A DNA stretch of 64,000 nt. Origin: Marinobacter sediminicola. GTDB lineage: Bacteria > Pseudomonadota > Gammaproteobacteria > Pseudomonadales > Oleiphilaceae. The notes under the pieces were generated by a model. The model made no database searches, was not told where the DNA came from, and saw nothing but the letters and a program-made list of their open reading frames with translations. Both the position numbers and the translations under genes were made by a program. Below are positions 1 through 64,000 of this stretch, one piece after another (within the stretch, counting starts at the first letter, position 1; the number at the start of each line of letters is the position of its first letter). The stretch is taken from the NCBI RefSeq assembly GCF_031157525.1, contig NZ_JAVIXR010000003.1, forward strand, positions 310,001 through 374,000, read 5' to 3'.

Positions 1-776
1 CGCCACACGCGGAAGGATTCAGCAGCCTGCTCAATCAGCATGCCCAACCCATCAAACACGCGAACAGCTCCGTTATCCAGAGCCCACAGGTTAAACGTGG
101 TTGTCTGCAGAGAATACATCATGTCGTAAACAACAGTATCCGCCGCAATCACATTTGAGCTAAGAGGTGGCAGGTCCCCCTGCAAACTGGCGCTAGTACC
201 ATTGATAATCACATCAAACGATTGATCTGGCTCATTAAATCCACAAGCGCTTAGCTTGGTAACATTAGCCTCATCTGCAAACAGTGTAGCCAGTGCTTCA
301 GCTTTAGCCACTGTGCGGTTTGCGATCGTCAGGCTGGCGGGCTGCTGTGCCAGCAAAGGCCCAAGTACACCACGTACGGCACCGCCTGCACCCAATATCA
401 GTATGTTTGCGTTTTTAAGCTGAACACCATGATTGACGGTAAGATCCTGCACCAAGCCCTGACCATCGGTATTGTCGGCCACCAGCTGACCCTCGCTGTT
501 CTGATAGAGCGTATTGGCAGCACCGGCTTTCTCCGCCCGTGCCGCGCGCTGATCTGCCAGTTCCCAGGCTTGCTCCTTGAAGGGGACTGTTACGTTCAAG
601 CCCATGCCGCCACCCTCAAAGAACTGGCGTACGGTATCTGCAAAGCCATCGAGGGGCGCCTGAATCGCGGTGTATTCCACAGGTTCGCTCGTCTGCTTTG
701 CAAATAAACTGTGGATCCTTGGCGACTTGCTGTGATTTATCGGGTGGCCGACCACCGCGTATTGCTTGTTGCTCAT
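1..776 (-). CDS. aroE: Shikimate dehydrogenase (partial, C-terminus beyond left edge)
   Basis: NADPH-dependent shikimate dehydrogenase, which reduces 3-dehydroshikimate to shikimate in cytosolic aromatic amino acid synthesis. The frame is open from the ATG at 776 to the left edge, about 258 residues of the roughly 270-280 usual for the family, so only the extreme C-terminus is missing. Visible motifs are the substrate-binding SKSP (about residues 16-19), the catalytic lysine in NVTVPFK (about 67), the catalytic aspartate in NTDG (about 102-105) and a glycine-rich NADP-binding loop GAGGA (about 129-133). It starts 12 bases after hemF ends, on the same strand, and so is probably the last gene of the dprA-tsaC-hemF run. 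Confidence 0.95.
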   Translation of the reverse strand, partial: MSNKQYAVVGHPINHSKSPRIHSLFAKQTSEPVEYTAIQAPLDGFADTVRQFFEGGGMGLNVTVPFKEQAWELADQRAARAEKAGAANTLYQNSEGQLVADNTDGQGLVQDLTVNHGVQLKNANILILGAGGAVRGVLGPLLAQQPASLTIANRTVAKAEALATLFADEANVTKLSACGFNEPDQSFDVIINGTSASLQGDLPPLSSNVIAADTVVYDMMYSLQTTTFNLWALDNGAVRVFDGLGMLIEQAAESFRVW

Positions 777-788
777 TTCTAACCCCGT

Positions 789-2296
<1,508 letters not shown>

Positions 2297-2340
2297 GCTG
2301 ATGTTGTCAAACCAATATGCGATGAATCATCACACTGGGC

Positions 2341-3465
2341 TCAGGCGATTTTCTGGAAACCTCCGGGGGCAGAACTCACCAACCCTTCAAGCTCTAGAAG
2401 CAGAAGAGACTGGACAAGCTGGTCGGCCGGAAGACCGGTTGCCAAGCACAGTGCATCAGTAGATTGTGGATCATACCCTAATGCCTCAAACACCGCGATT
2501 TCCCTGCTGTCCAGAGTTGCAACCGGGTTGGCAGCTGGCGCTTGCGAAGGCTGCACGGGTAGTTGCGTCCACGAGGCACCCAGCTCTTCCAGAATATCGT
2601 CTACTTGATCTACCAGCCGTGCGCCCTGCTTGATCAGATAATGGCAACCTCGCGCGACCGGGCTGTGGATTGAACCCGGAATTGCAAACACTTCACGCCC
2701 CTGCTCCAACGCCAGGCGGGCGGTAATCAGGGAGCCGCTTTTCAGCCCCGCCTCCACCACCAGAATACCGCGACTGAGGCCACTGATAATACGATTGCGC
2801 TGGGGGAAATGCGCAGCTCTTGCCGGAGTACCTGGCGGGTATTCAGAAACCAGAAGGCCGTTCGCAATAACCCGCTCCCCAAGTCGGCGATGCTGGTTAG
2901 GGTATATGCGGTCAAGGCCACAGCCGATGACAGCAATAGTTGCGTGCCCGGCATCCAATGCCCCTGCATGGGCGGCGCCATCCACTCCCAGCGCCAAGCC
3001 GCTGGTTACCAGTAAACCCCGTTCGCTCAGCTCTGCGGCAAAACGACGTGCGTGATCCAACCCTGCTGGCGTGGCGTTACGGCTGCCAATAATGCCGATC
3101 TGTTCGCGGATCAGCAGGCTGGCATCGCCTCGAGTGTATAGCACCAGAGGTGCATCGTGGATGTGCCGAAGGGCTTCCGGATAATCCGGGCTCTGCCAGC
3201 ACAAAATACCGATGGCGTGTCGCTCACAAGCCCGCAAAATTTGCTGGACGGAGCTTACACTGGCGTCGGTCACATCATGTTGTTGCCATGCCAGAATTGC
3301 CGTGACAGTTTCAACATGCAGCCCAAGTGCCCGGAGGGTTGCCGCGTTTTTAGTGAGCAGTTCAGTAAGGTTGGGAATGGTTGCGAGCATGGCTCGCCGG
3401 CGGGTGCGCCCGAACTTGGGTAAGCAAGTCAGAAACAGCCATTGCGCAGAGGGTGAGGAAAACAC
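2341..3465 (-). CDS. dprA: DNA-processing protein DprA
   Basis: Cytosolic single-strand DNA-binding protein that protects incoming transforming DNA and loads RecA onto it. The 374 residues show the usual order: an N-terminal helical region, a Rossmann-like DprA core with GSRNATPAG (about 127-135), SGLALGVDGAAHAGAL (about 155-170) and GCGLDRIYPNQHRRL (about 179-193), and a C-terminal winged-helix-like segment (about 310-370). A GTG start at 3465 is chosen because AAGGA sits seven bases upstream. The nearby ATG at 3470 is in another frame. It is downstream of the LysM gene but separated from it by a strong terminator, so it probably has its own promoter. Confidence 0.95.
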   Translation of the reverse strand: MFSSPSAQWLFLTCLPKFGRTRRRAMLATIPNLTELLTKNAATLRALGLHVETVTAILAWQQHDVTDASVSSVQQILRACERHAIGILCWQSPDYPEALRHIHDAPLVLYTRGDASLLIREQIGIIGSRNATPAGLDHARRFAAELSERGLLVTSGLALGVDGAAHAGALDAGHATIAVIGCGLDRIYPNQHRRLGERVIANGLLVSEYPPGTPARAAHFPQRNRIISGLSRGILVVEAGLKSGSLITARLALEQGREVFAIPGSIHSPVARGCHYLIKQGARLVDQVDDILEELGASWTQLPVQPSQAPAANPVATLDSREIAVFEALGYDPQSTDALCLATGLPADQLVQSLLLLELEGLVSSAPGGFQKIA

Positions 3466-3487
3466 AGCATCGTCCTTGAAAACAACA

Positions 3488-3512
3488 AAGCCGGGCCATC
3501 CTGGCCCGGCTT
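3488..3512 (-). terminator. Rho-independent terminator after the LysM gene
   Basis: A perfect 11-bp stem (AAGCCGGGCCA / TGGCCCGGCTT) with a three-base loop. Read on the minus strand it follows the LysM gene stop by about 20 bases and leads into a T-rich run, TTTGTTGTTTT. It lies upstream of the dprA start and should separate the two transcription units. Confidence 0.85.
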
Positions 3513-3532
3513 GTGATTAACCGATCATCGAA

Positions 3533-4552
3533 TCAGGGGTTGGTAACCTTGTCGCCCACTGACAGTGGACGGGTCGCCTGCAAAATTAACCCGTAACTCA
3601 TTTTTTCATACACCTGGAATACCATCAGAAGACCAGCGCGCTCTGAAGGCAGCTCAATGGTCTCGTTGGTAACCGGGTCGCGGGCCAGATTGCCAGTCTT
3701 TAGAACAGCCATCACATTGCCCGCTTCCAGTCCTTCGCGAGCACCGCGGTTAATAGTAACCACGTTGTACTGGCCAATCTGGGTAACGCCGCCGTCCACT
3801 GACATCATTTTGCCTTCAATCTCCTGAGCTGGAGAGCTGGGCACAAAGCTGGTGGTCAGGCGACGGTCCTCATTAACCAGTAAGCGGTCGCCGATGCGCA
3901 CTTCTTCGCTGGAGCGGGTTAGATCCAGCGTCAGAACTTCGCCATCTTCCGCCGCGATAGTACCACGGGCAATACTGCGCGCTTCCAGCCCAAGGAACTC
4001 GCCGGTATCCGGATCAACAAATTCCTGGCTACGACGGAACACGCCAACTTTATCGGCTGGCTTCTTGCCCCGGGCATAAACCCGGTCACCAGCGCCGAGC
4101 ACGATGCGGGCGTCTTTGCCTTCGAGGATGTACGGTGCCGCATTGATCTGCTCAGGAGTGACAACCCGAGTATCCGTCAGGAAGCTGCTGATGGCATCCA
4201 GAGGAATAGCCGGGATTGGTGTATCAATCCGCTCAGAGCGCACCTGTGGTGACAGCTTCACAACGCCGTTGTTGGACGTTACCTTCGTGACGCGGGGTTT
4301 GCCGTCGATATAAACCAGGGCAAGCCGATCGCCCGGGTAAATCAGGTGTGGGTTGGCAACCTGTGGGTTAACGTGCCAAATTTCCGGCCAGTACCACGGG
4401 TTGCTCAGAAAACGCCCTGATATATCCCAGAGAGTGTCACCCTTCACAACAGTGTAACGCTCAGGATGATCAGACCGCAGTTCTGGTGCGGCGTGAGCCC
4501 AGGAGGTTAATAGCAGCGTAGTGGCTGCCAGAGCGTACAGCAGTTTCCTCAT
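3533..4552 (-). CDS. LysM peptidoglycan-binding domain protein (secreted)
   Basis: A 339-residue exported protein. Residues 1-21 form a clear signal peptide ending in a SWAHA/A-type cleavage site. A LysM domain follows at about 32-82 (YTVVKGDTLWDISGRF, then NPHLIYPGDRL), which binds peptidoglycan. The remaining 250 or so residues have no motif I can name; they look beta-rich and resemble the conserved LysM protein that lies beside dprA in Pseudomonas and relatives. It probably works in the periplasm at the cell wall. It is transcribed divergently from def across a 412-bp gap and ends at a strong terminator. Confidence 0.88.
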   Translation of the reverse strand: MRKLLYALAATTLLLTSWAHAAPELRSDHPERYTVVKGDTLWDISGRFLSNPWYWPEIWHVNPQVANPHLIYPGDRLALVYIDGKPRVTKVTSNNGVVKLSPQVRSERIDTPIPAIPLDAISSFLTDTRVVTPEQINAAPYILEGKDARIVLGAGDRVYARGKKPADKVGVFRRSQEFVDPDTGEFLGLEARSIARGTIAAEDGEVLTLDLTRSSEEVRIGDRLLVNEDRRLTTSFVPSSPAQEIEGKMMSVDGGVTQIGQYNVVTINRGAREGLEAGNVMAVLKTGNLARDPVTNETIELPSERAGLLMVFQVYEKMSYGLILQATRPLSVGDKVTNP

Positions 4553-4964
4553 TGTCTAAGTCCTTGATCGCGTGCCTTGATTCTATGCATTCTGGTAAGG
4601 ATGCAGCCAGTTTTCTGCAGCTTATTACGTTGTTATGCAACTTACTATAGAAGAAGTCTCGCAAATTGTGATGTTATGTTTTATTCCTCCAGTAAATTCT
4701 ATGTCATTTACGGAAGATTTCAGCGATTGTCTGGTCAGTTTGTACTCAATCGACAATATGGGGGATAATGAACCCATCACAGGCAACGCGCTGCACATCT
4801 TATAGTGTGAAGGGAACAATTTGCGCTCTACGCTGTCGCAATTCAGAGATCGCTTTCACACAGTTACAAAAGACAACGTTAAAAAGTCAGCCAAAGCCGT
4901 AAGTCATTCGTAATGTCAGTTGTAATTACTGACATTCGTCATACAGGCCAAAAGTACGAGCACT
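4553..4964. other. Divergent intergenic region between the LysM gene and def
   Basis: A 412-bp non-coding stretch, more AT-rich than its flanks, which must hold promoters for both divergent genes. Short open frames here on both strands show no protein character. The only clear structure is the palindrome at 4912-4936 just upstream of def. Confidence 0.6.
4912..4936. promoter_or_regulatory. Perfect inverted repeat upstream of def
   Basis: AATGTCAGT and ACTGACATT form a perfect 9-bp inverted repeat around a 7-base AT-rich centre, ending 28 bases before the def ATG. The sequence CATTCGT occurs just before the left arm and just inside the right end. It could be an operator or a 5' leader hairpin. 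There is no T-run, so a terminator is unlikely. Confidence 0.5.
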
Positions 4965-5468
4965 ATGATACTAGATATTCTTGAATACCCCGATCCCCGA
5001 CTGCGCACTATTGCCAAGCCGGTTGATGAACTGACAGACGCCGACCGCACGCTGATCGACGACATGTTCGAGACCATGTACGATGCGCCCGGCATTGGGT
5101 TGGCAGCCACACAGGTCAATGTGCACAAGCAGATCATTGTGATGGATCTGTCTGAGGACAAAAGCGAACCGATGGTGTTTATCAACCCCCAGGTTGAAGT
5201 ACTGGACGGCGAACTCGAAGCCATGCAGGAAGGCTGCTTATCGGTGCCCGGCTTCTACGAAGACGTAGACCGCATAGAGCATTGCATTATTCGTGCGCTG
5301 GATCGTGACGGAAAGCCATTTGAAATCGAAGCTCGAGGCCTGCTGGCCGTTTGCATTCAGCATGAGATGGACCACCTCAACGGCAAGCTGTTCGTCGATT
5401 ATCTGAGCAACCTCAAGCGCAACCGCATTCGCAAGAAGCTGGAAAAGCTTCAAAAGCAAAGTGCGTAA
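4965..5468 (+). CDS. def: Peptide deformylase
   Basis: Metal-dependent hydrolase that removes the formyl group from the N-terminal methionine of nascent proteins at the ribosome. The 167-residue protein has all three family motifs: GIGLAATQV (about 44-52), EGCLSVPG (about 88-95, with the metal-ligand cysteine) and [11 protein letters not shown] (about 130-140, with the HExxH zinc/iron site). It sits in the conserved order def, fmt, rsmB, trkA, although here a strong hairpin terminator separates def from fmt. Confidence 0.98.
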
Positions 5469-5518
5469 AACCTGCCTGATGGCTGCGTGAGAACCGTGTG
5501 AAAGCTTAGAAAGTATCG

Positions 5519-5541
5519 GACCGGGCCCTGCCCGGTCTTTT
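5519..5541 (+). terminator. Rho-independent terminator between def and fmt
   Basis: GACCGGGC and GCCCGGTC form a perfect 8-bp GC-rich stem with a three-base loop, followed directly by TTTT. It lies 50 bases after the def stop and 29 bases before the fmt start, and should cut or attenuate read-through in what is usually one operon. Confidence 0.8.
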
Positions 5542-5569
5542 CGTATTCAACGAAACAGAGACCCAAACA

Positions 5570-6505
5570 GTGCGACTCGTTTTTGCTGGCACCCCAGATT
5601 TTGCAGCTTCCGCTTTGAAGGCACTGCTGAGCACTCACCACACCCTCGTGGGCGTTTATTCCCAGCCCGATCGCCCAGCCGGCCGCGGCCGCAAGCTGCA
5701 GCCCAGCCCGGTCAAACAGGTTGCTCTGGATAATGGCATTCCCGTGTTTCAGCCAGAAAGCCTTAAAACCCCGGAAGCACAACAAGAGCTGGCGAACCTC
5801 AAGCCTGATGTGATGATTGTTGCAGCCTATGGTCTGATTCTGCCCCAGGCCGTGCTGGATATTCCAGCACATGGCTGCCTCAACATCCACGCCTCTCTCT
5901 TGCCCCGCTGGCGTGGTGCGGCGCCGATACAGCGTGCCATTGCCGCAGGCGATGCAGAAACCGGCATTACCATCATGCAGATGGACAAAGGCCTGGATAC
6001 CGGCGACATGCTGCTCAAATCCGCAACGTCTATTGGGAAAGAGGACACTGGCGGCAGCCTTCACGACCGCCTTGCCGAGATGGGTGGCCAAGCGATTATC
6101 GAGGCTTTGGATTTACTGGAAAAGGGCAGCCTCCAAGGCGAGACACAGGATAACGAACTGGCCTGTTACGCCCACAAGCTGTCCAAGGAAGAAGGCCATA
6201 TCGACTGGTCGCTGAGTGCTCTGGCGATTGAACGCCTGATTCGCGCCTTCAACCCCTGGCCGGGCACCTATACGGATTTTGAAGAACAACGGCTGCGAAT
6301 ACACGAAGCTACTGCCATTGAAGAGCAAAGCGCCAAACCGGCCGGCACAGTGATAAGCCGCGAGCGAGAGGGCATTGATATTGCCTGTGGCACCGGCACC
6401 TTGCGCGTGACCCGCCTGCAGCTGCCAGGATCTCGCGCCCAGAGTGTGAATGACCTGATAAACGGGGGCAAACAACTGCTTTTGCCCGGACAGGAGCTGC
6501 GCTGA
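5570..6505 (+). CDS. fmt: Methionyl-tRNA formyltransferase
   Basis: Transfers a formyl group from 10-formyl-tetrahydrofolate to Met-tRNA for translation initiation. The 311 residues fit the two-domain family: an N-terminal Rossmann formyltransferase (1-about 190) with RLVFAGTPDFA at the start, the signature NIHASLLPRWRGAAPI (about 105-120) and GITIMQMDKGLDTGDM, then an OB-like C-terminal tRNA-binding domain. The start is a GTG, fixed by the family's MRLVFAG beginning; the ribosome site is weak. The stop is one base before the rsmB ATG, so fmt and rsmB are probably co-transcribed. Confidence 0.97.
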   Translation: MRLVFAGTPDFAASALKALLSTHHTLVGVYSQPDRPAGRGRKLQPSPVKQVALDNGIPVFQPESLKTPEAQQELANLKPDVMIVAAYGLILPQAVLDIPAHGCLNIHASLLPRWRGAAPIQRAIAAGDAETGITIMQMDKGLDTGDMLLKSATSIGKEDTGGSLHDRLAEMGGQAIIEALDLLEKGSLQGETQDNELACYAHKLSKEEGHIDWSLSALAIERLIRAFNPWPGTYTDFEEQRLRIHEATAIEEQSAKPAGTVISREREGIDIACGTGTLRVTRLQLPGSRAQSVNDLINGGKQLLLPGQELR

Positions 6506-6506
6506 C

Positions 6507-7808
6507 ATGGGCGATTACGACCAACCTCTGCGCGCCGTTGCAGCGGACGTTCTTCTGGCGGTGGAATGCGGTGAATCTTTGTCCCAGTGCCTGCCACCGG
6601 CACTGCAGCGCGTTGCTCTCAACGAACGCCCTGCGCTTCAAGCCCTGTGCTACGGCACCTGCCGCTGGTTTCACCGCCTCGACAGCGAGTTGAATAGCCG
6701 GCTTAAAAAGCCCATTAAAAGCCAAGACCGTATTGTTCATCACCTGATGCTGGTCGCTCTTTTTCAGCTCCGCTTCAGCCAGCAAGCTTCCTATGCGGTT
6801 CTGAACGAATCAGTGGAAGCTTGCCGTGCCCTCGACAAGCCCCACCTTACGGGTCTGGTGAACGGTATTTTGCGAGCCGCCGAACGCGAAGGGGCCCCGG
6901 AGGCACAAGATGACGCCAGCCGTTTCAGTCATCCCGTGTGGATGGTCGAAAAGCTGCGCCATAACTGGCCCGATAACTGGCAGGCCATCCTTGAAGCCAA
7001 TAACGCCCAGGCGCCTATGACCCTCAGGGTGAACGCCCTGCGATTCAGCCGGGATGAGTACCTGGCTCTGCTGAACGAAGCGGGCATTGAAGCCAACGCC
7101 ACTCGCTTTGCACCTCACGGCATCCAGCTTGGCCGGCCGGTGCAGGTGGATCAACTCCCCTGGTTTGCCGATGGCGCCGTTAGTGTTCAGGACGAAGCCG
7201 CACAGTTGTGCACAACACTTCTGGATCTTGCACCGGGGCAAAGGGTTCTCGATGCCTGTGCGGCTCCCGGCGGGAAAACCTGCGCAATTCTCGAAAGCCA
7301 GGCGGAACTTGCCGAAGTGGTCGCTATTGATGAATCCGCAGCGCGGTTGCCCAGGGTTCAGGAAAATCTGGACCGGCTGGATCTGTACGCCAGTCTGATA
7401 GAAGCTGATGCCGCAGATATTGAGCAGTGGTGGGATGGCCAAGCTTTTGACCGCATTCTGCTCGACGTACCCTGCAGTGCCAGCGGTGTTATCCGCCGCC
7501 ATCCGGACATCAAGCTGCTGCGCCGTGAAACCGATATTGTGCCCCTGGCGGGCATTCAGCTAGGGATTCTGGAAGCCATGTGGACGATACTGAAACCAGG
7601 GGGGAGATTGGTCTATGCCACCTGTTCTGTGTTCCCCCAGGAAAATCACCGTATAATCCAGAGGTTTATTAAACAGCAGAGCAGTGCCGTTCTTATTGAG
7701 CCAGAGGTTCAGTGGGGGTCCGATATGGGCGCAGGGCGACAGCTTCTCCCCGATCCAATCAGCCATGACGGCTTCTTCTATGCCGTGCTGGAGAAACCTG
7801 AATCATGA
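6507..7808 (+). CDS. rsmB: 16S rRNA m5C967 methyltransferase
   Basis: SAM-dependent methyltransferase (RsmB/Sun/Fmu) that makes 5-methylcytosine at position 967 of 16S rRNA. The 433 residues contain an N-terminal NusB-like RNA-binding domain (about 1-140) and a C-terminal Rossmann methyltransferase: the SAM loop ACAAPGGKT (about 250-258), DVPCSASG with one active cysteine (about 322) and [10 protein letters not shown] with the catalytic cysteine (about 372). It begins one base after fmt and overlaps trkA by four bases (ATGA), implying coupled translation. Confidence 0.97.
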
Positions 7809-9181
7809 AGATCCTGATCCTCGGTGCCGGGCAAGTAGGCGGTACGCTGGCAGAGAACCTGGCCAGCGAAGCCAACGATATAACCGTGATCGACACAGAC
7901 GCTGTACGGCTTCGAGAGCTGCAGGATCGCCTTGATATTCGTACCGTACAGGGCATGGCGTCTTACCCCTCGGTTCTGAGCCAGGCCAACGCGGAAGATG
8001 CCGACATGCTGATTGCTGTGACCAACAGCGACGAGACCAACATGGTCGCCTGTCAGATAGCCTCCATCCTGTACAGCACACCCAAACTGATCAGCCGGGT
8101 AAGAGCCAGCGCATACCTTTCAAACAAAAAACTGTTCGGAAGAGAAACCGGGTTCCCAATCGACGTAATGATCAGCCCGGAGCATCTTGTTACCCGGCAC
8201 ATTACTCGCTTGGTTGAGTACCCCGGCGCCCTGCAGGTACTGGAATTCTCCAAAGGGCTGGTTCGACTGGTCGCCATCCGCGCCACCGAAGGCGGGCCGT
8301 TAGTGGGCCGGGAACTGTCTTACCTGCGCACCCACATGCCGAAAATCGAGACCCGGGTTGCCGCCATTTTCCGCAAGGACCGGGCGATTATGCCCAAGGG
8401 CGACACCGTGCTTGAAGATGGCGATGAGGTGTTTTTTATCGCCGGCGCCGATCACATTCGTTCGGTGATGAGCGAGCTGCAACCGCTGGTAAAGACCTAT
8501 AAACGGATTTTTATTTGCGGCGGTGGCAACATCGGCCAGCGCCTGGCCTATACCCTGGAAGATCGCTATCAGGTAAAGCTGCTTGAGCGAGATCATGATC
8601 GCTGCGTGCTGCTTTCCGAAGGCTTGCGCAAAACGGTGGTTCTCGAGGGTAACGCGGCAGACAAAGACATTCTGTTGGAAGAGAACATCGAAAACACCGA
8701 TGTGTTCATCGCAGTCACCAACGACGATGAAGCCAATATCATGGCCTCTTTGCTGGCCAAGCGCCTGGGCGCCCGCAAAGTATTCACCCTGATCAACAAT
8801 CCCGACTATGTGGATCTGATCCAGGGGGGCGAGATTGATGTGGCGATCTCCCCCCAACAGACCACCATCGGCAGCTTGCTTACCCATGTACGCCGTGGCG
8901 ATGTTGTAAACGTTCACTCGCTGCGCAGAGGCGCTGCCGAGGCGATCGAAGCCATTGCCCACGGAGATCACAGATCCTCCAAAGTGGTTGGCAAGCGTCT
9001 GGATGAAATTGATTTGCCCAAGGGTGCGACCATTGGGGCAATTGTGCGGCACAACGAAGTGCTGATCGCCCACGACCATCTACGAGTGCAACCGGATGAT
9101 CACGTAATACTGTTCCTGGTGGATAAATCCCGGGTAAGGGAAGTTGAGAAGCTCTTTGCCGTAGGGCTGACCTTCTTCTAG
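7805..9181 (+). CDS. trkA: Trk potassium transporter regulatory subunit TrkA
   Basis: Peripheral NAD-binding gating subunit of the Trk K+ uptake system on the inner face of the cytoplasmic membrane. The 458 residues show the expected duplication of two RCK_N Rossmann plus TrkA_C units: the first begins [19 protein letters not shown], the second near residue 233 with [15 protein letters not shown], and each is followed by a TrkA_C domain (about 140-220 and 370-455). Its ATG overlaps the rsmB stop. The membrane partner TrkH/TrkG is not in the window. Confidence 0.97.
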
Positions 9182-9231
9182 TTCAAAATCAACAGCATGA
9201 AGACAACTTAGAAATACCGCTTTGGCGCGCG

Positions 9232-9237
9232 TATAAT
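9232..9237 (+). promoter_or_regulatory. Consensus -10 box for glyQS
   Basis: A perfect TATAAT preceded by GCGCGCG, with no good -35 at 17 bp (TAGAAA at 9209-9214). It overlaps the upstream ATG at 9236 that a longest-frame caller would choose, so that ATG is at or before the transcription start. This supports the GTG at 9305 as the real glyQ start. Confidence 0.6.
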
Positions 9238-9304
9238 GCGCCTTTTTCCGAATGGCCCTGTTTGTGAGCGGGCCACACACAGACCGAATCAGCAGGCAAA
9301 CGTT

Positions 9305-10342
9305 GTGACAGAGCAGGCGAAAAACGAAGCAGCGATCAGCACCACTCCAGACATCAAGACGTTTCAGGGCTTGATTTTGGCACTGCAGAACTTCTGGGCG
9401 CAGCACGGCTGCGTGGTACTTCAGCCCCTGGATATGGAAGTCGGCGCAGGTACCTTTCACCCGGCTACCTTCTTGCGGGCCATAGGGCCGGAAACCTGGA
9501 ATGCGGCGTATGTGCAGCCAAGCCGACGCCCCACAGACGGCCGTTACGGTGAGAACCCCAACCGTCTGCAGCATTATTACCAGTTTCAGGTGGTGCTCAA
9601 GCCTTCTCCAGACAACATTCAGGAACTCTACCTGGATTCCATGAAAGCCCTTGGGCTTGACCCGCTGGTGCATGATATCCGCTTTGTGGAAGACAACTGG
9701 GAATCGCCAACCTTGGGCGCCTGGGGCCTGGGCTGGGAAATCTGGTTGAACGGTATGGAAGTCACCCAGTTTACTTACTTCCAGCAGGTGGGCGGCATTG
9801 AATGCTACCCGGTTACCGGCGAGCTCACTTACGGTCTTGAGCGCATCGCTATGTACCTGCAGGGCGTAGACAGTGTTTACGACCTGGTGTGGACAGAAGG
9901 CCCGGATGGTGTGGTCACCTACGGCGACGTGTTCCATCAACAGGAAGTGGAAATGTCCACTTACAACTTTGAACACGCAGACGTTGAGTTCCTGTTCCAG
10001 AGCTTTGATGTACACGAGCGCGAAAGTGCACGGCTGATTGAAGCCGGCCTCGCGCTGCCTGCATACGAGCAGGTTTTGAAGGCCTCTCATACATTCAACC
10101 TGCTGGATGCCCGCCACGCTATCTCGGTCACCGAGCGTCAGCGCTTCATCCTGCGTGTGCGCACTCTGGCCCGCGCTGTGGCCCAGGCGTACTTCGACAG
10201 CCGTCGCAAGCTCGGCTTCCCGCTGGCGCCGGAAGCTTTGCGCCAGGAAGTTCTGGCCATCGCCGAGGCCGCCGACAACAAGGCCAACGGCAAGAAAGGT
10301 AAAAAAGCGAAGCAGGCACAACAGGCAGAGGGAAAGGCATAA
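9305..10342 (+). CDS. glyQ: Glycine--tRNA ligase alpha subunit
   Basis: Catalytic alpha subunit of the bacterial alpha2-beta2 glycyl-tRNA synthetase. The core matches the family closely: [13 protein letters not shown] near the start, [20 protein letters not shown], the [12 protein letters not shown] segment, and the motif-like ITYGLERIA region. I take the GTG at 9305 as start (345 residues); the longer frame from 9236 begins inside the promoter -10 box. The C-terminus carries a lysine-rich tail of about 25 residues ([11 protein letters not shown]) that goes beyond the roughly 303-residue E. coli protein. glyS begins two bases after the stop. Confidence 0.95.
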
Positions 10343-10344
10343 TC

Positions 10345-12426
10345 ATGGCAAAGCAGGATTTTCTGGTAGAACTGGGCGTTGAAGAACTGCCCTCAAAATC
10401 GCTCAAGCCACTGTCTGATGCATTCACTCAGGGTATCACCCAGGGCCTGGAAGCTGCTGGCATCGAATTCGGCAAAGTAGAAGCCTTTGCGACACCGCGC
10501 CGGATGGCTGTACGCATTCGCGATTTGGCCGATGCCCAGCCAGACAAGCCCGTTGAAAAGCGCGGCCCGGCAGTTAAAGCTGCCTTCGATGATTCCGGTA
10601 ACCCGACGCGCGCACTCACCGGTTTCGCAACCTCTTTGGGTGTGACTCCTGACCAGCTGGATACTCTGGAGACCGACAAGGGTGCCTGGCTGGTTTATCG
10701 CACAGTAGAGAAGGGCAAACCCACTGTAGATTTGATGTCCGGGCTGGTTGAACAGTCGCTGTCATCCCTGCCAATTCCCAAGCGTATGCGCTGGGGCGCT
10801 CACCGCACCGAATTTGTGCGGCCGGTTCATTGGCTGGTTATGCTGTACGGCAACAAGATTATTGATACACCCATCATGGAACTGACGCCCGGCAACAAAA
10901 CTCTGGGCCACCGCTTCCACTGCCCGAAAACGATCATCATTCCAACACCCGCAGATTACGAAGTCGTCCTTGAGCAGGAAGGCTATGTGATTGCTGATTT
11001 CACCAAGCGCCGTGAAATGATCCGTGCTGGCGTCAGCGCCCTTGCCGAAGCCGAGGCGGGTGGCAAAGTAGTGATCAATGAAGACCTGCTGGATGAAGTC
11101 ACCGGCTTGAACGAATGGCCAGTGCCACTCATGGGCCGATTCGACAAGCGCTTCCTGGAAGTGCCGGCGGAAGCCCTGATTTCATCCATGGAAGAGCACC
11201 AGAAATACTTCCATGTTGTCGACGCCAACGGCGACATGCTGCCCCTGTTTATTACCGTAGCCAACATTGAGAGCAAAGACCCCTCGCAAGTTGTCTCAGG
11301 TAATGAAAAGGTGATTCGTCCGCGCCTCGCCGATGCCGCTTTCTTCTACGAAAACGACCGGAAGATCCGCCTGGAAGACCGAGTGGAACGGCTCAAACCA
11401 ATCGTGTTCCAGGAAAAGCTTGGCAGCATCTACGACAAGTCCGTTCGGGTAGCGGCACTGGCAAGTAAAATCGCTGCAGCGATTGGCAGTGACCCAGCCT
11501 TGGTTGAGCGCGCCGCCATGCTCGCGAAGACTGATCTGGTGACCGAGATGGTACTGGAGTTCAGCGATCTGCAGGGCATCATGGGCCAGTACTACGCAGC
11601 TGACGACGGCGAGCCGGCCGATGTGGCAAAAGCGATGAACGAGCAGTACATGCCACGCTTCGCCAAGGATAGCCTGCCCACCACGCTTACCAGTTGCGCA
11701 CTTGCGATTGCTGATCGCCTGGATTCATTGGTTGGGCTGTTCGGTATTGGCCAACCACCTTCCGGTACCCGCGACCCATTCGCTCTGCGCCGCGCCTCTT
11801 TGGGGGTGCTGCGCATCATCATTGAACGGGAACTGCCCCTGGATCTGCAGACTTGCTGTGAATGGGCAGAAGAGAACTTCACCGGGTTGACCGAAGAAAA
11901 CACCGCCGCCAGCGTTGTTGATTACATGCTGGACCGGTTCCGCGCCTACTACGAAGAGCGTGGCATTAGCGCCGAAGTATTCCTCGCCGTTCATGCTCGC
12001 CGCCCGACTCGCCCGCTGGACTTCGACCGTCGGGTAAAGGCCGTGGAAGCTTTCCGCCAGTTGCCGGAAGCCCAGGCACTTGCCGGTGCCAACAAGCGGG
12101 TTTCCAACATTCTGTCAAAACAGGGTGGCGAATGCGTTGGTGAAACCGTCAACGACAGTCTGCTGCAAGATGCCGCCGAGAAAACCTTGGCAGAGCAGTT
12201 AAACCAGCAGGCCGAGAAGGTACTGCCACTGTTTGAGCAGGGCGACTACGCCAGTGCGCTGCAATCACTGGCAAGCTTGCATGATCCGGTGGACGATTTC
12301 TTCAGTGAAGTGATGGTAATGGCAGACGACGAAGCTGTACGGGACAACCGCCTGGCGCTGCTGAACCGCCTGCACAACCTGTTTTTACGGGTTGCCGATA
12401 TCTCACTGCTCCCAGCTGCTGGCTGA
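10345..12426 (+). CDS. glyS: Glycine--tRNA ligase beta subunit
   Basis: tRNA-binding beta subunit of the tetrameric glycyl-tRNA synthetase, needed with GlyQ for charging tRNA-Gly. The 693 residues match the usual size of about 690. It begins with the family's LVELGVEELPSKSL, includes the HD-like region DLVTEMVLEFSDLQGIMGQYYA (about residues 395-415), the GLFGIGQPPSGTRDPFALRR segment (about 466-485) and a C-terminal DALR-type anticodon-binding region with FFSEVMVMADD. It is immediately downstream of glyQ and six bases upstream of gmhB. Confidence 0.97.
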   Translation: MAKQDFLVELGVEELPSKSLKPLSDAFTQGITQGLEAAGIEFGKVEAFATPRRMAVRIRDLADAQPDKPVEKRGPAVKAAFDDSGNPTRALTGFATSLGVTPDQLDTLETDKGAWLVYRTVEKGKPTVDLMSGLVEQSLSSLPIPKRMRWGAHRTEFVRPVHWLVMLYGNKIIDTPIMELTPGNKTLGHRFHCPKTIIIPTPADYEVVLEQEGYVIADFTKRREMIRAGVSALAEAEAGGKVVINEDLLDEVTGLNEWPVPLMGRFDKRFLEVPAEALISSMEEHQKYFHVVDANGDMLPLFITVANIESKDPSQVVSGNEKVIRPRLADAAFFYENDRKIRLEDRVERLKPIVFQEKLGSIYDKSVRVAALASKIAAAIGSDPALVERAAMLAKTDLVTEMVLEFSDLQGIMGQYYAADDGEPADVAKAMNEQYMPRFAKDSLPTTLTSCALAIADRLDSLVGLFGIGQPPSGTRDPFALRRASLGVLRIIIERELPLDLQTCCEWAEENFTGLTEENTAASVVDYMLDRFRAYYEERGISAEVFLAVHARRPTRPLDFDRRVKAVEAFRQLPEAQALAGANKRVSNILSKQGGECVGETVNDSLLQDAAEKTLAEQLNQQAEKVLPLFEQGDYASALQSLASLHDPVDDFFSEVMVMADDEAVRDNRLALLNRLHNLFLRVADISLLPAAG

Positions 12427-12431
12427 CCCCC

Positions 12432-13001
12432 ATGCTAGTCATACTCGACCGGGATGGGGTCATCAACGAATACGATGGCAGCTACATTTGCACAGTAGAA
12501 GACTGGCACCCGATTCCCGGCAGTATTGAGGCGATGGCACGGCTATACAAAGCCGGCCATCGCATCGCCATAGCCACCAACCAATCGGGCATAGCCCGGG
12601 GCTTCTACGGCACCGATATTCTGGATGGCATGCACGAAAAGATGACGCGGTTACTGGCAGCCGAGGGCGGCCAAGTCGAGTTCATCGCCTACTGCCCGCA
12701 CCATCCTGATGATGATTGCACTTGCCGCAAGCCACTCACCGGCTTACTGGAACAGATCCGTGATCACCTGCAGTTGGACACCCTGGAGGGCGCCATTATG
12801 GTAGGGGACAGCCGCAAGGATCTGGAAGCGGGCGTCGCCGAAAACTGCCAGCCTGTGCTGGTGCGAACCGGCAATGGAAAAGACACAAAACGCAGCCTGA
12901 AAGCCCACGCAATTCCCGGGGCAAGCGTTGCGATATACGACGATCTCAGTGCATTTGCGGATGCCTTGTTATCGGGCTCGGGGCTAGAATTAGCCAATTG
13001 A
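12432..13001 (+). CDS. gmhB: D-glycero-beta-D-manno-heptose 1,7-bisphosphate 7-phosphatase
   Basis: HAD-superfamily phosphatase that removes the C7 phosphate from heptose bisphosphate during ADP-heptose synthesis for the lipopolysaccharide inner core. The 189 residues contain HAD motif [11 protein letters not shown] (about 5-14), the SGIARGFY loop (about 53-60), a [14 protein letters not shown] zinc-binding stretch (about 91-104) and motif [15 protein letters not shown] (about 127-136). The Cys/His cluster is typical of GmhB. It is packed behind glyS; the tRNA-Pro promoter lies over its 3' end. Confidence 0.95.
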
Positions 13002-13006
13002 ATCCG

Positions 13007-13012
13007 TATAAT
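13007..13012 (+). promoter_or_regulatory. -10 box for tRNA-Pro
   Basis: A perfect TATAAT 13 bases before the tRNA 5' end, followed by a GC-rich discriminator (ACCGGCGG) typical of stringently controlled stable-RNA promoters. The -35 at the right spacing (CTAGAA) is poor. Confidence 0.55.
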
Positions 13013-13025
13013 ACCGGCGGTTAAT

Positions 13026-13102
<77 letters not shown>

Positions 13103-13309
13103 TTTTCTCCGTTTTAGTAAGTCTTTTTCTTCCTTGTTAGGCATAACTTCCGCTGCCACATTAGTTTTTCTTTTAGTATCGCCCTCACCAAAAACCTACT
13201 CAGCAAGCCAACTCCATAGCGACATCGAAAAGCTCCGCCACCGATACTCTGGTTCTGAGCGAGGAACTCACCCGCATCCTGATCGACCAGCAGTTAGTGG
13301 AAGCGGGAT
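13103..13309. other. Degenerate stretch downstream of tRNA-Pro
   Basis: About 200 bp without a recognisable gene. Open frames here on the plus strand are short and one runs straight out of the tRNA, so they are not credible. It leads directly into the aldo/keto reductase remnant, and is probably debris of lost genes. Confidence 0.4.
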
Positions 13310-13456
13310 GTGATCGCCATCCCAAAGGCCGCCACTCCCGAGCACGTTGAGCAGAACGCTGCGGCCCTGGCGCTGAACCTGTCGGACGAGGCTCTGGCGC
13401 GGTTGGATAAGGCCTTCCCCCCACCTACCCGCAAGACTCCACTCGATATTGTGTAG
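13304..13456 (+). pseudogene. C-terminal remnant of an aldo/keto reductase
   Basis: In the frame ending with TAG at 13454-13456 about 50 residues read as the C-terminus of an aldo/keto reductase: RDVIAIPKAATPEHVEQN, then a helix with LSDEALARLDKAF and a PPPTRKTPL tail. The IPK motif and the following SDEELARL-type helix are characteristic of the AKR family. No start and no N-terminal 220 residues (barrel, catalytic Tyr/Lys/His) exist upstream, so this is a truncated fossil and not a working gene. Confidence 0.75.
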
Positions 13457-13461
13457 CGGGG

Positions 13462-13977
13462 CTACTGCGCCACCAGAATCAACTCGGTTAAATCAAAGCC
13501 CTCCGCCACGGCCCGAGCTTTGAACGCCGCCAACGCCTCCTCACTCACCTCCGGCGTGCGCGACATCAGCCACAGGTAATCCCGGTTGTAGCCGGTAATG
13601 TAGGCGGTGGAGTATTGGTTATCCAGCTCAAACACCACATACGACGCATAGAAAGGCCCGAAAAACGAGACTTTAAGGTGGCCCACGTCGCTGTCGCCCA
13701 CGAACACCGCCCGGCCGTCAGCTTCCTGCCACTGGCCTTCTTCGGCGTTGTAGCCCCGGTTGATGACCTTGATGCTGCCGTCGTCGTTCAGGCTGTAGTT
13801 GGCGGTCACCCTGCTGAGCCCTTCCTCAAAGGAATGATCCAGCCGGGCGATTTCGTACCAGGTGCCCAGGTAGCGCTGCTGGTCGAAACCGGTAACCGGT
13901 TCAATATCCTGGGGCACTCCGGTGCAGGCGCTGAGTAAACACAATGCAGTTGTGAAAACCAGAACACACTTCATCAA
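13462..13977 (-). CDS. blc: Outer-membrane lipocalin lipoprotein (Blc-like)
   Basis: A 171-residue bacterial lipocalin, predicted to be an outer-membrane lipoprotein. Residues 1-18 are a lipoprotein signal with the lipobox LLSAC, placing the acylated cysteine at about residue 18. The lipocalin GxW motif is seen in YLGTWYEIARLDHSFE (about 36-51), and the C-terminal strand with YLWLMSRTPEVSEE (about 134-147) matches Blc. Blc-type proteins bind lysophospholipids and are often stress-induced. The gene stands alone; the next gene on the strand is the phospholipase D-like lipoprotein, a possible functional pairing. Confidence 0.9.
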   Translation of the reverse strand: MMKCVLVFTTALCLLSACTGVPQDIEPVTGFDQQRYLGTWYEIARLDHSFEEGLSRVTANYSLNDDGSIKVINRGYNAEEGQWQEADGRAVFVGDSDVGHLKVSFFGPFYASYVVFELDNQYSTAYITGYNRDYLWLMSRTPEVSEEALAAFKARAVAEGFDLTELILVAQ

Positions 13978-14068
13978 AAAATCTCCTGAAAGCGTCGGCG
14001 GGTTATCACCTTACCAAAGCGTGGTCCCGGATTTTCGGTTTAGCTGTTTCAAGCGGAGAGTGCTGCCC

Positions 14069-15631
14069 CTACAACAACCCCTCAACCGGCAAAAACGAGA
14101 AAACAGAAACCAGCATCCGCTTGATCAGCCCGGTGCCCGGATCGTGGCTGTGCCGGATCTCTTCCTCGCCATTACGCTCAATCCACTGCAAATCGCCGTC
14201 CTCATCCAGTACCACTTCATACGCCGTTACCCGAACCTGCTCCTCGAAATGGTCTTCCATTGTCTGAGTCAGCTCCGGACTTTCAATTACAAAGCCCAGC
14301 TCGGTGTTGATGTGTACGGATCGCGGATCAAAGTTGAACGATCCTACAAACAGGCTTTCGCCGTCGATGGCGAAGGTTTTTGCATGCAGGCTGGACGAGG
14401 AGCTGCCCATCAGGCTGCTTTGCAGGTCTTTTTCAACGGTATTGGCAGACAGCTTGCGCAGTTCGAACAACTGTACGCCGGCTTCCAGAAGCGGCTTGCG
14501 GTATTTGGCGTAGCCGGCATGAACCATGGCCACGTCGTTGGCTTCCAGTGAGTTGGTGAGCACGCGCACCCTGACGCCTTTTCGTTCCAGATCGCGGAAC
14601 ATTTCCACACCGGTTTTGGTGGGTATGAAGTATGGAGAAACCAGCGTCAAAGAACGCTGAGGATTGCCCATGGCCGCGGCCATTTGTTGAGCCAGCAAAC
14701 CTTTTTTAGGCTTTTTCCCCAGTACCTTGGCGGGGTCATCGCTAACCATGGTGACCGGCGCCCAGGTGAAATCCAGATCACGGTCCAGAAGCTTTTGCAA
14801 AAACACCGATTCCTTTATTGCACATACGTACTCGCCGGCTTCCGTGGAGGTGCTGCAGGCTTTGGCCGTTTCTACTATCCGCGCAAGATCCTTTTCGTCG
14901 GGTTTGCCAAGAATAGTGGAGGCGGGGTAGGCCGAAGCGCTTGACCAATAGCGGTCAAAATCCGTCGAAAGATTCTGCACCACCGGCCCGATAGCCAAAA
15001 CATCAAGGTCGGCAAACAGTGCGCCCTGCCCAGCTCCGAAATACTCATCGGCCACGTTGCGCCCGCCAATAACGGCCGCCTGATTGTCGGCGGTGAAGGA
15101 TTTATTGTGCATGCGGTGATTCAGCCGCTGAAAGCTGGTGATGTAACCAATCCACTTGGGGCTGCGCACAACAAAGGGGTTAAACAGCCGCACCTCGAAA
15201 TTCGGGTGGGTGTTGAGCGCTGCCAGAGCATCATCAAGCCCCGAGATGCCATTGTCGTCCAGCAGTAGTCGAACGCGCACACCGCGCTCAGCCGCCTTGT
15301 AAAGCGCATCGAGTAGAAGGGTGCCCGTAATGTCGTACTGCCAGATGTAGTACTGCACATCCAGGGAGGCTTCGGCCCCTTTGGCCAATACGGCCCGCGC
15401 AGCAAAAGCATCGTGGGCGTCTGGCAACAGCAGAACACCACTTTCCCCGGGATGGGCGTTTGCCAGAGGCGCGATGGCGCGCCCCAGCTGTGTGTCTTTC
15501 GTAACTTCGATAGGCATCGATTGGCTTCCGGTCCTATCTGGCATGGGTGGCAGTGCACAGCCGCTGATTATCATAAAAACAGACATAAGAAGTACGAAGC
15601 CCGGAATGCGCAGGCTGGGTCGGCTGATCAT
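14069..15631 (-). CDS. Phospholipase D-family lipoprotein (cardiolipin synthase-like)
   Basis: A 520-residue protein of the PLD superfamily. I start at the ATG at 15631, with GGAAG seven to eight bases upstream; it begins MISRPSLRIPGF and has a lipobox ISGC at about residue 25. Two HKD-type motifs are present: HNKSFTADNQAAVIGGRN (about 172) and HAKTFAIDGESLFVGSFN (about 412), both with His and Lys; the aspartate after each is also present. Such proteins act as cardiolipin synthases or phospholipases in the envelope. The lipobox and overall arrangement resemble the ClsC/YmdC-type group. The substrate cannot be read from sequence. Confidence 0.88.
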   Translation of the reverse strand: MISRPSLRIPGFVLLMSVFMIISGCALPPMPDRTGSQSMPIEVTKDTQLGRAIAPLANAHPGESGVLLLPDAHDAFAARAVLAKGAEASLDVQYYIWQYDITGTLLLDALYKAAERGVRVRLLLDDNGISGLDDALAALNTHPNFEVRLFNPFVVRSPKWIGYITSFQRLNHRMHNKSFTADNQAAVIGGRNVADEYFGAGQGALFADLDVLAIGPVVQNLSTDFDRYWSSASAYPASTILGKPDEKDLARIVETAKACSTSTEAGEYVCAIKESVFLQKLLDRDLDFTWAPVTMVSDDPAKVLGKKPKKGLLAQQMAAAMGNPQRSLTLVSPYFIPTKTGVEMFRDLERKGVRVRVLTNSLEANDVAMVHAGYAKYRKPLLEAGVQLFELRKLSANTVEKDLQSSLMGSSSSSLHAKTFAIDGESLFVGSFNFDPRSVHINTELGFVIESPELTQTMEDHFEEQVRVTAYEVVLDEDGDLQWIERNGEEEIRHSHDPGTGLIKRMLVSVFSFLPVEGLL

Positions 15632-15898
15632 GTAAAAACTTCCTTCGGAGCCAAAAACCAAGTGTAGCAGTTCTCCAGCCACTAACTTCACTTCGGCCAA
15701 CCGAGCGGTTACTGGCTTATCCCTGATGTTAATGCTGCCGGCGCGCTGGGGACATTGCTAACCCTATTGATTGCGGGTTTCACCCAGCGTGACCGTATGT
15801 GGAGCAACCTTCTGGCTGGACCGGTGTCACCAAATGTCACAAAGTATCAAATATCTATCTGTTAACATTTCATTCGCTGGCTTCTCCAAGGACCCCGA

Positions 15899-18259
15899 AT
15901 GAACGTGACGGAAAATGAAAAAAGACGACTCTCAGCGGTAATCAGGCTGGGGATTCTCGACACTCCACCAGAGGAGCGGTTTGAGCGCCTTACCCGAATT
16001 GCCCGCCAGCATTATCGGGTCAAAACCGCCTTGTTCACCGTGCTGGATCACGACCGCCAGTGGTTCAAATCACACCAGGGGCTCGAAGTTACTGAAACAC
16101 CGCGCTCGGTAGCATTTTGCGATCATGCCATACGGCAGGATCGTATTTTTGTCGTGGAAAACGCCTCCCTGGACCCGCGGTTTCGCAACAATCCTTTTGT
16201 GGTGGATAGACCGCACATCCGCTTCTATGCAGGCATGCCGGTGCGCGAGCCCGGCGGCTTCAAAGTCGGCACCTTGTGCATCATCGACGACAGGCCCCGA
16301 CAGTTCACCGAGAAAGACCTGGATGTTCTCCGCACTCTGGCGACCATGGTGGAGAAGGAGCTGGAGCGCTCATACATTGAGTCGGATAAAAGCGAGTATG
16401 TACCTGTCTCCCAACTCAACCGGGCCATTCATCATGCCCAGAATGTATTCCTCACAAGCGACAACGAACGCTCAGCATTCAGCCAAATGCTCAGTGACCT
16501 ACTTGCCCTGACGGGCAGCCAATTCGGGCTTATCGGCGAAGTTCTGCATAAGAGCAACGGCGCACCGTTTCTCAAGGTCGGCGCTATTACCAACATCGCA
16601 TGGAGCCCGGAAACCCAGGCCCTGTATCAGGACGTGGAACGCCGGGGCATGGTTTTTGATCGCCTGGACAATATTCTGGGTCTACCTATGGTGTCCGGTG
16701 AGACCATCATCTCCAACAATCTGTCCCAGGATTCCAGGCGCGGTGGTTTGCCTCCAGGACACCCAACTATCAATACCTACATAGGTATCCCGGTGTTTTC
16801 CGGTGACACCCATCTGGGCATGATTGGCCTGGCGAACAGGGCCGAAGGTTACTCTCAGAAGCTTGCAGACGAACTGGCACCGCTCTCGCAAACCCTTGCC
16901 AATCTGATCGAACGCAAACGTCTGTACGAGGAAAAAGGCAGCCATAAAAGAGATCTTGAACTGGCAGCGAATTACGACGCGCTGACCGGCTTGCCCAATC
17001 GCCACCGGCTCACTGAATTATTTGAGCAGGAACTCTATGAAGCTGGCCAGAGAAATGGCCAGGTGTCTGTGTGCTTTATTGATCTGGACGGCTTCAAGAG
17101 CATTAACGATGAACACGGCCACGCGGTAGGGGATGCAGTTCTGAAATCCGTGGCCGAAAAACTCAAGGCAACGGTGCGCAGCCACGACATTGTGGCTCGC
17201 CTGGGCGGTGACGAGTTTGTGGCTATCCTGCGGGATGTGGGCGATGAGCGGGTTTACGCACGCCTTCTGGATGCCATCCGACAGCCCATCAATTTTCGGC
17301 ATAATGTACTGCAGGTTTCCGGCAGCATGGGTGTTACGGTGTACCCGGACGATAACGTCGATTCTGACCTGCTCCTTCGCCATGCAGATCAGGCTATGTA
17401 CGCTGCCAAGGAAAGCGGCAAGAACAACTTCAAGATATTCGATCTCCGCTCGCATTCTTCCCGTAAAGAGCGGGTTCGGGTGTTGGAGCAAATCGATACG
17501 GCTTTGCGCCACCAGCAGCTAGAGCTGTACTACCAACCCAAGATCTGTTTCCACAACCATTGTGTGAACGGCTTTGAAGCCCTCATCCGATGGAACCACC
17601 CAGAGGAAGGCGTTCTGGGCCCGGCGCATTTCCTGGAGCATATTGAATACACTGAGTATGCGCGCACATTGGGCAATTTTGTGATCCGCGAGGCCGTAAA
17701 GCAGCTTATGGCTTTTGCCCAGCAAGATCTTCCCTACACTCTGAGCGTCAACCTCAGCCCCTGCCACTTCTTGAGCGAAGAGTTCAAGGACGATTTGTCG
17801 AGTGCGCTGGAAGATTTACCGAGTGCGCTGCGCGGCCGTCTGATTCTGGAAATTCTTGAAACCACGGCGATGGACGACACTGAAACCGCTCTCAAGAACC
17901 TGAAAGCCAGCCGTGATCTGGGTGTGGATGTCGCTCTGGATGACTTCGGAACCGGGTATTCATCTCTGGATTATTTTCGGCGGCTACCTGCCCAAGAGAT
18001 CAAAATTGACCGGTCGTTCGTAATGGATATGCTGAACGACCCGGACGACAGTATGATTGTCAGTGCTATTGTCAGCCTGTCGAAAAGTTTCAATAGGCGG
18101 CTGGTTGCTGAAGGTATTGAGAGTGCCGACGTTGAACGAAAACTGATTGAGCTTGGTTGCGATCTGGGCCAGGGCTTTTTCTACAGCAAGCCTCTGCCAC
18201 TTCCGGACGCCCTGCGCTGGGCAGAGCAGTTCCGGTGGGACGACAGGCTAACGAAATAA
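15899..18259 (+). CDS. GAF-GAF-GGDEF-EAL cyclic-di-GMP signalling protein
   Basis: A 786-residue cytosolic sensor for cyclic-di-GMP turnover. Two GAF-like domains (about 20-160 and 185-340) precede a GGDEF domain (about 360-515) and an EAL domain (about 530-775). The GGDEF motif is intact (ARLGGDEFVAIL, about 433), and an RxxD inhibitory site (RSHD) lies exactly five residues before it. The EAL domain keeps FEALIRW (about 560), LEILETTAMDD and DDFGTGYSSLDYFRRLP. Both cyclase and phosphodiesterase signatures are present, so it may be bifunctional. There are no membrane segments. It stands as a single gene. Confidence 0.95.
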   Translation: MNVTENEKRRLSAVIRLGILDTPPEERFERLTRIARQHYRVKTALFTVLDHDRQWFKSHQGLEVTETPRSVAFCDHAIRQDRIFVVENASLDPRFRNNPFVVDRPHIRFYAGMPVREPGGFKVGTLCIIDDRPRQFTEKDLDVLRTLATMVEKELERSYIESDKSEYVPVSQLNRAIHHAQNVFLTSDNERSAFSQMLSDLLALTGSQFGLIGEVLHKSNGAPFLKVGAITNIAWSPETQALYQDVERRGMVFDRLDNILGLPMVSGETIISNNLSQDSRRGGLPPGHPTINTYIGIPVFSGDTHLGMIGLANRAEGYSQKLADELAPLSQTLANLIERKRLYEEKGSHKRDLELAANYDALTGLPNRHRLTELFEQELYEAGQRNGQVSVCFIDLDGFKSINDEHGHAVGDAVLKSVAEKLKATVRSHDIVARLGGDEFVAILRDVGDERVYARLLDAIRQPINFRHNVLQVSGSMGVTVYPDDNVDSDLLLRHADQAMYAAKESGKNNFKIFDLRSHSSRKERVRVLEQIDTALRHQQLELYYQPKICFHNHCVNGFEALIRWNHPEEGVLGPAHFLEHIEYTEYARTLGNFVIREAVKQLMAFAQQDLPYTLSVNLSPCHFLSEEFKDDLSSALEDLPSALRGRLILEILETTAMDDTETALKNLKASRDLGVDVALDDFGTGYSSLDYFRRLPAQEIKIDRSFVMDMLNDPDDSMIVSAIVSLSKSFNRRLVAEGIESADVERKLIELGCDLGQGFFYSKPLPLPDALRWAEQFRWDDRLTK

Positions 18260-18302
18260 CGCCAACCGCGCAGATCGACGGCGCGACACGGGAGAATAGA
18301 GC

Positions 18303-18674
18303 ATGATTGGATACGTCACCATTGGTGTCAGCGATATGGAAAAAGCCAAGAAATTCTACACAGAGCTTCTGGCCGATATGGGCGCGAAGCTTCTGCTAGA
18401 TATGGGCCGAATTGCGTTTATTGGCGAAAGCATGAAATCCCCTATGCTGGCGGTTTGCACGCCCTTCGACGGTTCCCCAAACCACCCGGGTAACGGCAAT
18501 ATGCTGGCCTTGCAGCCAGGCTCGAAAGAAGCGGTTGATACCTACTACAAGAAGGCCATTGAACTGGGTGCAACCTGTGACGGCGAGCCCGGACAGCGTA
18601 TTCCAAACCAGTTTTATGGTGCCTATGTGAAAGATCCTGACGGCAACAAGCTGGCGTTTTTCCAGTTCGGCTAA
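18303..18674 (+). CDS. VOC (glyoxalase/bleomycin-resistance) family protein
   Basis: A 123-residue single-module vicinal-oxygen-chelate protein. Typical features are the start IGYVTIGVSDMEKAKKFY (strand plus helix carrying the first metal-ligand region), the central repeat, and the end FYGAYVKDPDGNKLAFFQF, where DPDGNKLAF is the family's closing signature. These small proteins are metalloenzymes or binding proteins of varied function; substrate and reaction are unknown. It follows the GGDEF-EAL gene by 43 bp on the same strand, and is convergent with the helicase gene. Confidence 0.9.
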   Translation: MIGYVTIGVSDMEKAKKFYTELLADMGAKLLLDMGRIAFIGESMKSPMLAVCTPFDGSPNHPGNGNMLALQPGSKEAVDTYYKKAIELGATCDGEPGQRIPNQFYGAYVKDPDGNKLAFFQFG

Positions 18675-18702
18675 TCTGCTCAGCCTCAAGACTGGGATAG
18701 CG

Positions 18703-20967
18703 TTATTGAGTTGTCTCAGTCTTGAACCACCACTCCGGTAACAACCCTCGAATCTGCGGCTGCATAAAGCGGTCGTCAATCAGCCAGATCACCCCACGAT
18801 CGTCCGGCGTGCGAATCACCCGGCCAGCGGCCTGAGCCACTTTCTGTAAACCCGGAATCATGTAGGTATAGTCATAGCCGGCACCAAAGCGCTTGTGCAA
18901 GCGGTGTTTGAGAATCTCATGCCAGGCATCAAACGGCGGCAGGCCCAGGGTAGCCACAAACGCGCCAATCAACTGCTCGCCCGGCAAATCGATACCTTCG
19001 CTGAACACGCCTCCCAGAACGGCAAACGCCACGCTACCGGATTCTTCCCGGAACCCTGCCAGAAACTCTTGTCGCTGCTGCGGGCTCATTCCCGAATGCT
19101 GCGAACGCTGGGGCACATCCGGCGCGAAGTAACTCAGTGCGTTGCTCACTTCATTCAGATATTTAAAGCTGCTGAAAAACGCCAAGTAGTGCCCCGGGCG
19201 ATCCCGAAATTGCTTCGCGATCAGTTCTGAAATGGGCTCCACCGATGCCTCGCGGTGAGCCTGTCGAGTGCTGATCTTTGGGGTGAACTGCACCTGCAAC
19301 TGATCGGCACTGAAGGGGCTTGGCAGCGAGATAAAACGGCTATTCTCCGGTAAACCCAGCAAGTCCCTGTAATACACGCCGGGGCTGAGGGTGGCAGAGA
19401 ACAGCAATACTGAGGCGGCAGCCTGAAAGCGATCCCGCAGGAAGTCCGCCGGCACCAGATTCTGAATGGCAACGCTTGCCCTGCCTCGGCCTTCACGGCG
19501 AAATTCGCACAGGGAATGATCTCCAAAGGAGTTCGCCAACTTCATGAAGGCGACGGACTCGAACAATACTTCCTGCAACGCCAAGTCCGGCGGGTTATCG
19601 GCCAGGTAATCTGACAACCCGGAGACCAACCCCTGCAGGCTGCCAGTAAGCGCAGCGGGAAGCTCATCGAGAAATACCGGCGTGTTACCTTTCTCTGAAT
19701 GATCACGGATAACACCCTGCCAAGCTCGGGCGGTGCGATCCAGGTGCGGCTTCAGGACCTTGGGTGCGGTTTTTCGGATTCTCAGCAGCCGTTGCTGGTC
19801 CAGCTGCACCGAATACATGCCTCGCCCGCGATCCACCAGATTGTGGGCTTCATCCACAAGCACTGCGGTTTTCCAATTGTTCTGCCGGGTGAGGCCGTGG
19901 AGCAGGGCAGACTGATCAAACATCCGGTTTACATCGCCAATAATGACATCGCACCAGCGGGCCATTTCCTGAGCCAGAAAATAGGGACAAATATCGTGGC
20001 CAGCTGCAATCTTCACCAACACCTCCTGAGTGAGCGTTGTGCCCGCCTGAGCAGCTTCGGCACGGGCATCTGGCAAACGATCAAAGAAGCCTTTGGCCAG
20101 TGGACAGGAATCGCCATGGCAGGCTTTATCCGGGTGCTCACACGCATCTGACTTGGCCACCAGTTCCAACGTACGCAAGGGCCAGATGTGCGGTTCTTCC
20201 TGTGCCGCGCGCAAACGCTCCACTGCGTCCACCGCCAGCTGCCGGGCGGTATTTCGGCAGGTGAGGTAAGCCAGTCGGTCGTGCTTGGCTGTGGGCATGG
20301 CCATCAGTGCGGGGAACAGGGTGCCCAGGGTTTTACCCAAGCCTGTGGGTGCTTCGAGCAGCAGGGTTTCGCCTTTCACGGCGTTTTTGTAGACGGTTTC
20401 AGCAAGCTGTCGCTGGCGAGGACGAAAATGTTTGAACGGGAAGCGCAGGTCGGCAAGGCGAATATCCCGCTGCTCCCGGTGGTGGGCTTCCTGCTCTGCC
20501 CATAACCGGTAACGCCCGCACAGGGTTTCCAGCTCCTGCCACAACTCCTTGGCGGTGGCGGTTTCAGTCACCGGTGTTTCCCGGTTGTTGCCAATATTGA
20601 AGTACACCAGCGACAGCTTCAGGGTTTTGCGGTTTTCCTGTTTGCAGAGAAGGGCGCCGTAGGCTCTTAGCTGGGCTCGATGCAACGCCCGTTGATGGGG
20701 TCGTATTCGGGACAAGTCTCCACGGTGAGTTTTGATTTCCTCCAGCAAGCCAGAGTGGGGGTTATACACATCGGCCCGGCCATACAGCTCTAGCCCCAAG
20801 CATTCACCGGTAAGTGAATACTCGCTTTTGTAGCCGTAACCGCGTTTACCCTGAATGGCTTGATGGCCAAGAACGCCCTCTTCTGCACTGGGTGCCGGGG
20901 TGTAACGGAAGTCCAGATCACCTTCTCTCGCAGCAAATTCGCAAAGGGTTCGAACCGCCACCCTCAT
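18703..20967 (-). CDS. XPD/DinG-like Fe-S helicase with N-terminal PD-(D/E)XK region
   Basis: Superfamily 2 DNA helicase of the Rad3/XPD/DinG type, 754 residues from the ATG at 20967. Residues 1-120 look like a PD-(D/E)XK nuclease fold (YGRADVYNPHSGLLEEIKT: D then ExK). Helicase motifs follow: Walker A LLEAPTGLGKT (about 207), four cysteines between about 270 and 328 consistent with the XPD 4Fe-4S cluster (CEHPDKACHGDSC, then DICPYF), VDEAHNLVD (about 370), and late motifs ending QAAGRVIRTPDDRGVIWLIDDRF. The ATG overlaps the stop of the VRR-NUC gene (ATGA), so both are translated together, pointing to a joint role in DNA repair. Confidence 0.93.
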   Translation of the reverse strand: MRVAVRTLCEFAAREGDLDFRYTPAPSAEEGVLGHQAIQGKRGYGYKSEYSLTGECLGLELYGRADVYNPHSGLLEEIKTHRGDLSRIRPHQRALHRAQLRAYGALLCKQENRKTLKLSLVYFNIGNNRETPVTETATAKELWQELETLCGRYRLWAEQEAHHREQRDIRLADLRFPFKHFRPRQRQLAETVYKNAVKGETLLLEAPTGLGKTLGTLFPALMAMPTAKHDRLAYLTCRNTARQLAVDAVERLRAAQEEPHIWPLRTLELVAKSDACEHPDKACHGDSCPLAKGFFDRLPDARAEAAQAGTTLTQEVLVKIAAGHDICPYFLAQEMARWCDVIIGDVNRMFDQSALLHGLTRQNNWKTAVLVDEAHNLVDRGRGMYSVQLDQQRLLRIRKTAPKVLKPHLDRTARAWQGVIRDHSEKGNTPVFLDELPAALTGSLQGLVSGLSDYLADNPPDLALQEVLFESVAFMKLANSFGDHSLCEFRREGRGRASVAIQNLVPADFLRDRFQAAASVLLFSATLSPGVYYRDLLGLPENSRFISLPSPFSADQLQVQFTPKISTRQAHREASVEPISELIAKQFRDRPGHYLAFFSSFKYLNEVSNALSYFAPDVPQRSQHSGMSPQQRQEFLAGFREESGSVAFAVLGGVFSEGIDLPGEQLIGAFVATLGLPPFDAWHEILKHRLHKRFGAGYDYTYMIPGLQKVAQAAGRVIRTPDDRGVIWLIDDRFMQPQIRGLLPEWWFKTETTQ

Positions 20968-22676
20968 GTTGTTGCCTCGCTGTCTTGCCAGCGTAGGTAA
21001 CACACGCTGGCGGCAATGCCCTTGCGGGCAAAGAAGTGTAGCCAGCGGATTTGATGATCCTGCAGTCGGTCGCCCGGGCCTTTTACTTCGATCATTTCAT
21101 AACGGGCCCTATCTTCGTCGATTTGCGCCGAAAACTTGATAAGATCAGGGAAACCACTTCGATGTTCGCGTATATTCAATAAGATCCGTTCAAACATAAG
21201 CTGCAAGTCTGCGGCGGGAATTCTATCCAGTGCCAGGTTCAGCAATTCTTCATCCAGAGCCGGCCAAACAACAAAAGGATTGGTGATGCCCTGCTTGGCT
21301 GCGTAGGTATCCAGAATTTTCTGGCGATAGCTGCCATTCTTCAGTGCAGCAAAACACTCATCGAACGATTCTTGCCGGCGACTCACAAAATCTTCCCGCA
21401 CCAAGTCTGCGGGGCCGGTATGGAAGGGGTGAAAGAAGGCACCGGGAATGGCTTTGAATATCGTATGCCAGCACAGCAAGCCGAACAGGCCGTTGATCAG
21501 GGTGTTTTCCACATAGAACACTGGCGCTTCCGGCGTGGAAAGCCGATCTCGAACCACTTCTTCCACCGAGTTGGCGGACTGCGCCATGGTTAGCGTGAAC
21601 TCGCGGATTTCAGGATTCACCAGCGCAGGCGGAACTGGCTCGCCCACCTTTTTAGCCAGCCGCTTAACAATGCGGGCCAACCCCTGAGCTTCGGCATCGC
21701 TTAGCTCCTGGTTTTGCCAGTGTGCCGCAATATTCCAAGCTTCCTCGAAGCGTTTCATTCGCTCCAGCAGCCGCAGCTGTTTTAATCTGGCCTCTCGGTG
21801 CCTGCTGGCAGCCAGTGCCTGCAATGCCAGTTCCCGGTCACCCTGTCGTTCCGCCTGCCGCCCCAACTCAAGCAACAAGCGATCACGGCGGCTGGTCAGC
21901 CAGGGGTTGTCCGTAGCCGCCGGAAGATCAGCCCAAACCTCAGCGGCGGGCACGCCAGCATCCAGGCTCTCCCGGCAGTGGTGCATGGCCAGGTAAGTAT
22001 CCACCTCGCTACGATGAGTGAACGCCCGCGCTTCAGGGGTAAACTCAACCCGTTCATAGCGGTGATGGCCTAGCTCCACCAACACAAAATCCGACCAGCT
22101 TTGGCGCAGATTTCCGAAGAACATCAGGCGAATGCGATCGAACAAAGACATGTGGCTCACCCGCACCACCGGCGAAGCCGTGTCATTAAACCAGTCTGCC
22201 AGTGAGCGAGCATCGGCAAAGGCTCCCTGCAGGGTTTCCTTCATTCGGGCTTTGGGGAGATTTTTGGCAAGCCCGACTTGCTCCAGCATTGGTGCAAAAG
22301 CCGTGCGCAGTTCAACCAAAGTAAATAGACGGAAAATATCATCCAGAGCCAGCAGGGGATCGGCATCCAGCCAACCACCGGCAATCAACTCATCAAGCGC
22401 CTCCGCTTCCGGGCACCCCAACTCCGGGTAATTCAGCTTATCAGCGCGAAACAAGTCCCCTGTGCGCATCACCATGCGAGTCAGCAAGGCACGGGCAGCG
22501 CGAGGCAACTCAAAAAAATCGCGCAAACAGCCTCGTTCCGGCTCCAGCAGCAAATCCGAGTGATGGTTTGCCACCCAGGCGACAACCGTTTCCATGTTTT
22601 GCAGGTAGTACAGGGGGTTTTCAAGATCGGCGGCGGCAGGACGCTCATGGCCTGGACCCACTATCAGCTCAGACAT
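20964..22676 (-). CDS. FAN1-like structure-specific nuclease (VRR-NUC domain)
   Basis: A 570-residue protein with a C-terminal VRR-NUC endonuclease domain. The active-site pattern is visible near residues 495-545: GFPDLIKF, then MIEVKGPGDRLQDHQIRW, giving the PD...ExK...Q catalytic set. The long helical N-terminal part, including LPRAARALLTRMVMRTGDLFR (about 52-72), matches bacterial FAN1 homologues such as that of Pseudomonas aeruginosa. FAN1 enzymes cut 5' flaps and unhook interstrand crosslinks. Human FAN1 has an added UBZ and SAP; only TPR-like and nuclease parts are evident here. It overlaps the downstream helicase gene by four bases. Confidence 0.92.
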   Translation of the reverse strand: MSELIVGPGHERPAAADLENPLYYLQNMETVVAWVANHHSDLLLEPERGCLRDFFELPRAARALLTRMVMRTGDLFRADKLNYPELGCPEAEALDELIAGGWLDADPLLALDDIFRLFTLVELRTAFAPMLEQVGLAKNLPKARMKETLQGAFADARSLADWFNDTASPVVRVSHMSLFDRIRLMFFGNLRQSWSDFVLVELGHHRYERVEFTPEARAFTHRSEVDTYLAMHHCRESLDAGVPAAEVWADLPAATDNPWLTSRRDRLLLELGRQAERQGDRELALQALAASRHREARLKQLRLLERMKRFEEAWNIAAHWQNQELSDAEAQGLARIVKRLAKKVGEPVPPALVNPEIREFTLTMAQSANSVEEVVRDRLSTPEAPVFYVENTLINGLFGLLCWHTIFKAIPGAFFHPFHTGPADLVREDFVSRRQESFDECFAALKNGSYRQKILDTYAAKQGITNPFVVWPALDEELLNLALDRIPAADLQLMFERILLNIREHRSGFPDLIKFSAQIDEDRARYEMIEVKGPGDRLQDHQIRWLHFFARKGIAASVCYLRWQDSEATT

Positions 22677-22745
22677 GCCTTATCACCATTCTTAGTTCCT
22701 GCCACTATGGAGAATCCGGCGCATTACGCTCGGTCACAGGCAGGT

Positions 22746-22800
22746 AAAAAAAGCGGCTGCGAGAGTTTAAATTAGCTTTCAGTCAACTGCTGTAGCCGCT
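22746..22800 (-). terminator. Possible terminator of the DUF4124/TPR gene
   Basis: On the minus strand AGCGGCT and AGCCGCT pair across a long 35-base loop that contains the stop codon, and the second arm is followed by TTTTTTT. The arms and T-run fit a rho-independent terminator, but the loop is large. Confidence 0.5.
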
Positions 22801-24337
22801 GGTAAATCTTTCTGGCTTCCGTACTTCCAAGATCCATGGCCCTCTTCGCATCGACTTTAGCTGCGTCAAAATCCTGCAGGTGGTAATAAGTGCCAGAGCG
22901 CTCCAGATAGGCCCGAGGATCATTCGGCTTTATCAAGAGATAGGCTTGCCAGTAATCCAGAATGTCACGGGTTTTCCCCTGCACGAACAGGGCGTGATCA
23001 GCCAACTGGTAGTAGCGAAACTCACCGGGACTCATTTCGATCGCGCGATCCAGAATTACCTTTGCCCGTTCTGGTTGATGACCCTCAATCAACTCCTTCG
23101 CCTGTCTGAACAGAGCCTCTGCAGATCCGGATGCCTTGGCAGCCCCGTCTGCGGACGGTATGTTCGGGGTGGTAGCATAAGCCATTAACTTTAAACGGAA
23201 CTTGTTAATCCACTTGTCATCAGGTTTGAGGGCATAGGCTCGCTGGATGTCCATGAGTGATTCATCATAACGTTTGACCGCCGCAAAGGACTTGGCACGC
23301 CAGTAATAGTAGTCTCCGTCCTCCTTGTCCTGATTGATTGCCACATTAAAGTCCGCCAAGGCTTTCTCATGCTCGCCCTGCCGTGCGTAACTTTTACCCC
23401 TCACGAAGTAACTTCTCGGGCGCCCGCCTTTATCAATCGCTATGGAGAGAAACCCACTAGCTTCCGAATACTCTTTGTTGATGTATGCCATTCGCCCGGC
23501 TTCGTAGTAGGCGTAAGAAACCAGCCGGCGAAGCCTTGGGTTGGTATCCACATGATGTTGTGCATTATTTGCAAAGCTGATCATGGACAATGGCGACCCT
23601 CCCCATTTTGGGTCCAGGGTTTCAATGTAGTACTTCCTGGCCAAATAGTTCTCTGGGTAGCGTTTTATCGCCTGTTCCAATGTGCGGAGGGCGTCCGGAT
23701 AGTGTCCACCGGATTTGGCGATATTGATACGCAGGCAGTATGCCCACAGTGCACCATCTTCGAGGAGCAAAGCGCGGCTCACATCACTCTCTGCCCGGTC
23801 CATGAAAGCCACCATCCGGTCGATGTTTTCCTTTGGAGTTTCAGCAATATACGCGCCGCCGCGGGCTTCCCAGCCGCGATGTACCAGATAGGTCGCGCGT
23901 GCGAGGTACCCTTGATATTGCTGGGGATACTGAGAGATCCAGCGGTCAAATAGTGCCTCCCAAGCCGGAACATCCTGCTGGAATATCTGGTAGGCATCAC
24001 GGAGATGTAACTCGTTAATGATATCCTTCTTGACCGCTTGCAAGCGGTCAGCCAACACGCTGTTCAATTCGCCAAACTCCTCATTCTCGAAGAGCTTTCT
24101 TACCCGAAGGGCGTCGCTTGCTGCAGGCTGACGATACTCGCTTTGTGCCTGGATACCCGGATCAGAAGCCTTTTCTGGCTTTTTCAATACTTCTGCATTT
24201 CTTTTCTGTTGGTTGGAAGGCGGCTTATCACTGAAGTGCGTACGGCCATCATCGTCGACCCACTTGTAGATTCCCGCCTGAAGACCAAACGATGTGAATA
24301 GGCAAAAGAACGCTGCTATCCTGAGTACGCCGTGCAC
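22772..24337 (-). CDS. DUF4124 and TPR-repeat exported protein
   Basis: A 521-residue exported protein. Residues 1-21 form a signal peptide. Directly after it is a DUF4124 segment (IYKWVDDDGRTHFSDKPPS, about 23-42), a small envelope-associated domain. From about 210 onward there are several tetratricopeptide repeats, for example PRSYFVRGKSYARQGEHEKALADFNVAI (about 305-333) and two near the C-terminus ending YYHLQDFDAAKVDAKRAMDLG. It is probably a periplasmic scaffold; partner and role are unknown. The gene sits between the FAN1/helicase operon and an AT-rich unknown gene on the same strand. Confidence 0.85.
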   Translation of the reverse strand: MHGVLRIAAFFCLFTSFGLQAGIYKWVDDDGRTHFSDKPPSNQQKRNAEVLKKPEKASDPGIQAQSEYRQPAASDALRVRKLFENEEFGELNSVLADRLQAVKKDIINELHLRDAYQIFQQDVPAWEALFDRWISQYPQQYQGYLARATYLVHRGWEARGGAYIAETPKENIDRMVAFMDRAESDVSRALLLEDGALWAYCLRINIAKSGGHYPDALRTLEQAIKRYPENYLARKYYIETLDPKWGGSPLSMISFANNAQHHVDTNPRLRRLVSYAYYEAGRMAYINKEYSEASGFLSIAIDKGGRPRSYFVRGKSYARQGEHEKALADFNVAINQDKEDGDYYYWRAKSFAAVKRYDESLMDIQRAYALKPDDKWINKFRLKLMAYATTPNIPSADGAAKASGSAEALFRQAKELIEGHQPERAKVILDRAIEMSPGEFRYYQLADHALFVQGKTRDILDYWQAYLLIKPNDPRAYLERSGTYYHLQDFDAAKVDAKRAMDLGSTEARKIYQRLQQLTES

Positions 24338-24434
24338 AGTAACTCCTTGTTTTAGTCCAGGTCGTAATCGAAGATCTGGAGTTGATTCTAATAATGAGGT
24401 TTTCCTTTTTGGTACCGCGCACCAACTAATGTAA

Positions 24435-25208
24435 TTATGATGAATTCAGGTTCATCACTGTGCGAGCCCTGAATTCAAATACACGAGAACCAACTTGTGT
24501 CACCAGATCGTAAAAGTATTCTGCATGCTCTGGCATATCAAAATTGCTACTCAGTTCAAAAACAATATTTAAAGTGCCGTCCCGAATCTCCAACTTATAA
24601 AAAAACACAACGTCGGCAATTGAGCAGAAAAATTCCTTCATACTTTCTTCAGCATCTTTGGGAAAAAACTTGTAGAACAGCAGAGCTCTTTCCAAACTTG
24701 ATAAATCAGCCCACTCGTCTTCCTCAATAGAATCCGGAACACTTTTTCGTACAACCAACAAATTCGGACAATCCAGGTTATAAAACCCAAGCACCACTTC
24801 TGAATCATCTCGAATCATGATTAAAGGGCTGTCCTGATCAGATGGCACTATCCAATATTCATTGGTATCCCAAAATAGCAAAGAGAGACTATTGAAAAAC
24901 CTGGTACTTGGCCTCTGAGCATCAACAAAATAGCCTGAGGACACCAATTGGCTCTTAATTCTTCTGAATTGATTATCCAGAAGCCTGGTTAATCGCCAAG
25001 CAAAAAGAGATGCTACGACCATTAATAGAATCAGCGCGGTCTTTCGATCAATCGACCAGCCGAGCTTTTCCAGGGTAGCAATAATCCCTTGTGGCAATAT
25101 GATAACCATCAGAAAAACTGCAACTGAATTCCAAAACACCAGAGTTGGTTTACGAAAAAGTTCCGCAAACTCACGCCCCACTCTGGTTAAAAATTTCTCA
25201 TCTTTCAT
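24435..25208 (-). CDS. Unknown membrane protein with two N-terminal transmembrane segments
   Basis: I do not recognise this 257-residue protein. It has two hydrophobic segments, about residues 24-46 (FWNSVAVFLMVIILPQG) and 57-77 (ALILLMVVASLFAW), a short basic linker, and an acidic mixed alpha/beta C-terminal domain of about 170 residues, likely cytosolic. Its base composition is clearly more AT-rich than the flanking TPR and recC genes, which hints at transfer. Its ATG overlaps by 11 bases the end of a small upstream open frame on the same strand, so the two were probably one operon. Confidence 0.7.
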   Translation of the reverse strand: MKDEKFLTRVGREFAELFRKPTLVFWNSVAVFLMVIILPQGIIATLEKLGWSIDRKTALILLMVVASLFAWRLTRLLDNQFRRIKSQLVSSGYFVDAQRPSTRFFNSLSLLFWDTNEYWIVPSDQDSPLIMIRDDSEVVLGFYNLDCPNLLVVRKSVPDSIEEDEWADLSSLERALLFYKFFPKDAEESMKEFFCSIADVVFFYKLEIRDGTLNIVFELSSNFDMPEHAEYFYDLVTQVGSRVFEFRARTVMNLNSS

Positions 25209-25435
25209 TTTTTACGATCTGGATTTGAAGAAGCTTCCCGGCCTGGCGCTGAACACCGTCCAGAATTGACTCTGCAATACGCAAAGGAAAATCGCTTGGA
25301 AACAAGGTTTCCACTTTACCAAAGGTCGATATTACCATGGTCGAGAAAGCCAATAGGAAGCTTGAGCAAGGCCTCGATTCGGCTTCTGGCATTTTTTACT
25401 GCTGCAGCCAAGGCTTCAGCAGATGTGACTTTCAT
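25198..25435 (-). pseudogene. Small unknown gene, apparently frameshifted
   Basis: Two overlapping minus-strand frames together look like one protein of about 75-80 residues. The first starts with ATG at 25435 (MKVTSAEALAAAVKNARSR, an amphipathic helix) and stops after 39 codons at 25316. The second, in the next frame, continues with GKVETLFPSDFPLRIAESIL and ends at 25198, overlapping the 257-residue unknown gene by 11 bases. Both halves have natural-looking composition, so I read this as one gene broken by a single-base change between about 25318 and 25390, or a sequencing error. The second frame alone also has an ATG (64 residues). No function is recognised. Confidence 0.45.
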
Positions 25436-25605
25436 AGCTATAGCCACTAGAGGATTAACTCAGAAATATACCCTGTAGGGGATTAAACACTCACAACCAG
25501 CCCTTCCAAAAATTTGAGCAGCAGAGGTTTGCGCTATCCGCTTATCTACCCACATGCGGTAACCTGTAGCATCGGAATTGCCTCAGATATCAAACAGGGA
25601 AACCC

Positions 25606-28600
25606 ATGCCCGAACACGCCACCATCACCCCTGGCTTTCACGCCGTTCACGCCAACCATCTGGAAGACCTGCGCCGGGCTGTGGTGTTTATCTGCCAGCA
25701 GAACCCTCTGCCACCCCTGCAAAGTGAAACTTTTCTGGTGCAGAGTAATGGTATTGCCCAGTGGCTGAAGCTGGCGCTGGCAGAAAAGCGTTCGGACGAT
25801 GGCAGCGAAGGCGGGCTCGGTATTGCCGCCGGTATGGACTTTCTGTTCCCGGCGCGATTTATCTGGCAGGCCTACCGTGCCGTGCTGCCGGATGGCGAAG
25901 TGCCGGAGCAATCCCCGTTTGATAAGCGCCGGCTGGTATGGCGGCTTTATCGCCTGCTGCCGGAACTGGTTCATACAGACGAAGCGTTTAATCCGCTGGC
26001 GCGTTTTCTCGAAGGCAGCGACCCTGATTTGCGGGCGTTCCAGCTGGCGGAGAAGGTAGCGGATCTGTTCGACCAGTATCAGGTGTTCCGTGCCGACTGG
26101 CTGGCTGCTTGGGAGCAGGGCCGGGATGTGGTGATCACCGCCCGCAGCGAAGAAAAACCGGTTGAGGAAGATACCCGTTGGCAGCCAATGCTGTGGCGCA
26201 AACTGGTGGAAGACACCGGCGCGGAAGCCCACACCAGCCGTTCGCAGATTCATACCCGGTTTATGACCGAGGGCCAGCGCATCTCCGCGCCCGCTCACCC
26301 AGGCCGTTTACCCAGGCGCATTGTGGTGTTCGGAGTATCGTCACTGCCGCGTCAGGCACTGGAAGCTCTATATGTACTCAGCCGCTTCAGCCAGGTGGTG
26401 CTTTGCGTACACAACCCTTCACAGTTTTACTGGGCGGATATTGTCAGCGACCGCGAACTGCTGAAAGCCGAGCGCAAGCGTGGCAAAGTCCACCAGACCC
26501 TGTCGAAGATTGAGGATGCCGACCAACTGCACCAGCACGCTAATCCATTGCTGGCAGCCTGGGGCAAACAGGGCCGGGATTACATTCGCTTGCTGGATGA
26601 ATTCGATAATCCCGATGAGTACCGCGCCAGCTTCCAGACGCCGGATCAGAAGATCGATATCTTCTCCGAGCACGGATCGGATCAGGCGCCTTGCCTGCTG
26701 CATCAGCTTCAGAATGACATCTACAACCTGACGCCGCTTCAGGAAATTCGGGATGAACAGCGTGAGCTCGATCTGGCTCACGACCATTCCATTGCCTTCC
26801 ACGATGCCCACAGCCCGCAACGGGAAGTGGAGATTCTGCACGATCAGCTGCTGGCGGCCTTCAACGCAGATGCCACGCTGCGACCCCGGGATGTGATGGT
26901 GATGGTGCCGGATATCAACGTCTACGCACCTCATATTCAGGCGGTGTTTGGTCGCTATACTTCAGGCCTCAAGCGCCACATTCCGTTCACCATTTCCGAT
27001 CAAGGCCAGCGCCACCACGAGCCGGTACTGATTGCCCTGGAAACGCTCATGTCGCTGCCCCGCAGCCGTTTCGGGGTGAGTGAGATTATCAGCCTGCTGG
27101 AAGTGCCCGGGGTTCGCGACCGCTTCGAGATTGCCGAAGAAGAAATTCCGTTGGCGCGTCGTTGGGTAGAAGGCGCTAACATCCGGTGGGGCCTGCACGG
27201 TGCCCACCGGGAAAGCCTGGAGTTGCCTGCCGGTCTGGATCGCAACACCTGGCAGGCTGGCCTGCGTTCCATGCTTTTAGGTTACGGCATGGGCGACGAC
27301 GAGCCTTGGGCAGGTGTTCAGCCCTACGGTGAAATCGGAGGGCTGCAAGCAAGCTTGGCAGGCCGTCTTGGCGAATTCGTTTATCGCTTGGAAACCTTAT
27401 GGCAAGAGCTGCAGGCAAGCCGCACACCCCAAGAGTGGGAAGAGCTCTTCTCGGCCATGCTGGAGCAGTTTTTCCACAAGGTAGAAGGGCACGACCTCCT
27501 GCTACTTAACCGCTTTCGCCGGCAGCTGGAGCAGTGGCTGGAAGACACGATGGCCGCCGGGCTGGATCAACAGTCGCTTCCGTTGAATATCGTGAAGGAC
27601 GTATTACTGGAAGGCCTGGATGAGGGCGGTCTGAACCAGCGCTTCCTGGCCGGTAAGGTAAACTTCGCCACACTCATGCCCATGCGTGCGATTCCCTTCC
27701 GAAAAGTATGCCTGCTGGGCATGAACGACGGCGACTACCCCCGCTCACGGCCGCCGGTGGATTTTGATCTGATGGCTCAGGATTACCGCCCGGGCGACCG
27801 CTCCCGCCGGGAAGACGACCGTTACCTGTTTCTCGAAGCCATGCTCTCAGCTCGCGAGCAGCTGTATATCAGCTGGGTAGGGCGCAGCATCCGTGACGAC
27901 TCGCCGCGACCACCCTCGGTACTGGTGGGCCAGTTGCAGGATCATCTCGACAGCTTGTGGCAGGTGCCAGGAAAGCCAAAGGATTCCGTAACCGCCGCAC
28001 TGACCACCAGCCACCCGCTGCAACCCTTCAGCCGCGATTATTTCCCCGAAGCCCAACACACCCGCAGCCTGTTCACCTACGAACACGAATGGCGCGGTGC
28101 CCATGGCAACGAAGCTGAAGAACAGCGTGAACAACAAACCGCTCTGCCGTATCACCAACCTGAGGAACCTATTACCCTCAACGATCTGGCTGGCTTCCTT
28201 AAAAAGCCTGTGGATACCTTTTACCAGCGTCGCTTGCAGGTGCGCTTCGAGGATGTGGAAGACGACGACACGGATAACGAAAACTTTGATCTGAACGGTC
28301 TCGACCGCTGGCGTCTGGATACAGAGCTGATTGAGCAGGGCCTGCTGAAAGCCGGTAACGAAGAAGACCTCCACGAAAGACTGGAAAGCACGCTGGATCG
28401 CATGGCGCGACGTGGCGACTTGGGTATGGGCGTCACCGAGCACCGATTACGAGGCGATCTCTCCGGCCGCATACCGGATCTGTTCCAACGCTATCAAAGC
28501 GCCTTGGCAGAGTGGCCCGAAGCGATCACTGAACCCTTGCCGTTTGAATATCGTCTGTCCAATAACACGGGATCGGTAGAAGTGCTGGACTTGATTAACA

Positions 28601-29154
28601 ACCTGCGCCGCAACCACGAAGGCAATGCCTGCCGCCTGGTTATCGCCGGTTCCAGTCTGCTCACCGCCAGCGGTAACAGCAAGAAGCTCCGCTACGCCAA
28701 CCTGATGCGGGACTGGGTGATTCATCTGGCCGGACAATTAACGGCACAACCGTTTGAAACCCTGATTCTGGGCAAGGAAGAAGGGCGGAAAGTCCGCTTT
28801 GCGACTCTGCCAAAGGAAACTGCCGCCAAGCATCTGGACGCCATACTGGCCCATTGGATAGAAGCCAGCACCCGCGCCTTGCCGCTGCACTGTGAAGCCG
28901 GTTTCGCCTGGATTTACAGCTTCTACCAGAGCAAGAAATTTCTCGGTGATCACGAACGCGCCATCAGCGATGCCCAACAGGCCTACACCACAGCCCTGGA
29001 GCGCGACACAGGCTATCTGCGCGGTGCCTTTGAAAATCCTGAAGCCCTGATGGAAAGCGGCGAATTTGAAGCCTTGCTGCACGCGCTTTATGTGCCCCTT
29101 TGGGAAGCCGAACAGGATAAATCCGCCGCTGGTCAGATTGAGGGCAAGCTATGA
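25606..29154 (+). CDS. recC: Exodeoxyribonuclease V subunit gamma
   Basis: RecC subunit of the RecBCD helicase-nuclease, which processes double-strand breaks, recognises Chi and loads RecA. The 1182 residues begin with TPGFHAVHANHLEDLR, followed by QNPLPPLQSETFLVQSNGIAQWLKLALAEK, a RecC N-terminal signature. The inactive helicase-like domains follow, for example ISAPAHPGRLPRRIVVFGVSSLP (about 225-247), and RAIPFRKVCLLGMNDGDYPRSRPP (about 690-713) is strongly conserved in RecC. The ATG overlaps nothing upstream. The stop overlaps the recB ATG by four bases. RecC has no catalytic motifs of its own, as expected. Confidence 0.97.
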   Translation: MPEHATITPGFHAVHANHLEDLRRAVVFICQQNPLPPLQSETFLVQSNGIAQWLKLALAEKRSDDGSEGGLGIAAGMDFLFPARFIWQAYRAVLPDGEVPEQSPFDKRRLVWRLYRLLPELVHTDEAFNPLARFLEGSDPDLRAFQLAEKVADLFDQYQVFRADWLAAWEQGRDVVITARSEEKPVEEDTRWQPMLWRKLVEDTGAEAHTSRSQIHTRFMTEGQRISAPAHPGRLPRRIVVFGVSSLPRQALEALYVLSRFSQVVLCVHNPSQFYWADIVSDRELLKAERKRGKVHQTLSKIEDADQLHQHANPLLAAWGKQGRDYIRLLDEFDNPDEYRASFQTPDQKIDIFSEHGSDQAPCLLHQLQNDIYNLTPLQEIRDEQRELDLAHDHSIAFHDAHSPQREVEILHDQLLAAFNADATLRPRDVMVMVPDINVYAPHIQAVFGRYTSGLKRHIPFTISDQGQRHHEPVLIALETLMSLPRSRFGVSEIISLLEVPGVRDRFEIAEEEIPLARRWVEGANIRWGLHGAHRESLELPAGLDRNTWQAGLRSMLLGYGMGDDEPWAGVQPYGEIGGLQASLAGRLGEFVYRLETLWQELQASRTPQEWEELFSAMLEQFFHKVEGHDLLLLNRFRRQLEQWLEDTMAAGLDQQSLPLNIVKDVLLEGLDEGGLNQRFLAGKVNFATLMPMRAIPFRKVCLLGMNDGDYPRSRPPVDFDLMAQDYRPGDRSRREDDRYLFLEAMLSAREQLYISWVGRSIRDDSPRPPSVLVGQLQDHLDSLWQVPGKPKDSVTAALTTSHPLQPFSRDYFPEAQHTRSLFTYEHEWRGAHGNEAEEQREQQTALPYHQPEEPITLNDLAGFLKKPVDTFYQRRLQVRFEDVEDDDTDNENFDLNGLDRWRLDTELIEQGLLKAGNEEDLHERLESTLDRMARRGDLGMGVTEHRLRGDLSGRIPDLFQRYQSALAEWPEAITEPLPFEYRLSNNTGSVEVLDLINNLRRNHEGNACRLVIAGSSLLTASGNSKKLRYANLMRDWVIHLAGQLTAQPFETLILGKEEGRKVRFATLPKETAAKHLDAILAHWIEASTRALPLHCEAGFAWIYSFYQSKKFLGDHERAISDAQQAYTTALERDTGYLRGAFENPEALMESGEFEALLHALYVPLWEAEQDKSAAGQIEGKL

Positions 29155-32100
29155 CAGCCACCACTGTGACAAAAAACCCGAACCTCGATCCACTGGCGCT
29201 GTCCCTGAACGGCAGCAGCCTGATCGAAGCTAGTGCCGGCACTGGAAAAACCTTTACCATCGCCATTCTTTACGTGCGTTTTGTGCTCGGCCACGGACAA
29301 CCCGAGGGCAGCCCTCTGGCTGCCGGCATGCTGCCGCCCAACCTGCTGGTGGTCACCTTCACCGACGCCGCCACCAAGGAACTTCGGGATCGTATCCGCA
29401 CCCGGCTCACTCAGGCCGCCGAGGTGTTTTCCAGCGCCGCGGAAAGCCTCCAACCCACGCCTGAAACCGCTCTGATCCATCAGCTCCGGGATGACAGCTA
29501 CCCAGACCCGGCAACTTGGCCGGACTGCCGCAAAAAACTGCTGCTGGCGGCCGAGTGGATGGACGAAGCTGCGGTGTCCACCATTCACGCTTGGTGTAAC
29601 CGGATGCTCACTGAGCATGCGTTCGACAGCGGCAGCCTGTTCCGCCTTTCTCTGGAAACCGATCAGAGTGAACTTCTCGATGAAGTCGCACGGGACTACT
29701 GGCGTACCTTTATCTACCCGCTGTCGCCGGTACTGATGGACGAAGTGCTGAGCCACTGGAAAACCCCGGACATCCTGCGCGCCTCTGTGCATAACCTGCT
29801 CGTCGATGCCGATTCCTTTGAAGTCGCCACCGACGATGTAAAGCAGGCCATCGAAGCTACTGTGCAAAAGCGCATGGAGCAGGCTCAGGCTTTGAAAGCC
29901 TACCCATGGGCAGACTGGAAGCCTGAAGTTACCGACATGCTGATTGCGCTGAACAAGAGCAAACGCCTGCACGGTGGGAGCATGAAGCCAATGATTGCCG
30001 CTTGGGACAAACTGCTGGACTGGGTCGCTTCCGATGAGCTCTACCCGGAGGGTCTGGACAAGGCCGGTTTCCAGAACCAGACACCGGACGTTCTGCCGAC
30101 AAAACTCAAAGGCGAGGGCGATGCACCCCATCATCCCGCTTTTGATGCCATTGCAGAGTTGATCGAATTCAGCCAGAGCCTGCCCAGCGCCGAGGCCGAC
30201 ATTCTCCGGCATGCCAGTTGCTGGATTGCAGCGCGGCTGGAATCGGAAAAGCAAAAGCGCTCGGAAATGGGCTTTGACGACCTGCTCACACGGCTGGACG
30301 ACGCCCTGCATGGCCCCCGTGGCGATCAACTGGCAGCCACCATTCGTCGCCAATTCCCGGTGGCGCTGATTGACGAATTCCAGGACACAGATCCGGTGCA
30401 ATACCGCATCTTCAACCGCATCTACCGGGTTGCAGAGAATCATCCGGATACCTGCCTGCTGATGATTGGCGATCCGAAGCAGGCCATTTACGGCTTCCGC
30501 GGCGCCGACATCTACACCTATCTGGACGCCCGTACCGGCGCCCGAGACCGCACCTGGACGCTGGGCCGCAACTTCCGTTCGTCCAAACCCATGGTGACAG
30601 CGGTCAACCGAGTGTTTGAACATGGCGACCTGAACAGCCCGGAAGGCGCCTTCCTGTTCGGCAAGGGCAACACCTCACCCCTGCCATTTCAGGGAGTAGA
30701 CGCCAACGGCACCAAGCGCCTGTGGTCGGTAAATGGCGAGGTACAGCCCAGCCTCACCCTATGGTCACTGGAAAGCGATCAGGAAGACAAAAATGGCAAT
30801 CGTAAAGGCCTCGCGAAAGGCGCCGCCACAACGGATGTGGCCGAAACCTGCGCCAGCGAAATCGCCCGACTGCTGACACTTGGCCAGCAGGGACTGGCCG
30901 GTTTTGCTCTGGAAGAGAACAAAGGCGACCTGGAGCCGGTTGAACCCAAAGACATCGCCATTCTGGTGAATAACCGCAACGAAGCGGCGGCAGTACGGGA
31001 TGCGCTGGGCCAAAGGCGCATTAAAAGTGTGTACCTGTCTGACCGGGATTCGGTGCTTACCTCGCAAGAAGCCAAAGAAGTGCTGTGCTGGCTCAAAGCC
31101 TTTGCTGAGCCGCGGCAACTGGCCTACGCCCGGGCTGCTCTGGCCACGCCCACACTGGGTTTGCCCTGGCGCTACCTTGACCAACTGTTGACCGACGAGA
31201 TGGCGCTGGAGCGGGAGATTGATCGCTTTATGGGCTATCAGAAGCAATGGCAGAGCCAGGGTGTACTGCCCATGCTGCGCAGCTTCCTGATGGACTTTGA
31301 TGTACCCGGCCGCCTGCTGCAGCGCCCGGAAGGTGAACGCCGGCTGACCGACATTCTGCACATTGCCGAACTACTGCAACAGGACAGCCTACAACTGGAC
31401 GGTGAACACGCTCTGGTACACCACTACACCCAGATTCTGCGGCCGGCGGACGAAGAAGACGAACACCGCACCCTGCGCCTGGAAAGCGATGCAGGCCTGG
31501 TGAAGGTGATTACGGTGCACAAATCCAAGGGTCTGGAATATCCCCTGGTGTTCCTGCCCTTTGGCACAGCCTTCCGCGCTCAAAGCGAAAGGCAGTCCTT
31601 TGTGCGTTATCACGATGACCACTCAAAGCTGATCACCGTATTTGATCCAACGCCGGAAGACGTTGCCCGGGCAGATCAGGAGCGGCTGGGCGAGGACATT
31701 CGCAAACTTTACGTGGCCCTGACCCGCGCCCGCTTCGCCACTTGGGTGGGCGTTGCCGAGATTGATAACTGGCACCTCAGCGGTCTGGGGTATTTGCTGG
31801 GTGGAGAGCCTGCTGCGCAACACCCGCTGAGTGACGCGCTGAAGCATCTGGTTGATGGCCACACAGAGTTATGTACAGAGGCTCTGCCAGAAGCGACCGG
31901 ATTGCGTTATGCAGAAGAAGCGCCCGCAGCACTCGGGCCCGCACTGATCTCAACCCGCGAAGCCCGGGAAGACTGGTGGATTGCCAGCTACTCCTCACTG
32001 GAATACACCGGGCTTTCCGGTACCGGCATAGCCTTCGCCGGAGAAGTGGAAGACGCCGAAACCCAGAACCTTCTGGAAGAGGGCGCCCACAATCCTGAGG

Positions 32101-32882
32101 ATGAGAACGCAAGCATTTCGCTCAGCCACAGCCTGCACAGCTTCCCGAAAGGCGCAGGCCCCGGAACCTTTCTGCACGACCTGCTGGAGTGGTGCGTACA
32201 ACAGGGCCTGCAACACATTGTGGATAACCCCGAACACTTGCGTGAGCAGCTCACCCGCCGTTGCAGCACACGAGGCTGGACTGATTGGGTAGATACGCTT
32301 GAACACTGGATACTTGCGCTCATTCGCCAGCCACTGCCGTTGAACCGCAGCGGTGGTGAAAGCGTCAGTCTGGCGAGCCTGGGCACCCTGCGCCCGGAAC
32401 TGGAGTTCTGGTTTGAGAGCCGTAACGTAAGCACCCGGGCCATGGACAAACTGGTGACCCAACACACCCTCAACGGCGCAGACCGACCGCGAGTGGACGA
32501 CGGGCGCTTCAACGGCATGCTGAAAGGCTTTATCGATCTGGTGTTTGAACACAACGGGCAATATTACGTGCTGGACTATAAATCCAACTATCTTGGCGAT
32601 AACGACAGCGCCTACACAGATCAGGCCATGGGCGAGGCGATTCTGGAAAAGCGCTACGACCTGCAATACATCCTCTATTTGCTGGCCCTGCACCGCTTGC
32701 TGAAAGCCCGCTTGCCGGATTATGACTACGACCAGCACATAGGCGGCGCCGTGTATCTGTTTTTGCGCGGCGTACACGCGCCGGGGGCAGGGGCGTTTAC
32801 CGACAAACCACCCAGAGAGTTGATTGAACAACTGGATGCCATGTTCGACGGCAAGGCAGTCCCCGGGGAGGTGGCGGCATGA
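29151..32882 (+). CDS. recB: Exodeoxyribonuclease V subunit beta
   Basis: RecB subunit: 3'-5' SF1A helicase plus the only nuclease of RecBCD. In 1243 residues I see Walker A EASAGTGKTFTIAILYVRF (about 24-42), the second motif VTFTDAATKELRDRI, the DEFQDTDPVQYRIF Walker B region (about 405), GDPKQAIYGFRGADIYTYL (about 442), the late motif TVHKSKGLEYPLVFLPF (about 785) and the C-terminal nuclease active site YYVLDYKSNYLG (about 1140). All catalytic residues appear present. It is coupled to recC and recD by ATGA overlaps. Confidence 0.97.
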   Translation: MTATTVTKNPNLDPLALSLNGSSLIEASAGTGKTFTIAILYVRFVLGHGQPEGSPLAAGMLPPNLLVVTFTDAATKELRDRIRTRLTQAAEVFSSAAESLQPTPETALIHQLRDDSYPDPATWPDCRKKLLLAAEWMDEAAVSTIHAWCNRMLTEHAFDSGSLFRLSLETDQSELLDEVARDYWRTFIYPLSPVLMDEVLSHWKTPDILRASVHNLLVDADSFEVATDDVKQAIEATVQKRMEQAQALKAYPWADWKPEVTDMLIALNKSKRLHGGSMKPMIAAWDKLLDWVASDELYPEGLDKAGFQNQTPDVLPTKLKGEGDAPHHPAFDAIAELIEFSQSLPSAEADILRHASCWIAARLESEKQKRSEMGFDDLLTRLDDALHGPRGDQLAATIRRQFPVALIDEFQDTDPVQYRIFNRIYRVAENHPDTCLLMIGDPKQAIYGFRGADIYTYLDARTGARDRTWTLGRNFRSSKPMVTAVNRVFEHGDLNSPEGAFLFGKGNTSPLPFQGVDANGTKRLWSVNGEVQPSLTLWSLESDQEDKNGNRKGLAKGAATTDVAETCASEIARLLTLGQQGLAGFALEENKGDLEPVEPKDIAILVNNRNEAAAVRDALGQRRIKSVYLSDRDSVLTSQEAKEVLCWLKAFAEPRQLAYARAALATPTLGLPWRYLDQLLTDEMALEREIDRFMGYQKQWQSQGVLPMLRSFLMDFDVPGRLLQRPEGERRLTDILHIAELLQQDSLQLDGEHALVHHYTQILRPADEEDEHRTLRLESDAGLVKVITVHKSKGLEYPLVFLPFGTAFRAQSERQSFVRYHDDHSKLITVFDPTPEDVARADQERLGEDIRKLYVALTRARFATWVGVAEIDNWHLSGLGYLLGGEPAAQHPLSDALKHLVDGHTELCTEALPEATGLRYAEEAPAALGPALISTREAREDWWIASYSSLEYTGLSGTGIAFAGEVEDAETQNLLEEGAHNPEDENASISLSHSLHSFPKGAGPGTFLHDLLEWCVQQGLQHIVDNPEHLREQLTRRCSTRGWTDWVDTLEHWILALIRQPLPLNRSGGESVSLASLGTLRPELEFWFESRNVSTRAMDKLVTQHTLNGADRPRVDDGRFNGMLKGFIDLVFEHNGQYYVLDYKSNYLGDNDSAYTDQAMGEAILEKRYDLQYILYLLALHRLLKARLPDYDYDQHIGGAVYLFLRGVHAPGAGAFTDKPPRELIEQLDAMFDGKAVPGEVAA

Positions 32883-35173
32883 GTAAAACTCGGAATACCG
32901 ATAACCAGTTTACCTTTGATCTGGAAGAAGCCGCTGATGTGGATAACTCACCTTCAGCTTCTCCCAGCCCAGACCCTAGCCTGGCCTTGGACCAAACCAA
33001 AACTGTTCTGGAGCTTCTGGATAGCTGGCAGCAAGCTGGCTGGATTCGCCCGCTGGACGTGCGCTTTGCCCGACTGATTCAAGACCTGTCGGAAGAGCAG
33101 GGCAAAGCACCGCAACCGCTGGTTCTGCTTCTCGCTGCACTGACATCCCATCAGGTTGGCCGGGGCCATGTATGTGTGGATCTGGCTGACCTGATAGCTG
33201 ATGCGAACAGTACTCTCTCCCTCCCAACGGAGGAGCAAGAAAACGCAGATAGCAACCTCAATGGCCCTGAAGAAGTACTGGCTCGCGTATCCACGGAACA
33301 ATGCCTGGGCGCTCTGGGTATGGCTTTGGCGGTAAGTGATGGCTCACACACCACGCCCCTTGTATTGAGTGGTACTCGCCTCTACTTGCGCCGATTCTGG
33401 CGTTACGAACAGAAAATTGCAGCCGGCATTCTGCAGCGTCTGGCACAACCATCTACCCTGGCTGACCCGTCTTCACTGGCTGCAAAAACACTGAGCAATG
33501 CTTTGAACGTATTGTTCAAGCCACAGGGTTCTTCGGGCTCTTCGGTGGACTATCAAAAGCTCGCCTGCGCCCTGGCCGCCCGTAATCGGTTTGCCGTTAT
33601 TACTGGTGGCCCCGGCACCGGCAAAACCACCACAGTAGTAAATTTATTAGCAGCCTTGCAGTCCGTCGCAGGTGAATCTGCCGAGCGAGATGGGCGCAAA
33701 TACCGTATTCGCCTCGCAGCACCCACAGGCAAAGCCGCGGCCCGACTGAACGAATCCATCGGCGGTGCTGTTAGCCGTCTGCCACTGGCACAGCTGCCGG
33801 GGCAGGTGTCTCTCGCGGATATTCCCACCAAAGTAACCACACTCCACAGACTGCTAGGCAGTCGCCCGGACACCCGCAAATTCCGCCATAACCGCGACAA
33901 CCCGCTGCTGGTGGATATTCTGGTGATTGACGAAGCCTCCATGGTGGATCTGGACATGATGGCGTCGGTGTTCGACGCCCTGCCCGCTAACGCCCAACTC
34001 ATTCTGCTGGGCGATAAAGACCAACTGGCCTCGGTAGACGCCGGCGCCGTGCTGGGTGAATTGTGCCAGCGCGCGCCAGACGGGCACTATCTGCCAGAAA
34101 CTGTGCAATGGCTGAAAGCCATAACCGGCACCGACATCCCCGCGAACCTGCAGAACCCCGAAGGCCAGCCGCTGGATCAGGCCGTGGCCATGTTGCGCAA
34201 GAGTTACCGCTTTGCCGAAGGCAGTGGCATTCGCCAACTGGCAGAGGCGGTCAACACCAACACCTTGAACGACAGCATGCTTCAGCAAGCCCGCAGCGCC
34301 GGTTTTGAGGATGTGGTGTGGCTGAATGGCGGTACCAACAAACCCTCTCTGGAAGACGCTCAGGCGCTCATCTGCCGCCATGCGGTCAGTGGCAGCCCGG
34401 AAGCTTTCCACAATAACGGGGAAGGGCGAATCGATGGCAGCAGCCAGCCATTACCGCCGCCGGTAGGCTACCGGCACTACTTATCGCTGATGCAGAGCCA
34501 CACCCTGGACGCTAATAGCACAACTGGACAGTGGGATGAGCTAGCAAGATCTGTATTAGAGGCGTTCAGTGATTTTCAGGTGCTCTGCGCCCTGCGCCGC
34601 GGCCCCTGGGGTGTGGAAGGGCTCAACGAACTCATCGCCCACCACCTGCTCAAGCATAGGCTCATTCCCCGCGCCGAAGGCTGGTACGCCGGGCGCCCGG
34701 TACTGATTACCGGAAACGATTACAACCTGGGCCTGATGAACGGCGACGTAGGCATTACCTTCAGCCTGCCCTGGGGCACTGACGATCAGAACAATGACGC
34801 ACAACCACAGCCAGTATTACGCGTGGCCTTTCCCAGCAGCGATGGCAGCGGCGATATCCGTTGGATATCACCCAGCCGACTACAGCAACTGGAAACCGTG
34901 TACGCCATGACGGTTCACAAATCCCAAGGCTCAGAATTCAATCACACCTGCCTGGTGCTACCCGACCGCCTCAGCCCTGTGCTCACGCGAGAGCTGGTAT
35001 ATACCGGCATCACCCGCGCAAAGAACTGGTTCAGCCTGATAACCGGTGATGCCAGCGTATTCAGCGACGGTGTCGCCCAGAGGGTAGTACGCGCTTCCGG
35101 GTTAGCGTCGGTGTTGGCGTATGGATTGGCGCCTGGGTTAGAGGAGGGAAGCCAAGACTCTGCTGAATCTTGA
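32879..35173 (+). CDS. recD: Exodeoxyribonuclease V subunit alpha
   Basis: RecD subunit, the 5'-3' SF1B helicase of RecBCD. The 764 residues are longer than the roughly 608 of E. coli, with extra acidic and serine/proline-rich sequence at the N-terminus and inserted loops. Walker A is AVITGGPGTGKTTTVVNLLAAL (about 237-258), Walker B VIDEASMVDLDMMASVF (about 350), then LLGDKDQLASVDAGAVLGEL and the late TVHKSQGSEFNHTCLVLP (about 677) and LVYTGITRAK (about 704). The 3' end overlaps, in opposite orientation, the frame of a phage tail sheath gene by 113 bp, but the RecD end itself looks natural. Confidence 0.96.
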   Translation: MSKTRNTDNQFTFDLEEAADVDNSPSASPSPDPSLALDQTKTVLELLDSWQQAGWIRPLDVRFARLIQDLSEEQGKAPQPLVLLLAALTSHQVGRGHVCVDLADLIADANSTLSLPTEEQENADSNLNGPEEVLARVSTEQCLGALGMALAVSDGSHTTPLVLSGTRLYLRRFWRYEQKIAAGILQRLAQPSTLADPSSLAAKTLSNALNVLFKPQGSSGSSVDYQKLACALAARNRFAVITGGPGTGKTTTVVNLLAALQSVAGESAERDGRKYRIRLAAPTGKAAARLNESIGGAVSRLPLAQLPGQVSLADIPTKVTTLHRLLGSRPDTRKFRHNRDNPLLVDILVIDEASMVDLDMMASVFDALPANAQLILLGDKDQLASVDAGAVLGELCQRAPDGHYLPETVQWLKAITGTDIPANLQNPEGQPLDQAVAMLRKSYRFAEGSGIRQLAEAVNTNTLNDSMLQQARSAGFEDVVWLNGGTNKPSLEDAQALICRHAVSGSPEAFHNNGEGRIDGSSQPLPPPVGYRHYLSLMQSHTLDANSTTGQWDELARSVLEAFSDFQVLCALRRGPWGVEGLNELIAHHLLKHRLIPRAEGWYAGRPVLITGNDYNLGLMNGDVGITFSLPWGTDDQNNDAQPQPVLRVAFPSSDGSGDIRWISPSRLQQLETVYAMTVHKSQGSEFNHTCLVLPDRLSPVLTRELVYTGITRAKNWFSLITGDASVFSDGVAQRVVRASGLASVLAYGLAPGLEEGSQDSAES

Positions 35174-36290
35174 GAACAACGAACTCTGCCGGGCGCATCG
35201 GAGCGAAGCCAACCAACAGATTAACGCGGCCTAGGTCGATATCGCTCTGAGTGGTGGTGCTGGAATCACAGCGCACAAACCAGGCATCAGACGCCTTCGT
35301 GCCTTGAAATGCACCCCGCTGGAAAAGGGCCTGCATGAAGGCGCTGGCGGCTGACCGTATCTGCGCCCACAAGCGCTTGCCATTTGGCTCGGTCATGGCC
35401 AATTCCAGTCCACGGGAAAGGCTTTCCTCAATGAACAGCGCCGTGCGGCGGACGGAGATATATTTGTATTCACTGTCACCCGCGTGTTCAAAGCCGGCCA
35501 TAGTACGCGCACCCCAGACCATCACGCCGCCGGCAAATTGTCGCAGCGCGTTGATTCCCTGGGGGTTCGTTATGCTGTTATCGGCACTCGTAATCACATG
35601 CTCTAACCCCGTCACACCCAGAATAGCGGCATTTTTACCCGCCGGTGCTTTCCAGACGCCACGCTGAGTGTCGGTACGCGACATAATGCCCGCTATGGTG
35701 CCGGCCGGATCAATAGGCAAAGTCGAAGAAGCGGCCATAATACGAGGCCAGTAGATGGCGGCATGGTCGATAACATTTCCGATACGCATCCCTGCAACTC
35801 CGGCTGCAGCCTCAGCCGCCGTTTGCCAGTCTCCACGAGGGTCAACGATGAGGAACGCCCGTTGGCGCTGACAGAATACGCTGGCCGCGCCCCACAGTTG
35901 TTGCCGTTGGTCATCCGTCTGCGCCAAACCCCGAGGCAAGGTCAGTAAATTGAATGTATCAACTTCAGACTCAACCGTACTGAAGGCGTTTTCGTAGTCG
36001 ACGAGTTCAGGCGTGTTTCCGTCGTCGCCTTCAATGCGCACGACGACCGCCTCGCCACCCCCATTTAGGAAAAACTGCTTAACCTGCAGCGCCATCTCGC
36101 CATGAGAAACATCAACGCCGAAGGTCTGCTCAAACTCGCCAAACCCTCGAATAATAGTCGGGCTGCTCAGATCACCTTGGCGGGCCATACCGATAAAGAG
36201 TGTTATTGATGTCGGCACACCCGCTATGGTTTTCACTCCCGAGGATGTTTCCTCAACATAAACGCCGGGGTATCTCAGACGTGTTGGCAT
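35061..36290 (-). CDS. Orphan phage/contractile-injection tail sheath protein
   Basis: A 409-residue tail-sheath protein of the type found in contractile phage tails and extracellular injection systems. I start at ATG 36290, with AGGGA upstream. The start RYPGVYVEETSSG (about 5-17), ITLFIGMARQG, the QVKQFFLNGGGEAVVVRI segment (about 75-92), VWGARTM and the C-terminal RVNLLVGFAPMRPAEFVVLKI are strongly sheath-like. The family should end close to that last motif; here the frame runs on for about 35 residues that are simply antisense recD, with no selected look. No tube, baseplate, spike or ATPase gene is nearby. It may be a remnant or a captured gene. Confidence 0.88.
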   Translation of the reverse strand: MPTRLRYPGVYVEETSSGVKTIAGVPTSITLFIGMARQGDLSSPTIIRGFGEFEQTFGVDVSHGEMALQVKQFFLNGGGEAVVVRIEGDDGNTPELVDYENAFSTVESEVDTFNLLTLPRGLAQTDDQRQQLWGAASVFCQRQRAFLIVDPRGDWQTAAEAAAGVAGMRIGNVIDHAAIYWPRIMAASSTLPIDPAGTIAGIMSRTDTQRGVWKAPAGKNAAILGVTGLEHVITSADNSITNPQGINALRQFAGGVMVWGARTMAGFEHAGDSEYKYISVRRTALFIEESLSRGLELAMTEPNGKRLWAQIRSAASAFMQALFQRGAFQGTKASDAWFVRCDSSTTTQSDIDLGRVNLLVGFAPMRPAEFVVLKIQQSLGFPPLTQAPIHTPTPTLTRKRVLPSGRHRR

Positions 36291-36374
36291 AGTCGTTCCC
36301 TGCAAACAATCCATCGAACAGCTTAAACTCACCATAGACCACAATTCTGAGCTCTACATACCGGCCAGGTTAAC

Positions 36375-38180
36375 TTAAACACTCTCCTCGTCTTCATCAC
36401 TGTGCTGTTGCTGCAGCCACAATCTGGCGTAGTAGCCATTCAGTGCCAGCAACTCACTGTGACCACCGCTCTCCACTATTCGGCCATGATCCATTACAAG
36501 AATCGTATCGGCATCTCGCACCGTGGATAAACGGTGTGCGATGACCAGCGTGGTGCGCTGACGGCTGACTTCGTTCAGGGCATCCAGGATTGCCTGTTCG
36601 GAGATGGAGTCCAGCGACGAGGTAGCTTCGTCGAGAATCAACAACGGTGGGTTTTTCAGAAGTACACGGGCAATAGCAACGCGCTGCTTTTCCCCGCCGG
36701 AGAGTTTCAAGCCGCGCTCGCCCACTTTGGTGTCGTAGCCTTCCGGCAGGCTGCGAATGAAGTCGTCCAGGCGCGCCTGCTTTGCAGCATGATGTACCTC
36801 CGCTTCCGTAGCCTCCGGCCTGCCGTATGCGAGGTTACTGTACAGGGTGTCATTGAACAGAACGGTGTCTTGCGGAACCACTCCGATTGCTGAGCGCAGG
36901 CTGTCTTGGCTAACCTCACGAATATCCTGACCATCAATGGTGATGCTGCCTTTATCCACATCAAAAAAACGGAACAACAAGCGGGCGAGGGTGGATTTAC
37001 CGGCACCGCTGGCGCCTACAACGGCCAAGGTGTGACCGGCAGGAATGGTGAAGTCCACATCCTGCAAAATCGGGCGATCTGAACGGTAAGCAAAATGGAC
37101 GTGATGAAAGCCTACCTCGCCTTCGTCCACTACGAGCGCCGAAGCCCCGGGAGCGTCTTTAATCGCGGGTGTTTCACCAAGCAAACCAAACAGGCGTTCC
37201 ACATTCACCAGAGACTGGCGAATTTCCCGATACACAAAGCCCAGAGCGTTCAATGGAATAAACAGTTGAAGCAGATAGGCGTTGATCATGGTGAAGTCGC
37301 CCAGGGTTATAGCACCACTGGCTACTTCTCTCACGGCCATTACCATCATGGTTATCATGGCCAAACCAATTATCAGGGCCTGGCCAGAGTTGAGGGCAGC
37401 CAGAGAAAGGCGGTTTTTCAGCCGTGCCTTCTCCCAGCCTTCCAGATTCTCGTCGTATAGCTCGGCTTCGAATGTTTCGTTATTAAAGTATTTAACGGTT
37501 TCGTAGTTCAGCAGGCTGTCGATGGCGCGGGAGTTGGACTGGTTATCCCGAGCGTTTGCCTCGCGCACGAACTTGGTTCGCCACTCGGTCACTCTGATGG
37601 AGAAAACCACATACACCACCACAGCAATGAGGATGGCAAACACATAGCTGGCGTTAAACGCGACAAATAGAATGCCCGCCACCATCAGGATTTCCAGCAG
37701 GGTGGGGAAAATGTTGAACAGGGTAAAACGTAGCAGGAAGCTGATACCGGTGGTGCCTCGCTCTATGTCGCGGGCCAGCCCCCCGGTTTTTCGATCGAGA
37801 TGGAAAGCCAGTTCCCGGTCGTGCAGGTGGCGGAACACCCGCAGCGACACCCGCCGCATGGCGCGCTCTGCAACCCGAGCGAACACAGCGTCCCGCAATT
37901 CGCCGAACAGGGTGCTGCTAAACCTCAAGGTTCCGTAGGCAACCACCAGCACCACGGGAATCCAAAGCAACAGCTCAGCCTCGCGGCCCTGGTCCAGATA
38001 ATCCACAATGTATTTCAAGGCCACAGGCGTTGCGACCGTCGCCAGTTTTGCCAGTATCAGGAAGGCAACAGACAAGGCTACTCGCCCGCGGAATTCGGCA
38101 AGGTAGGGCCAGAGCCCGGCGATCACTTTCCAGTCAGGCTTGTGGTTAGCGGGGTAATCACTGTCAGCATAAGCGCGCAA
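36375..38180 (-). CDS. ABC exporter, Atm1/HMT-like (fused permease-ATPase)
   Basis: A 601-residue half-transporter with an N-terminal six-helix export domain (about 20-320) and C-terminal ATPase (about 345-590). ATPase motifs: Walker A VGASGAGKSTLARLLFRF (about 392), Q-loop VVPQDTVLFNDTLYSNLAYG, signature LSGGEKQRVAIARVLLKNPP (about 490), Walker B LLILDEATSSLD, and H-loop IAHRLSTV. The segment DRKTGGLARDIERGT in the permease is typical of the Atm1/HMT1 group, which moves glutathione-linked or heavy-metal compounds. The C-terminus has an acidic tail (DEDEES). It works as a homodimer in the inner membrane. It is divergent from the next ABC gene. Confidence 0.9.
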   Translation of the reverse strand: MRAYADSDYPANHKPDWKVIAGLWPYLAEFRGRVALSVAFLILAKLATVATPVALKYIVDYLDQGREAELLLWIPVVLVVAYGTLRFSSTLFGELRDAVFARVAERAMRRVSLRVFRHLHDRELAFHLDRKTGGLARDIERGTTGISFLLRFTLFNIFPTLLEILMVAGILFVAFNASYVFAILIAVVVYVVFSIRVTEWRTKFVREANARDNQSNSRAIDSLLNYETVKYFNNETFEAELYDENLEGWEKARLKNRLSLAALNSGQALIIGLAMITMMVMAVREVASGAITLGDFTMINAYLLQLFIPLNALGFVYREIRQSLVNVERLFGLLGETPAIKDAPGASALVVDEGEVGFHHVHFAYRSDRPILQDVDFTIPAGHTLAVVGASGAGKSTLARLLFRFFDVDKGSITIDGQDIREVSQDSLRSAIGVVPQDTVLFNDTLYSNLAYGRPEATEAEVHHAAKQARLDDFIRSLPEGYDTKVGERGLKLSGGEKQRVAIARVLLKNPPLLILDEATSSLDSISEQAILDALNEVSRQRTTLVIAHRLSTVRDADTILVMDHGRIVESGGHSELLALNGYYARLWLQQQHSDEDEESV

Positions 38181-38264
38181 GAGACTTCCTTCATTTTTAC
38201 GGAGAGGACAAGCGTATGATAGGGCTTGTGAATATTACTGCACCTCAACTTCAGGAGTCACATC

Positions 38265-40022
38265 ATTAACACTCGTCATCGGCAGGCCCTGAAACTGGTT
38301 ATCGGCTTTATTCTTCCCTACCGCAAAGCGGTCGCGGGCGCCTTGGTGGCACTGGTCATCACCGCAGGCATCACCCTTGGCTTGGGGCAGGGCCTCAGGA
38401 TTCTTGTGGATCAAGGCCTGGCTACCCAATCACCCGAAAACCTGGCCCAGGCGGTTGGCCTGTTCTTCATACTGGTGTTGGGGCTGGCTTTTGGTTCCTT
38501 CGCGCGTTTTTATCTGGTGTCGTGGATAGGCGAGCGCGTGGTCGCCGATATCCGCAAGCAAGTGTTCAATCATCTTATTGACCTGCACCCGGGGTTCTTC
38601 GAGCAGAACCGTGCTCTGGAAATACAGTCTCGATTTACTGCCGACACCACCGTTCTGCAATCGGTGATCGGCTCAACTGTCTCTATTGCCTTGCGTAATG
38701 CGCTGATGCTGATAGGTGGTTTGGCTCTGCTGTTCATCACCAACGCCAAGCTCGCCGGGATTATTTTGCTGGGTTTCCCTCTGGTTATTGCCCCCATCCT
38801 GTTTTTCGGTCGCCGGGTTCGGCAGCTATCCCGGCTCAGCCAGGACAGGGTGGCCGATGTGGGTAGCTACGTGGGGGAAAACCTCACGCAAATTAAAACG
38901 GTTCAAGCCTTCAATCATCAGCCCCACGACCGGCGGTTCTTTTCCGAGGTTTCCGAACGGGCTTTTGAGATAGCCCGAGCCCGTATCACCCAGCGCGCCT
39001 GGCTAACCACCTTGGCCATTTCCCTGGTGATGGGGGCCGTAGGCATAGTGATCTGGATTGGCGGTCTTGATGTTATCCACGGCCGCATTTCCCCGGGGGA
39101 GCTGGCTGCATTTCTGTTTTACAGTTTGTTGGTAGGCGTAGCCGCTGGGGCGATCAGCGAGGTCATCGGTGAACTGCAACGGGCTGCAGGCTCCGCGGCC
39201 AGGCTTTTTGAGCTTCTGCAAACAAAGCCGGCTTTTGATCGGCCTACTGAACAAGTAAATGAATTTCCGAGGAAAATTACCGGCGAAATCACCATTGACG
39301 GACTTAACTTCAGTTATCCCGGTCGCAGCGAACACCCTGCACTGAGCGATATTAGCCTGCAGGTTCGGGCAGGGGAGACTCTGGCGCTGGTTGGCCCTTC
39401 TGGTGCTGGTAAATCCACGCTGTTTGATCTGTTGCTGCACTTCTATCAGCCCGGCAGCGGTACGATTCACATTGATGACACAGACAGCGCAACTGTGTCC
39501 CTTGAAGCACTTCGGGCATGCTTTTCTCTGGTGCCGCAGAACCCCGCACTGTTCCATGGCACAGTGGCGGACAACATTCGCTACGCACGGCCCCATGCCA
39601 AGCATGCAGATGTTGAAAAAGCAGCACGTATTGCCCATGCCCATGAGTTCATCGAGACACTGCCAGACGGCTACAAAACACAGCTTGGTGATGCTGGTCT
39701 CGGGCTTTCAGGCGGCCAAAAGCAGCGGCTTGCCATTGCCCGTGCGCTACTGGCCGACGCACCCATACTGCTATTGGATGAAGCCACTAGCGCGCTGGAT
39801 GCTGAAAGCGAGAGCTTAATCCAACAGGCTATGCCTGCCCTGACTTCCGGTAGAACCACTCTTGTGATCGCCCACAGACTGGCTACTGTGCGTAATGCGG
39901 ACCGAATAGCGGTTCTGGATCAGGGTCGCCTGTTAGCCGTTGGCACACATGATGAGTTGATGCAGGAGAACGAACTCTATCGCCGTTTGGCAGATCTGCA
40001 ATTCCGGGAGCAGTCAGTATGA
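38265..40022 (+). CDS. MsbA-like ABC exporter with probable AUU start
   Basis: A 585-residue fused ABC exporter (permease about 15-310, ATPase about 340-580). Walker A VGPSGAGKSTLFDLLLHFY, signature GLSGGQKQRLAIARALLADAP and Walker B ILLLDEATSALD are intact. No ATG, GTG or TTG start explains the N-terminus: the only such codon (TTG at 38343) falls inside the first membrane helix, and the family-typical basic segment RHRQALKLVIGFILPYR lies before it. The ATT at 38265 has AGGAG seven bases upstream and would start the protein with the expected length. The frame is open back only to 38232. Substrate is unknown; a lipid or drug exporter is likely. Confidence 0.8.
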   Translation: MNTRHRQALKLVIGFILPYRKAVAGALVALVITAGITLGLGQGLRILVDQGLATQSPENLAQAVGLFFILVLGLAFGSFARFYLVSWIGERVVADIRKQVFNHLIDLHPGFFEQNRALEIQSRFTADTTVLQSVIGSTVSIALRNALMLIGGLALLFITNAKLAGIILLGFPLVIAPILFFGRRVRQLSRLSQDRVADVGSYVGENLTQIKTVQAFNHQPHDRRFFSEVSERAFEIARARITQRAWLTTLAISLVMGAVGIVIWIGGLDVIHGRISPGELAAFLFYSLLVGVAAGAISEVIGELQRAAGSAARLFELLQTKPAFDRPTEQVNEFPRKITGEITIDGLNFSYPGRSEHPALSDISLQVRAGETLALVGPSGAGKSTLFDLLLHFYQPGSGTIHIDDTDSATVSLEALRACFSLVPQNPALFHGTVADNIRYARPHAKHADVEKAARIAHAHEFIETLPDGYKTQLGDAGLGLSGGQKQRLAIARALLADAPILLLDEATSALDAESESLIQQAMPALTSGRTTLVIAHRLATVRNADRIAVLDQGRLLAVGTHDELMQENELYRRLADLQFREQSV

Positions 40023-40119
40023 TCACTCTTTTCAATGTGGTCAGTTTGTGTCATTCCGTTCTACTCCCTACACTGGTTAACGAGACTGTTTTAATCAGAG
40101 ACACAGGGAGAATGGCAAA

Positions 40120-41397
40120 GTGAGCAACAAAGAACTTCAGGCACTCAAAGAACGCTATGTTGCAGCGGGCGTGGCGAGCCCAAACGAGCAATTTGCCGAT
40201 CACGCAACCAACGCAGAACTGTGGGACGCTGACGGAAAACGCATGATCGATTTTGCGGGTGGCATTGGTGTTCTAAACATCGGCCATCGGCACCCGAAAG
40301 TAGTGGCGGCGATAAAAGCCCAGCTCGATAAGCTGATGCACACCTGCCAAACCGTTATGCCCTATGAGGGCTATGTGCGCCTGGCGCAAAAGCTGAGCGA
40401 AGTCACGCCGGTAAAAGGCCACGCTAAAGTAATGCTGGCCAACTCCGGTGCTGAAGCACTGGAGAACGCCCTTAAAATTGCCCGTGCAGCCACCGGCCGC
40501 ACCAACGTAATCTGCTTCAACGGTGGTTACCACGGCCGTACCTTCATGACCATGGCAATGAATGGCAAGGCCGCACCTTACCAGACAGACTTTGGCCCCA
40601 TGCCAGGCAGCGTATTCCGCGCACCTTATCCTGTGCCGTATCACGGTGTGACTGAGGAGGAAGCGCTGCGTGGTCTGCAGATGACCATGAAGGCCGACTC
40701 TCCGGCAGACCAGACAGCTGCGATCGTGCTTGAGCCGGTATTGGGTGAGGGTGGTTTTTATGCAGCACCCACCAGCTTCCTGAAAGCACTCCGGAAGATT
40801 TGTGACGACAACGGCATTCTACTGATTGTGGACGAAGTTCAGAGTGGCTTTGGCCGTACCGGCAAGATGTTTGCTCTGGAGCACAGCGGTGTTGAAGCCG
40901 ACATTATTACCATGGCCAAGAGTATGGCTGATGGTATGCCAATTTCGGCAATTGTTGGTACCGATAAAGTCATGGACTCGTCGGGGCCCAACTCGTTGGG
41001 TGGCACCTATACCGGTAGCCCAACTGCTTGTGCGGCTGCCCTTGCGGTATTCGAGGTATTCAAGGAAGAAAATATTCTCGGTAAAAGCATCAGCCTGGGC
41101 GAGAAGCTAAATCAGCGCTTTAGCCAATGGCAGGAAAAGTTTACCCATGTAGATAACGTTCGCGGCTTAGGCCCCATGGCGGCATTCGAGATGGTTGAAA
41201 GTAAGGAAAGCCGCACACCAAGGCCAGATCTGGCTGCGGAGATCACCAAAAAGGCCAAAGAGAAGGGCCTGATCCTTCTGAGCTGTGGCATGTACGGTAA
41301 TACCTTGCGCTTCCTTATGCCGGTAACCATCGAGGACAGCATCCTTGAAGAAGGCTTGGCAATCGTTGAAGAGTGCCTGAAAGAAGTCGGCGCCTGA
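40120..41397 (+). CDS. gabT: 4-aminobutyrate aminotransferase (class III)
   Basis: PLP-dependent class III aminotransferase of 425 residues, best matching 4-aminobutyrate--2-oxoglutarate transaminase, which makes succinate semialdehyde and glutamate. Motifs: FAGGIGVLNIGHRHPKVV (about 46-63), NSGAEALENALKIAR (about 108-122), the IVDEVQSGFGRTG segment (about 236-248) and the PLP lysine in TMAKSMADGMP (about 263-273), then GGTYTGSPTACAA. The GTG start at 40120 has AGGGAG upstream. A semialdehyde dehydrogenase partner (gabD) is not adjacent, so use in another omega-amino pathway is possible. Confidence 0.9.
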   Translation: MSNKELQALKERYVAAGVASPNEQFADHATNAELWDADGKRMIDFAGGIGVLNIGHRHPKVVAAIKAQLDKLMHTCQTVMPYEGYVRLAQKLSEVTPVKGHAKVMLANSGAEALENALKIARAATGRTNVICFNGGYHGRTFMTMAMNGKAAPYQTDFGPMPGSVFRAPYPVPYHGVTEEEALRGLQMTMKADSPADQTAAIVLEPVLGEGGFYAAPTSFLKALRKICDDNGILLIVDEVQSGFGRTGKMFALEHSGVEADIITMAKSMADGMPISAIVGTDKVMDSSGPNSLGGTYTGSPTACAAALAVFEVFKEENILGKSISLGEKLNQRFSQWQEKFTHVDNVRGLGPMAAFEMVESKESRTPRPDLAAEITKKAKEKGLILLSCGMYGNTLRFLMPVTIEDSILEEGLAIVEECLKEVGA

Positions 41398-41426
41398 TAC
41401 GTTTTAGTTGAATCATATGTGACCTA

Positions 41427-41453
41427 AGCCGAACCTCCGGGTTCGGCTTTTTT
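41427..41453 (+). terminator. Rho-independent terminator after gabT
   Basis: AGCCGAACC and GGTTCGGCT form a 9-bp stem with a short TCCG-type loop, followed by six T. It lies 30 bases after the gabT stop. Confidence 0.9.
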
Positions 41454-41504
41454 ATGGCGTTCGTCGTATACTGACCTGAGCTGTTTCACCAACCAGGCAG
41501 AGCC

Positions 41505-42242
41505 ATGACCGCACCAAATACCACATCAATGCCCGACCACAAACCGAGACCTTGGGTTGATCTTCTGGTCAGCATTATTATCCCATCCGTTATCCTGATG
41601 AAGTTCAGTGGCGACGAGCATCTAGGCAGTGTTAATGCCCTGATTCTTGGCTTGGCCTTTCCATTGGGGTGGGGCCTTTTTGAGCTGATCCGCTACAGGA
41701 AGAAAAACTTTATCGCCTTGCTGGGCCTGATAAGTGTAGGGCTCACAGGCGGTATCGGCTTGCTTGAACTGGACGCCGGCTGGCTTGCCATTAAGGAAGC
41801 AGCTATTCCCGCAATCATCGGCCTCGCGGTACTTGCCTCTACCCGCACCAAATACCCCTTGGTTCGTACTCTTCTTTATAACCCCAACGTTCTTGATGTG
41901 GACAAAATTCAAGAGTCCCTGGAGGAGAACAATCGCGTAGCGGAGTTTGAAGGGCGCTTGTTGAAAGCCAGTTACTTTTTTGCCGGAACCTTCCTGTTTT
42001 CCTCCATTATGAACTATGTTCTGGCCCGCTGGATTGTCGTAAGCCCCTCTGGTACCCAGGCATTCAATGAGGAGCTTGGCAGGATGACTCTGGTGAGCTA
42101 CCCGATGATCGCCATTCCCTCTATGGTAATGATGATGCTCATCTTCTATTACCTTTGGAGAACCATCCGCCGTCTTACAGGCTACACCCTTGAAGACGTG
42201 ATGGCGCCTCATTTGGCGGAGAAAGAAAAATCCAGACACTAG
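41505..42242 (+). CDS. VC0807-like multi-pass membrane protein of unknown function
   Basis: A 245-residue inner-membrane protein with about six hydrophobic segments: roughly 22-38 (VDLLVSIIIPSVILM), 46-65, 72-90, 98-115, 158-178 and 198-220. A soluble stretch with DVDKIQESLEENNRVAEFEGR (about 130-150) is followed by another helix. It resembles the family annotated VC0807, also called an intracellular septation-like membrane protein; no catalytic residues are apparent and I cannot name a role. It stands between the gabT terminator and a bidirectional terminator shared with gyrB. Confidence 0.75.
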   Translation: MTAPNTTSMPDHKPRPWVDLLVSIIIPSVILMKFSGDEHLGSVNALILGLAFPLGWGLFELIRYRKKNFIALLGLISVGLTGGIGLLELDAGWLAIKEAAIPAIIGLAVLASTRTKYPLVRTLLYNPNVLDVDKIQESLEENNRVAEFEGRLLKASYFFAGTFLFSSIMNYVLARWIVVSPSGTQAFNEELGRMTLVSYPMIAIPSMVMMMLIFYYLWRTIRRLTGYTLEDVMAPHLAEKEKSRH

Positions 42243-42300
42243 TCTATAGATTGCCGACAATCACGATGTAATCCAACGAGATACCCGGATTCAAGGTACA

Positions 42301-42340
42301 AAAAAAGCGGCCAGAGCAATACTACTCTGGCCGCTTTTTT
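42301..42340. terminator. Bidirectional terminator shared with gyrB
   Basis: AAAAAAGCGGCCAGAG and CTCTGGCCGCTTTTTT form a near-perfect 16-bp stem around an 8-base loop. It has a T-run on both strands, so it can end both the membrane-protein gene (plus) and gyrB (minus), whose stop is 20 bases away. Confidence 0.92.
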
Positions 42341-42359
42341 ATTACCTGATTAAGCCTGA

Positions 42360-44810
<2,451 letters not shown>

Positions 44811-44853
44811 TCAAACCGCCTTTTGGCGCAGCTATAAGGTTGGTAGGCCGGTT

Positions 44854-45987
44854 TTATTCTTCCTTCAATTTGCCATGTTCCACGTGGAACATTCGGTAAT
44901 CAGGTATCTGATTATTCTGCCACAGTATCTCCGGATCAGGATGTTCAATGGCGGTAATAAATACCTGGCAACGTAACTGCTGTAACTTTCGAGCCAGCAT
45001 GGTTCTATGGCTCTCATCCAACTCGGCGTTAATATCGTCGACCAGAAAGCTAACCTGCTTTCCAAGGTCATTTAACACCATACTCTGGGCAATCTTCATC
45101 AGAATAACGAGGGTCTTCTGCTGGCCGCGGGAAAAGGTTTCCGCTACCGGTCGTCCCTGATACTTGATGCGGATGTCAGCACGGTTTGGCCCATAGAGGG
45201 TGTGCCCCATGCGGGCTTCCTGCTCCCTGTGGCGGACCAATACATCCGCCAGTGACTGACTCGTGTCCCATCCAGGATAGAATTCAAGTTTCAGCCCGTC
45301 TGTCCAACTTACATCAACTTCGTGAACCAGACAGTCGAAGGCACGTTTGAATTGGTCAAAGGCCGTCTTTCGGGCCTCGCTAATTCGTTCGCTCAGTGCC
45401 ACGTACTGGGTATCCCAGATACGCAACATGGATTCGTCTAGTCTACCATTTCTCAGCGTTTGATTCCGCTGTGATGTGACTCTCTGGCACTGTTGCCAGC
45501 TTGATGCAAAAGAAGGTTCCACGTGGAACACTGCCCAATCCAGAAATTGCCGACGCTTTCCCGGCCCACCCGCAACAATATCAAACACACCAGGATCTAT
45601 GACTGAAACGGGCAAGTGCATCGCAAGTGAGGAAAGGCTGCGTACGCTTTCCCCATCGACCCGTAATGTGGTTTCCTTCTGAGCGACATCCCGGGAGATA
45701 CCTAAACGATGGGCAAGAGATCCTTCTGCCAGATCATTACGCGGCTTCTCAAGCCCATGGTCCAAACCACCAAAAACAGTGAAGCGCTGTTGCCCGTGCT
45801 GAACAACCGCTTGATGCCGACTGACACGAAAGGAACGACCCAAGCCGAGATAACCAATTGCCTCTAACACGCTGGTTTTACCGCTACCATTAGCGCCGTA
45901 AAGAAAGTTGAATGACGGTGAGAATGAAACAGGTTCAGCAGGGGAGAGGTTACGAAAAAACTCGGTATGCAGTTTTACCAGCGCCAT
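44854..45987 (-). CDS. recF: DNA replication and repair protein RecF
   Basis: SMC-like ATPase that with RecO and RecR loads RecA at gaps. It is 377 residues from the ATG at 45987 (MALVKLHTEFFRNLS), chosen because it matches the family start; the ribosome site is poor. Walker A FLYGANGSGKTSVLEAIGYLGLGRSFR (about 28-54), the signature SRGQQKTLVILMKIAQ (about 285-300) and Walker B VSFLVDDINAELDESHR (about 313) are intact. In most relatives recF follows dnaN directly; here a kinase gene is between them. Confidence 0.96.
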   Translation of the reverse strand: MALVKLHTEFFRNLSPAEPVSFSPSFNFLYGANGSGKTSVLEAIGYLGLGRSFRVSRHQAVVQHGQQRFTVFGGLDHGLEKPRNDLAEGSLAHRLGISRDVAQKETTLRVDGESVRSLSSLAMHLPVSVIDPGVFDIVAGGPGKRRQFLDWAVFHVEPSFASSWQQCQRVTSQRNQTLRNGRLDESMLRIWDTQYVALSERISEARKTAFDQFKRAFDCLVHEVDVSWTDGLKLEFYPGWDTSQSLADVLVRHREQEARMGHTLYGPNRADIRIKYQGRPVAETFSRGQQKTLVILMKIAQSMVLNDLGKQVSFLVDDINAELDESHRTMLARKLQQLRCQVFITAIEHPDPEILWQNNQIPDYRMFHVEHGKLKEE

Positions 45988-46115
45988 AGGAAGCAAAGCT
46001 CGTCGCGGCAGCAAGAGGAATGGAAGGTATCCACGAAAAAAGGCAACAACTCACGGATTACGTGGGGTGCTGCCCTTAGTGTACAAAACAAGGCTGGCGA
46101 AGGCGACTACTGCCT

Positions 46116-47387
46116 TCAGTGAAGCATGTTCAGGCGGTCATCCATAAAGACATCCATCTCCGGCGCAAGGATATGTACGTAACGATCAAAATACAGGAAT
46201 TGCTTCAATAACAGGGCGAACTCCCGCGGGAAATGCAGACCATGGCTTTCGCCCACCTTCACCATATCCATAAGGATATTGTTCACATCGTCTTCTGCTT
46301 GGTCCGCCTGATAAGGCACATGATCTGGAACCATCTTATCCATTTGCTGGTAAAGCTTGCGCAAATCCGCTGCCAAATCGTCTGCTTTCACCGTATGACT
46401 GGTAATACCTATGCGAATCATGGCATCAGCCATACCATCAAAATTCCCGACCATCACAGACGATATGAAATCGCTAACCGCCTCCCAAGTGTCTGGGCGA
46501 ATACGGCCAACGATACCAAAATCGATAAACCCTACGCGCCCATCTCTAAGTACCATTAAGTTGCCCGCGTGTACGTCTGCATGAAAAAATTCGCACTTCG
46601 TAAGGCTGGAAAACCAGGTATTCATTGCGGTGATCAGCGTCCGCTCCGGATCTTTTGCATAACCGCGGATACTCTCCAGGTCGGTTAAGGGTACACCGTG
46701 GAACCGCTCCATCGTCAGTATCCGGCGAGTACTTGCATGCTCATAGACTGCAGGAACTGTTGCATCTTCATTATGGGTATCGTGGAGGAACTTCCGAAAA
46801 ACTTTGAGGTTATTAGCCTCTTTAATGAAGTCACACTCCTCCATCATGGTGCGTTGAATTTCTTCAACGATACCTGAGAGAGATGTCCAGGAGAGTTTAG
46901 GTGCGAGAGTTTCAAGAATGCGTGCCGAGAGGTACAGAAAGTTCAGGTCGGTCAGCAGGATATTTTCAACACCTGGCTTTTGAACTTTGATGACTACGTC
47001 TTCGCCCGTTACGAGGCGCGCGGCATGCACCTGCGCGATGGAGGCAGAAGCCAGGGCTACCGGATCAATCTCGGAGAACACCTGATCAATCGGACGATCC
47101 AGCTCTTTACTGATAATTCCCTTAATAATGCCATACGGCAAATTGGGGGTGCGATCCAGGCAGTACTGAAATTCCTCCACATATTCCTTCGGGAAGAAGG
47201 TCGGCGAACTGGCAATGAACTGCCCAAGCTTAATGTAGGTTGCGCCTAGTGACTCAAAGGTCTGGCGCAACATACGCGGGGCAGGAGGGCGATCCCCCCT
47301 GACCCAATTGACACCGGTTCGGCCTAGTACAGAAAGTGTTTGTCCAATTCTGAATGCGCCTTTGATTCCGTTCGTTACGGTGCCCAT
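46116..47387 (-). CDS. ABC1/UbiB-type atypical kinase
   Basis: A 423-residue protein-kinase-like (ABC1/ADCK/UbiB, COG0661) protein. Family marks are present in order: KLGQF in the KxGQ helix (about 55), the alanine-rich loop ASASIAQVHAARL (about 112), the VIKVQKPGV lysine (about 132), ECDFIKEANN, the catalytic HADVHAGNL (about 266) and metal-binding DFGIVG (about 288). It lacks the C-terminal membrane helices of UbiB itself and no ubi genes are near, so the general ADCK name is safer than ubiB. AGGAG precedes the ATG. It starts nine bases after dnaN and so is probably co-transcribed with it. Confidence 0.88.
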   Translation of the reverse strand: MGTVTNGIKGAFRIGQTLSVLGRTGVNWVRGDRPPAPRMLRQTFESLGATYIKLGQFIASSPTFFPKEYVEEFQYCLDRTPNLPYGIIKGIISKELDRPIDQVFSEIDPVALASASIAQVHAARLVTGEDVVIKVQKPGVENILLTDLNFLYLSARILETLAPKLSWTSLSGIVEEIQRTMMEECDFIKEANNLKVFRKFLHDTHNEDATVPAVYEHASTRRILTMERFHGVPLTDLESIRGYAKDPERTLITAMNTWFSSLTKCEFFHADVHAGNLMVLRDGRVGFIDFGIVGRIRPDTWEAVSDFISSVMVGNFDGMADAMIRIGITSHTVKADDLAADLRKLYQQMDKMVPDHVPYQADQAEDDVNNILMDMVKVGESHGLHFPREFALLLKQFLYFDRYVHILAPEMDVFMDDRLNMLH

Positions 47388-47395
47388 CACTTCTC

Positions 47396-48499
47396 CTATA
47401 GCCTCATCGGCATAACCACATAAAGGCAGCGGTTATCCGTTTGCGATTCGATCAATGCGCTGCTGTTGGGGTTCGATAGAGTGATTTTCACCTGCTCATC
47501 ATCCAGCGCGTTCATTACATCTATCAGATAGCCTACATTAAAACCAATCTGTAGTGATTCGCCCTGATAATCCACTGGCAGCGCGTCTTCGGCCTGTTCC
47601 TGATCCGGGTTATTCGCAAACACCTGCAATTCGTTAGTGGCCAGGTTCAAACGTACACCGCGGATATTCTCATGTGACAAAATTCCGGCGCGCTGAAGGG
47701 TGTTTTTAAGCGTAGCGCGATCTGCCAACACAATCTTGTCACCACCACGGGGAATCACCCGATTATAGTCCGGAAACTTGCCTTCAATCAGCTTGGAGGT
47801 AAACGTGTATGACCCAACGGTCGCTCGCAGATGGTTATCACCAATCACCAGAGTGACGGGAGTTTCTACATCATCCAGCAACCGCGACAGCTCAAGCACG
47901 CCCTTACGGGGCACAATCACCTGACGGGGCTCGGCACAACCGGTATTCAACTGCACGTGGGCCATAGCCAAACGGTGGCCATCGGTGGCGACCGTGCGCA
48001 CGTGGTCATTATCCACTTCCAATAGCAAACCGTTTAGATAGTAACGCACATCCTGCTGAGCCATGGCGAAGGCCGTTGCGTCGAACATGCGCCTGAGTTC
48101 TTTCTGTGGCAATTCCAACCGGAAACTCTCAGGCTCATCTTCCACATTGGGAAAATGCTCGGCAGGCAGGGTAGACAACGTAAAATGACTCGCCCCGCAT
48201 CGCACGTGCAAACGATCGCCTTCAAGCACAAGTTCAATTGGGGCTTCGTCTCCAAGAGACCGACAGATATCTGAAAGTTTACGGGCAGGTACAGTGATGC
48301 GCCCGGGCTGGTCAACATGGACAGGTGTCACCCGCCCGACCAACTCGACTTCCATGTTTGTCCCGGTCAGAACCAGGGTATTGTCTTCGGCTACCAGCAG
48401 CACGTTGGACAGCACCGGCATGGTCTGCTTTTTTTCAACAACACCGGCAATGCTTTGCAAAGGTATGAGCAGGGATTCACGGCTGATCGTCAGTTTCAT
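47396..48499 (-). CDS. dnaN: DNA polymerase III beta sliding clamp
   Basis: Sliding clamp that tethers replicative polymerase to DNA. The 367 residues fit the three-domain clamp: it opens with MKLTISRESLLIPLQSIAGVVEKKQTMPVLSNVLL and closes with the family's NSSALIESQTDNRCLYVVMPMRL, whose VVMPMRL end forms part of the protein-binding groove. It follows dnaA by 72 bp on the minus strand and is followed within nine bases by the kinase gene. Confidence 0.98.
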   Translation of the reverse strand: MKLTISRESLLIPLQSIAGVVEKKQTMPVLSNVLLVAEDNTLVLTGTNMEVELVGRVTPVHVDQPGRITVPARKLSDICRSLGDEAPIELVLEGDRLHVRCGASHFTLSTLPAEHFPNVEDEPESFRLELPQKELRRMFDATAFAMAQQDVRYYLNGLLLEVDNDHVRTVATDGHRLAMAHVQLNTGCAEPRQVIVPRKGVLELSRLLDDVETPVTLVIGDNHLRATVGSYTFTSKLIEGKFPDYNRVIPRGGDKIVLADRATLKNTLQRAGILSHENIRGVRLNLATNELQVFANNPDQEQAEDALPVDYQGESLQIGFNVGYLIDVMNALDDEQVKITLSNPNSSALIESQTDNRCLYVVMPMRL

Positions 48500-48571
48500 G
48501 TCACTCAGCTTTCTATTGTTGGAAGGATGAATGTAATTTGCTTAAGGCTTAACACATCTTCTGCTAAGAAG

Positions 48572-50038
48572 TCAGGTGGTCAGCAATCTCATAAAATTTT
48601 GATAGTCCTCGCGGATCCCGGGATCTGTTTCCTGAAGTTCAAGGATTTTCTTGCACGCATGCAAAACGGTGGTGTGATCTCGACCACCAAACGCATCACC
48701 AATTTCCGGCAGGCTGTGATTCGTCAGCTCTTTGGATAGCGACATAGCTACCTGTCTAGGCCGTGTTATCACACGGGTACGCCGCTTGGAATGCAGGTCC
48801 GCAACTTTAATTTTATAGTACTCTGCCACAGTGCGCTGAATGTTATCTATGCTCACTTGCTTCTCGTGAAGGGCAAGCAGATCTTTCAGGCTTTCCCGAA
48901 TAAACGGTGGCGTAATCTCCGACCCCGTGAAGTGAGCATTCGCTATCACCAAACGAAGCGCCCCTTCGAGCTCTCGTACGTTCGATCGTATTTTTTGGGC
49001 GATAAAAAAAGCCGCTTCGCTACTCAATTTAACATTGGTTTGCTCCGCTTTCTTCATCAGTATCGCAACCCGCGTTTCCAGCTCGGGCGGCTCAACCATC
49101 ACCGTAAGCCCCCAACCAAACCGAGACTTGAGCCGCTCTTCCATATCCACAATTTCTTTTGGAAACCGGTCACAGGTTACGATGACCTGCTGGCCACCTT
49201 CCAATAACGCATTAAAGGTATGGAAGAACTCTTCTTGTGAACGCTCTTTACGGGCAAAAAACTGGATATCATCAATCAGCAACGCATCAACTGACCGGTA
49301 ATACCGCTTGAATTCGTTGATAGCGTTCAGTTGCAGCGCCTTAACCATATCGGCAACAAATCGTTCAGACCGCAAGTAAGCGACCTTCGCATTAGGGTTA
49401 CGACGCACGATGTCGTTCCCGATCGCGTGCATCAGGTGAGTCTTACCCAGACCCACACCGCCATACAGGAACAATGGGTTATATGCACCACCGGGGTTCT
49501 CGGCAACCTGCATGGAGGCCGCCCGCGCGAGTTGGTTTGACTTGCCCTCTACAAAGGTGTCAAACGTAAAGCCTTCGTTCAGAAAGCTCTGGTGTTTGAT
49601 ATCGCCTTCTACTTGAACCGGCCTGCGCCCACCGTTAGATGTGTATTCATTAAGCTGTGATTGCCGATTACCACCTGAGGTAACTGCTACACCTTTTTCT
49701 TCTTCAGTCACTCTGCCACCGGACTCTTCCTGAATCCGCTTGCTGGAATCCTGTTTAACCAGTTCCGAGCGCACGACCGGCTCACTTTCCCGGGGAGCAG
49801 AGCCTACTTTCATTCCTACTCTTGGAGCCTGGCCCCCGTTTAAATCCTTTAGCACTTCCTCTATACGACGAAGATACTTCTCATGGACCCAGTCCATCAC
49901 GAAACGGTTAGGGGCAAACAACATCAGTTGTCCTTCCCGGTGATCAGACTGAAGGGGCCTGAGCCAGGTATTAAACTGTTGCGCGGGAAACTCATCCCGG
50001 AGTACTTCAAGACATTGATGCCACAGTCTGTTCGGCAC
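48572..50038 (-). CDS. dnaA: Chromosomal replication initiator DnaA
   Basis: AAA+ initiator that binds DnaA boxes and melts the origin. I start at the GTG at 50038 (488 residues, beginning [18 protein letters not shown]), because GGGAG lies nine bases upstream and it aligns with the E. coli N-terminus; the longer frame from 50110 adds 24 residues with no ribosome site. Domain I is about 1-80, a variable linker with [14 protein letters not shown] follows, then AAA+ with Walker [17 protein letters not shown] (about 191) and Walker [10 protein letters not shown], and the C-terminal DNA-binding signature [16 protein letters not shown] (about 444). Next to the DnaA-box region and rpmH, as at most bacterial origins. 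Confidence 0.97.
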
Positions 50039-50160
50039 GACAGCCAGCTCCCGATAACCCATAAATTTCTGGGACCTGACAACAACTGCCCGATCCCGAA
50101 AGATGACCACGGATTCTACCCCGCCAGACCTTCTAGCGAAAGTGCTAATGGCTCTCCATA

Positions 50161-50614
50161 AACACCCTGTGGAAATTTAATCACTTATTTATCAGTATTT
50201 TACAAACTTATATACACCCTTGTGTACAGAAAATACCTGTTAGAATAGTTACACACAGCCCTGTGTGCACAACCGCACCTCAGCTCTGTGTGTAATCACC
50301 TTGCCATCCGGTGGATAACTCATACCTCTTCAGACGCTCCTACTTATCCACAATCCATTATGCTCTGGTCCACAGGGCTTAACCCCACTTGTACGGAGCT
50401 TTATCAATACTTCAATCCACTGAATTTATTGATTTAATTTCAGTTACCCACAGAAAAAAGCGTCTGTAATAACAGTAATAATAGAATTCTTTAAAGAATA
50501 TTAAAAAGACCTATAACTACTATTATTCTGCCCACCAACTCCGCACAGCTGGTTTGTTTTGTAATCTTCCCGAACGTACAATCCAGCATCGGCATAAGCC
50601 CCTACCAATAAACA
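50161..50614. other. Chromosomal origin region (oriC) with DnaA boxes
   Basis: The dnaA-rpmH gap is AT-rich and gene-free. DnaA-box matches: TTATCCACA at 50344-50352 (perfect), TTATCCACC on the minus strand at 50310-50318, TTACCCACA at 50444-50452, TTACACACA at 50249-50257 and its minus-strand copy at 50287-50295. A strongly AT-rich stretch at 50461-50525 and another at 50165-50215 are candidates for the duplex-unwinding element. The location between dnaA and rpmH is the classic oriC position in pseudomonads and relatives. Its precise ends are my estimate. Confidence 0.85.
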
Positions 50615-50643
50615 TTGAACCCACCGCAGAATTTGCATAGAAT
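50615..50643 (+). promoter_or_regulatory. Sigma-70 promoter for rpmH-rnpA
   Basis: TTGAAC (50615-50620), a 17-bp spacer and TAGAAT (50638-50643) form a good vegetative promoter, 75 bases before the rpmH ATG. Confidence 0.75.
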
Positions 50644-50718
50644 GCCGCTCCTGTTTTGGCTATTAATTTTTTAAGCCATTTCCTGAATGTCCAACACACG
50701 AATTGTGAGATAGTCACC

Positions 50719-50853
50719 ATGAAAAGAACGTTTCAACCAAGCGTACTGAAGCGTAAGCGCGTTCACGGATTCCGTGCCCGTATGGCAACTGCCAACGGCC
50801 GCAAGGTAATTTCCCGTCGTCGTGCCAAAGGCCGTGCACGTCTGTCTGCGTAA
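50719..50853 (+). CDS. rpmH: 50S ribosomal protein L34
   Basis: Ribosomal protein bL34, 44 residues, highly basic ([20 protein letters not shown], then [15 protein letters not shown]). It is part of the 50S subunit. The ATG at 50719 is the family start; an upstream in-frame start at 50656 would add a non-conserved tail. It sits at the origin border and leads the rpmH, rnpA, yidD, yidC run, 15 bases before rnpA. Confidence 0.98.
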
Positions 50854-50868
50854 TCTGTCGTTCGCCTT

Positions 50869-51276
50869 ATGAAGGCTTTGAATTTTCCGAAATCGCATCG
50901 CCTGTTACGGCCAGCTGATTACGGCAAAGTCTTCAACGACGTACAGCTGAAGGTTCCGCACAGGAATTTTCTGATCCTGGCTACTCCGAATAATCTCGGA
51001 CATGCCAGGGTCGGTCTTGTGTTCGCAAAGAAGAACCTGAAACTGTCAGTTCAGCGAAATCGGATCAAACGTCAGGTACGGGAAACCTTCCGTAACCAGC
51101 CTGAACTTCCCGGAATGGATATTATCGTTCTTGGACGTCAAGGGCTTGCAGCTATGGACAATCAAGCAGTCCGAGCTTCTCTGGATGGTCTCTGGCATCG
51201 GCTAACGAAGAAATATCATCAGCTACCGCCATCTCGGCCAGCAGAAGGTTCTTCTGCCGGTAAGGGAACAGGTTAA
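50869..51276 (+). CDS. rnpA: Ribonuclease P protein component
   Basis: Protein cofactor of RNase P, which matures the 5' ends of tRNAs. The 135 residues begin [22 protein letters not shown] and contain the conserved RNA-binding helix [16 protein letters not shown]-like stretch ([15 protein letters not shown], about 62-76), with the basic RNR motif. The last 20 residues ([16 protein letters not shown]) are a low-complexity tail. It overlaps the yidD start by one base (TAATG). Confidence 0.97.
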
Positions 51277-51569
51277 TGCGAACGTTGCTTCTTTTTCCCA
51301 TCCGCTTCTACCAATATGCCATCAGCCCGCTAATGGCCAGTCATTGCCGCCACTACCCAACCTGCTCACAATACGCTGTGGAAGCCATTTCTCATCACGG
51401 GTCGCTGAAAGGTTTATATCTTTCCATGAAACGCCTGTTGAAATGCCATCCTTGGGCCGAAGGCGGTTATGATCCGGTACCCGGTACGGTAAACGCAGAG
51501 TCAGAAGAAACAATTTCCTGTTGCCCTCAGGCTGACCATTCCCCAATAACAACCCAGACCAGACAGTAA
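51276..51569 (+). CDS. yidD: Membrane protein insertion efficiency factor YidD
   Basis: Small amphipathic membrane-associated protein thought to assist YidC-dependent insertion. The 97 residues show the family pattern [31 protein letters not shown] (about 7-37), [23 protein letters not shown] (about 45-67), with the conserved cysteines in CRHYPTCS and KCHP. The tail beyond about 75 ([15 protein letters not shown]) is variable. Coupled to rnpA and followed four bases later by yidC. Confidence 0.95.
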
Positions 51570-51573
51570 CTCT

Positions 51574-53295
51574 ATGGATATTCAACGCGTCGTATTATTT
51601 GCCGGCCTGGCTATTGTCAGTTATCTGATGGTACTTGCCTGGAACGAAGATTATCACCAGCCAGTTCCTACTGAACAAGTTGCTGAATCTGGGCGTATTC
51701 AGGCAGATAACAGTTCTGCGGATGCGATGGTACTTCCAGGTGAAACGTCTCCGGGAACCTCAGCCACAAATGGTGCAAATGAAGAATTTACGACACCGGA
51801 AACTGGCCAATCCGTATCAAGTGCTGCTACTTCAGGTGTCAACGTAAGTGATCAATACATCACGATCCGCACCGATGTACTGGATCTGGTTGTTGACCGT
51901 GTTAGCGGGAATCTCGTCAAAAGCTCCCTACTTGCCTATAACAAATCTCTCGAAGGTAGCGAGCCTCTCACGCTTCTGAATAACACTGAAAATCGGTTTT
52001 ATGTGCTCGAAAGCGGACTGATTGGCCAGAATGGACCAGATAGTGCCAAAAATGGTCAAGCCCCTGTCTACAGCACAGATGCAACCAGCTATGAACTGGC
52101 AGAAGGTGAAAACGAACTGATTGTGAACCTAGTTCACACCATGGATAACGGTGTTCAGATCACCAAGCGTTACCAGTTTGCCCGTGACAGCTATGAAATT
52201 GGCGTTCGTTATTTGATTGATAACCGTTCCAGTGAAAACTGGCAGGGTAACTTTACTGGCAAGATCGTTCGTGACCAGTCACCAGATCCCACGTCTGGCC
52301 CCAGCATGGGCATTAAGGCATTTCTAGGATTGGTTACCAGTTCACCTGAAGATCCCTATGAAAAGTATGATTTTGGTGACCTGGAAGACAAACGTATAAA
52401 TGAGACAGTTACCAACGGCTGGATGGCTTTTCTGCAGCATTACTTCCTTGCTGCATGGGTACCTGAGCGCGATCAACCTGCACAATTCCAGACTACTCGC
52501 CGTGGCTCACTGCATGTAATGGGTTTCGTATACCCGGCGACAACAGTCGCACCTGGTGAAACAACAGAAATTGGCGCCAGTGCATATGTAGGGCCGAAGA
52601 TTATCGATCGTCTTGAAGCCGTTGCGCCCAGCCTCGATCGTACTGTCGACTTCGGTTGGTTGTTCTTCATCTCCTTGCCTCTGTTCATCATCATGGAATG
52701 GTTCCACAGCTGGGTGGGTAACTGGGGTGTATCCATTATCTTGCTGACCGTTCTGGTTAAAGCTGTGTTTTTCAAACTATCAGCAACCAGCTATCGTTCA
52801 ATGGGGCGTATGCGGGCAGTTGCACCCCAGCTTACCCGCCTGAAAGAACTGTACGGCGATGATCGCCAGCGCATGTCACAGGAAATGATGGCGCTGTACA
52901 AGAAGGAAAAGATCAACCCGTTGGGTGGTTGCCTGCCAATTCTGGTTCAGATGCCGGTGTTTATCTCCCTGTACTGGGTACTGTTCGAAAGCGTACAGCT
53001 GCGCCATGCGCCATTCATGCTGTGGATTCACGATCTCTCAGTAATGGACCCTTACTTCATTCTGCCAATCCTGATGGGCGCCAGCATGATGTTGCAGATG
53101 AGCCTGAACCCAACGCCTCCAGATCCTATGCAGGCGAAGATCATGAAGTTGATGCCAGTCGTATTTACCATCTTCTTCCTGTGGTTCCCGGCGGGTCTGG
53201 TACTCTACTGGTTGGTAAACAACATTCTGTCGATCAGCCAGCAATGGTACATTACCCGCAAGATTGAAGCGGAAATGGCCACTAAAAAGCACTGA
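51574..53295 (+). CDS. yidC: Membrane protein insertase YidC
   Basis: Inner-membrane insertase and chaperone for membrane proteins, working alone or with SecYEG. In 573 residues: an N-terminal anchor (about 5-22), a large periplasmic beta domain (about 60-340) and five C-terminal helices (about 360-555) with WGVSIILLTVLVKAVFFKLS (about 389-408) and GGCLPILVQMPVFISLYWVL. A lysine-rich end (ITRKIEAEMATKKH) supports ribosome binding. The arrangement rpmH, rnpA, yidD, yidC, mnmE is typical of Gammaproteobacteria. Confidence 0.98.
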   Translation: MDIQRVVLFAGLAIVSYLMVLAWNEDYHQPVPTEQVAESGRIQADNSSADAMVLPGETSPGTSATNGANEEFTTPETGQSVSSAATSGVNVSDQYITIRTDVLDLVVDRVSGNLVKSSLLAYNKSLEGSEPLTLLNNTENRFYVLESGLIGQNGPDSAKNGQAPVYSTDATSYELAEGENELIVNLVHTMDNGVQITKRYQFARDSYEIGVRYLIDNRSSENWQGNFTGKIVRDQSPDPTSGPSMGIKAFLGLVTSSPEDPYEKYDFGDLEDKRINETVTNGWMAFLQHYFLAAWVPERDQPAQFQTTRRGSLHVMGFVYPATTVAPGETTEIGASAYVGPKIIDRLEAVAPSLDRTVDFGWLFFISLPLFIIMEWFHSWVGNWGVSIILLTVLVKAVFFKLSATSYRSMGRMRAVAPQLTRLKELYGDDRQRMSQEMMALYKKEKINPLGGCLPILVQMPVFISLYWVLFESVQLRHAPFMLWIHDLSVMDPYFILPILMGASMMLQMSLNPTPPDPMQAKIMKLMPVVFTIFFLWFPAGLVLYWLVNNILSISQQWYITRKIEAEMATKKH

Positions 53296-53320
53296 CGCTT
53301 TGACCGTTTGATTGTTCAGT

Positions 53321-53343
53321 AAAGGCTCCGTGACGGGGCCTTT
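53321..53343 (+). terminator. Hairpin between yidC and mnmE
   Basis: AAAGGCTCC and GGGGCCTTT form an imperfect 9-bp stem with a short loop. The following T-run is interrupted (TTTACTGTTT), so it may attenuate more than terminate. Confidence 0.6.
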
Positions 53344-53387
53344 ACTGTTTCAGGAATGCACAAAATGTTGTGTAAGAGGCATGATTC

Positions 53388-54776
53388 ATGAACCAGAGCG
53401 CTAGCACCCCCCATACTCCCGACACCATTGCAGCCATAGCCACCGCACCCGGCCAGGCTGGCGTAGGAATCGTTCGAGTATCCGGCCCTCTGGCCAAGCC
53501 TATTGCTACGAAAATGCTGGGTTACACCCCAAAGCCCAGATACGCCCACTACGGGGGATTTCTGGATCAGAACAGTGACCTTATTGATGAGGGTATCGGG
53601 CTATTTTTCCCGAACCCGAATTCGTTCACTGGTGAAGATGTTTTTGAATTGCAGGGGCATGGTGGCACCATAATTCTGGATTTGTTACTGCGGGAAGTTT
53701 GCCGTCACGGAGCCAGGCTGGCACGCCCTGGTGAATTCTCTGAGCGAGCGTTTCTTAACGACAAGCTTGATCTGGCCCAGGCCGAAGCCATTGCGGATCT
53801 CATTGAAAGCAGTTCCGAGCAAGCTGCGCGCTGCGCAGTGAGGTCCATGCAAGGTGTTTTTTCCCGGCGTATCGAAACTCTGGTTGAGGCGGTTACCCAC
53901 CTCAGAATATATGTAGAAGCCGCCATCGATTTTCCGGAAGAGGAAATCGACTTTTTGGCTGATGGCAAAGTGGGCAGCGATCTGCAGACGTTGCTGGAAC
54001 AACTCGAGGGTATTCTGGGTGAAGCCCAACAGGGTACGATTCTTCGTGACGGGATGAAGGTGGTCATTGCAGGACGTCCCAATGCCGGAAAATCCAGCCT
54101 GCTGAATGCTCTTGCCGGTCGGGAAGCAGCTATTGTGACCGCCATTGAAGGCACCACTAGAGACGTGCTCAGGGAACATATTCACATTGATGGCATGCCT
54201 CTGCATATTATCGACACGGCTGGCCTGCGAGACAGCCCGGATGAAGTGGAACAAATCGGTATTGCCCGTGCCTGGGAGGAGATACGCCAGGCAGACCGTA
54301 TTCTGCTCATGGTGGATGCCACCACTACGGATAAAACCACACCCCACGAAATCTGGCCGGATTTTATCGATCAGCTACCCGCTGCTGCACCGGTAACAGT
54401 AATCCGGAACAAGGTGGATCTGAGTGGCGAAAACATAGGTATTTCGGAGGTAACCAACGGCGATAAACCGGTGATTCGCCTGGCAGCCAAGTCAACTGAA
54501 GGCTTGGACGTACTTAGGGATCACCTCAAGCAATGTATGGGCTTCGCCAGTACCACAGAAGGAGGTTTCCTTGCCCGACGCCGCCACCTTGATGCGCTGG
54601 AACGCGCCAAGGACTTTCTGGTCCAAGGTCAAGCGCAGCTGGAAGGCTATGGTGCTGGTGAATTGCTGGCAGAGGATCTTCGGGCAGCCCAGGATTCACT
54701 GGGTGAAATCACTGGGCAGATAACACCGGATGAGTTGCTAGGTAAGATTTTTGGTTCCTTTTGTATTGGGAAGTAA
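53388..54776 (+). CDS. mnmE: tRNA uridine-5-carboxymethylaminomethyl modification GTPase
   Basis: GTPase that with MnmG adds the cmnm5 group at wobble U34 of certain tRNAs. The 462 residues have an N-terminal formyl-THF-binding domain ([21 protein letters not shown] at about 11-31, [14 protein letters not shown]), a helical domain, and the inserted G domain: [14 protein letters not shown] (about 228-241), [28 protein letters not shown], and SAKS-like LAAKSTEG. It closes with the catalytic C-x-G-K motif (FCIGK). All key residues are present. Confidence 0.98.
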
Positions 54777-54794
54777 AACGCTCGAATCAAGCTT

Positions 54795-55316
54795 TCAGAG
54801 CATGCGCTTGAGGCTGTCATCGCGCTTTACAAAGTGATGTATCAGAGCCATGCCGATGTGACCCAAGATCAATACAGTCAGCGTCCAGGCCAGGGGTGAG
54901 TGCAGCTGGCCGAGGGTGGCGGCCCAGGGAATTTCATCGCCCTTGGCGAAAATTTCAAGACCGAAAGCCGATACCCCGTAGCCATTACCCACCATGTACA
55001 GCATACCGGTGATCGGCATCAGCAACAGCGCCAGGTACAGCAAACCATGGCCGGCCTTGACCAGCTTGGCCAGGGCCGGGTCCTGCTCCGGGCGGTGCCC
55101 GAGTTGGCTGGCCACCCAGAGCAGGCGTATCACAATAAGCACTAATAGCAGCGAGCCGATGGAAACATGAAAGGGTACCAAGGTCTGGCCCACCCAGTGT
55201 TCGCCCTCGGCAATGCGGTCACCGAGTTTCAACAGCTGCCAGCCCACCAGCAGTGCCATGCCCCAGTGCAAGAATTTGCTGACCGCGCCGTAGCTTTGTC
55301 GGGAATCGTTAATCAC
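54795..55316 (-). CDS. Cytochrome b561 family protein
   Basis: A 173-residue diheme b-type cytochrome of the inner membrane, four membrane helices. Heme-ligand histidines are in SKFLHWGMALLVGWQLL (helix 1, about residue 17), LVPFHVSIGSLLLVLIVIRLLW (helix 2, about 49), KAGHGLLYLALLLMPITGMLY (helix 3, about 89) and WTLTVLILGHIGMALIHHFVKRDD (helix 4). Such proteins pass electrons from the quinone pool, sometimes protecting against superoxide. It sits downstream of the YgiD-like gene on the same strand, 32 bp apart, possibly in one operon under the divergent LysR. Confidence 0.92.
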   Translation of the reverse strand: MINDSRQSYGAVSKFLHWGMALLVGWQLLKLGDRIAEGEHWVGQTLVPFHVSIGSLLLVLIVIRLLWVASQLGHRPEQDPALAKLVKAGHGLLYLALLLMPITGMLYMVGNGYGVSAFGLEIFAKGDEIPWAATLGQLHSPLAWTLTVLILGHIGMALIHHFVKRDDSLKRML

Positions 55317-55348
55317 TGTTCTCGCCTTCTTGAAACGTTGAGGCCGGC

Positions 55349-56170
55349 TCAGCCGAAACGGAAACCGGACAACTGTGTTTTCATTACCTGTTGTGTATAG
55401 ACCCGTTTTCCAGCGTTGTCACCGGCCGCGCCGGCGGTCACCATCAGCGGGATCAGATGTTCCTCGTGCCCGCGTGGGTGGCAGTCATGGGCGTGCGGTG
55501 CACCCGACCAATTCTCCAACCTGCGTACACGCTCGTCGCCAGAGTTTTCAACCGCCTCGGTCAACCAAGAATCGAAGCGCGCTGACGGGGCGGTGTAACG
55601 GGCGTCGCCGTAGCCACGCATGTTATGGAAGCTCATACCACTGCCGACAATCAGCACGCCTTCATCGCGCAACGAGGCAAGCGCCTTGCCTGCGGCCAGG
55701 TGGATCTTGGGGCCGAGATCCATCGCCAGCGAAAGTTGCACTACCGGGATGTCCGCCTTCGGGAACATCACTTTCAGCGGGATGAACATGCCGTGGTCGA
55801 AGCCCCTCACTGGATCCTCCCGGGCAGCCAGCCCGGCCTTCTGCAGCAAACCGGTAACCTGTTTCGCCAATTCCGGATCGCCCGGCGCTGGATACTTGAG
55901 TTCGTAGGTGTGCTCGGGAAAGCCGTAATAGTCGTAAATCAACTCTGGGGCCGGACCGGCGGTCACGGAAAATTCCGGAGCCAGCCAATGGGCAGAGATC
56001 AGCAGTATGGCTTTTGGGCGTTCCGGCAGTTCATGTTCTATGGCTTTCAGAAAGGTCACCATGGCTTCCCAGGTATCTGACGGATTCCAGTCCATAAAAA
56101 AACAGGGGCCGGCGCCGTGAGGAATAAAGTAGACCGGCTGAGTCGCCACATTGGTTGCAGGTGTGGTCAT
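55349..56170 (-). CDS. ygiD: Extradiol aromatic ring-opening dioxygenase, DODA type (YgiD-like)
   Basis: A 273-residue LigB-superfamily non-heme dioxygenase like E. coli YgiD, which opens 4,5-dihydroxyphenyl rings such as DOPA. I take the ATG at 56170, with GGAGG seven bases upstream. Visible marks are the FIPHGAGPCFFM metal-ligand region near the start, ISAHWLAPEFSVT, GFDHGMFIPLKVMFPKADIPVVQLSL (about 125-150) with the conserved His, and the late HPRGHEEHLIPLMVTAGAAG. The physiological substrate is unknown. Divergent from the LysR gene over a palindrome. Confidence 0.88.
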   Translation of the reverse strand: MTTPATNVATQPVYFIPHGAGPCFFMDWNPSDTWEAMVTFLKAIEHELPERPKAILLISAHWLAPEFSVTAGPAPELIYDYYGFPEHTYELKYPAPGDPELAKQVTGLLQKAGLAAREDPVRGFDHGMFIPLKVMFPKADIPVVQLSLAMDLGPKIHLAAGKALASLRDEGVLIVGSGMSFHNMRGYGDARYTAPSARFDSWLTEAVENSGDERVRRLENWSGAPHAHDCHPRGHEEHLIPLMVTAGAAGDNAGKRVYTQQVMKTQLSGFRFG

Positions 56171-56204
56171 CGAAACGCCTCCCGAAAACACTTGTTACTG
56201 ATGT

Positions 56205-56234
56205 TCACACTATAATCAACGCACATAAGTGTGA
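56205..56234. promoter_or_regulatory. Inverted repeat between ygiD and the LysR gene
   Basis: TCACACT (56205-56211) and AGTGTGA (56228-56234) are perfect 7-bp arms separated by 16 bp, placed between the divergent starts. This is a good candidate for the LysR-type operator. Confidence 0.6.
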
Positions 56235-56281
56235 GAATATTCGATTTATGACTAGGAGCTTTAACTAGGAGTGTGAGATCC

Positions 56282-57193
56282 ATGCTGGACCGCTTCACGA
56301 GTATGCGGGTGTTTGTTCAGGCAGCAACCCAGGGAAGTCTGTCTGCGGCTGGCCGCAAACTAAAGATGTCGCCAGCCATGGCCACCAAGCACGTCGATAA
56401 TCTGGAGGCGCGCCTCGGCGTAAAGTTGTTGCACCGCACCACCCGGCAACTGACCCTCACCGACACCGGTCGGGAATATCTGGAAGCCTGCCATCGCATT
56501 CTGCAGCAGCTGGAAGAGGTCGAATCTGACGTCTCGGCCCAACGTCACGAAGCCACCGGCCTGCTGCGGGTGAACGTGCCCCTGTCATTCGGGCTGCGCT
56601 TCATTGCGCCGTTGATTCCCGGTTTTACCCGTCGTTATCCGTTGGTCGAGGTGGAGTTGGGGTTTAGCGATCAGCGCCAGGACCTGCTGAAAGACCGCTG
56701 GGATCTGATTATTCGGGTCGGTCATCTGGCCGACAGTGAGCTGCGCACCCGGCGCTTGGGGGATTGCCCGATGGTGGTCTGTGCCGCGCCGGATTATCTG
56801 GCCCGCCATGGCACCCCGAAACGGGTCGCGGATTTATCCGGGCACAACTGTCTGAGCTACACCCTCTCGCCGCTTCAGAGTAATGGCAACTGGGCCTTCG
56901 GTAGGGACGGTGGAGTACAGGTGCCGGTCTCCGGCAACCTGCGGGCCGACAACGGTGATGCCTTGCTGACCGCAGCCGTGCAGGGCCTGGGTGTGATCTA
57001 CCAGCCGCGCTTTATCGCCGCGGAAGCCCTGGCCAGTGGCGACTTGGTTGCATTGGAACTGGACCAGCCGTTGCTGGAACCCGGCGGTATGCACGTTCTG
57101 TTTGCACCAGGGCGACGAATGCCACTAAAAGTGAGGGCGATGATTGATTACTTGGTAGACGCGTTTGAGGGAAATGCTGAGGGATTGCAATAA
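56282..57193 (+). CDS. LysR-family transcriptional regulator
   Basis: A 303-residue LysR regulator. The start ATG at 56282 is preferred over the GTG at 56273, which lies one base from the AGGAG. The winged-helix DNA-binding part is at about 1-60 (MRVFVQAATQGSLSAAGRKL, then ATKHVDNLEARLGVKLLHRTTRQLTLTDTG), and the effector-binding domain at about 90-295, of the aminoacid/DsdC-like branch that covers aromatic and redox genes. It probably controls the divergent ygiD and cytochrome b561 genes through the palindrome between them. Confidence 0.93.
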   Translation: MLDRFTSMRVFVQAATQGSLSAAGRKLKMSPAMATKHVDNLEARLGVKLLHRTTRQLTLTDTGREYLEACHRILQQLEEVESDVSAQRHEATGLLRVNVPLSFGLRFIAPLIPGFTRRYPLVEVELGFSDQRQDLLKDRWDLIIRVGHLADSELRTRRLGDCPMVVCAAPDYLARHGTPKRVADLSGHNCLSYTLSPLQSNGNWAFGRDGGVQVPVSGNLRADNGDALLTAAVQGLGVIYQPRFIAAEALASGDLVALELDQPLLEPGGMHVLFAPGRRMPLKVRAMIDYLVDAFEGNAEGLQ

Positions 57194-57217
57194 CTCTTGC
57201 TACTGATTAGCAGTTCT

Positions 57218-57391
57218 TTAGGCCTGCTTTAGCGGAAAAGTGTGAAGCTTCACACGCCTAACGTTCCTGACTTCGTGCTCGTAGGCTCGATGACAAAAAT
57301 CCCGCAACTCAACCGCGCGCTGAATGTTCAGCCAGAACTCCGTGACCAGCATTTGACCCACGGTAACCGGAGGCCGTTTTGTAGTTCTCAT
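57218..57391 (-). pseudogene. HigA-type antitoxin with its HTH core deleted
   Basis: A 57-codon frame with GGAGG before the ATG at 57391. It starts with the typical HigA N-terminus (MRTTKRPPVTVGQMLVTEF) and then jumps directly to the family's C-terminal part (WLNIQRAVELRDF, then VRRVK). In intact HigA (about 95-105 residues) the helix-turn-helix of roughly 40 residues lies between these; it is missing here in frame. So this is a deleted antitoxin relic. No higB toxin is seen next to it. Known HigA proteins are DNA-binding antitoxins. Confidence 0.7.
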
Positions 57392-57590
57392 AACGATAAC
57401 CTCCAGTGCGTCAATCTGTTCAAACGAGAACTAATCCGTTTAGAAAACGGGCTAGGCTGATATGAAGGGGCTATGAGGCAGCCTCAATGGCCGGATATTA
57501 CAATTGAAGCATATGCAGAGTTCGCAGTTTCCCACTTGTCCCAGTATGGAATTGGGTGATCAGGAGCCGGTTCTGAAAAAAACACAAATA

Positions 57591-57618
57591 TTTGCACTTT
57601 TTCGCAATTTTTTGCACT
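57591..57618 (+). repeat. Three 10-bp-spaced direct repeats upstream of the aldehyde dehydrogenase
   Basis: TTTGCACT at 57591 and 57611 with the related TTCGCAAT at 57601, at exact 10-bp steps, so all face the same side of the helix. A possible activator-binding array for the dehydrogenase gene 170 bp downstream. Confidence 0.45.
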
Positions 57619-57788
57619 CCGTAGGTGCTCCAGTATATTTATAACCTATTGTTTTTATTTGGTTTGTTAGATTCTGTATCGGGAAGTGAACGCCCGGCCA
57701 ACTATAGTTACCATCAGCTCGGTCGCATACTTCCACCAAATAGATACACTGGAATCAAATAATCGGAATACATAGCGAGGTCGATCTT

Positions 57789-59255
57789 ATGTCTGAGTGC
57801 TACAAAGATCTCCATTTACAGCTGTTGGCAGGGGAATGGCGAGAAGGCAGCGGTGACAATTCCCGCCCCGTCATAAATCCGTACTCTGGCGAGACATTGC
57901 TCTCGATTCAAGCAGCAACCTCCGCCGACCTGGACGCCACTTACCGTAAAGCAACAGAAGCTCAGCTGGCTTGGGCAGAAACACCACCGGCGGAGCGTTC
58001 AGCATTATTACTTCGCGCAGTGTCAATCTTTGATGAACGCAAAGAAGAAATCATCGACTGGTTGATTCGTGAGTCTGGCAGCACACGATTAAAAGCTAAC
58101 ATCGAATGGGGCAGTGCCCGGGGAATCACTCTGGAAGCGGCCAGTATGCCCGCCAGGGCTCAGGGTGCCACCATGGGCAGCGATATTGCGGGAAAAGAGA
58201 ATTTTGTCTATCGCCGGCCTTTAGGTGTTGTGGGTGTTATCAGCCCCTGGAATTTCCCTTTGCATCTCTCGCAACGCTCTGTTGCACCTGCTCTTGCCTT
58301 GGGTAATGCGGTGGTGATCAAACCGGCGAGTGATACGCCGATCACAGGTGGCTTGCTACTGGGCCGCATCTTTGAAGAAGCGGGTCTGCCAGCGGGTTTG
58401 CTGAGTGTGGTGATTGGCCCGGGATCGGCCATCGGTGACGATTTCGTGGCCCACCCCATACCTTCTCTAATTTCATTTACCGGATCAACGCCAGTAGGCA
58501 AGAACATCGGCAAGATTGCCACCGGTGGTCGCTATCTGAAAAAAGTCGCCTTGGAACTCGGGGGTAACAGCCCGTTTGTGGTGCTTGATGATGCGGACAT
58601 AGAGCAAGCTGTGAAAGCGGCTGTATTTGGAAAGTTTTTGCACCAGGGCCAGATTTGCATGGCTATCAACCGGATTATCGTCAACTCGGCGGTTTACGAT
58701 CGATTTGTAGAGGGCTTTGTTGCCCATGTTGGCAAGTTGAGCGTCGGCGACCCTTCTGCGATGGAAACCGCCATTGGCCCCATCATCAATAAATCCCAAC
58801 TGGAGGGTTTGCAGCAGAAAATTGCCAAGGCCAAAGAGCAGGGCGCAAAAGTGCTCCTTGAAGGCGATATTGAAGGGCAGATGATGCCACCACATGTTTT
58901 TGGTGACGTAACGCCGGATATGGAGATCAGCTGCGATGAAATCTTTGGCCCGCTTGTGGGCATTCAGAAAGCACGGGACGAACAGCATGCTCTGGAGCTC
59001 GCTAATGGCACGGAATTTGGTCTCTCCAGTGCCGTGTTTTCCGGCGATCTTTACAGAGGCTTGGAATTTGCGCGCAAGATCAGAGCCGGTATGGCTCACG
59101 TGAACGATATGCCGGTTAACGATGAAGCACACATGCCCTTTGGCGGTGAGAAAAACTCGGGTCTGGGCCGTTTCAACGGCAACTGGGCCATCGAAGAGTT
59201 TTCCACAGTTCAGTGGGTGAGTGTGCAGAAAACTCCGAGACAATATCCGTTCTGA
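57789..59255 (+). CDS. NAD(P)+-dependent aldehyde dehydrogenase (benzaldehyde/vanillin-like)
   Basis: A 488-residue cytosolic aldehyde dehydrogenase oxidising an aldehyde to its acid. NAD-binding and catalytic marks: [13 protein letters not shown] (about 149-161), [31 protein letters not shown] (about 227-241), the catalytic glutamate in [16 protein letters not shown] (about 257-272) and the catalytic cysteine in [14 protein letters not shown] (about 287-300). The [14 protein letters not shown] and [18 protein letters not shown] ends fit the benzaldehyde/vanillin branch. The true substrate is not certain. No neighbouring aromatic pathway genes are seen. Confidence 0.9.
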
Positions 59256-59301
59256 TCAAGCTCGTGCATTGACAGACCCGGCTGTTAAGGGTGCTTTATC
59301 C

Positions 59302-59760
59302 CTAGATACAACACGCTTTGAACTTTTTGCCGCTTCCACATGGGCAGGGTTCATTGCGTCCGGGTTTCAAAACACCTTCCTGTGGTTGGCCCTTAAGGTA
59401 ATACCAGCGCCCATCTTCCCGAACAAACTCGGAATTTTCCTGCAAGTAGCCCCAGCCAGTTCCCAGCCTGTAAATCGCCTGAAAGTGCACCTGGCCTGTG
59501 TTGCCCGTTTCACCACTACTAAGAATTCGTAAAGATACCCAATCTGGCGACTCATCCAAATCCATCTCCGTTGGTCGGGTGCTGTTGTGCCAGCTGGCGC
59601 GAAGATAGTCATCAAGTTTCAATACAAAGCCGGTGAAACGCGAGCGCATAAGCGCCTCAGGAGTGAGGGCAGTGGCACCCTCGTGGTAAGGCTGGCAGCA
59701 ATCCGCATAGGTGCGCTGGCTGCCACAGGGACAATATAGGATAGCGGTATGATCAGGCAT
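59302..59760 (-). CDS. YchJ-family SEC-C domain protein
   Basis: A 152-residue UPF0225/YchJ-type protein. It has two cysteine-rich zinc-binding SEC-C motifs, one at each end: CPCGSQRTYADCCQPYH (about 12-28) and CPCGSGKKFKACC (about 139-151), around an NTF2-like middle part (LTPEALMRSRFTGFVLK). SEC-C motifs bind zinc and often partner proteins. Its function is unknown in E. coli. It is convergent with the aldehyde dehydrogenase gene and separate from the TonB receptor. Confidence 0.92.
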   Translation of the reverse strand: MPDHTAILYCPCGSQRTYADCCQPYHEGATALTPEALMRSRFTGFVLKLDDYLRASWHNSTRPTEMDLDESPDWVSLRILSSGETGNTGQVHFQAIYRLGTGWGYLQENSEFVREDGRWYYLKGQPQEGVLKPGRNEPCPCGSGKKFKACCI

Positions 59761-59873
59761 AAGGTGATAACTTTTGTGCGTGAAGCTTATGCGAACCAGT
59801 ATACCAGCCTGATCCGGAGCTGATTTTATTTCGTTTAAAACAACCTAATGGTATCTATTGCTATATGTAAACG

Positions 59874-59893
59874 AGAAGTAATATCATTCGCAT
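59874..59893. promoter_or_regulatory. Possible weak Fur-box-like site upstream of the TonB receptor
   Basis: A stretch around GTAATATCATTCGCATC partly matches the GATAAT-repeat Fur consensus on the minus strand. It lies 32 bases before the receptor ATG, where an iron-control site would be expected, but the match is poor. Confidence 0.25.
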
Positions 59894-59924
59894 CTTTCAG
59901 ACATGAACCAAAAGGACGGATGGT

Positions 59925-62033
59925 ATGTTGTTTTATCGGATAGCTATGGGCGCGGCCAGCAGCGCGCTTGTTTTCAGTGCCGCTGCACAAGCGCAACCCA
60001 CGGAGCTGAGTGAACTGGTGGTAACCGCCTCCGGCTTTGAACAGAGCCAGTCTGCTGCGCCTGCCAGTATTACTGTTATTTCCGGTGAAGAGATCCGCAG
60101 CAAACAGGCGTTCAGCCTCACGGATATTCTTGATGATGTGGAAGGCTTGGATGTCAGTGGTTCGGCAGGCAAGACCGGCGGTTTTGACATCCGTATGCGA
60201 GGAATGCCGGCAGAATATACTTTGATCCTGATTGATGGGCGACGACAGAACACCGCGGGTAACGTTACCCCAAATGGTTTTGGTCAATCGGCAACCAGTT
60301 TTCTACCGCCGCCGGCCGCCATCGAACGTATAGAAGTAGTGCGTGGGCCCATGTCCACTCTCTATGGCTCAGATGCCATGGGGGGCGTTATAAACATCAT
60401 TACCCGTAAAGTCAGCCCGGAATGGATAACCTCTCTCACAGCAGAAACGACCCTCAATCAGGATAGCGACTTCGGCAACAGCCGGGCCTATAGCGCCTAC
60501 ACCACGGGCCCTCTTGTAGATAACCTTATAGGCATGCAGCTGCGCGGCCGTTGGTTTGAGCGGGATGAATCTACGTTGGAATTTCTGGATCTCAATGGCG
60601 ATCCGATCGAAGTCAGTACCCGTGGACCCAGCCCGGTGGAGTCTGAACAATATACGGTTGGCGGCCGATTCACCGTGACGCCCGATGAATCCAACGATCT
60701 ATGGGTGGATATTGAAAGCAGCCGGCAGGACTACGACAACGCTGAGGGTCAGCTGGGTACCTTGGGGACGCAGGGTTATGGCCCGGAGCTGGAATTTGAT
60801 CGCGATCAATTCGCGGTTGGCCACACCGGGCGTTTCGACATTGGCACCCTGGAAACAAGCATCATGAGAAATGTCACGGAGACCGGTGGCCGGGTCATTC
60901 CCAATGGGGTGCCGGGAAAAACGCCCGGCTCAGAACGGGAGCTGAAGTCAGAGAACCGTGTGATCGACAGCAAGTTGGTAATGCCTTTGGCCAATCACGT
61001 TATGACAGTCGGCGGCCAGTGGCTTGATGCCCGGATGATTGATGGCGTGGCAAGTGAAGAATTCAAGCAAAAAAACCAAGCCTTGTTTGTAGAAGACGAA
61101 TGGTTTCTGGCCGATGATCTCGCCCTGACGCTGGGTGGCCGGTACGACCACCATGACTCTTTTGGTGGCCAGTTCAGCCCAAGAGCCTATCTTGTCTGGA
61201 ACTCTGCACCTGAATTAACCGTTAAGGGTGGCGTAAGCCGCGGTTACAAAACACCGGGCCTTGAACAGTTGGCTCCGGGTGTCATCGGTTTTACCGGACA
61301 GGGCACTATTCCATTATTCGGGAACCCGGATTTGAAACCCGAAAAATCAACATCCACGGAACTGGCTGTGATCTACGAAAAGCCGGCGGGCTATCGGGTG
61401 GGTGCAACTGTGTTCTACAACGAGTTCACCGACAAGATCGCTGAAGGCCCGGACCTGCTGAACTGCAGTTACGCACAGGATCCCAATCGGGCGGGCTGCG
61501 TCGACAGAGGCAACTGGCCTTTGGCGGATGTGTTTGGTCAGGACATGAACATCGATGAAGCCATAACCCAGGGTGTGGAGCTGAACGGTTCGGTACCCTT
61601 CGCCCGGGATTGGCGCTTGAGTGCCAATTACACCTATACCGACAGTGAACAGAAGTCCGGAGAGAACAAGGGCGAGCCACTGACCGATACACCCGAACAC
61701 ATGGCAAACCTGTCCTTGCGTTGGGCACCGTCAGTGCGCTGGTCGGCCTTTGTGAAGGCACAGTATGAAAGCGAGCGCTACCGAGCCCGGGACAGAATTC
61801 GCGGGGCTGCTTCCTACGCGGATCTGGGCGACTTCAAAGCCGTTACCCTGGTGCATCTGGGTGGAGAGTATCAGGCGTCTGACAACCTTGGCTTCAGCGC
61901 TACCATCTATAACCTGTTGGATGAGGATTTTATTGAGTATCGGGCTTACGATAACGGCGCCAGCTATGGAAACCTCTACGCCAATTCCGAAGAAGGCCGG
62001 CGTCTCTGGTTGTCTGCCACCTACTCGTTCTGA
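59925..62033 (+). CDS. TonB-dependent outer-membrane receptor (CirA/IrgA-like)
   Basis: A 702-residue receptor. A signal peptide (about 1-24, ends SAAAQAQ) is followed by a TonB-box-like ELVVTASG (about 30-37), a plug domain (about 45-160) with RMRGMPAEYTLILIDGRRQN and VVRGPMSTLYGSDAMGGVINIITRK, and a 22-strand barrel ending with aromatic ATYSF. The plug resembles catecholate-siderophore and iron-complex receptors. AAAGGACGG precedes the ATG. The substrate is not known, and no ExbB/TonB or siderophore genes are near. It may work with the binding protein downstream, but that is only position. Confidence 0.9.
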   Translation: MLFYRIAMGAASSALVFSAAAQAQPTELSELVVTASGFEQSQSAAPASITVISGEEIRSKQAFSLTDILDDVEGLDVSGSAGKTGGFDIRMRGMPAEYTLILIDGRRQNTAGNVTPNGFGQSATSFLPPPAAIERIEVVRGPMSTLYGSDAMGGVINIITRKVSPEWITSLTAETTLNQDSDFGNSRAYSAYTTGPLVDNLIGMQLRGRWFERDESTLEFLDLNGDPIEVSTRGPSPVESEQYTVGGRFTVTPDESNDLWVDIESSRQDYDNAEGQLGTLGTQGYGPELEFDRDQFAVGHTGRFDIGTLETSIMRNVTETGGRVIPNGVPGKTPGSERELKSENRVIDSKLVMPLANHVMTVGGQWLDARMIDGVASEEFKQKNQALFVEDEWFLADDLALTLGGRYDHHDSFGGQFSPRAYLVWNSAPELTVKGGVSRGYKTPGLEQLAPGVIGFTGQGTIPLFGNPDLKPEKSTSTELAVIYEKPAGYRVGATVFYNEFTDKIAEGPDLLNCSYAQDPNRAGCVDRGNWPLADVFGQDMNIDEAITQGVELNGSVPFARDWRLSANYTYTDSEQKSGENKGEPLTDTPEHMANLSLRWAPSVRWSAFVKAQYESERYRARDRIRGAASYADLGDFKAVTLVHLGGEYQASDNLGFSATIYNLLDEDFIEYRAYDNGASYGNLYANSEEGRRLWLSATYSF

Positions 62034-62077
62034 TCCCCTTGCCCAGTGGACTCTAAAAATTAATGGTTATCAATTTT

Positions 62078-62101
62078 GCTATCGGCAGCATCGCCGATAG
62101 C
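62078..62101 (+). terminator. Terminator-like hairpin after the TonB receptor
   Basis: GCTATCGGC and GCCGATAGC make a perfect 9-bp stem with a 6-base loop 44 bases after the receptor stop. The trailing run (ACTTTGTTGTTTT) is only partly T. Confidence 0.65.
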
Positions 62102-62235
62102 ACTTTGTTGTTTTACGAAAACACACACATTCCTTCTAAAATAGTGCTGAACATTGCGGTAAGCTTCCGAATAGTCGGGTTCCATCTGTGTTTTAGTTCT
62201 TTGTAATATTATCCAGGATAAAAAGGAGAGTATCT

Positions 62236-62991
62236 GTGTTTAAACGTATTCGTTACGTAGCGCTGGTGATTGCGGTCATAGGAAGCATTGCGTCGGAGTT
62301 GGCTTATGCATCGGACAAGTTGTATCTGTACACGGAGAACTTCCCTCCCTATAACATGAGCTCTTCGGGCCGGGCTTTTGAGCACAATGCAAATGAAATC
62401 GATGGCATTTGTACTGAAATGGTTAAGGCCATACTGAAAAACACAGATTTGGACTACGTGATCAAATTACGTAATTGGGATTATGGTTACAACCGGGCAC
62501 TGGACAAATCGAACCATGGGATTTTCTGTACAACGTTCACTGAAGAACGTGAGAACAAGTTCAAGTGGGTAGGCCCGCTGACTAAAAACCTTTGGACAAT
62601 CTTTGCTGCCAGTGGAACCAACCTGAAGATTGATAAGCTGGAAGACACTAAAGGCATGCTATACGCCGGGTATCGCAATGATGTCATGACCACGTATTTG
62701 CTTGATCGTGGATATGAAGTATCTGCTATGGAGAGCGATGATATTAACCCGAAGCGTCTTGAACTTGGCCAGGTAGATTTGTGGATTGCCGACCGCTTGG
62801 CAGGGCCGTACTTTGCTTCTCAGCAAGATGTGGAAGGGCTTCAGCCGGTATTTTCGTTTAACGAAACTGAATTGTATCTGGCTATGAATCTGGGCACATC
62901 TGAAGAGGTCATGCGAAAACTTCAGGAAGGTCTCAACAAGATCAGGAGCAACGGCATGTACGAGGCTATTGAGACCAAATACGGCCTTTAA
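62236..62991 (+). CDS. Periplasmic substrate-binding protein (SBP family 3-like)
   Basis: A 251-residue exported protein. The GTG start at 62236 has AAAAGGAGAG upstream; residues 1-26 are a signal peptide ending LAYA. The mature part is an extracellular solute-binding family 3-like fold: YLYTENFPPYNM (about 31-42), EIDGICTEMVKAILKNTDLDYVIKLRNWDYGYNRALD (about 55-91), and WIADRLAGPYFASQQDV. Such proteins bind amino acids or similar polar compounds. There is no permease or ATPase next to it, so it may serve a distant transporter or a sensor. Confidence 0.85.
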   Translation: MFKRIRYVALVIAVIGSIASELAYASDKLYLYTENFPPYNMSSSGRAFEHNANEIDGICTEMVKAILKNTDLDYVIKLRNWDYGYNRALDKSNHGIFCTTFTEERENKFKWVGPLTKNLWTIFAASGTNLKIDKLEDTKGMLYAGYRNDVMTTYLLDRGYEVSAMESDDINPKRLELGQVDLWIADRLAGPYFASQQDVEGLQPVFSFNETELYLAMNLGTSEEVMRKLQEGLNKIRSNGMYEAIETKYGL

Positions 62992-63019
62992 GCCTGATCT
63001 GTGATTGTCTCGTTGTTTG

Positions 63020-63046
63020 AAGGGGGAATTGGTTCCCCCTTTTTTC
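63020..63046 (+). terminator. Rho-independent terminator after the binding-protein gene
   Basis: AGGGGGAA and TTCCCCCT form an 8-bp stem with a TTGG loop followed by TTTTT, starting 29 bases after the stop. It could also serve the convergent acyl-CoA dehydrogenase less well. Confidence 0.9.
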
Positions 63047-63129
63047 TGCCTCTCCTACTCCCGGGTTCAAGAAGACTACAGGTTACTGTGGTGCCCCGGG
63101 GGTAGCCAGTTGTGGCTCTTTATGCGGGT

Positions 63130-64000
63130 TTAGCCGGTAAATGCCATGTTCTCCGGATCGATCTGCATCAGGTTACGACTTGGGCTCAACATGCTTGTGG
63201 CATGGGTTTGAGACCTGGGAAGCAATCGTTCGAAATAGAACTCAGCGGTGGCTAACTTGGCATTGTAGAAAGCCTCAGAATCGTCACCCCCGTTGTCCAG
63301 ACGGTCTGCGGCAGCCACAGCCTGGCGTAGCCACATATAAGCCATGGTCACATAGCCGCTGTACATAAGAAAATCGTAAGAAGCCGAGCTAACTACATCG
63401 CGATCTTTGCGCGCTGCCAGCATGATCCGCACGGTGAGCAGGTTCCACTGAGCAGTAAGTTTGAGCAGCGCTACCGCAAATGGACGCACACGGCTGTCGG
63501 TCAAATGCTTACGGGCAAAGTTCGCAATCCGGGCGGTAAACTCACGAACTGCGCCGCCTTTGGTGGTGAGCAGTACCTTACGACCCAGAAGATCCAGTGC
63601 CTGAATACCGGTGGTGCCTTCATACAAGGTGGCAATCCGCGTATCCCGGGCAATCTGCTCCATGCCATGTTCACGAATGTAACCGTGGCCACCAAACACC
63701 TGCATTCCCAGGTTAGCGGCTTCGTTGCCCAGTTCGGTCAGGAAGCCTTTCAGAATCGGGGTCAAAAAGCCCAGTTTGTCATCGTATTTGGCGGCTTTCT
63801 CTGCATCTCCCGCGGAATGGCCTTCAACCATATGGTCTGCCAGGCGAGCGGCGTCATACAACATGGCGCGGCCACCTTCGGCAATGGCTTTCTGGGTGAG
63901 CAGCATGCGCCGCACATCGGCGTGGTGTATCAGGCTGTCGGCTACATAGTCCGGGTCTTTTTTACCGGAAAGCGCACGCATGGAGCGGCGCTCCTTGGCG
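63130..64000 (-). CDS. Acyl-CoA dehydrogenase, DmdC-like (N-terminus beyond right edge)
   Basis: The C-terminal 289 residues of an FAD acyl-CoA dehydrogenase. The frame stays open to the right edge, with coding sequence (AKERRSMRALSG) before the first internal ATG at 63981, so the true start is outside the window. Features: HADVRRMLLTQKAIAEGGRAML, the FGGHGYIREHGMEQIARDTRI segment and the LYEGTTGIQALDLLGRKVL motif, followed by a long C-terminal extension seen in the DmdC/3-methylmercaptopropionyl-CoA dehydrogenase and long-chain-like group. It probably takes part in fatty-acid-type beta-oxidation. The exact chain length is unknown. Confidence 0.92.
   Translation of the reverse strand, partial: AKERRSMRALSGKKDPDYVADSLIHHADVRRMLLTQKAIAEGGRAMLYDAARLADHMVEGHSAGDAEKAAKYDDKLGFLTPILKGFLTELGNEAANLGMQVFGGHGYIREHGMEQIARDTRIATLYEGTTGIQALDLLGRKVLLTTKGGAVREFTARIANFARKHLTDSRVRPFAVALLKLTAQWNLLTVRIMLAARKDRDVVSSASYDFLMYSGYVTMAYMWLRQAVAAADRLDNGGDDSEAFYNAKLATAEFYFERLLPRSQTHATSMLSPSRNLMQIDPENMAFTG

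Follow-up and report, generated by a model that had tools for sequence, protein, structure and literature searches.

According to our analysis, a gene lying between recD and an ABC exporter gene of Marinobacter sediminicola very probably encodes a domesticated, solitary sheath subunit of eCIS type that has been kept under selection, as comparison of its sequence across genomes suggests. The window, by which we mean the whole 64,000 nt analysed (GCF_031157525.1, NZ_JAVIXR010000003.1, positions 310,001-374,000, forward strand), holds the gene as an ORF at 36290-35061(-), which is confirmed as a contractile sheath protein; a chance ORF is excluded because the same gene stands at the same place in seven genomes. 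Since the protein, the contractile outer sleeve of a phage-tail-like injection machine, is kept intact beside a DNA-repair gene (recD) though no inner-tube gene was found in these genomes, it seems to have taken on a different task. The features of the locus are as follows.

35061..36290 (-): solitary sheath gene, 409 aa; ATG at 36290, alternative in-frame TTG at 36344 possible
35157..36290 (-): family core, residues 1-378; purifying selection, dN/dS 0.12-0.23 by segment
36225..36290 (-): N-terminal arm (PGVYVEE..., residues 1-22); G071 and G005 lack the first 18 residues
35061..35156 (-): C-terminal tail, residues 379-409 and stop; recD antisense, dN/dS 1.18-1.22
36299..36324 (-): conserved leader block just 5' of the sheath start; kept in the five arm-bearing carriers
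32879..35173 (+): recD, convergent with the sheath gene; the part after ...SGLASVL is an extension
35061..35173: 113 bases shared by the convergent recD and sheath genes
36375..38180 (-): ABC exporter gene (abcA), upstream neighbour in the same direction as the sheath gene

The sheath protein and its overlap with recD

In a Pfam scan the protein exceeded the cut-offs of two sheath families, with 49.6 bits for PF04984 (Phage_sheath_1; cut-off 31.4) and 38.3 bits for PF17482 (Sheath_1C / Phage_sheath_1C; cut-off 26.9). It also matched tail-sheath families of PHROG (E 2.2e-49 and 7.1e-46) and, in the PDB, 20 distinct sequences led by 9ezm (E 1.5e-61), and the N-terminal exchange arm and the C-terminal strand motifs are both found. 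Modelling on known sheath structures, as proposed by an earlier sequence-only reading of this DNA, gave a monomer with pLDDT 81.7 and pTM 0.83, with low confidence for residues 1-17 of the N-terminal arm; it was built from 28 sequences with the C-terminal tail left off, an earlier 16-sequence model having been poor (pLDDT 48.6) and set aside. The model resembles the solved CIS sheath 9gts_2A with Z 35.8 and an rmsd of 2.5 over 326 residues, and predicts that the sheath fold is present. Most columns conserved among eCIS sheaths are retained, with a fraction of 0.83 in the C-terminal strands; the protein has the wall-forming core but none of the additional domains that project outward. These results bear out the earlier description of a single, well-preserved sheath protein, and the profiles place it within the sheath family and not, as that reading had allowed for, outside it. 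A sigma-70 promoter scan gave no signal above chance. The conserved leader may contain a putative short upstream peptide, and the sole tRNA of the window lies at 13026.

The final 113 bases of the gene do lie inside recD in the opposite direction, and the tail is antisense recD, both as first described. Its start was misplaced, however: the overlap begins not right after the family's usual end but at residue 373, covering also the last ~5 family residues (LKIQQ). The sheath frame enters recD in all seven carriers (overlap 47-113 nt), in agreement with the suggestion that the gene lost its own stop. As a mirror event, the RecD stop codon falls within the conserved C-terminal motif of the sheath in the window and, among the carriers, in 5/7, and the RecD extension after ...SGLASVL is partly the antisense of the sheath 3' end. 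In one carrier, G105, the sheath ends 24 residues earlier than in the window. Residues 379-409 give no apparent sign of selection as protein, their dN/dS of 1.18-1.22 contrasting with 0.12-0.23 in the core segments. The proximity to recD looks incidental, because other solitary sheaths found adjoin unrelated genes, which agrees with the earlier caution to treat this placement as a coincidence until tested.

Conservation, selection and missing machine parts

When the recD-ABC interval was compared across the genus, as the sequence-only reading had advised, 7 of 124 Marinobacter genomes proved to carry an orthologue at the junction of recD and the ABC gene, directly flanked by both genes in 7/7. 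The sheath gene is dispensable, given its patchy presence with six changes on the abcA tree, and we weigh this against our preferred reading. Across all 21 carrier pairs, core dN/dS was 0.118-0.207 at dS 0.19-1.8, and the core reading frames are intact in every carrier; in a simple neutral simulation, the probability that one lineage stays open was 0.04 after 0.1 changes per site and 0.005 after 0.2. With no broken frame and no relaxed selection over the core, a pseudogene was rejected. The lowest segment value (0.12) belongs to residues 331-378, which contain the C-terminal strands, and the highest in the core (0.229) to the N-terminal arm segment, of 22 residues only. G071 and G005 lack both the leader and the N-terminal exchange arm and are still constrained (dN/dS 0.207). 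The sheath dN/dS exceeds that of recD (0.06-0.14) and of abcA (0.02-0.06), which we count against our preferred reading.

The earlier statement that no other tail-machine gene lies in the window is upheld by tblastn with six components of the complete Marinobacter eCIS at the G070 locus (tube, then T4gp-like, p376, DUF4255, AAA and DUF4157), which detected no other eCIS part in the 64 kb. The same search over 19.5 kb around six carriers gave no tube and no other component. Judged by these eCIS components, adjacent tail or injection-system genes in close relatives, which the sequence-only reading had taken as the mark of a remnant, were not found in this range; with recD and the ABC gene also as direct flanks throughout, a prophage or tailocin remnant is disfavoured within the scope of this search. 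The PF06841 tube family was matched in none of the seven carriers, against three of the four other genomes of the genus searched alongside. The whole window genome has one PF04984 match, and its gp25- and spike-family matches lie on other contigs only; among the carriers such matches lie away from the sheath gene, gp25-family in 6/7 (G105 being without) and spike-family in 7/7. The cluster, having no PF06841 tube and no baseplate, spike or AAA ATPase match, does not qualify as an eCIS; all 23 eCIS-type loci (L005-L027) had a tube nearby. Elsewhere in the genus, G097 carries an apparent eCIS remnant, consisting of a sheath and a short AAA gene.

Kinship and solitary sheaths in other lineages

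Sequence identities suggest that the closest kin of the window protein are eCIS sheaths, not phage sheaths. The eCIS sheaths are ~40-50% identical to it, and eCIS-like sheaths on plasmid records reach 50.5% along part of its length; among the phage matches listed (20 of 194 records) identity is 22-35%, and for the sheath matches on two viral contigs 28-30%, on which grounds a phage origin was rejected. A T6SS sheath (TssB/TssC) was rejected as well, the Pfam scan at E <= 0.001 giving PF04984 and PF17482 only.

Solitary sheaths occur in six other lineages (G354/G580, G955/G957, G174, G198, G642 and G617), and the tree indicates at least five other origins (L210 is absent from this tree, which also supplied branch lengths, and L004 is scored as solitary in its change count). 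Like the Marinobacter gene, these sheaths stand without eCIS parts nearby, no component being matched within the 14-20 kb read around them; their neighbours differ, and no partner gene common to the solitary lineages was seen. In G354 and G580, two species, the sheath lies beside pdxH with dN/dS 0.14, and in G955/G957 behind an oppC-like gene. Genome-wide, no PF06841 tube was found in G198, G354 or G097; G174 has one elsewhere in its genome and G642 a second sheath, and both are counted against our preferred reading. Long branches mark the Marinobacter stem (1.23), the G354/G580 stem (1.03), G198 (1.12), G957 (1.07) and G617 (0.81), against a median end branch of 0.32, whereas those of G174 (0.58) and G642 (0.38) are not unusually long.

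The absence of a tube hit within 1.5 kb is by itself weak evidence for a solitary state. Among 11 phylum-sample loci without such a hit, L194, L195 and L196 appeared phage-like by eye, and at L197 (G529) two sheaths share a cluster with a tube. We excluded from the solitary count G927 (sheath followed by a spike-family gene), L151 (G448, two sheaths), G097, and L004 (Opitutales), where neither the 3.3 kb preceding the sheath nor the 254 bases from it to the contig end gave an eCIS match. That solitary sheaths are always trimmed was not upheld, those of G955, G957 and G617 being longer (~470 aa). All 21 complete tube-linked sheaths of the class sample were long and its three solitary ones short; in the phylum sample 3/16 complete tube-linked sheaths were short (p 0.065, in a test that preceded the reading of the surroundings of these three genomes). 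Only the C-terminal sheath domain passed the Pfam cut-off in G955, G957, G617 and G642.

Possible roles and comparison with known systems

We posit that the sheath gene was captured from an eCIS without its partners, or that a local eCIS was lost except for its sheath, and that the extra outward domains went while the wall-forming core stayed, in a role without tube or injection. Capture for a new use had been one of the earlier suggestions, and the purifying selection, the missing tube family and the lack of adjacent eCIS parts support it as far as sequence allows; a gene left behind may describe its history, but not a present decay. Cross-species conservation, eCIS kinship and the recurrence of solitary sheaths go beyond the earlier interpretation, which is partly supported overall. 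As to mechanism, our leading proposal is a tentative one: putative self-association through the C-terminal strands, and through the N-terminal arm where kept, would build a cytoplasmic oligomer that resembles polysheath and contains no tube. In assembled sheaths the N-terminal arm passes into the next subunit, according to the available part of one source (PMC6088184), and this part, with that of a second, indicates that tube-free assembly is possible for sheath proteins (PMC6357053, PMC6088184). Canonical mesh assembly would hardly be needed in the G071/G005 clade, because the arm is missing yet constraint is kept.

The same arm-less clade bears on the two main rivals to self-assembly, both of which fall within domestication. 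The core might serve as an adaptor or binding protein that, monomeric or in small oligomers, engages an unrelated partner in the cell. Continued constraint without the arm would fit, as would the long branches of several solitary lineages, expected for a protein changing its job; we nevertheless consider this unlikely, as the eCIS-conserved columns, above all in the C-terminal strands, are mostly retained, no candidate partner emerged, and the G174 and G642 branches are of ordinary length. Rather unlikely, too, is a decoy or poison, a lone subunit that would be built into the sheath of an attacking contractile phage, tailocin or eCIS as that sheath grows, and block it. Here the arm-less form, which keeps one of two exchange strands under continued selection, would be a chain terminator, and patchy presence and faster evolution than the neighbour genes are in keeping with such a role; the identities to phage sheaths (among the matches listed) and viral contigs, and even the higher ones to eCIS, are probably too distant for co-assembly, and PADLOC, which covers described systems, assigned no family at E <= 0.001 to the window protein or four other solitary sheaths.

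Readings outside domestication fare much worse. That an eCIS or prophage decayed and left this gene behind, without function and open by chance, might be thought from its being one gene of a multi-gene machine, from the apparent remnant in G097, from the shortened G105 protein and from the two arm-less orthologues. The low core dN/dS over such divergence, with the frame open in every carrier and the neutral-looking tail as an internal control, and the like constraint on the G354/G580 pair make this reading strongly disfavoured and highly improbable. It is equally improbable that the protein is a spare sheath part for another cell machine, for example the T6SS that carriers seem to have, to judge from gp25- and spike-family matches elsewhere in their genomes: the T6SS brings a two-part sheath of its own, VipA/VipB, as the available part of the source states (PMC5797969), the protein has no Pfam T6SS family match and no gene-order link, and G105 keeps the gene though without a gp25 match.

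To our knowledge, sheath proteins have been studied as parts of machines, and we found no report of a solitary or domesticated sheath gene in the literature searched (most subscription papers and bioRxiv lay outside it). A sheath maintained by selection in genomes that yielded no tube gene would demonstrate that the subunit is useful in itself, and a solitary sheath is a small system for asking what sheath subunits do without injection, a question made directly testable by recurrence in several lineages and by natural arm-less variants. The case seems evenly balanced for a broader proposal, in which repeated capture of single sheath subunits from contractile injection systems would have produced a class of stand-alone solitary sheaths without tube, baseplate or injection that polymerise in the cytoplasm or inhibit other sheaths, with the recD-linked Marinobacter gene as a long-kept example that includes an arm-less clade. 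For annotation, a lone 'phage tail sheath' gene proves neither a prophage nor an eCIS.

Compared with the eCIS sheath clade, including the Marinobacter G070 locus and the solved 9ezm, 8bky and 7adz (AlgoCIS Alg2), the window protein has the same core, N-arm motif, C-terminal strands and fold. It differs in its own locus, in its antisense tail, in standing without a nearby tube, baseplate, spike or ATPase, and in its length of 409 aa against ~490-700 aa in tube-linked members. Size and single-core architecture resemble the one-domain (type 1) contractile sheath proteins of 321-410 aa, for which the available text names phages, bacteriocins, T6SS, Afp and predicted bacterial and archaeal genes (PMC9230969); unlike these, the window gene has no machine beside it, and on trees it is placed among the longer eCIS sheaths. 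The phage FV3 protein gp053 forms polysheath, according to the accessible part of the report, and thus assembles without other tail parts (PMC6357053). That is laboratory over-expression of a phage gene, whereas the solitary state of the window gene is natural and conserved, and assembly of its protein is putative.

The window sheath protein and its genomic surroundings

Reading frame analysis of the window identified a 409-residue protein whose profile matches and fold both place it in the sheath family. Both of its sheath domains exceed the Pfam cut-offs, it matches PHROG tail-sheath families, and 20 distinct PDB sequences match it (best E 1.5e-61). A structure model of residues 1-383 (mean pLDDT 81.7, pTM 0.83) aligns with 9gts_2A, a Streptomyces CIS sheath, over 326 residues (Z 35.8, rmsd 2.5; Foldseek E 6.6e-27), and the identity proposed by the sequence-only reading is thus borne out. 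The whole genome holds a single match to the sheath family PF04984. The features of the window are as follows:

36290-35061, reverse strand: sheath gene
36299-36349, reverse strand: leader, readable as a short peptide VVYGxFKLFDGLFAGND
49385-49465: Rfam match to AsdA, antisense RNA of dnaA
13026-13102: tRNA-Pro (cgg)

The window probably lies close to the replication origin.

The sequence-only reading had seen no tube, baseplate, spike or ATPase gene in the window, and our component queries agree. Six queries (tube, T4gp-like, p376, DUF4255, AAA, DUF4157) were taken from the complete extracellular contractile injection system (eCIS) of Marinobacter G070; the tube is confirmed by profile, and the other names are those we presume from such clusters. 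None matches in the 64-kb window, where the G070 sheath query alone matches. Nor was any found within 19.5 kb around the sheath of the six other carriers, that is, Marinobacter genomes with the gene between the same neighbours, and these queries thus detected there none of the adjacent injection genes that would have marked a remnant. As controls, a tube match was obtained at every one of the 23 eCIS-type loci retrieved by similarity (L005-L027) and, in the class sample, at 25 of 29 loci that included about 1.5 kb of flanking sequence per side. Because the defining neighbours were searched for and not found, the window sheath is not an eCIS.

Profile search of the genomes found the PF06841 tube family in none of the seven carriers and in three of four other genus genomes searched alongside. 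Single gp25-family matches occur in six of seven carriers and three to four spike-family matches in every carrier, in the window genome all on other contigs. The lengths of the open frames (143 aa; the others mostly 527-943 aa, a few 110-331 aa) suggest TssE and VgrG of a T6SS.

The junction between abcA and recD

A sheath match is present in 15 of 124 genus genomes, seven of which carry the junction gene, with 67-93% identity between the window sheath and the other six. Comparison of the interval among relatives showed a constant position, the same ABC exporter gene (abcA) and recD flanking the sheath in all carriers. The sheath is missing from 23 of the 30 genomes with the closest ABC genes; recD follows directly in 14 of these 23 (gap -7 to 390 bases) and is not within reach of the sequence examined in the remaining nine. 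The carriers are scattered on the ABC-gene tree (6 changes required), and the gene has therefore been exchanged or often lost. The placement of G034 and G052 conflicts between the sheath tree and the recD tree (which excludes G071), a disagreement that fits some exchange inside the genus. The junction seems to be a variable spot: in the close non-carrier G086 (L068), recD is not within 1.5 kb beyond the ABC gene, where, by eye, one gene resembles a LysR-type regulator and another an aldo/keto reductase. In G071 (L033), recD matches as two overlapping pieces (residues 229-476 and 470-763), apparently in different frames, which looks like a frameshift or a sequencing error.

The sheath frame enters recD by 47-113 bases in 7/7 carriers, and in five of them RecD terminates within the conserved C-terminal motif of the sheath; in the 14 non-carriers seen, RecD ends soon after an SGLA motif. 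As the frames intrude on each other, it seems that a single junction cost both genes their ends and that each acquired a new stop from the other, in keeping with the earlier proposal that the sheath gene lost its own stop. The 113-base overlap in the window was confirmed; it begins at residue 373, and the antisense tail comprises 31 residues. Nothing in this analysis links the sheath to RecBCD function, and the proximity to recD seems a coincidence, as the sequence-only reading took it to be until tested.

The solitary sheath core is under selection. Its dN/dS (Nei-Gojobori, core columns, all 21 carrier pairs) is 0.118-0.207, or 0.12-0.23 by segment, compared with 0.061-0.143 for recD and 0.024-0.061 for abcA. 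Core frames are open in all seven carriers; in a simple simulation, a single neutral lineage stayed open with P 0.04 at 0.1 and 0.005 at 0.2 changes per site. For the tail, dN/dS is 1.18 (arm-bearing carriers) or 1.22 (all carriers), which shows a lack of protein selection but, being affected by constrained recD on the opposite strand, is not a clean neutral measure.

Protein anatomy and other solitary sheaths

Five carriers share the leader immediately 5' of the start codon. Its 26-base block occurs in 17 of 167 loci, all junction pieces of these five, and is absent from the viral contigs searched. The leader may encode an upstream peptide, derive from an old N-terminus or act as a regulatory RNA; in G105, its peptide shares the sheath's reading frame. 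Both the leader and the first 18 residues (the PGVYVEE arm) are missing from G071 and G005, which form a sister pair on the sheath tree (support 100/98). Their pairwise dN/dS of 0.207 means that selection continued after this loss, most simply a single one.

In AlgoCIS, sheath domains I and II are described as forming the wall, with III and IV projecting outwards (PMC8894135). The Marinobacter protein retains the core, but the long middle insert seen in related eCIS sheaths, which would correspond to the outward domains, is missing from it. Of the columns showing conservation across at least 90% of a set of 31 eCIS sheaths, the protein retains 0.80 in the N-arm where present, 0.83 in the C-terminal strands and about 0.9 in two C-terminal helices, and fewer in residues 23-90 (0.70), 231-275 (0.61) and 297-307 (0.56).

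On the tree, the Marinobacter solitary clade falls among eCIS sheaths and has a stem of 1.23 changes per column. The larger clade also holds, at other positions, the eCIS loci of G070 and G072, while a different clade contains those of G010, G040 and G121. Sheath matches occurred in 29/398 genomes of a phylum sample, where a reading of all 11 loci that gave no tube hit identified six genomes as solitary (G000, G174, G642, G617, G955, G957), and in 39/369 of an overlapping class sample (solitary: G000, G174, G198, G354). Nine class-sample genomes were given no locus: four read later have a tube (G289, G499, G401, G529), and the counts leave out G411, G325, G233, G468 and G305.

Further solitary sheaths, by genome
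G354/G580: flanked by pdxH and a small gene whose family is unknown; 85% identical, dN/dS 0.14, dS 0.63
G198: between beta-propeller and kelch genes
G174: one solitary sheath
G642: between thrS and a BrkB gene
G617: between hemerythrin and NUDIX genes
G955/G957 (L205:9403-10893, L206:8733-10223): directly behind an oppC-like (oligopeptide-permease) gene, the two genomes being close relatives; 98% identical

Neither the G070 components nor another tube query matched in the 14-20 kb read around these lone sheaths. On the tree they account for at least five origins in addition to the Marinobacter one, with 8 state changes overall when L004 is scored solitary; G957 and G617 may go back to a single origin. 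G955 and G957 differ by 10.5 nonsynonymous and 18.5 synonymous changes, too few to carry weight. In G642, G617 and G957, the C-terminal sheath domain alone exceeds the Pfam cut-off. The pdxH-linked sheath is found in 2/62 family members; in both (L155:8708-10365, L167:7960-9618), the small gene, of a probably secreted protein with no Pfam family, follows after about 18 bases.

Two loci hold pairs. In Marinobacter G097 (L058:9233-11463), a 542-aa sheath gene overlaps a 201-aa AAA gene with a Walker A that looks degenerate by eye; no further eCIS component matched within 20 kb, the genome gave no match to the PF06841 tube, and the pair is either an eCIS remnant or a two-gene unit. In G927 (L208:7481-10626), a Phage_base_V/GPD (spike-hub) gene follows the sheath without a recognised tube, possibly a reduced two-gene unit.

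Possible uses of a sheath without a tube

We infer that the use of the sheath does not need a tube. Since an arm-less clade exists, canonical assembly as the sole use is disfavoured; since the C-terminal strands are constrained, some strand-mediated contact is favoured. We tentatively posit that the subunit may self-assemble into tube-less oligomers, a reading that leads the others while falling short of an even chance. Binding as a monomer or small oligomer is rather unlikely, and a role as decoy or poison of other sheaths slightly more so; the rest is shared by help to a T6SS, a remnant or something else.

One-domain (type 1) sheaths of such a size have already been described (PMC9230969), as have sheaths that assemble alone on over-expression (PMC6357053). 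Our literature searches turned up no account of solitary sheaths that are natural and conserved. Polysheath-type sheaths assemble without other parts when over-expressed, whereas the solitary state of the window sheath is natural and conserved.
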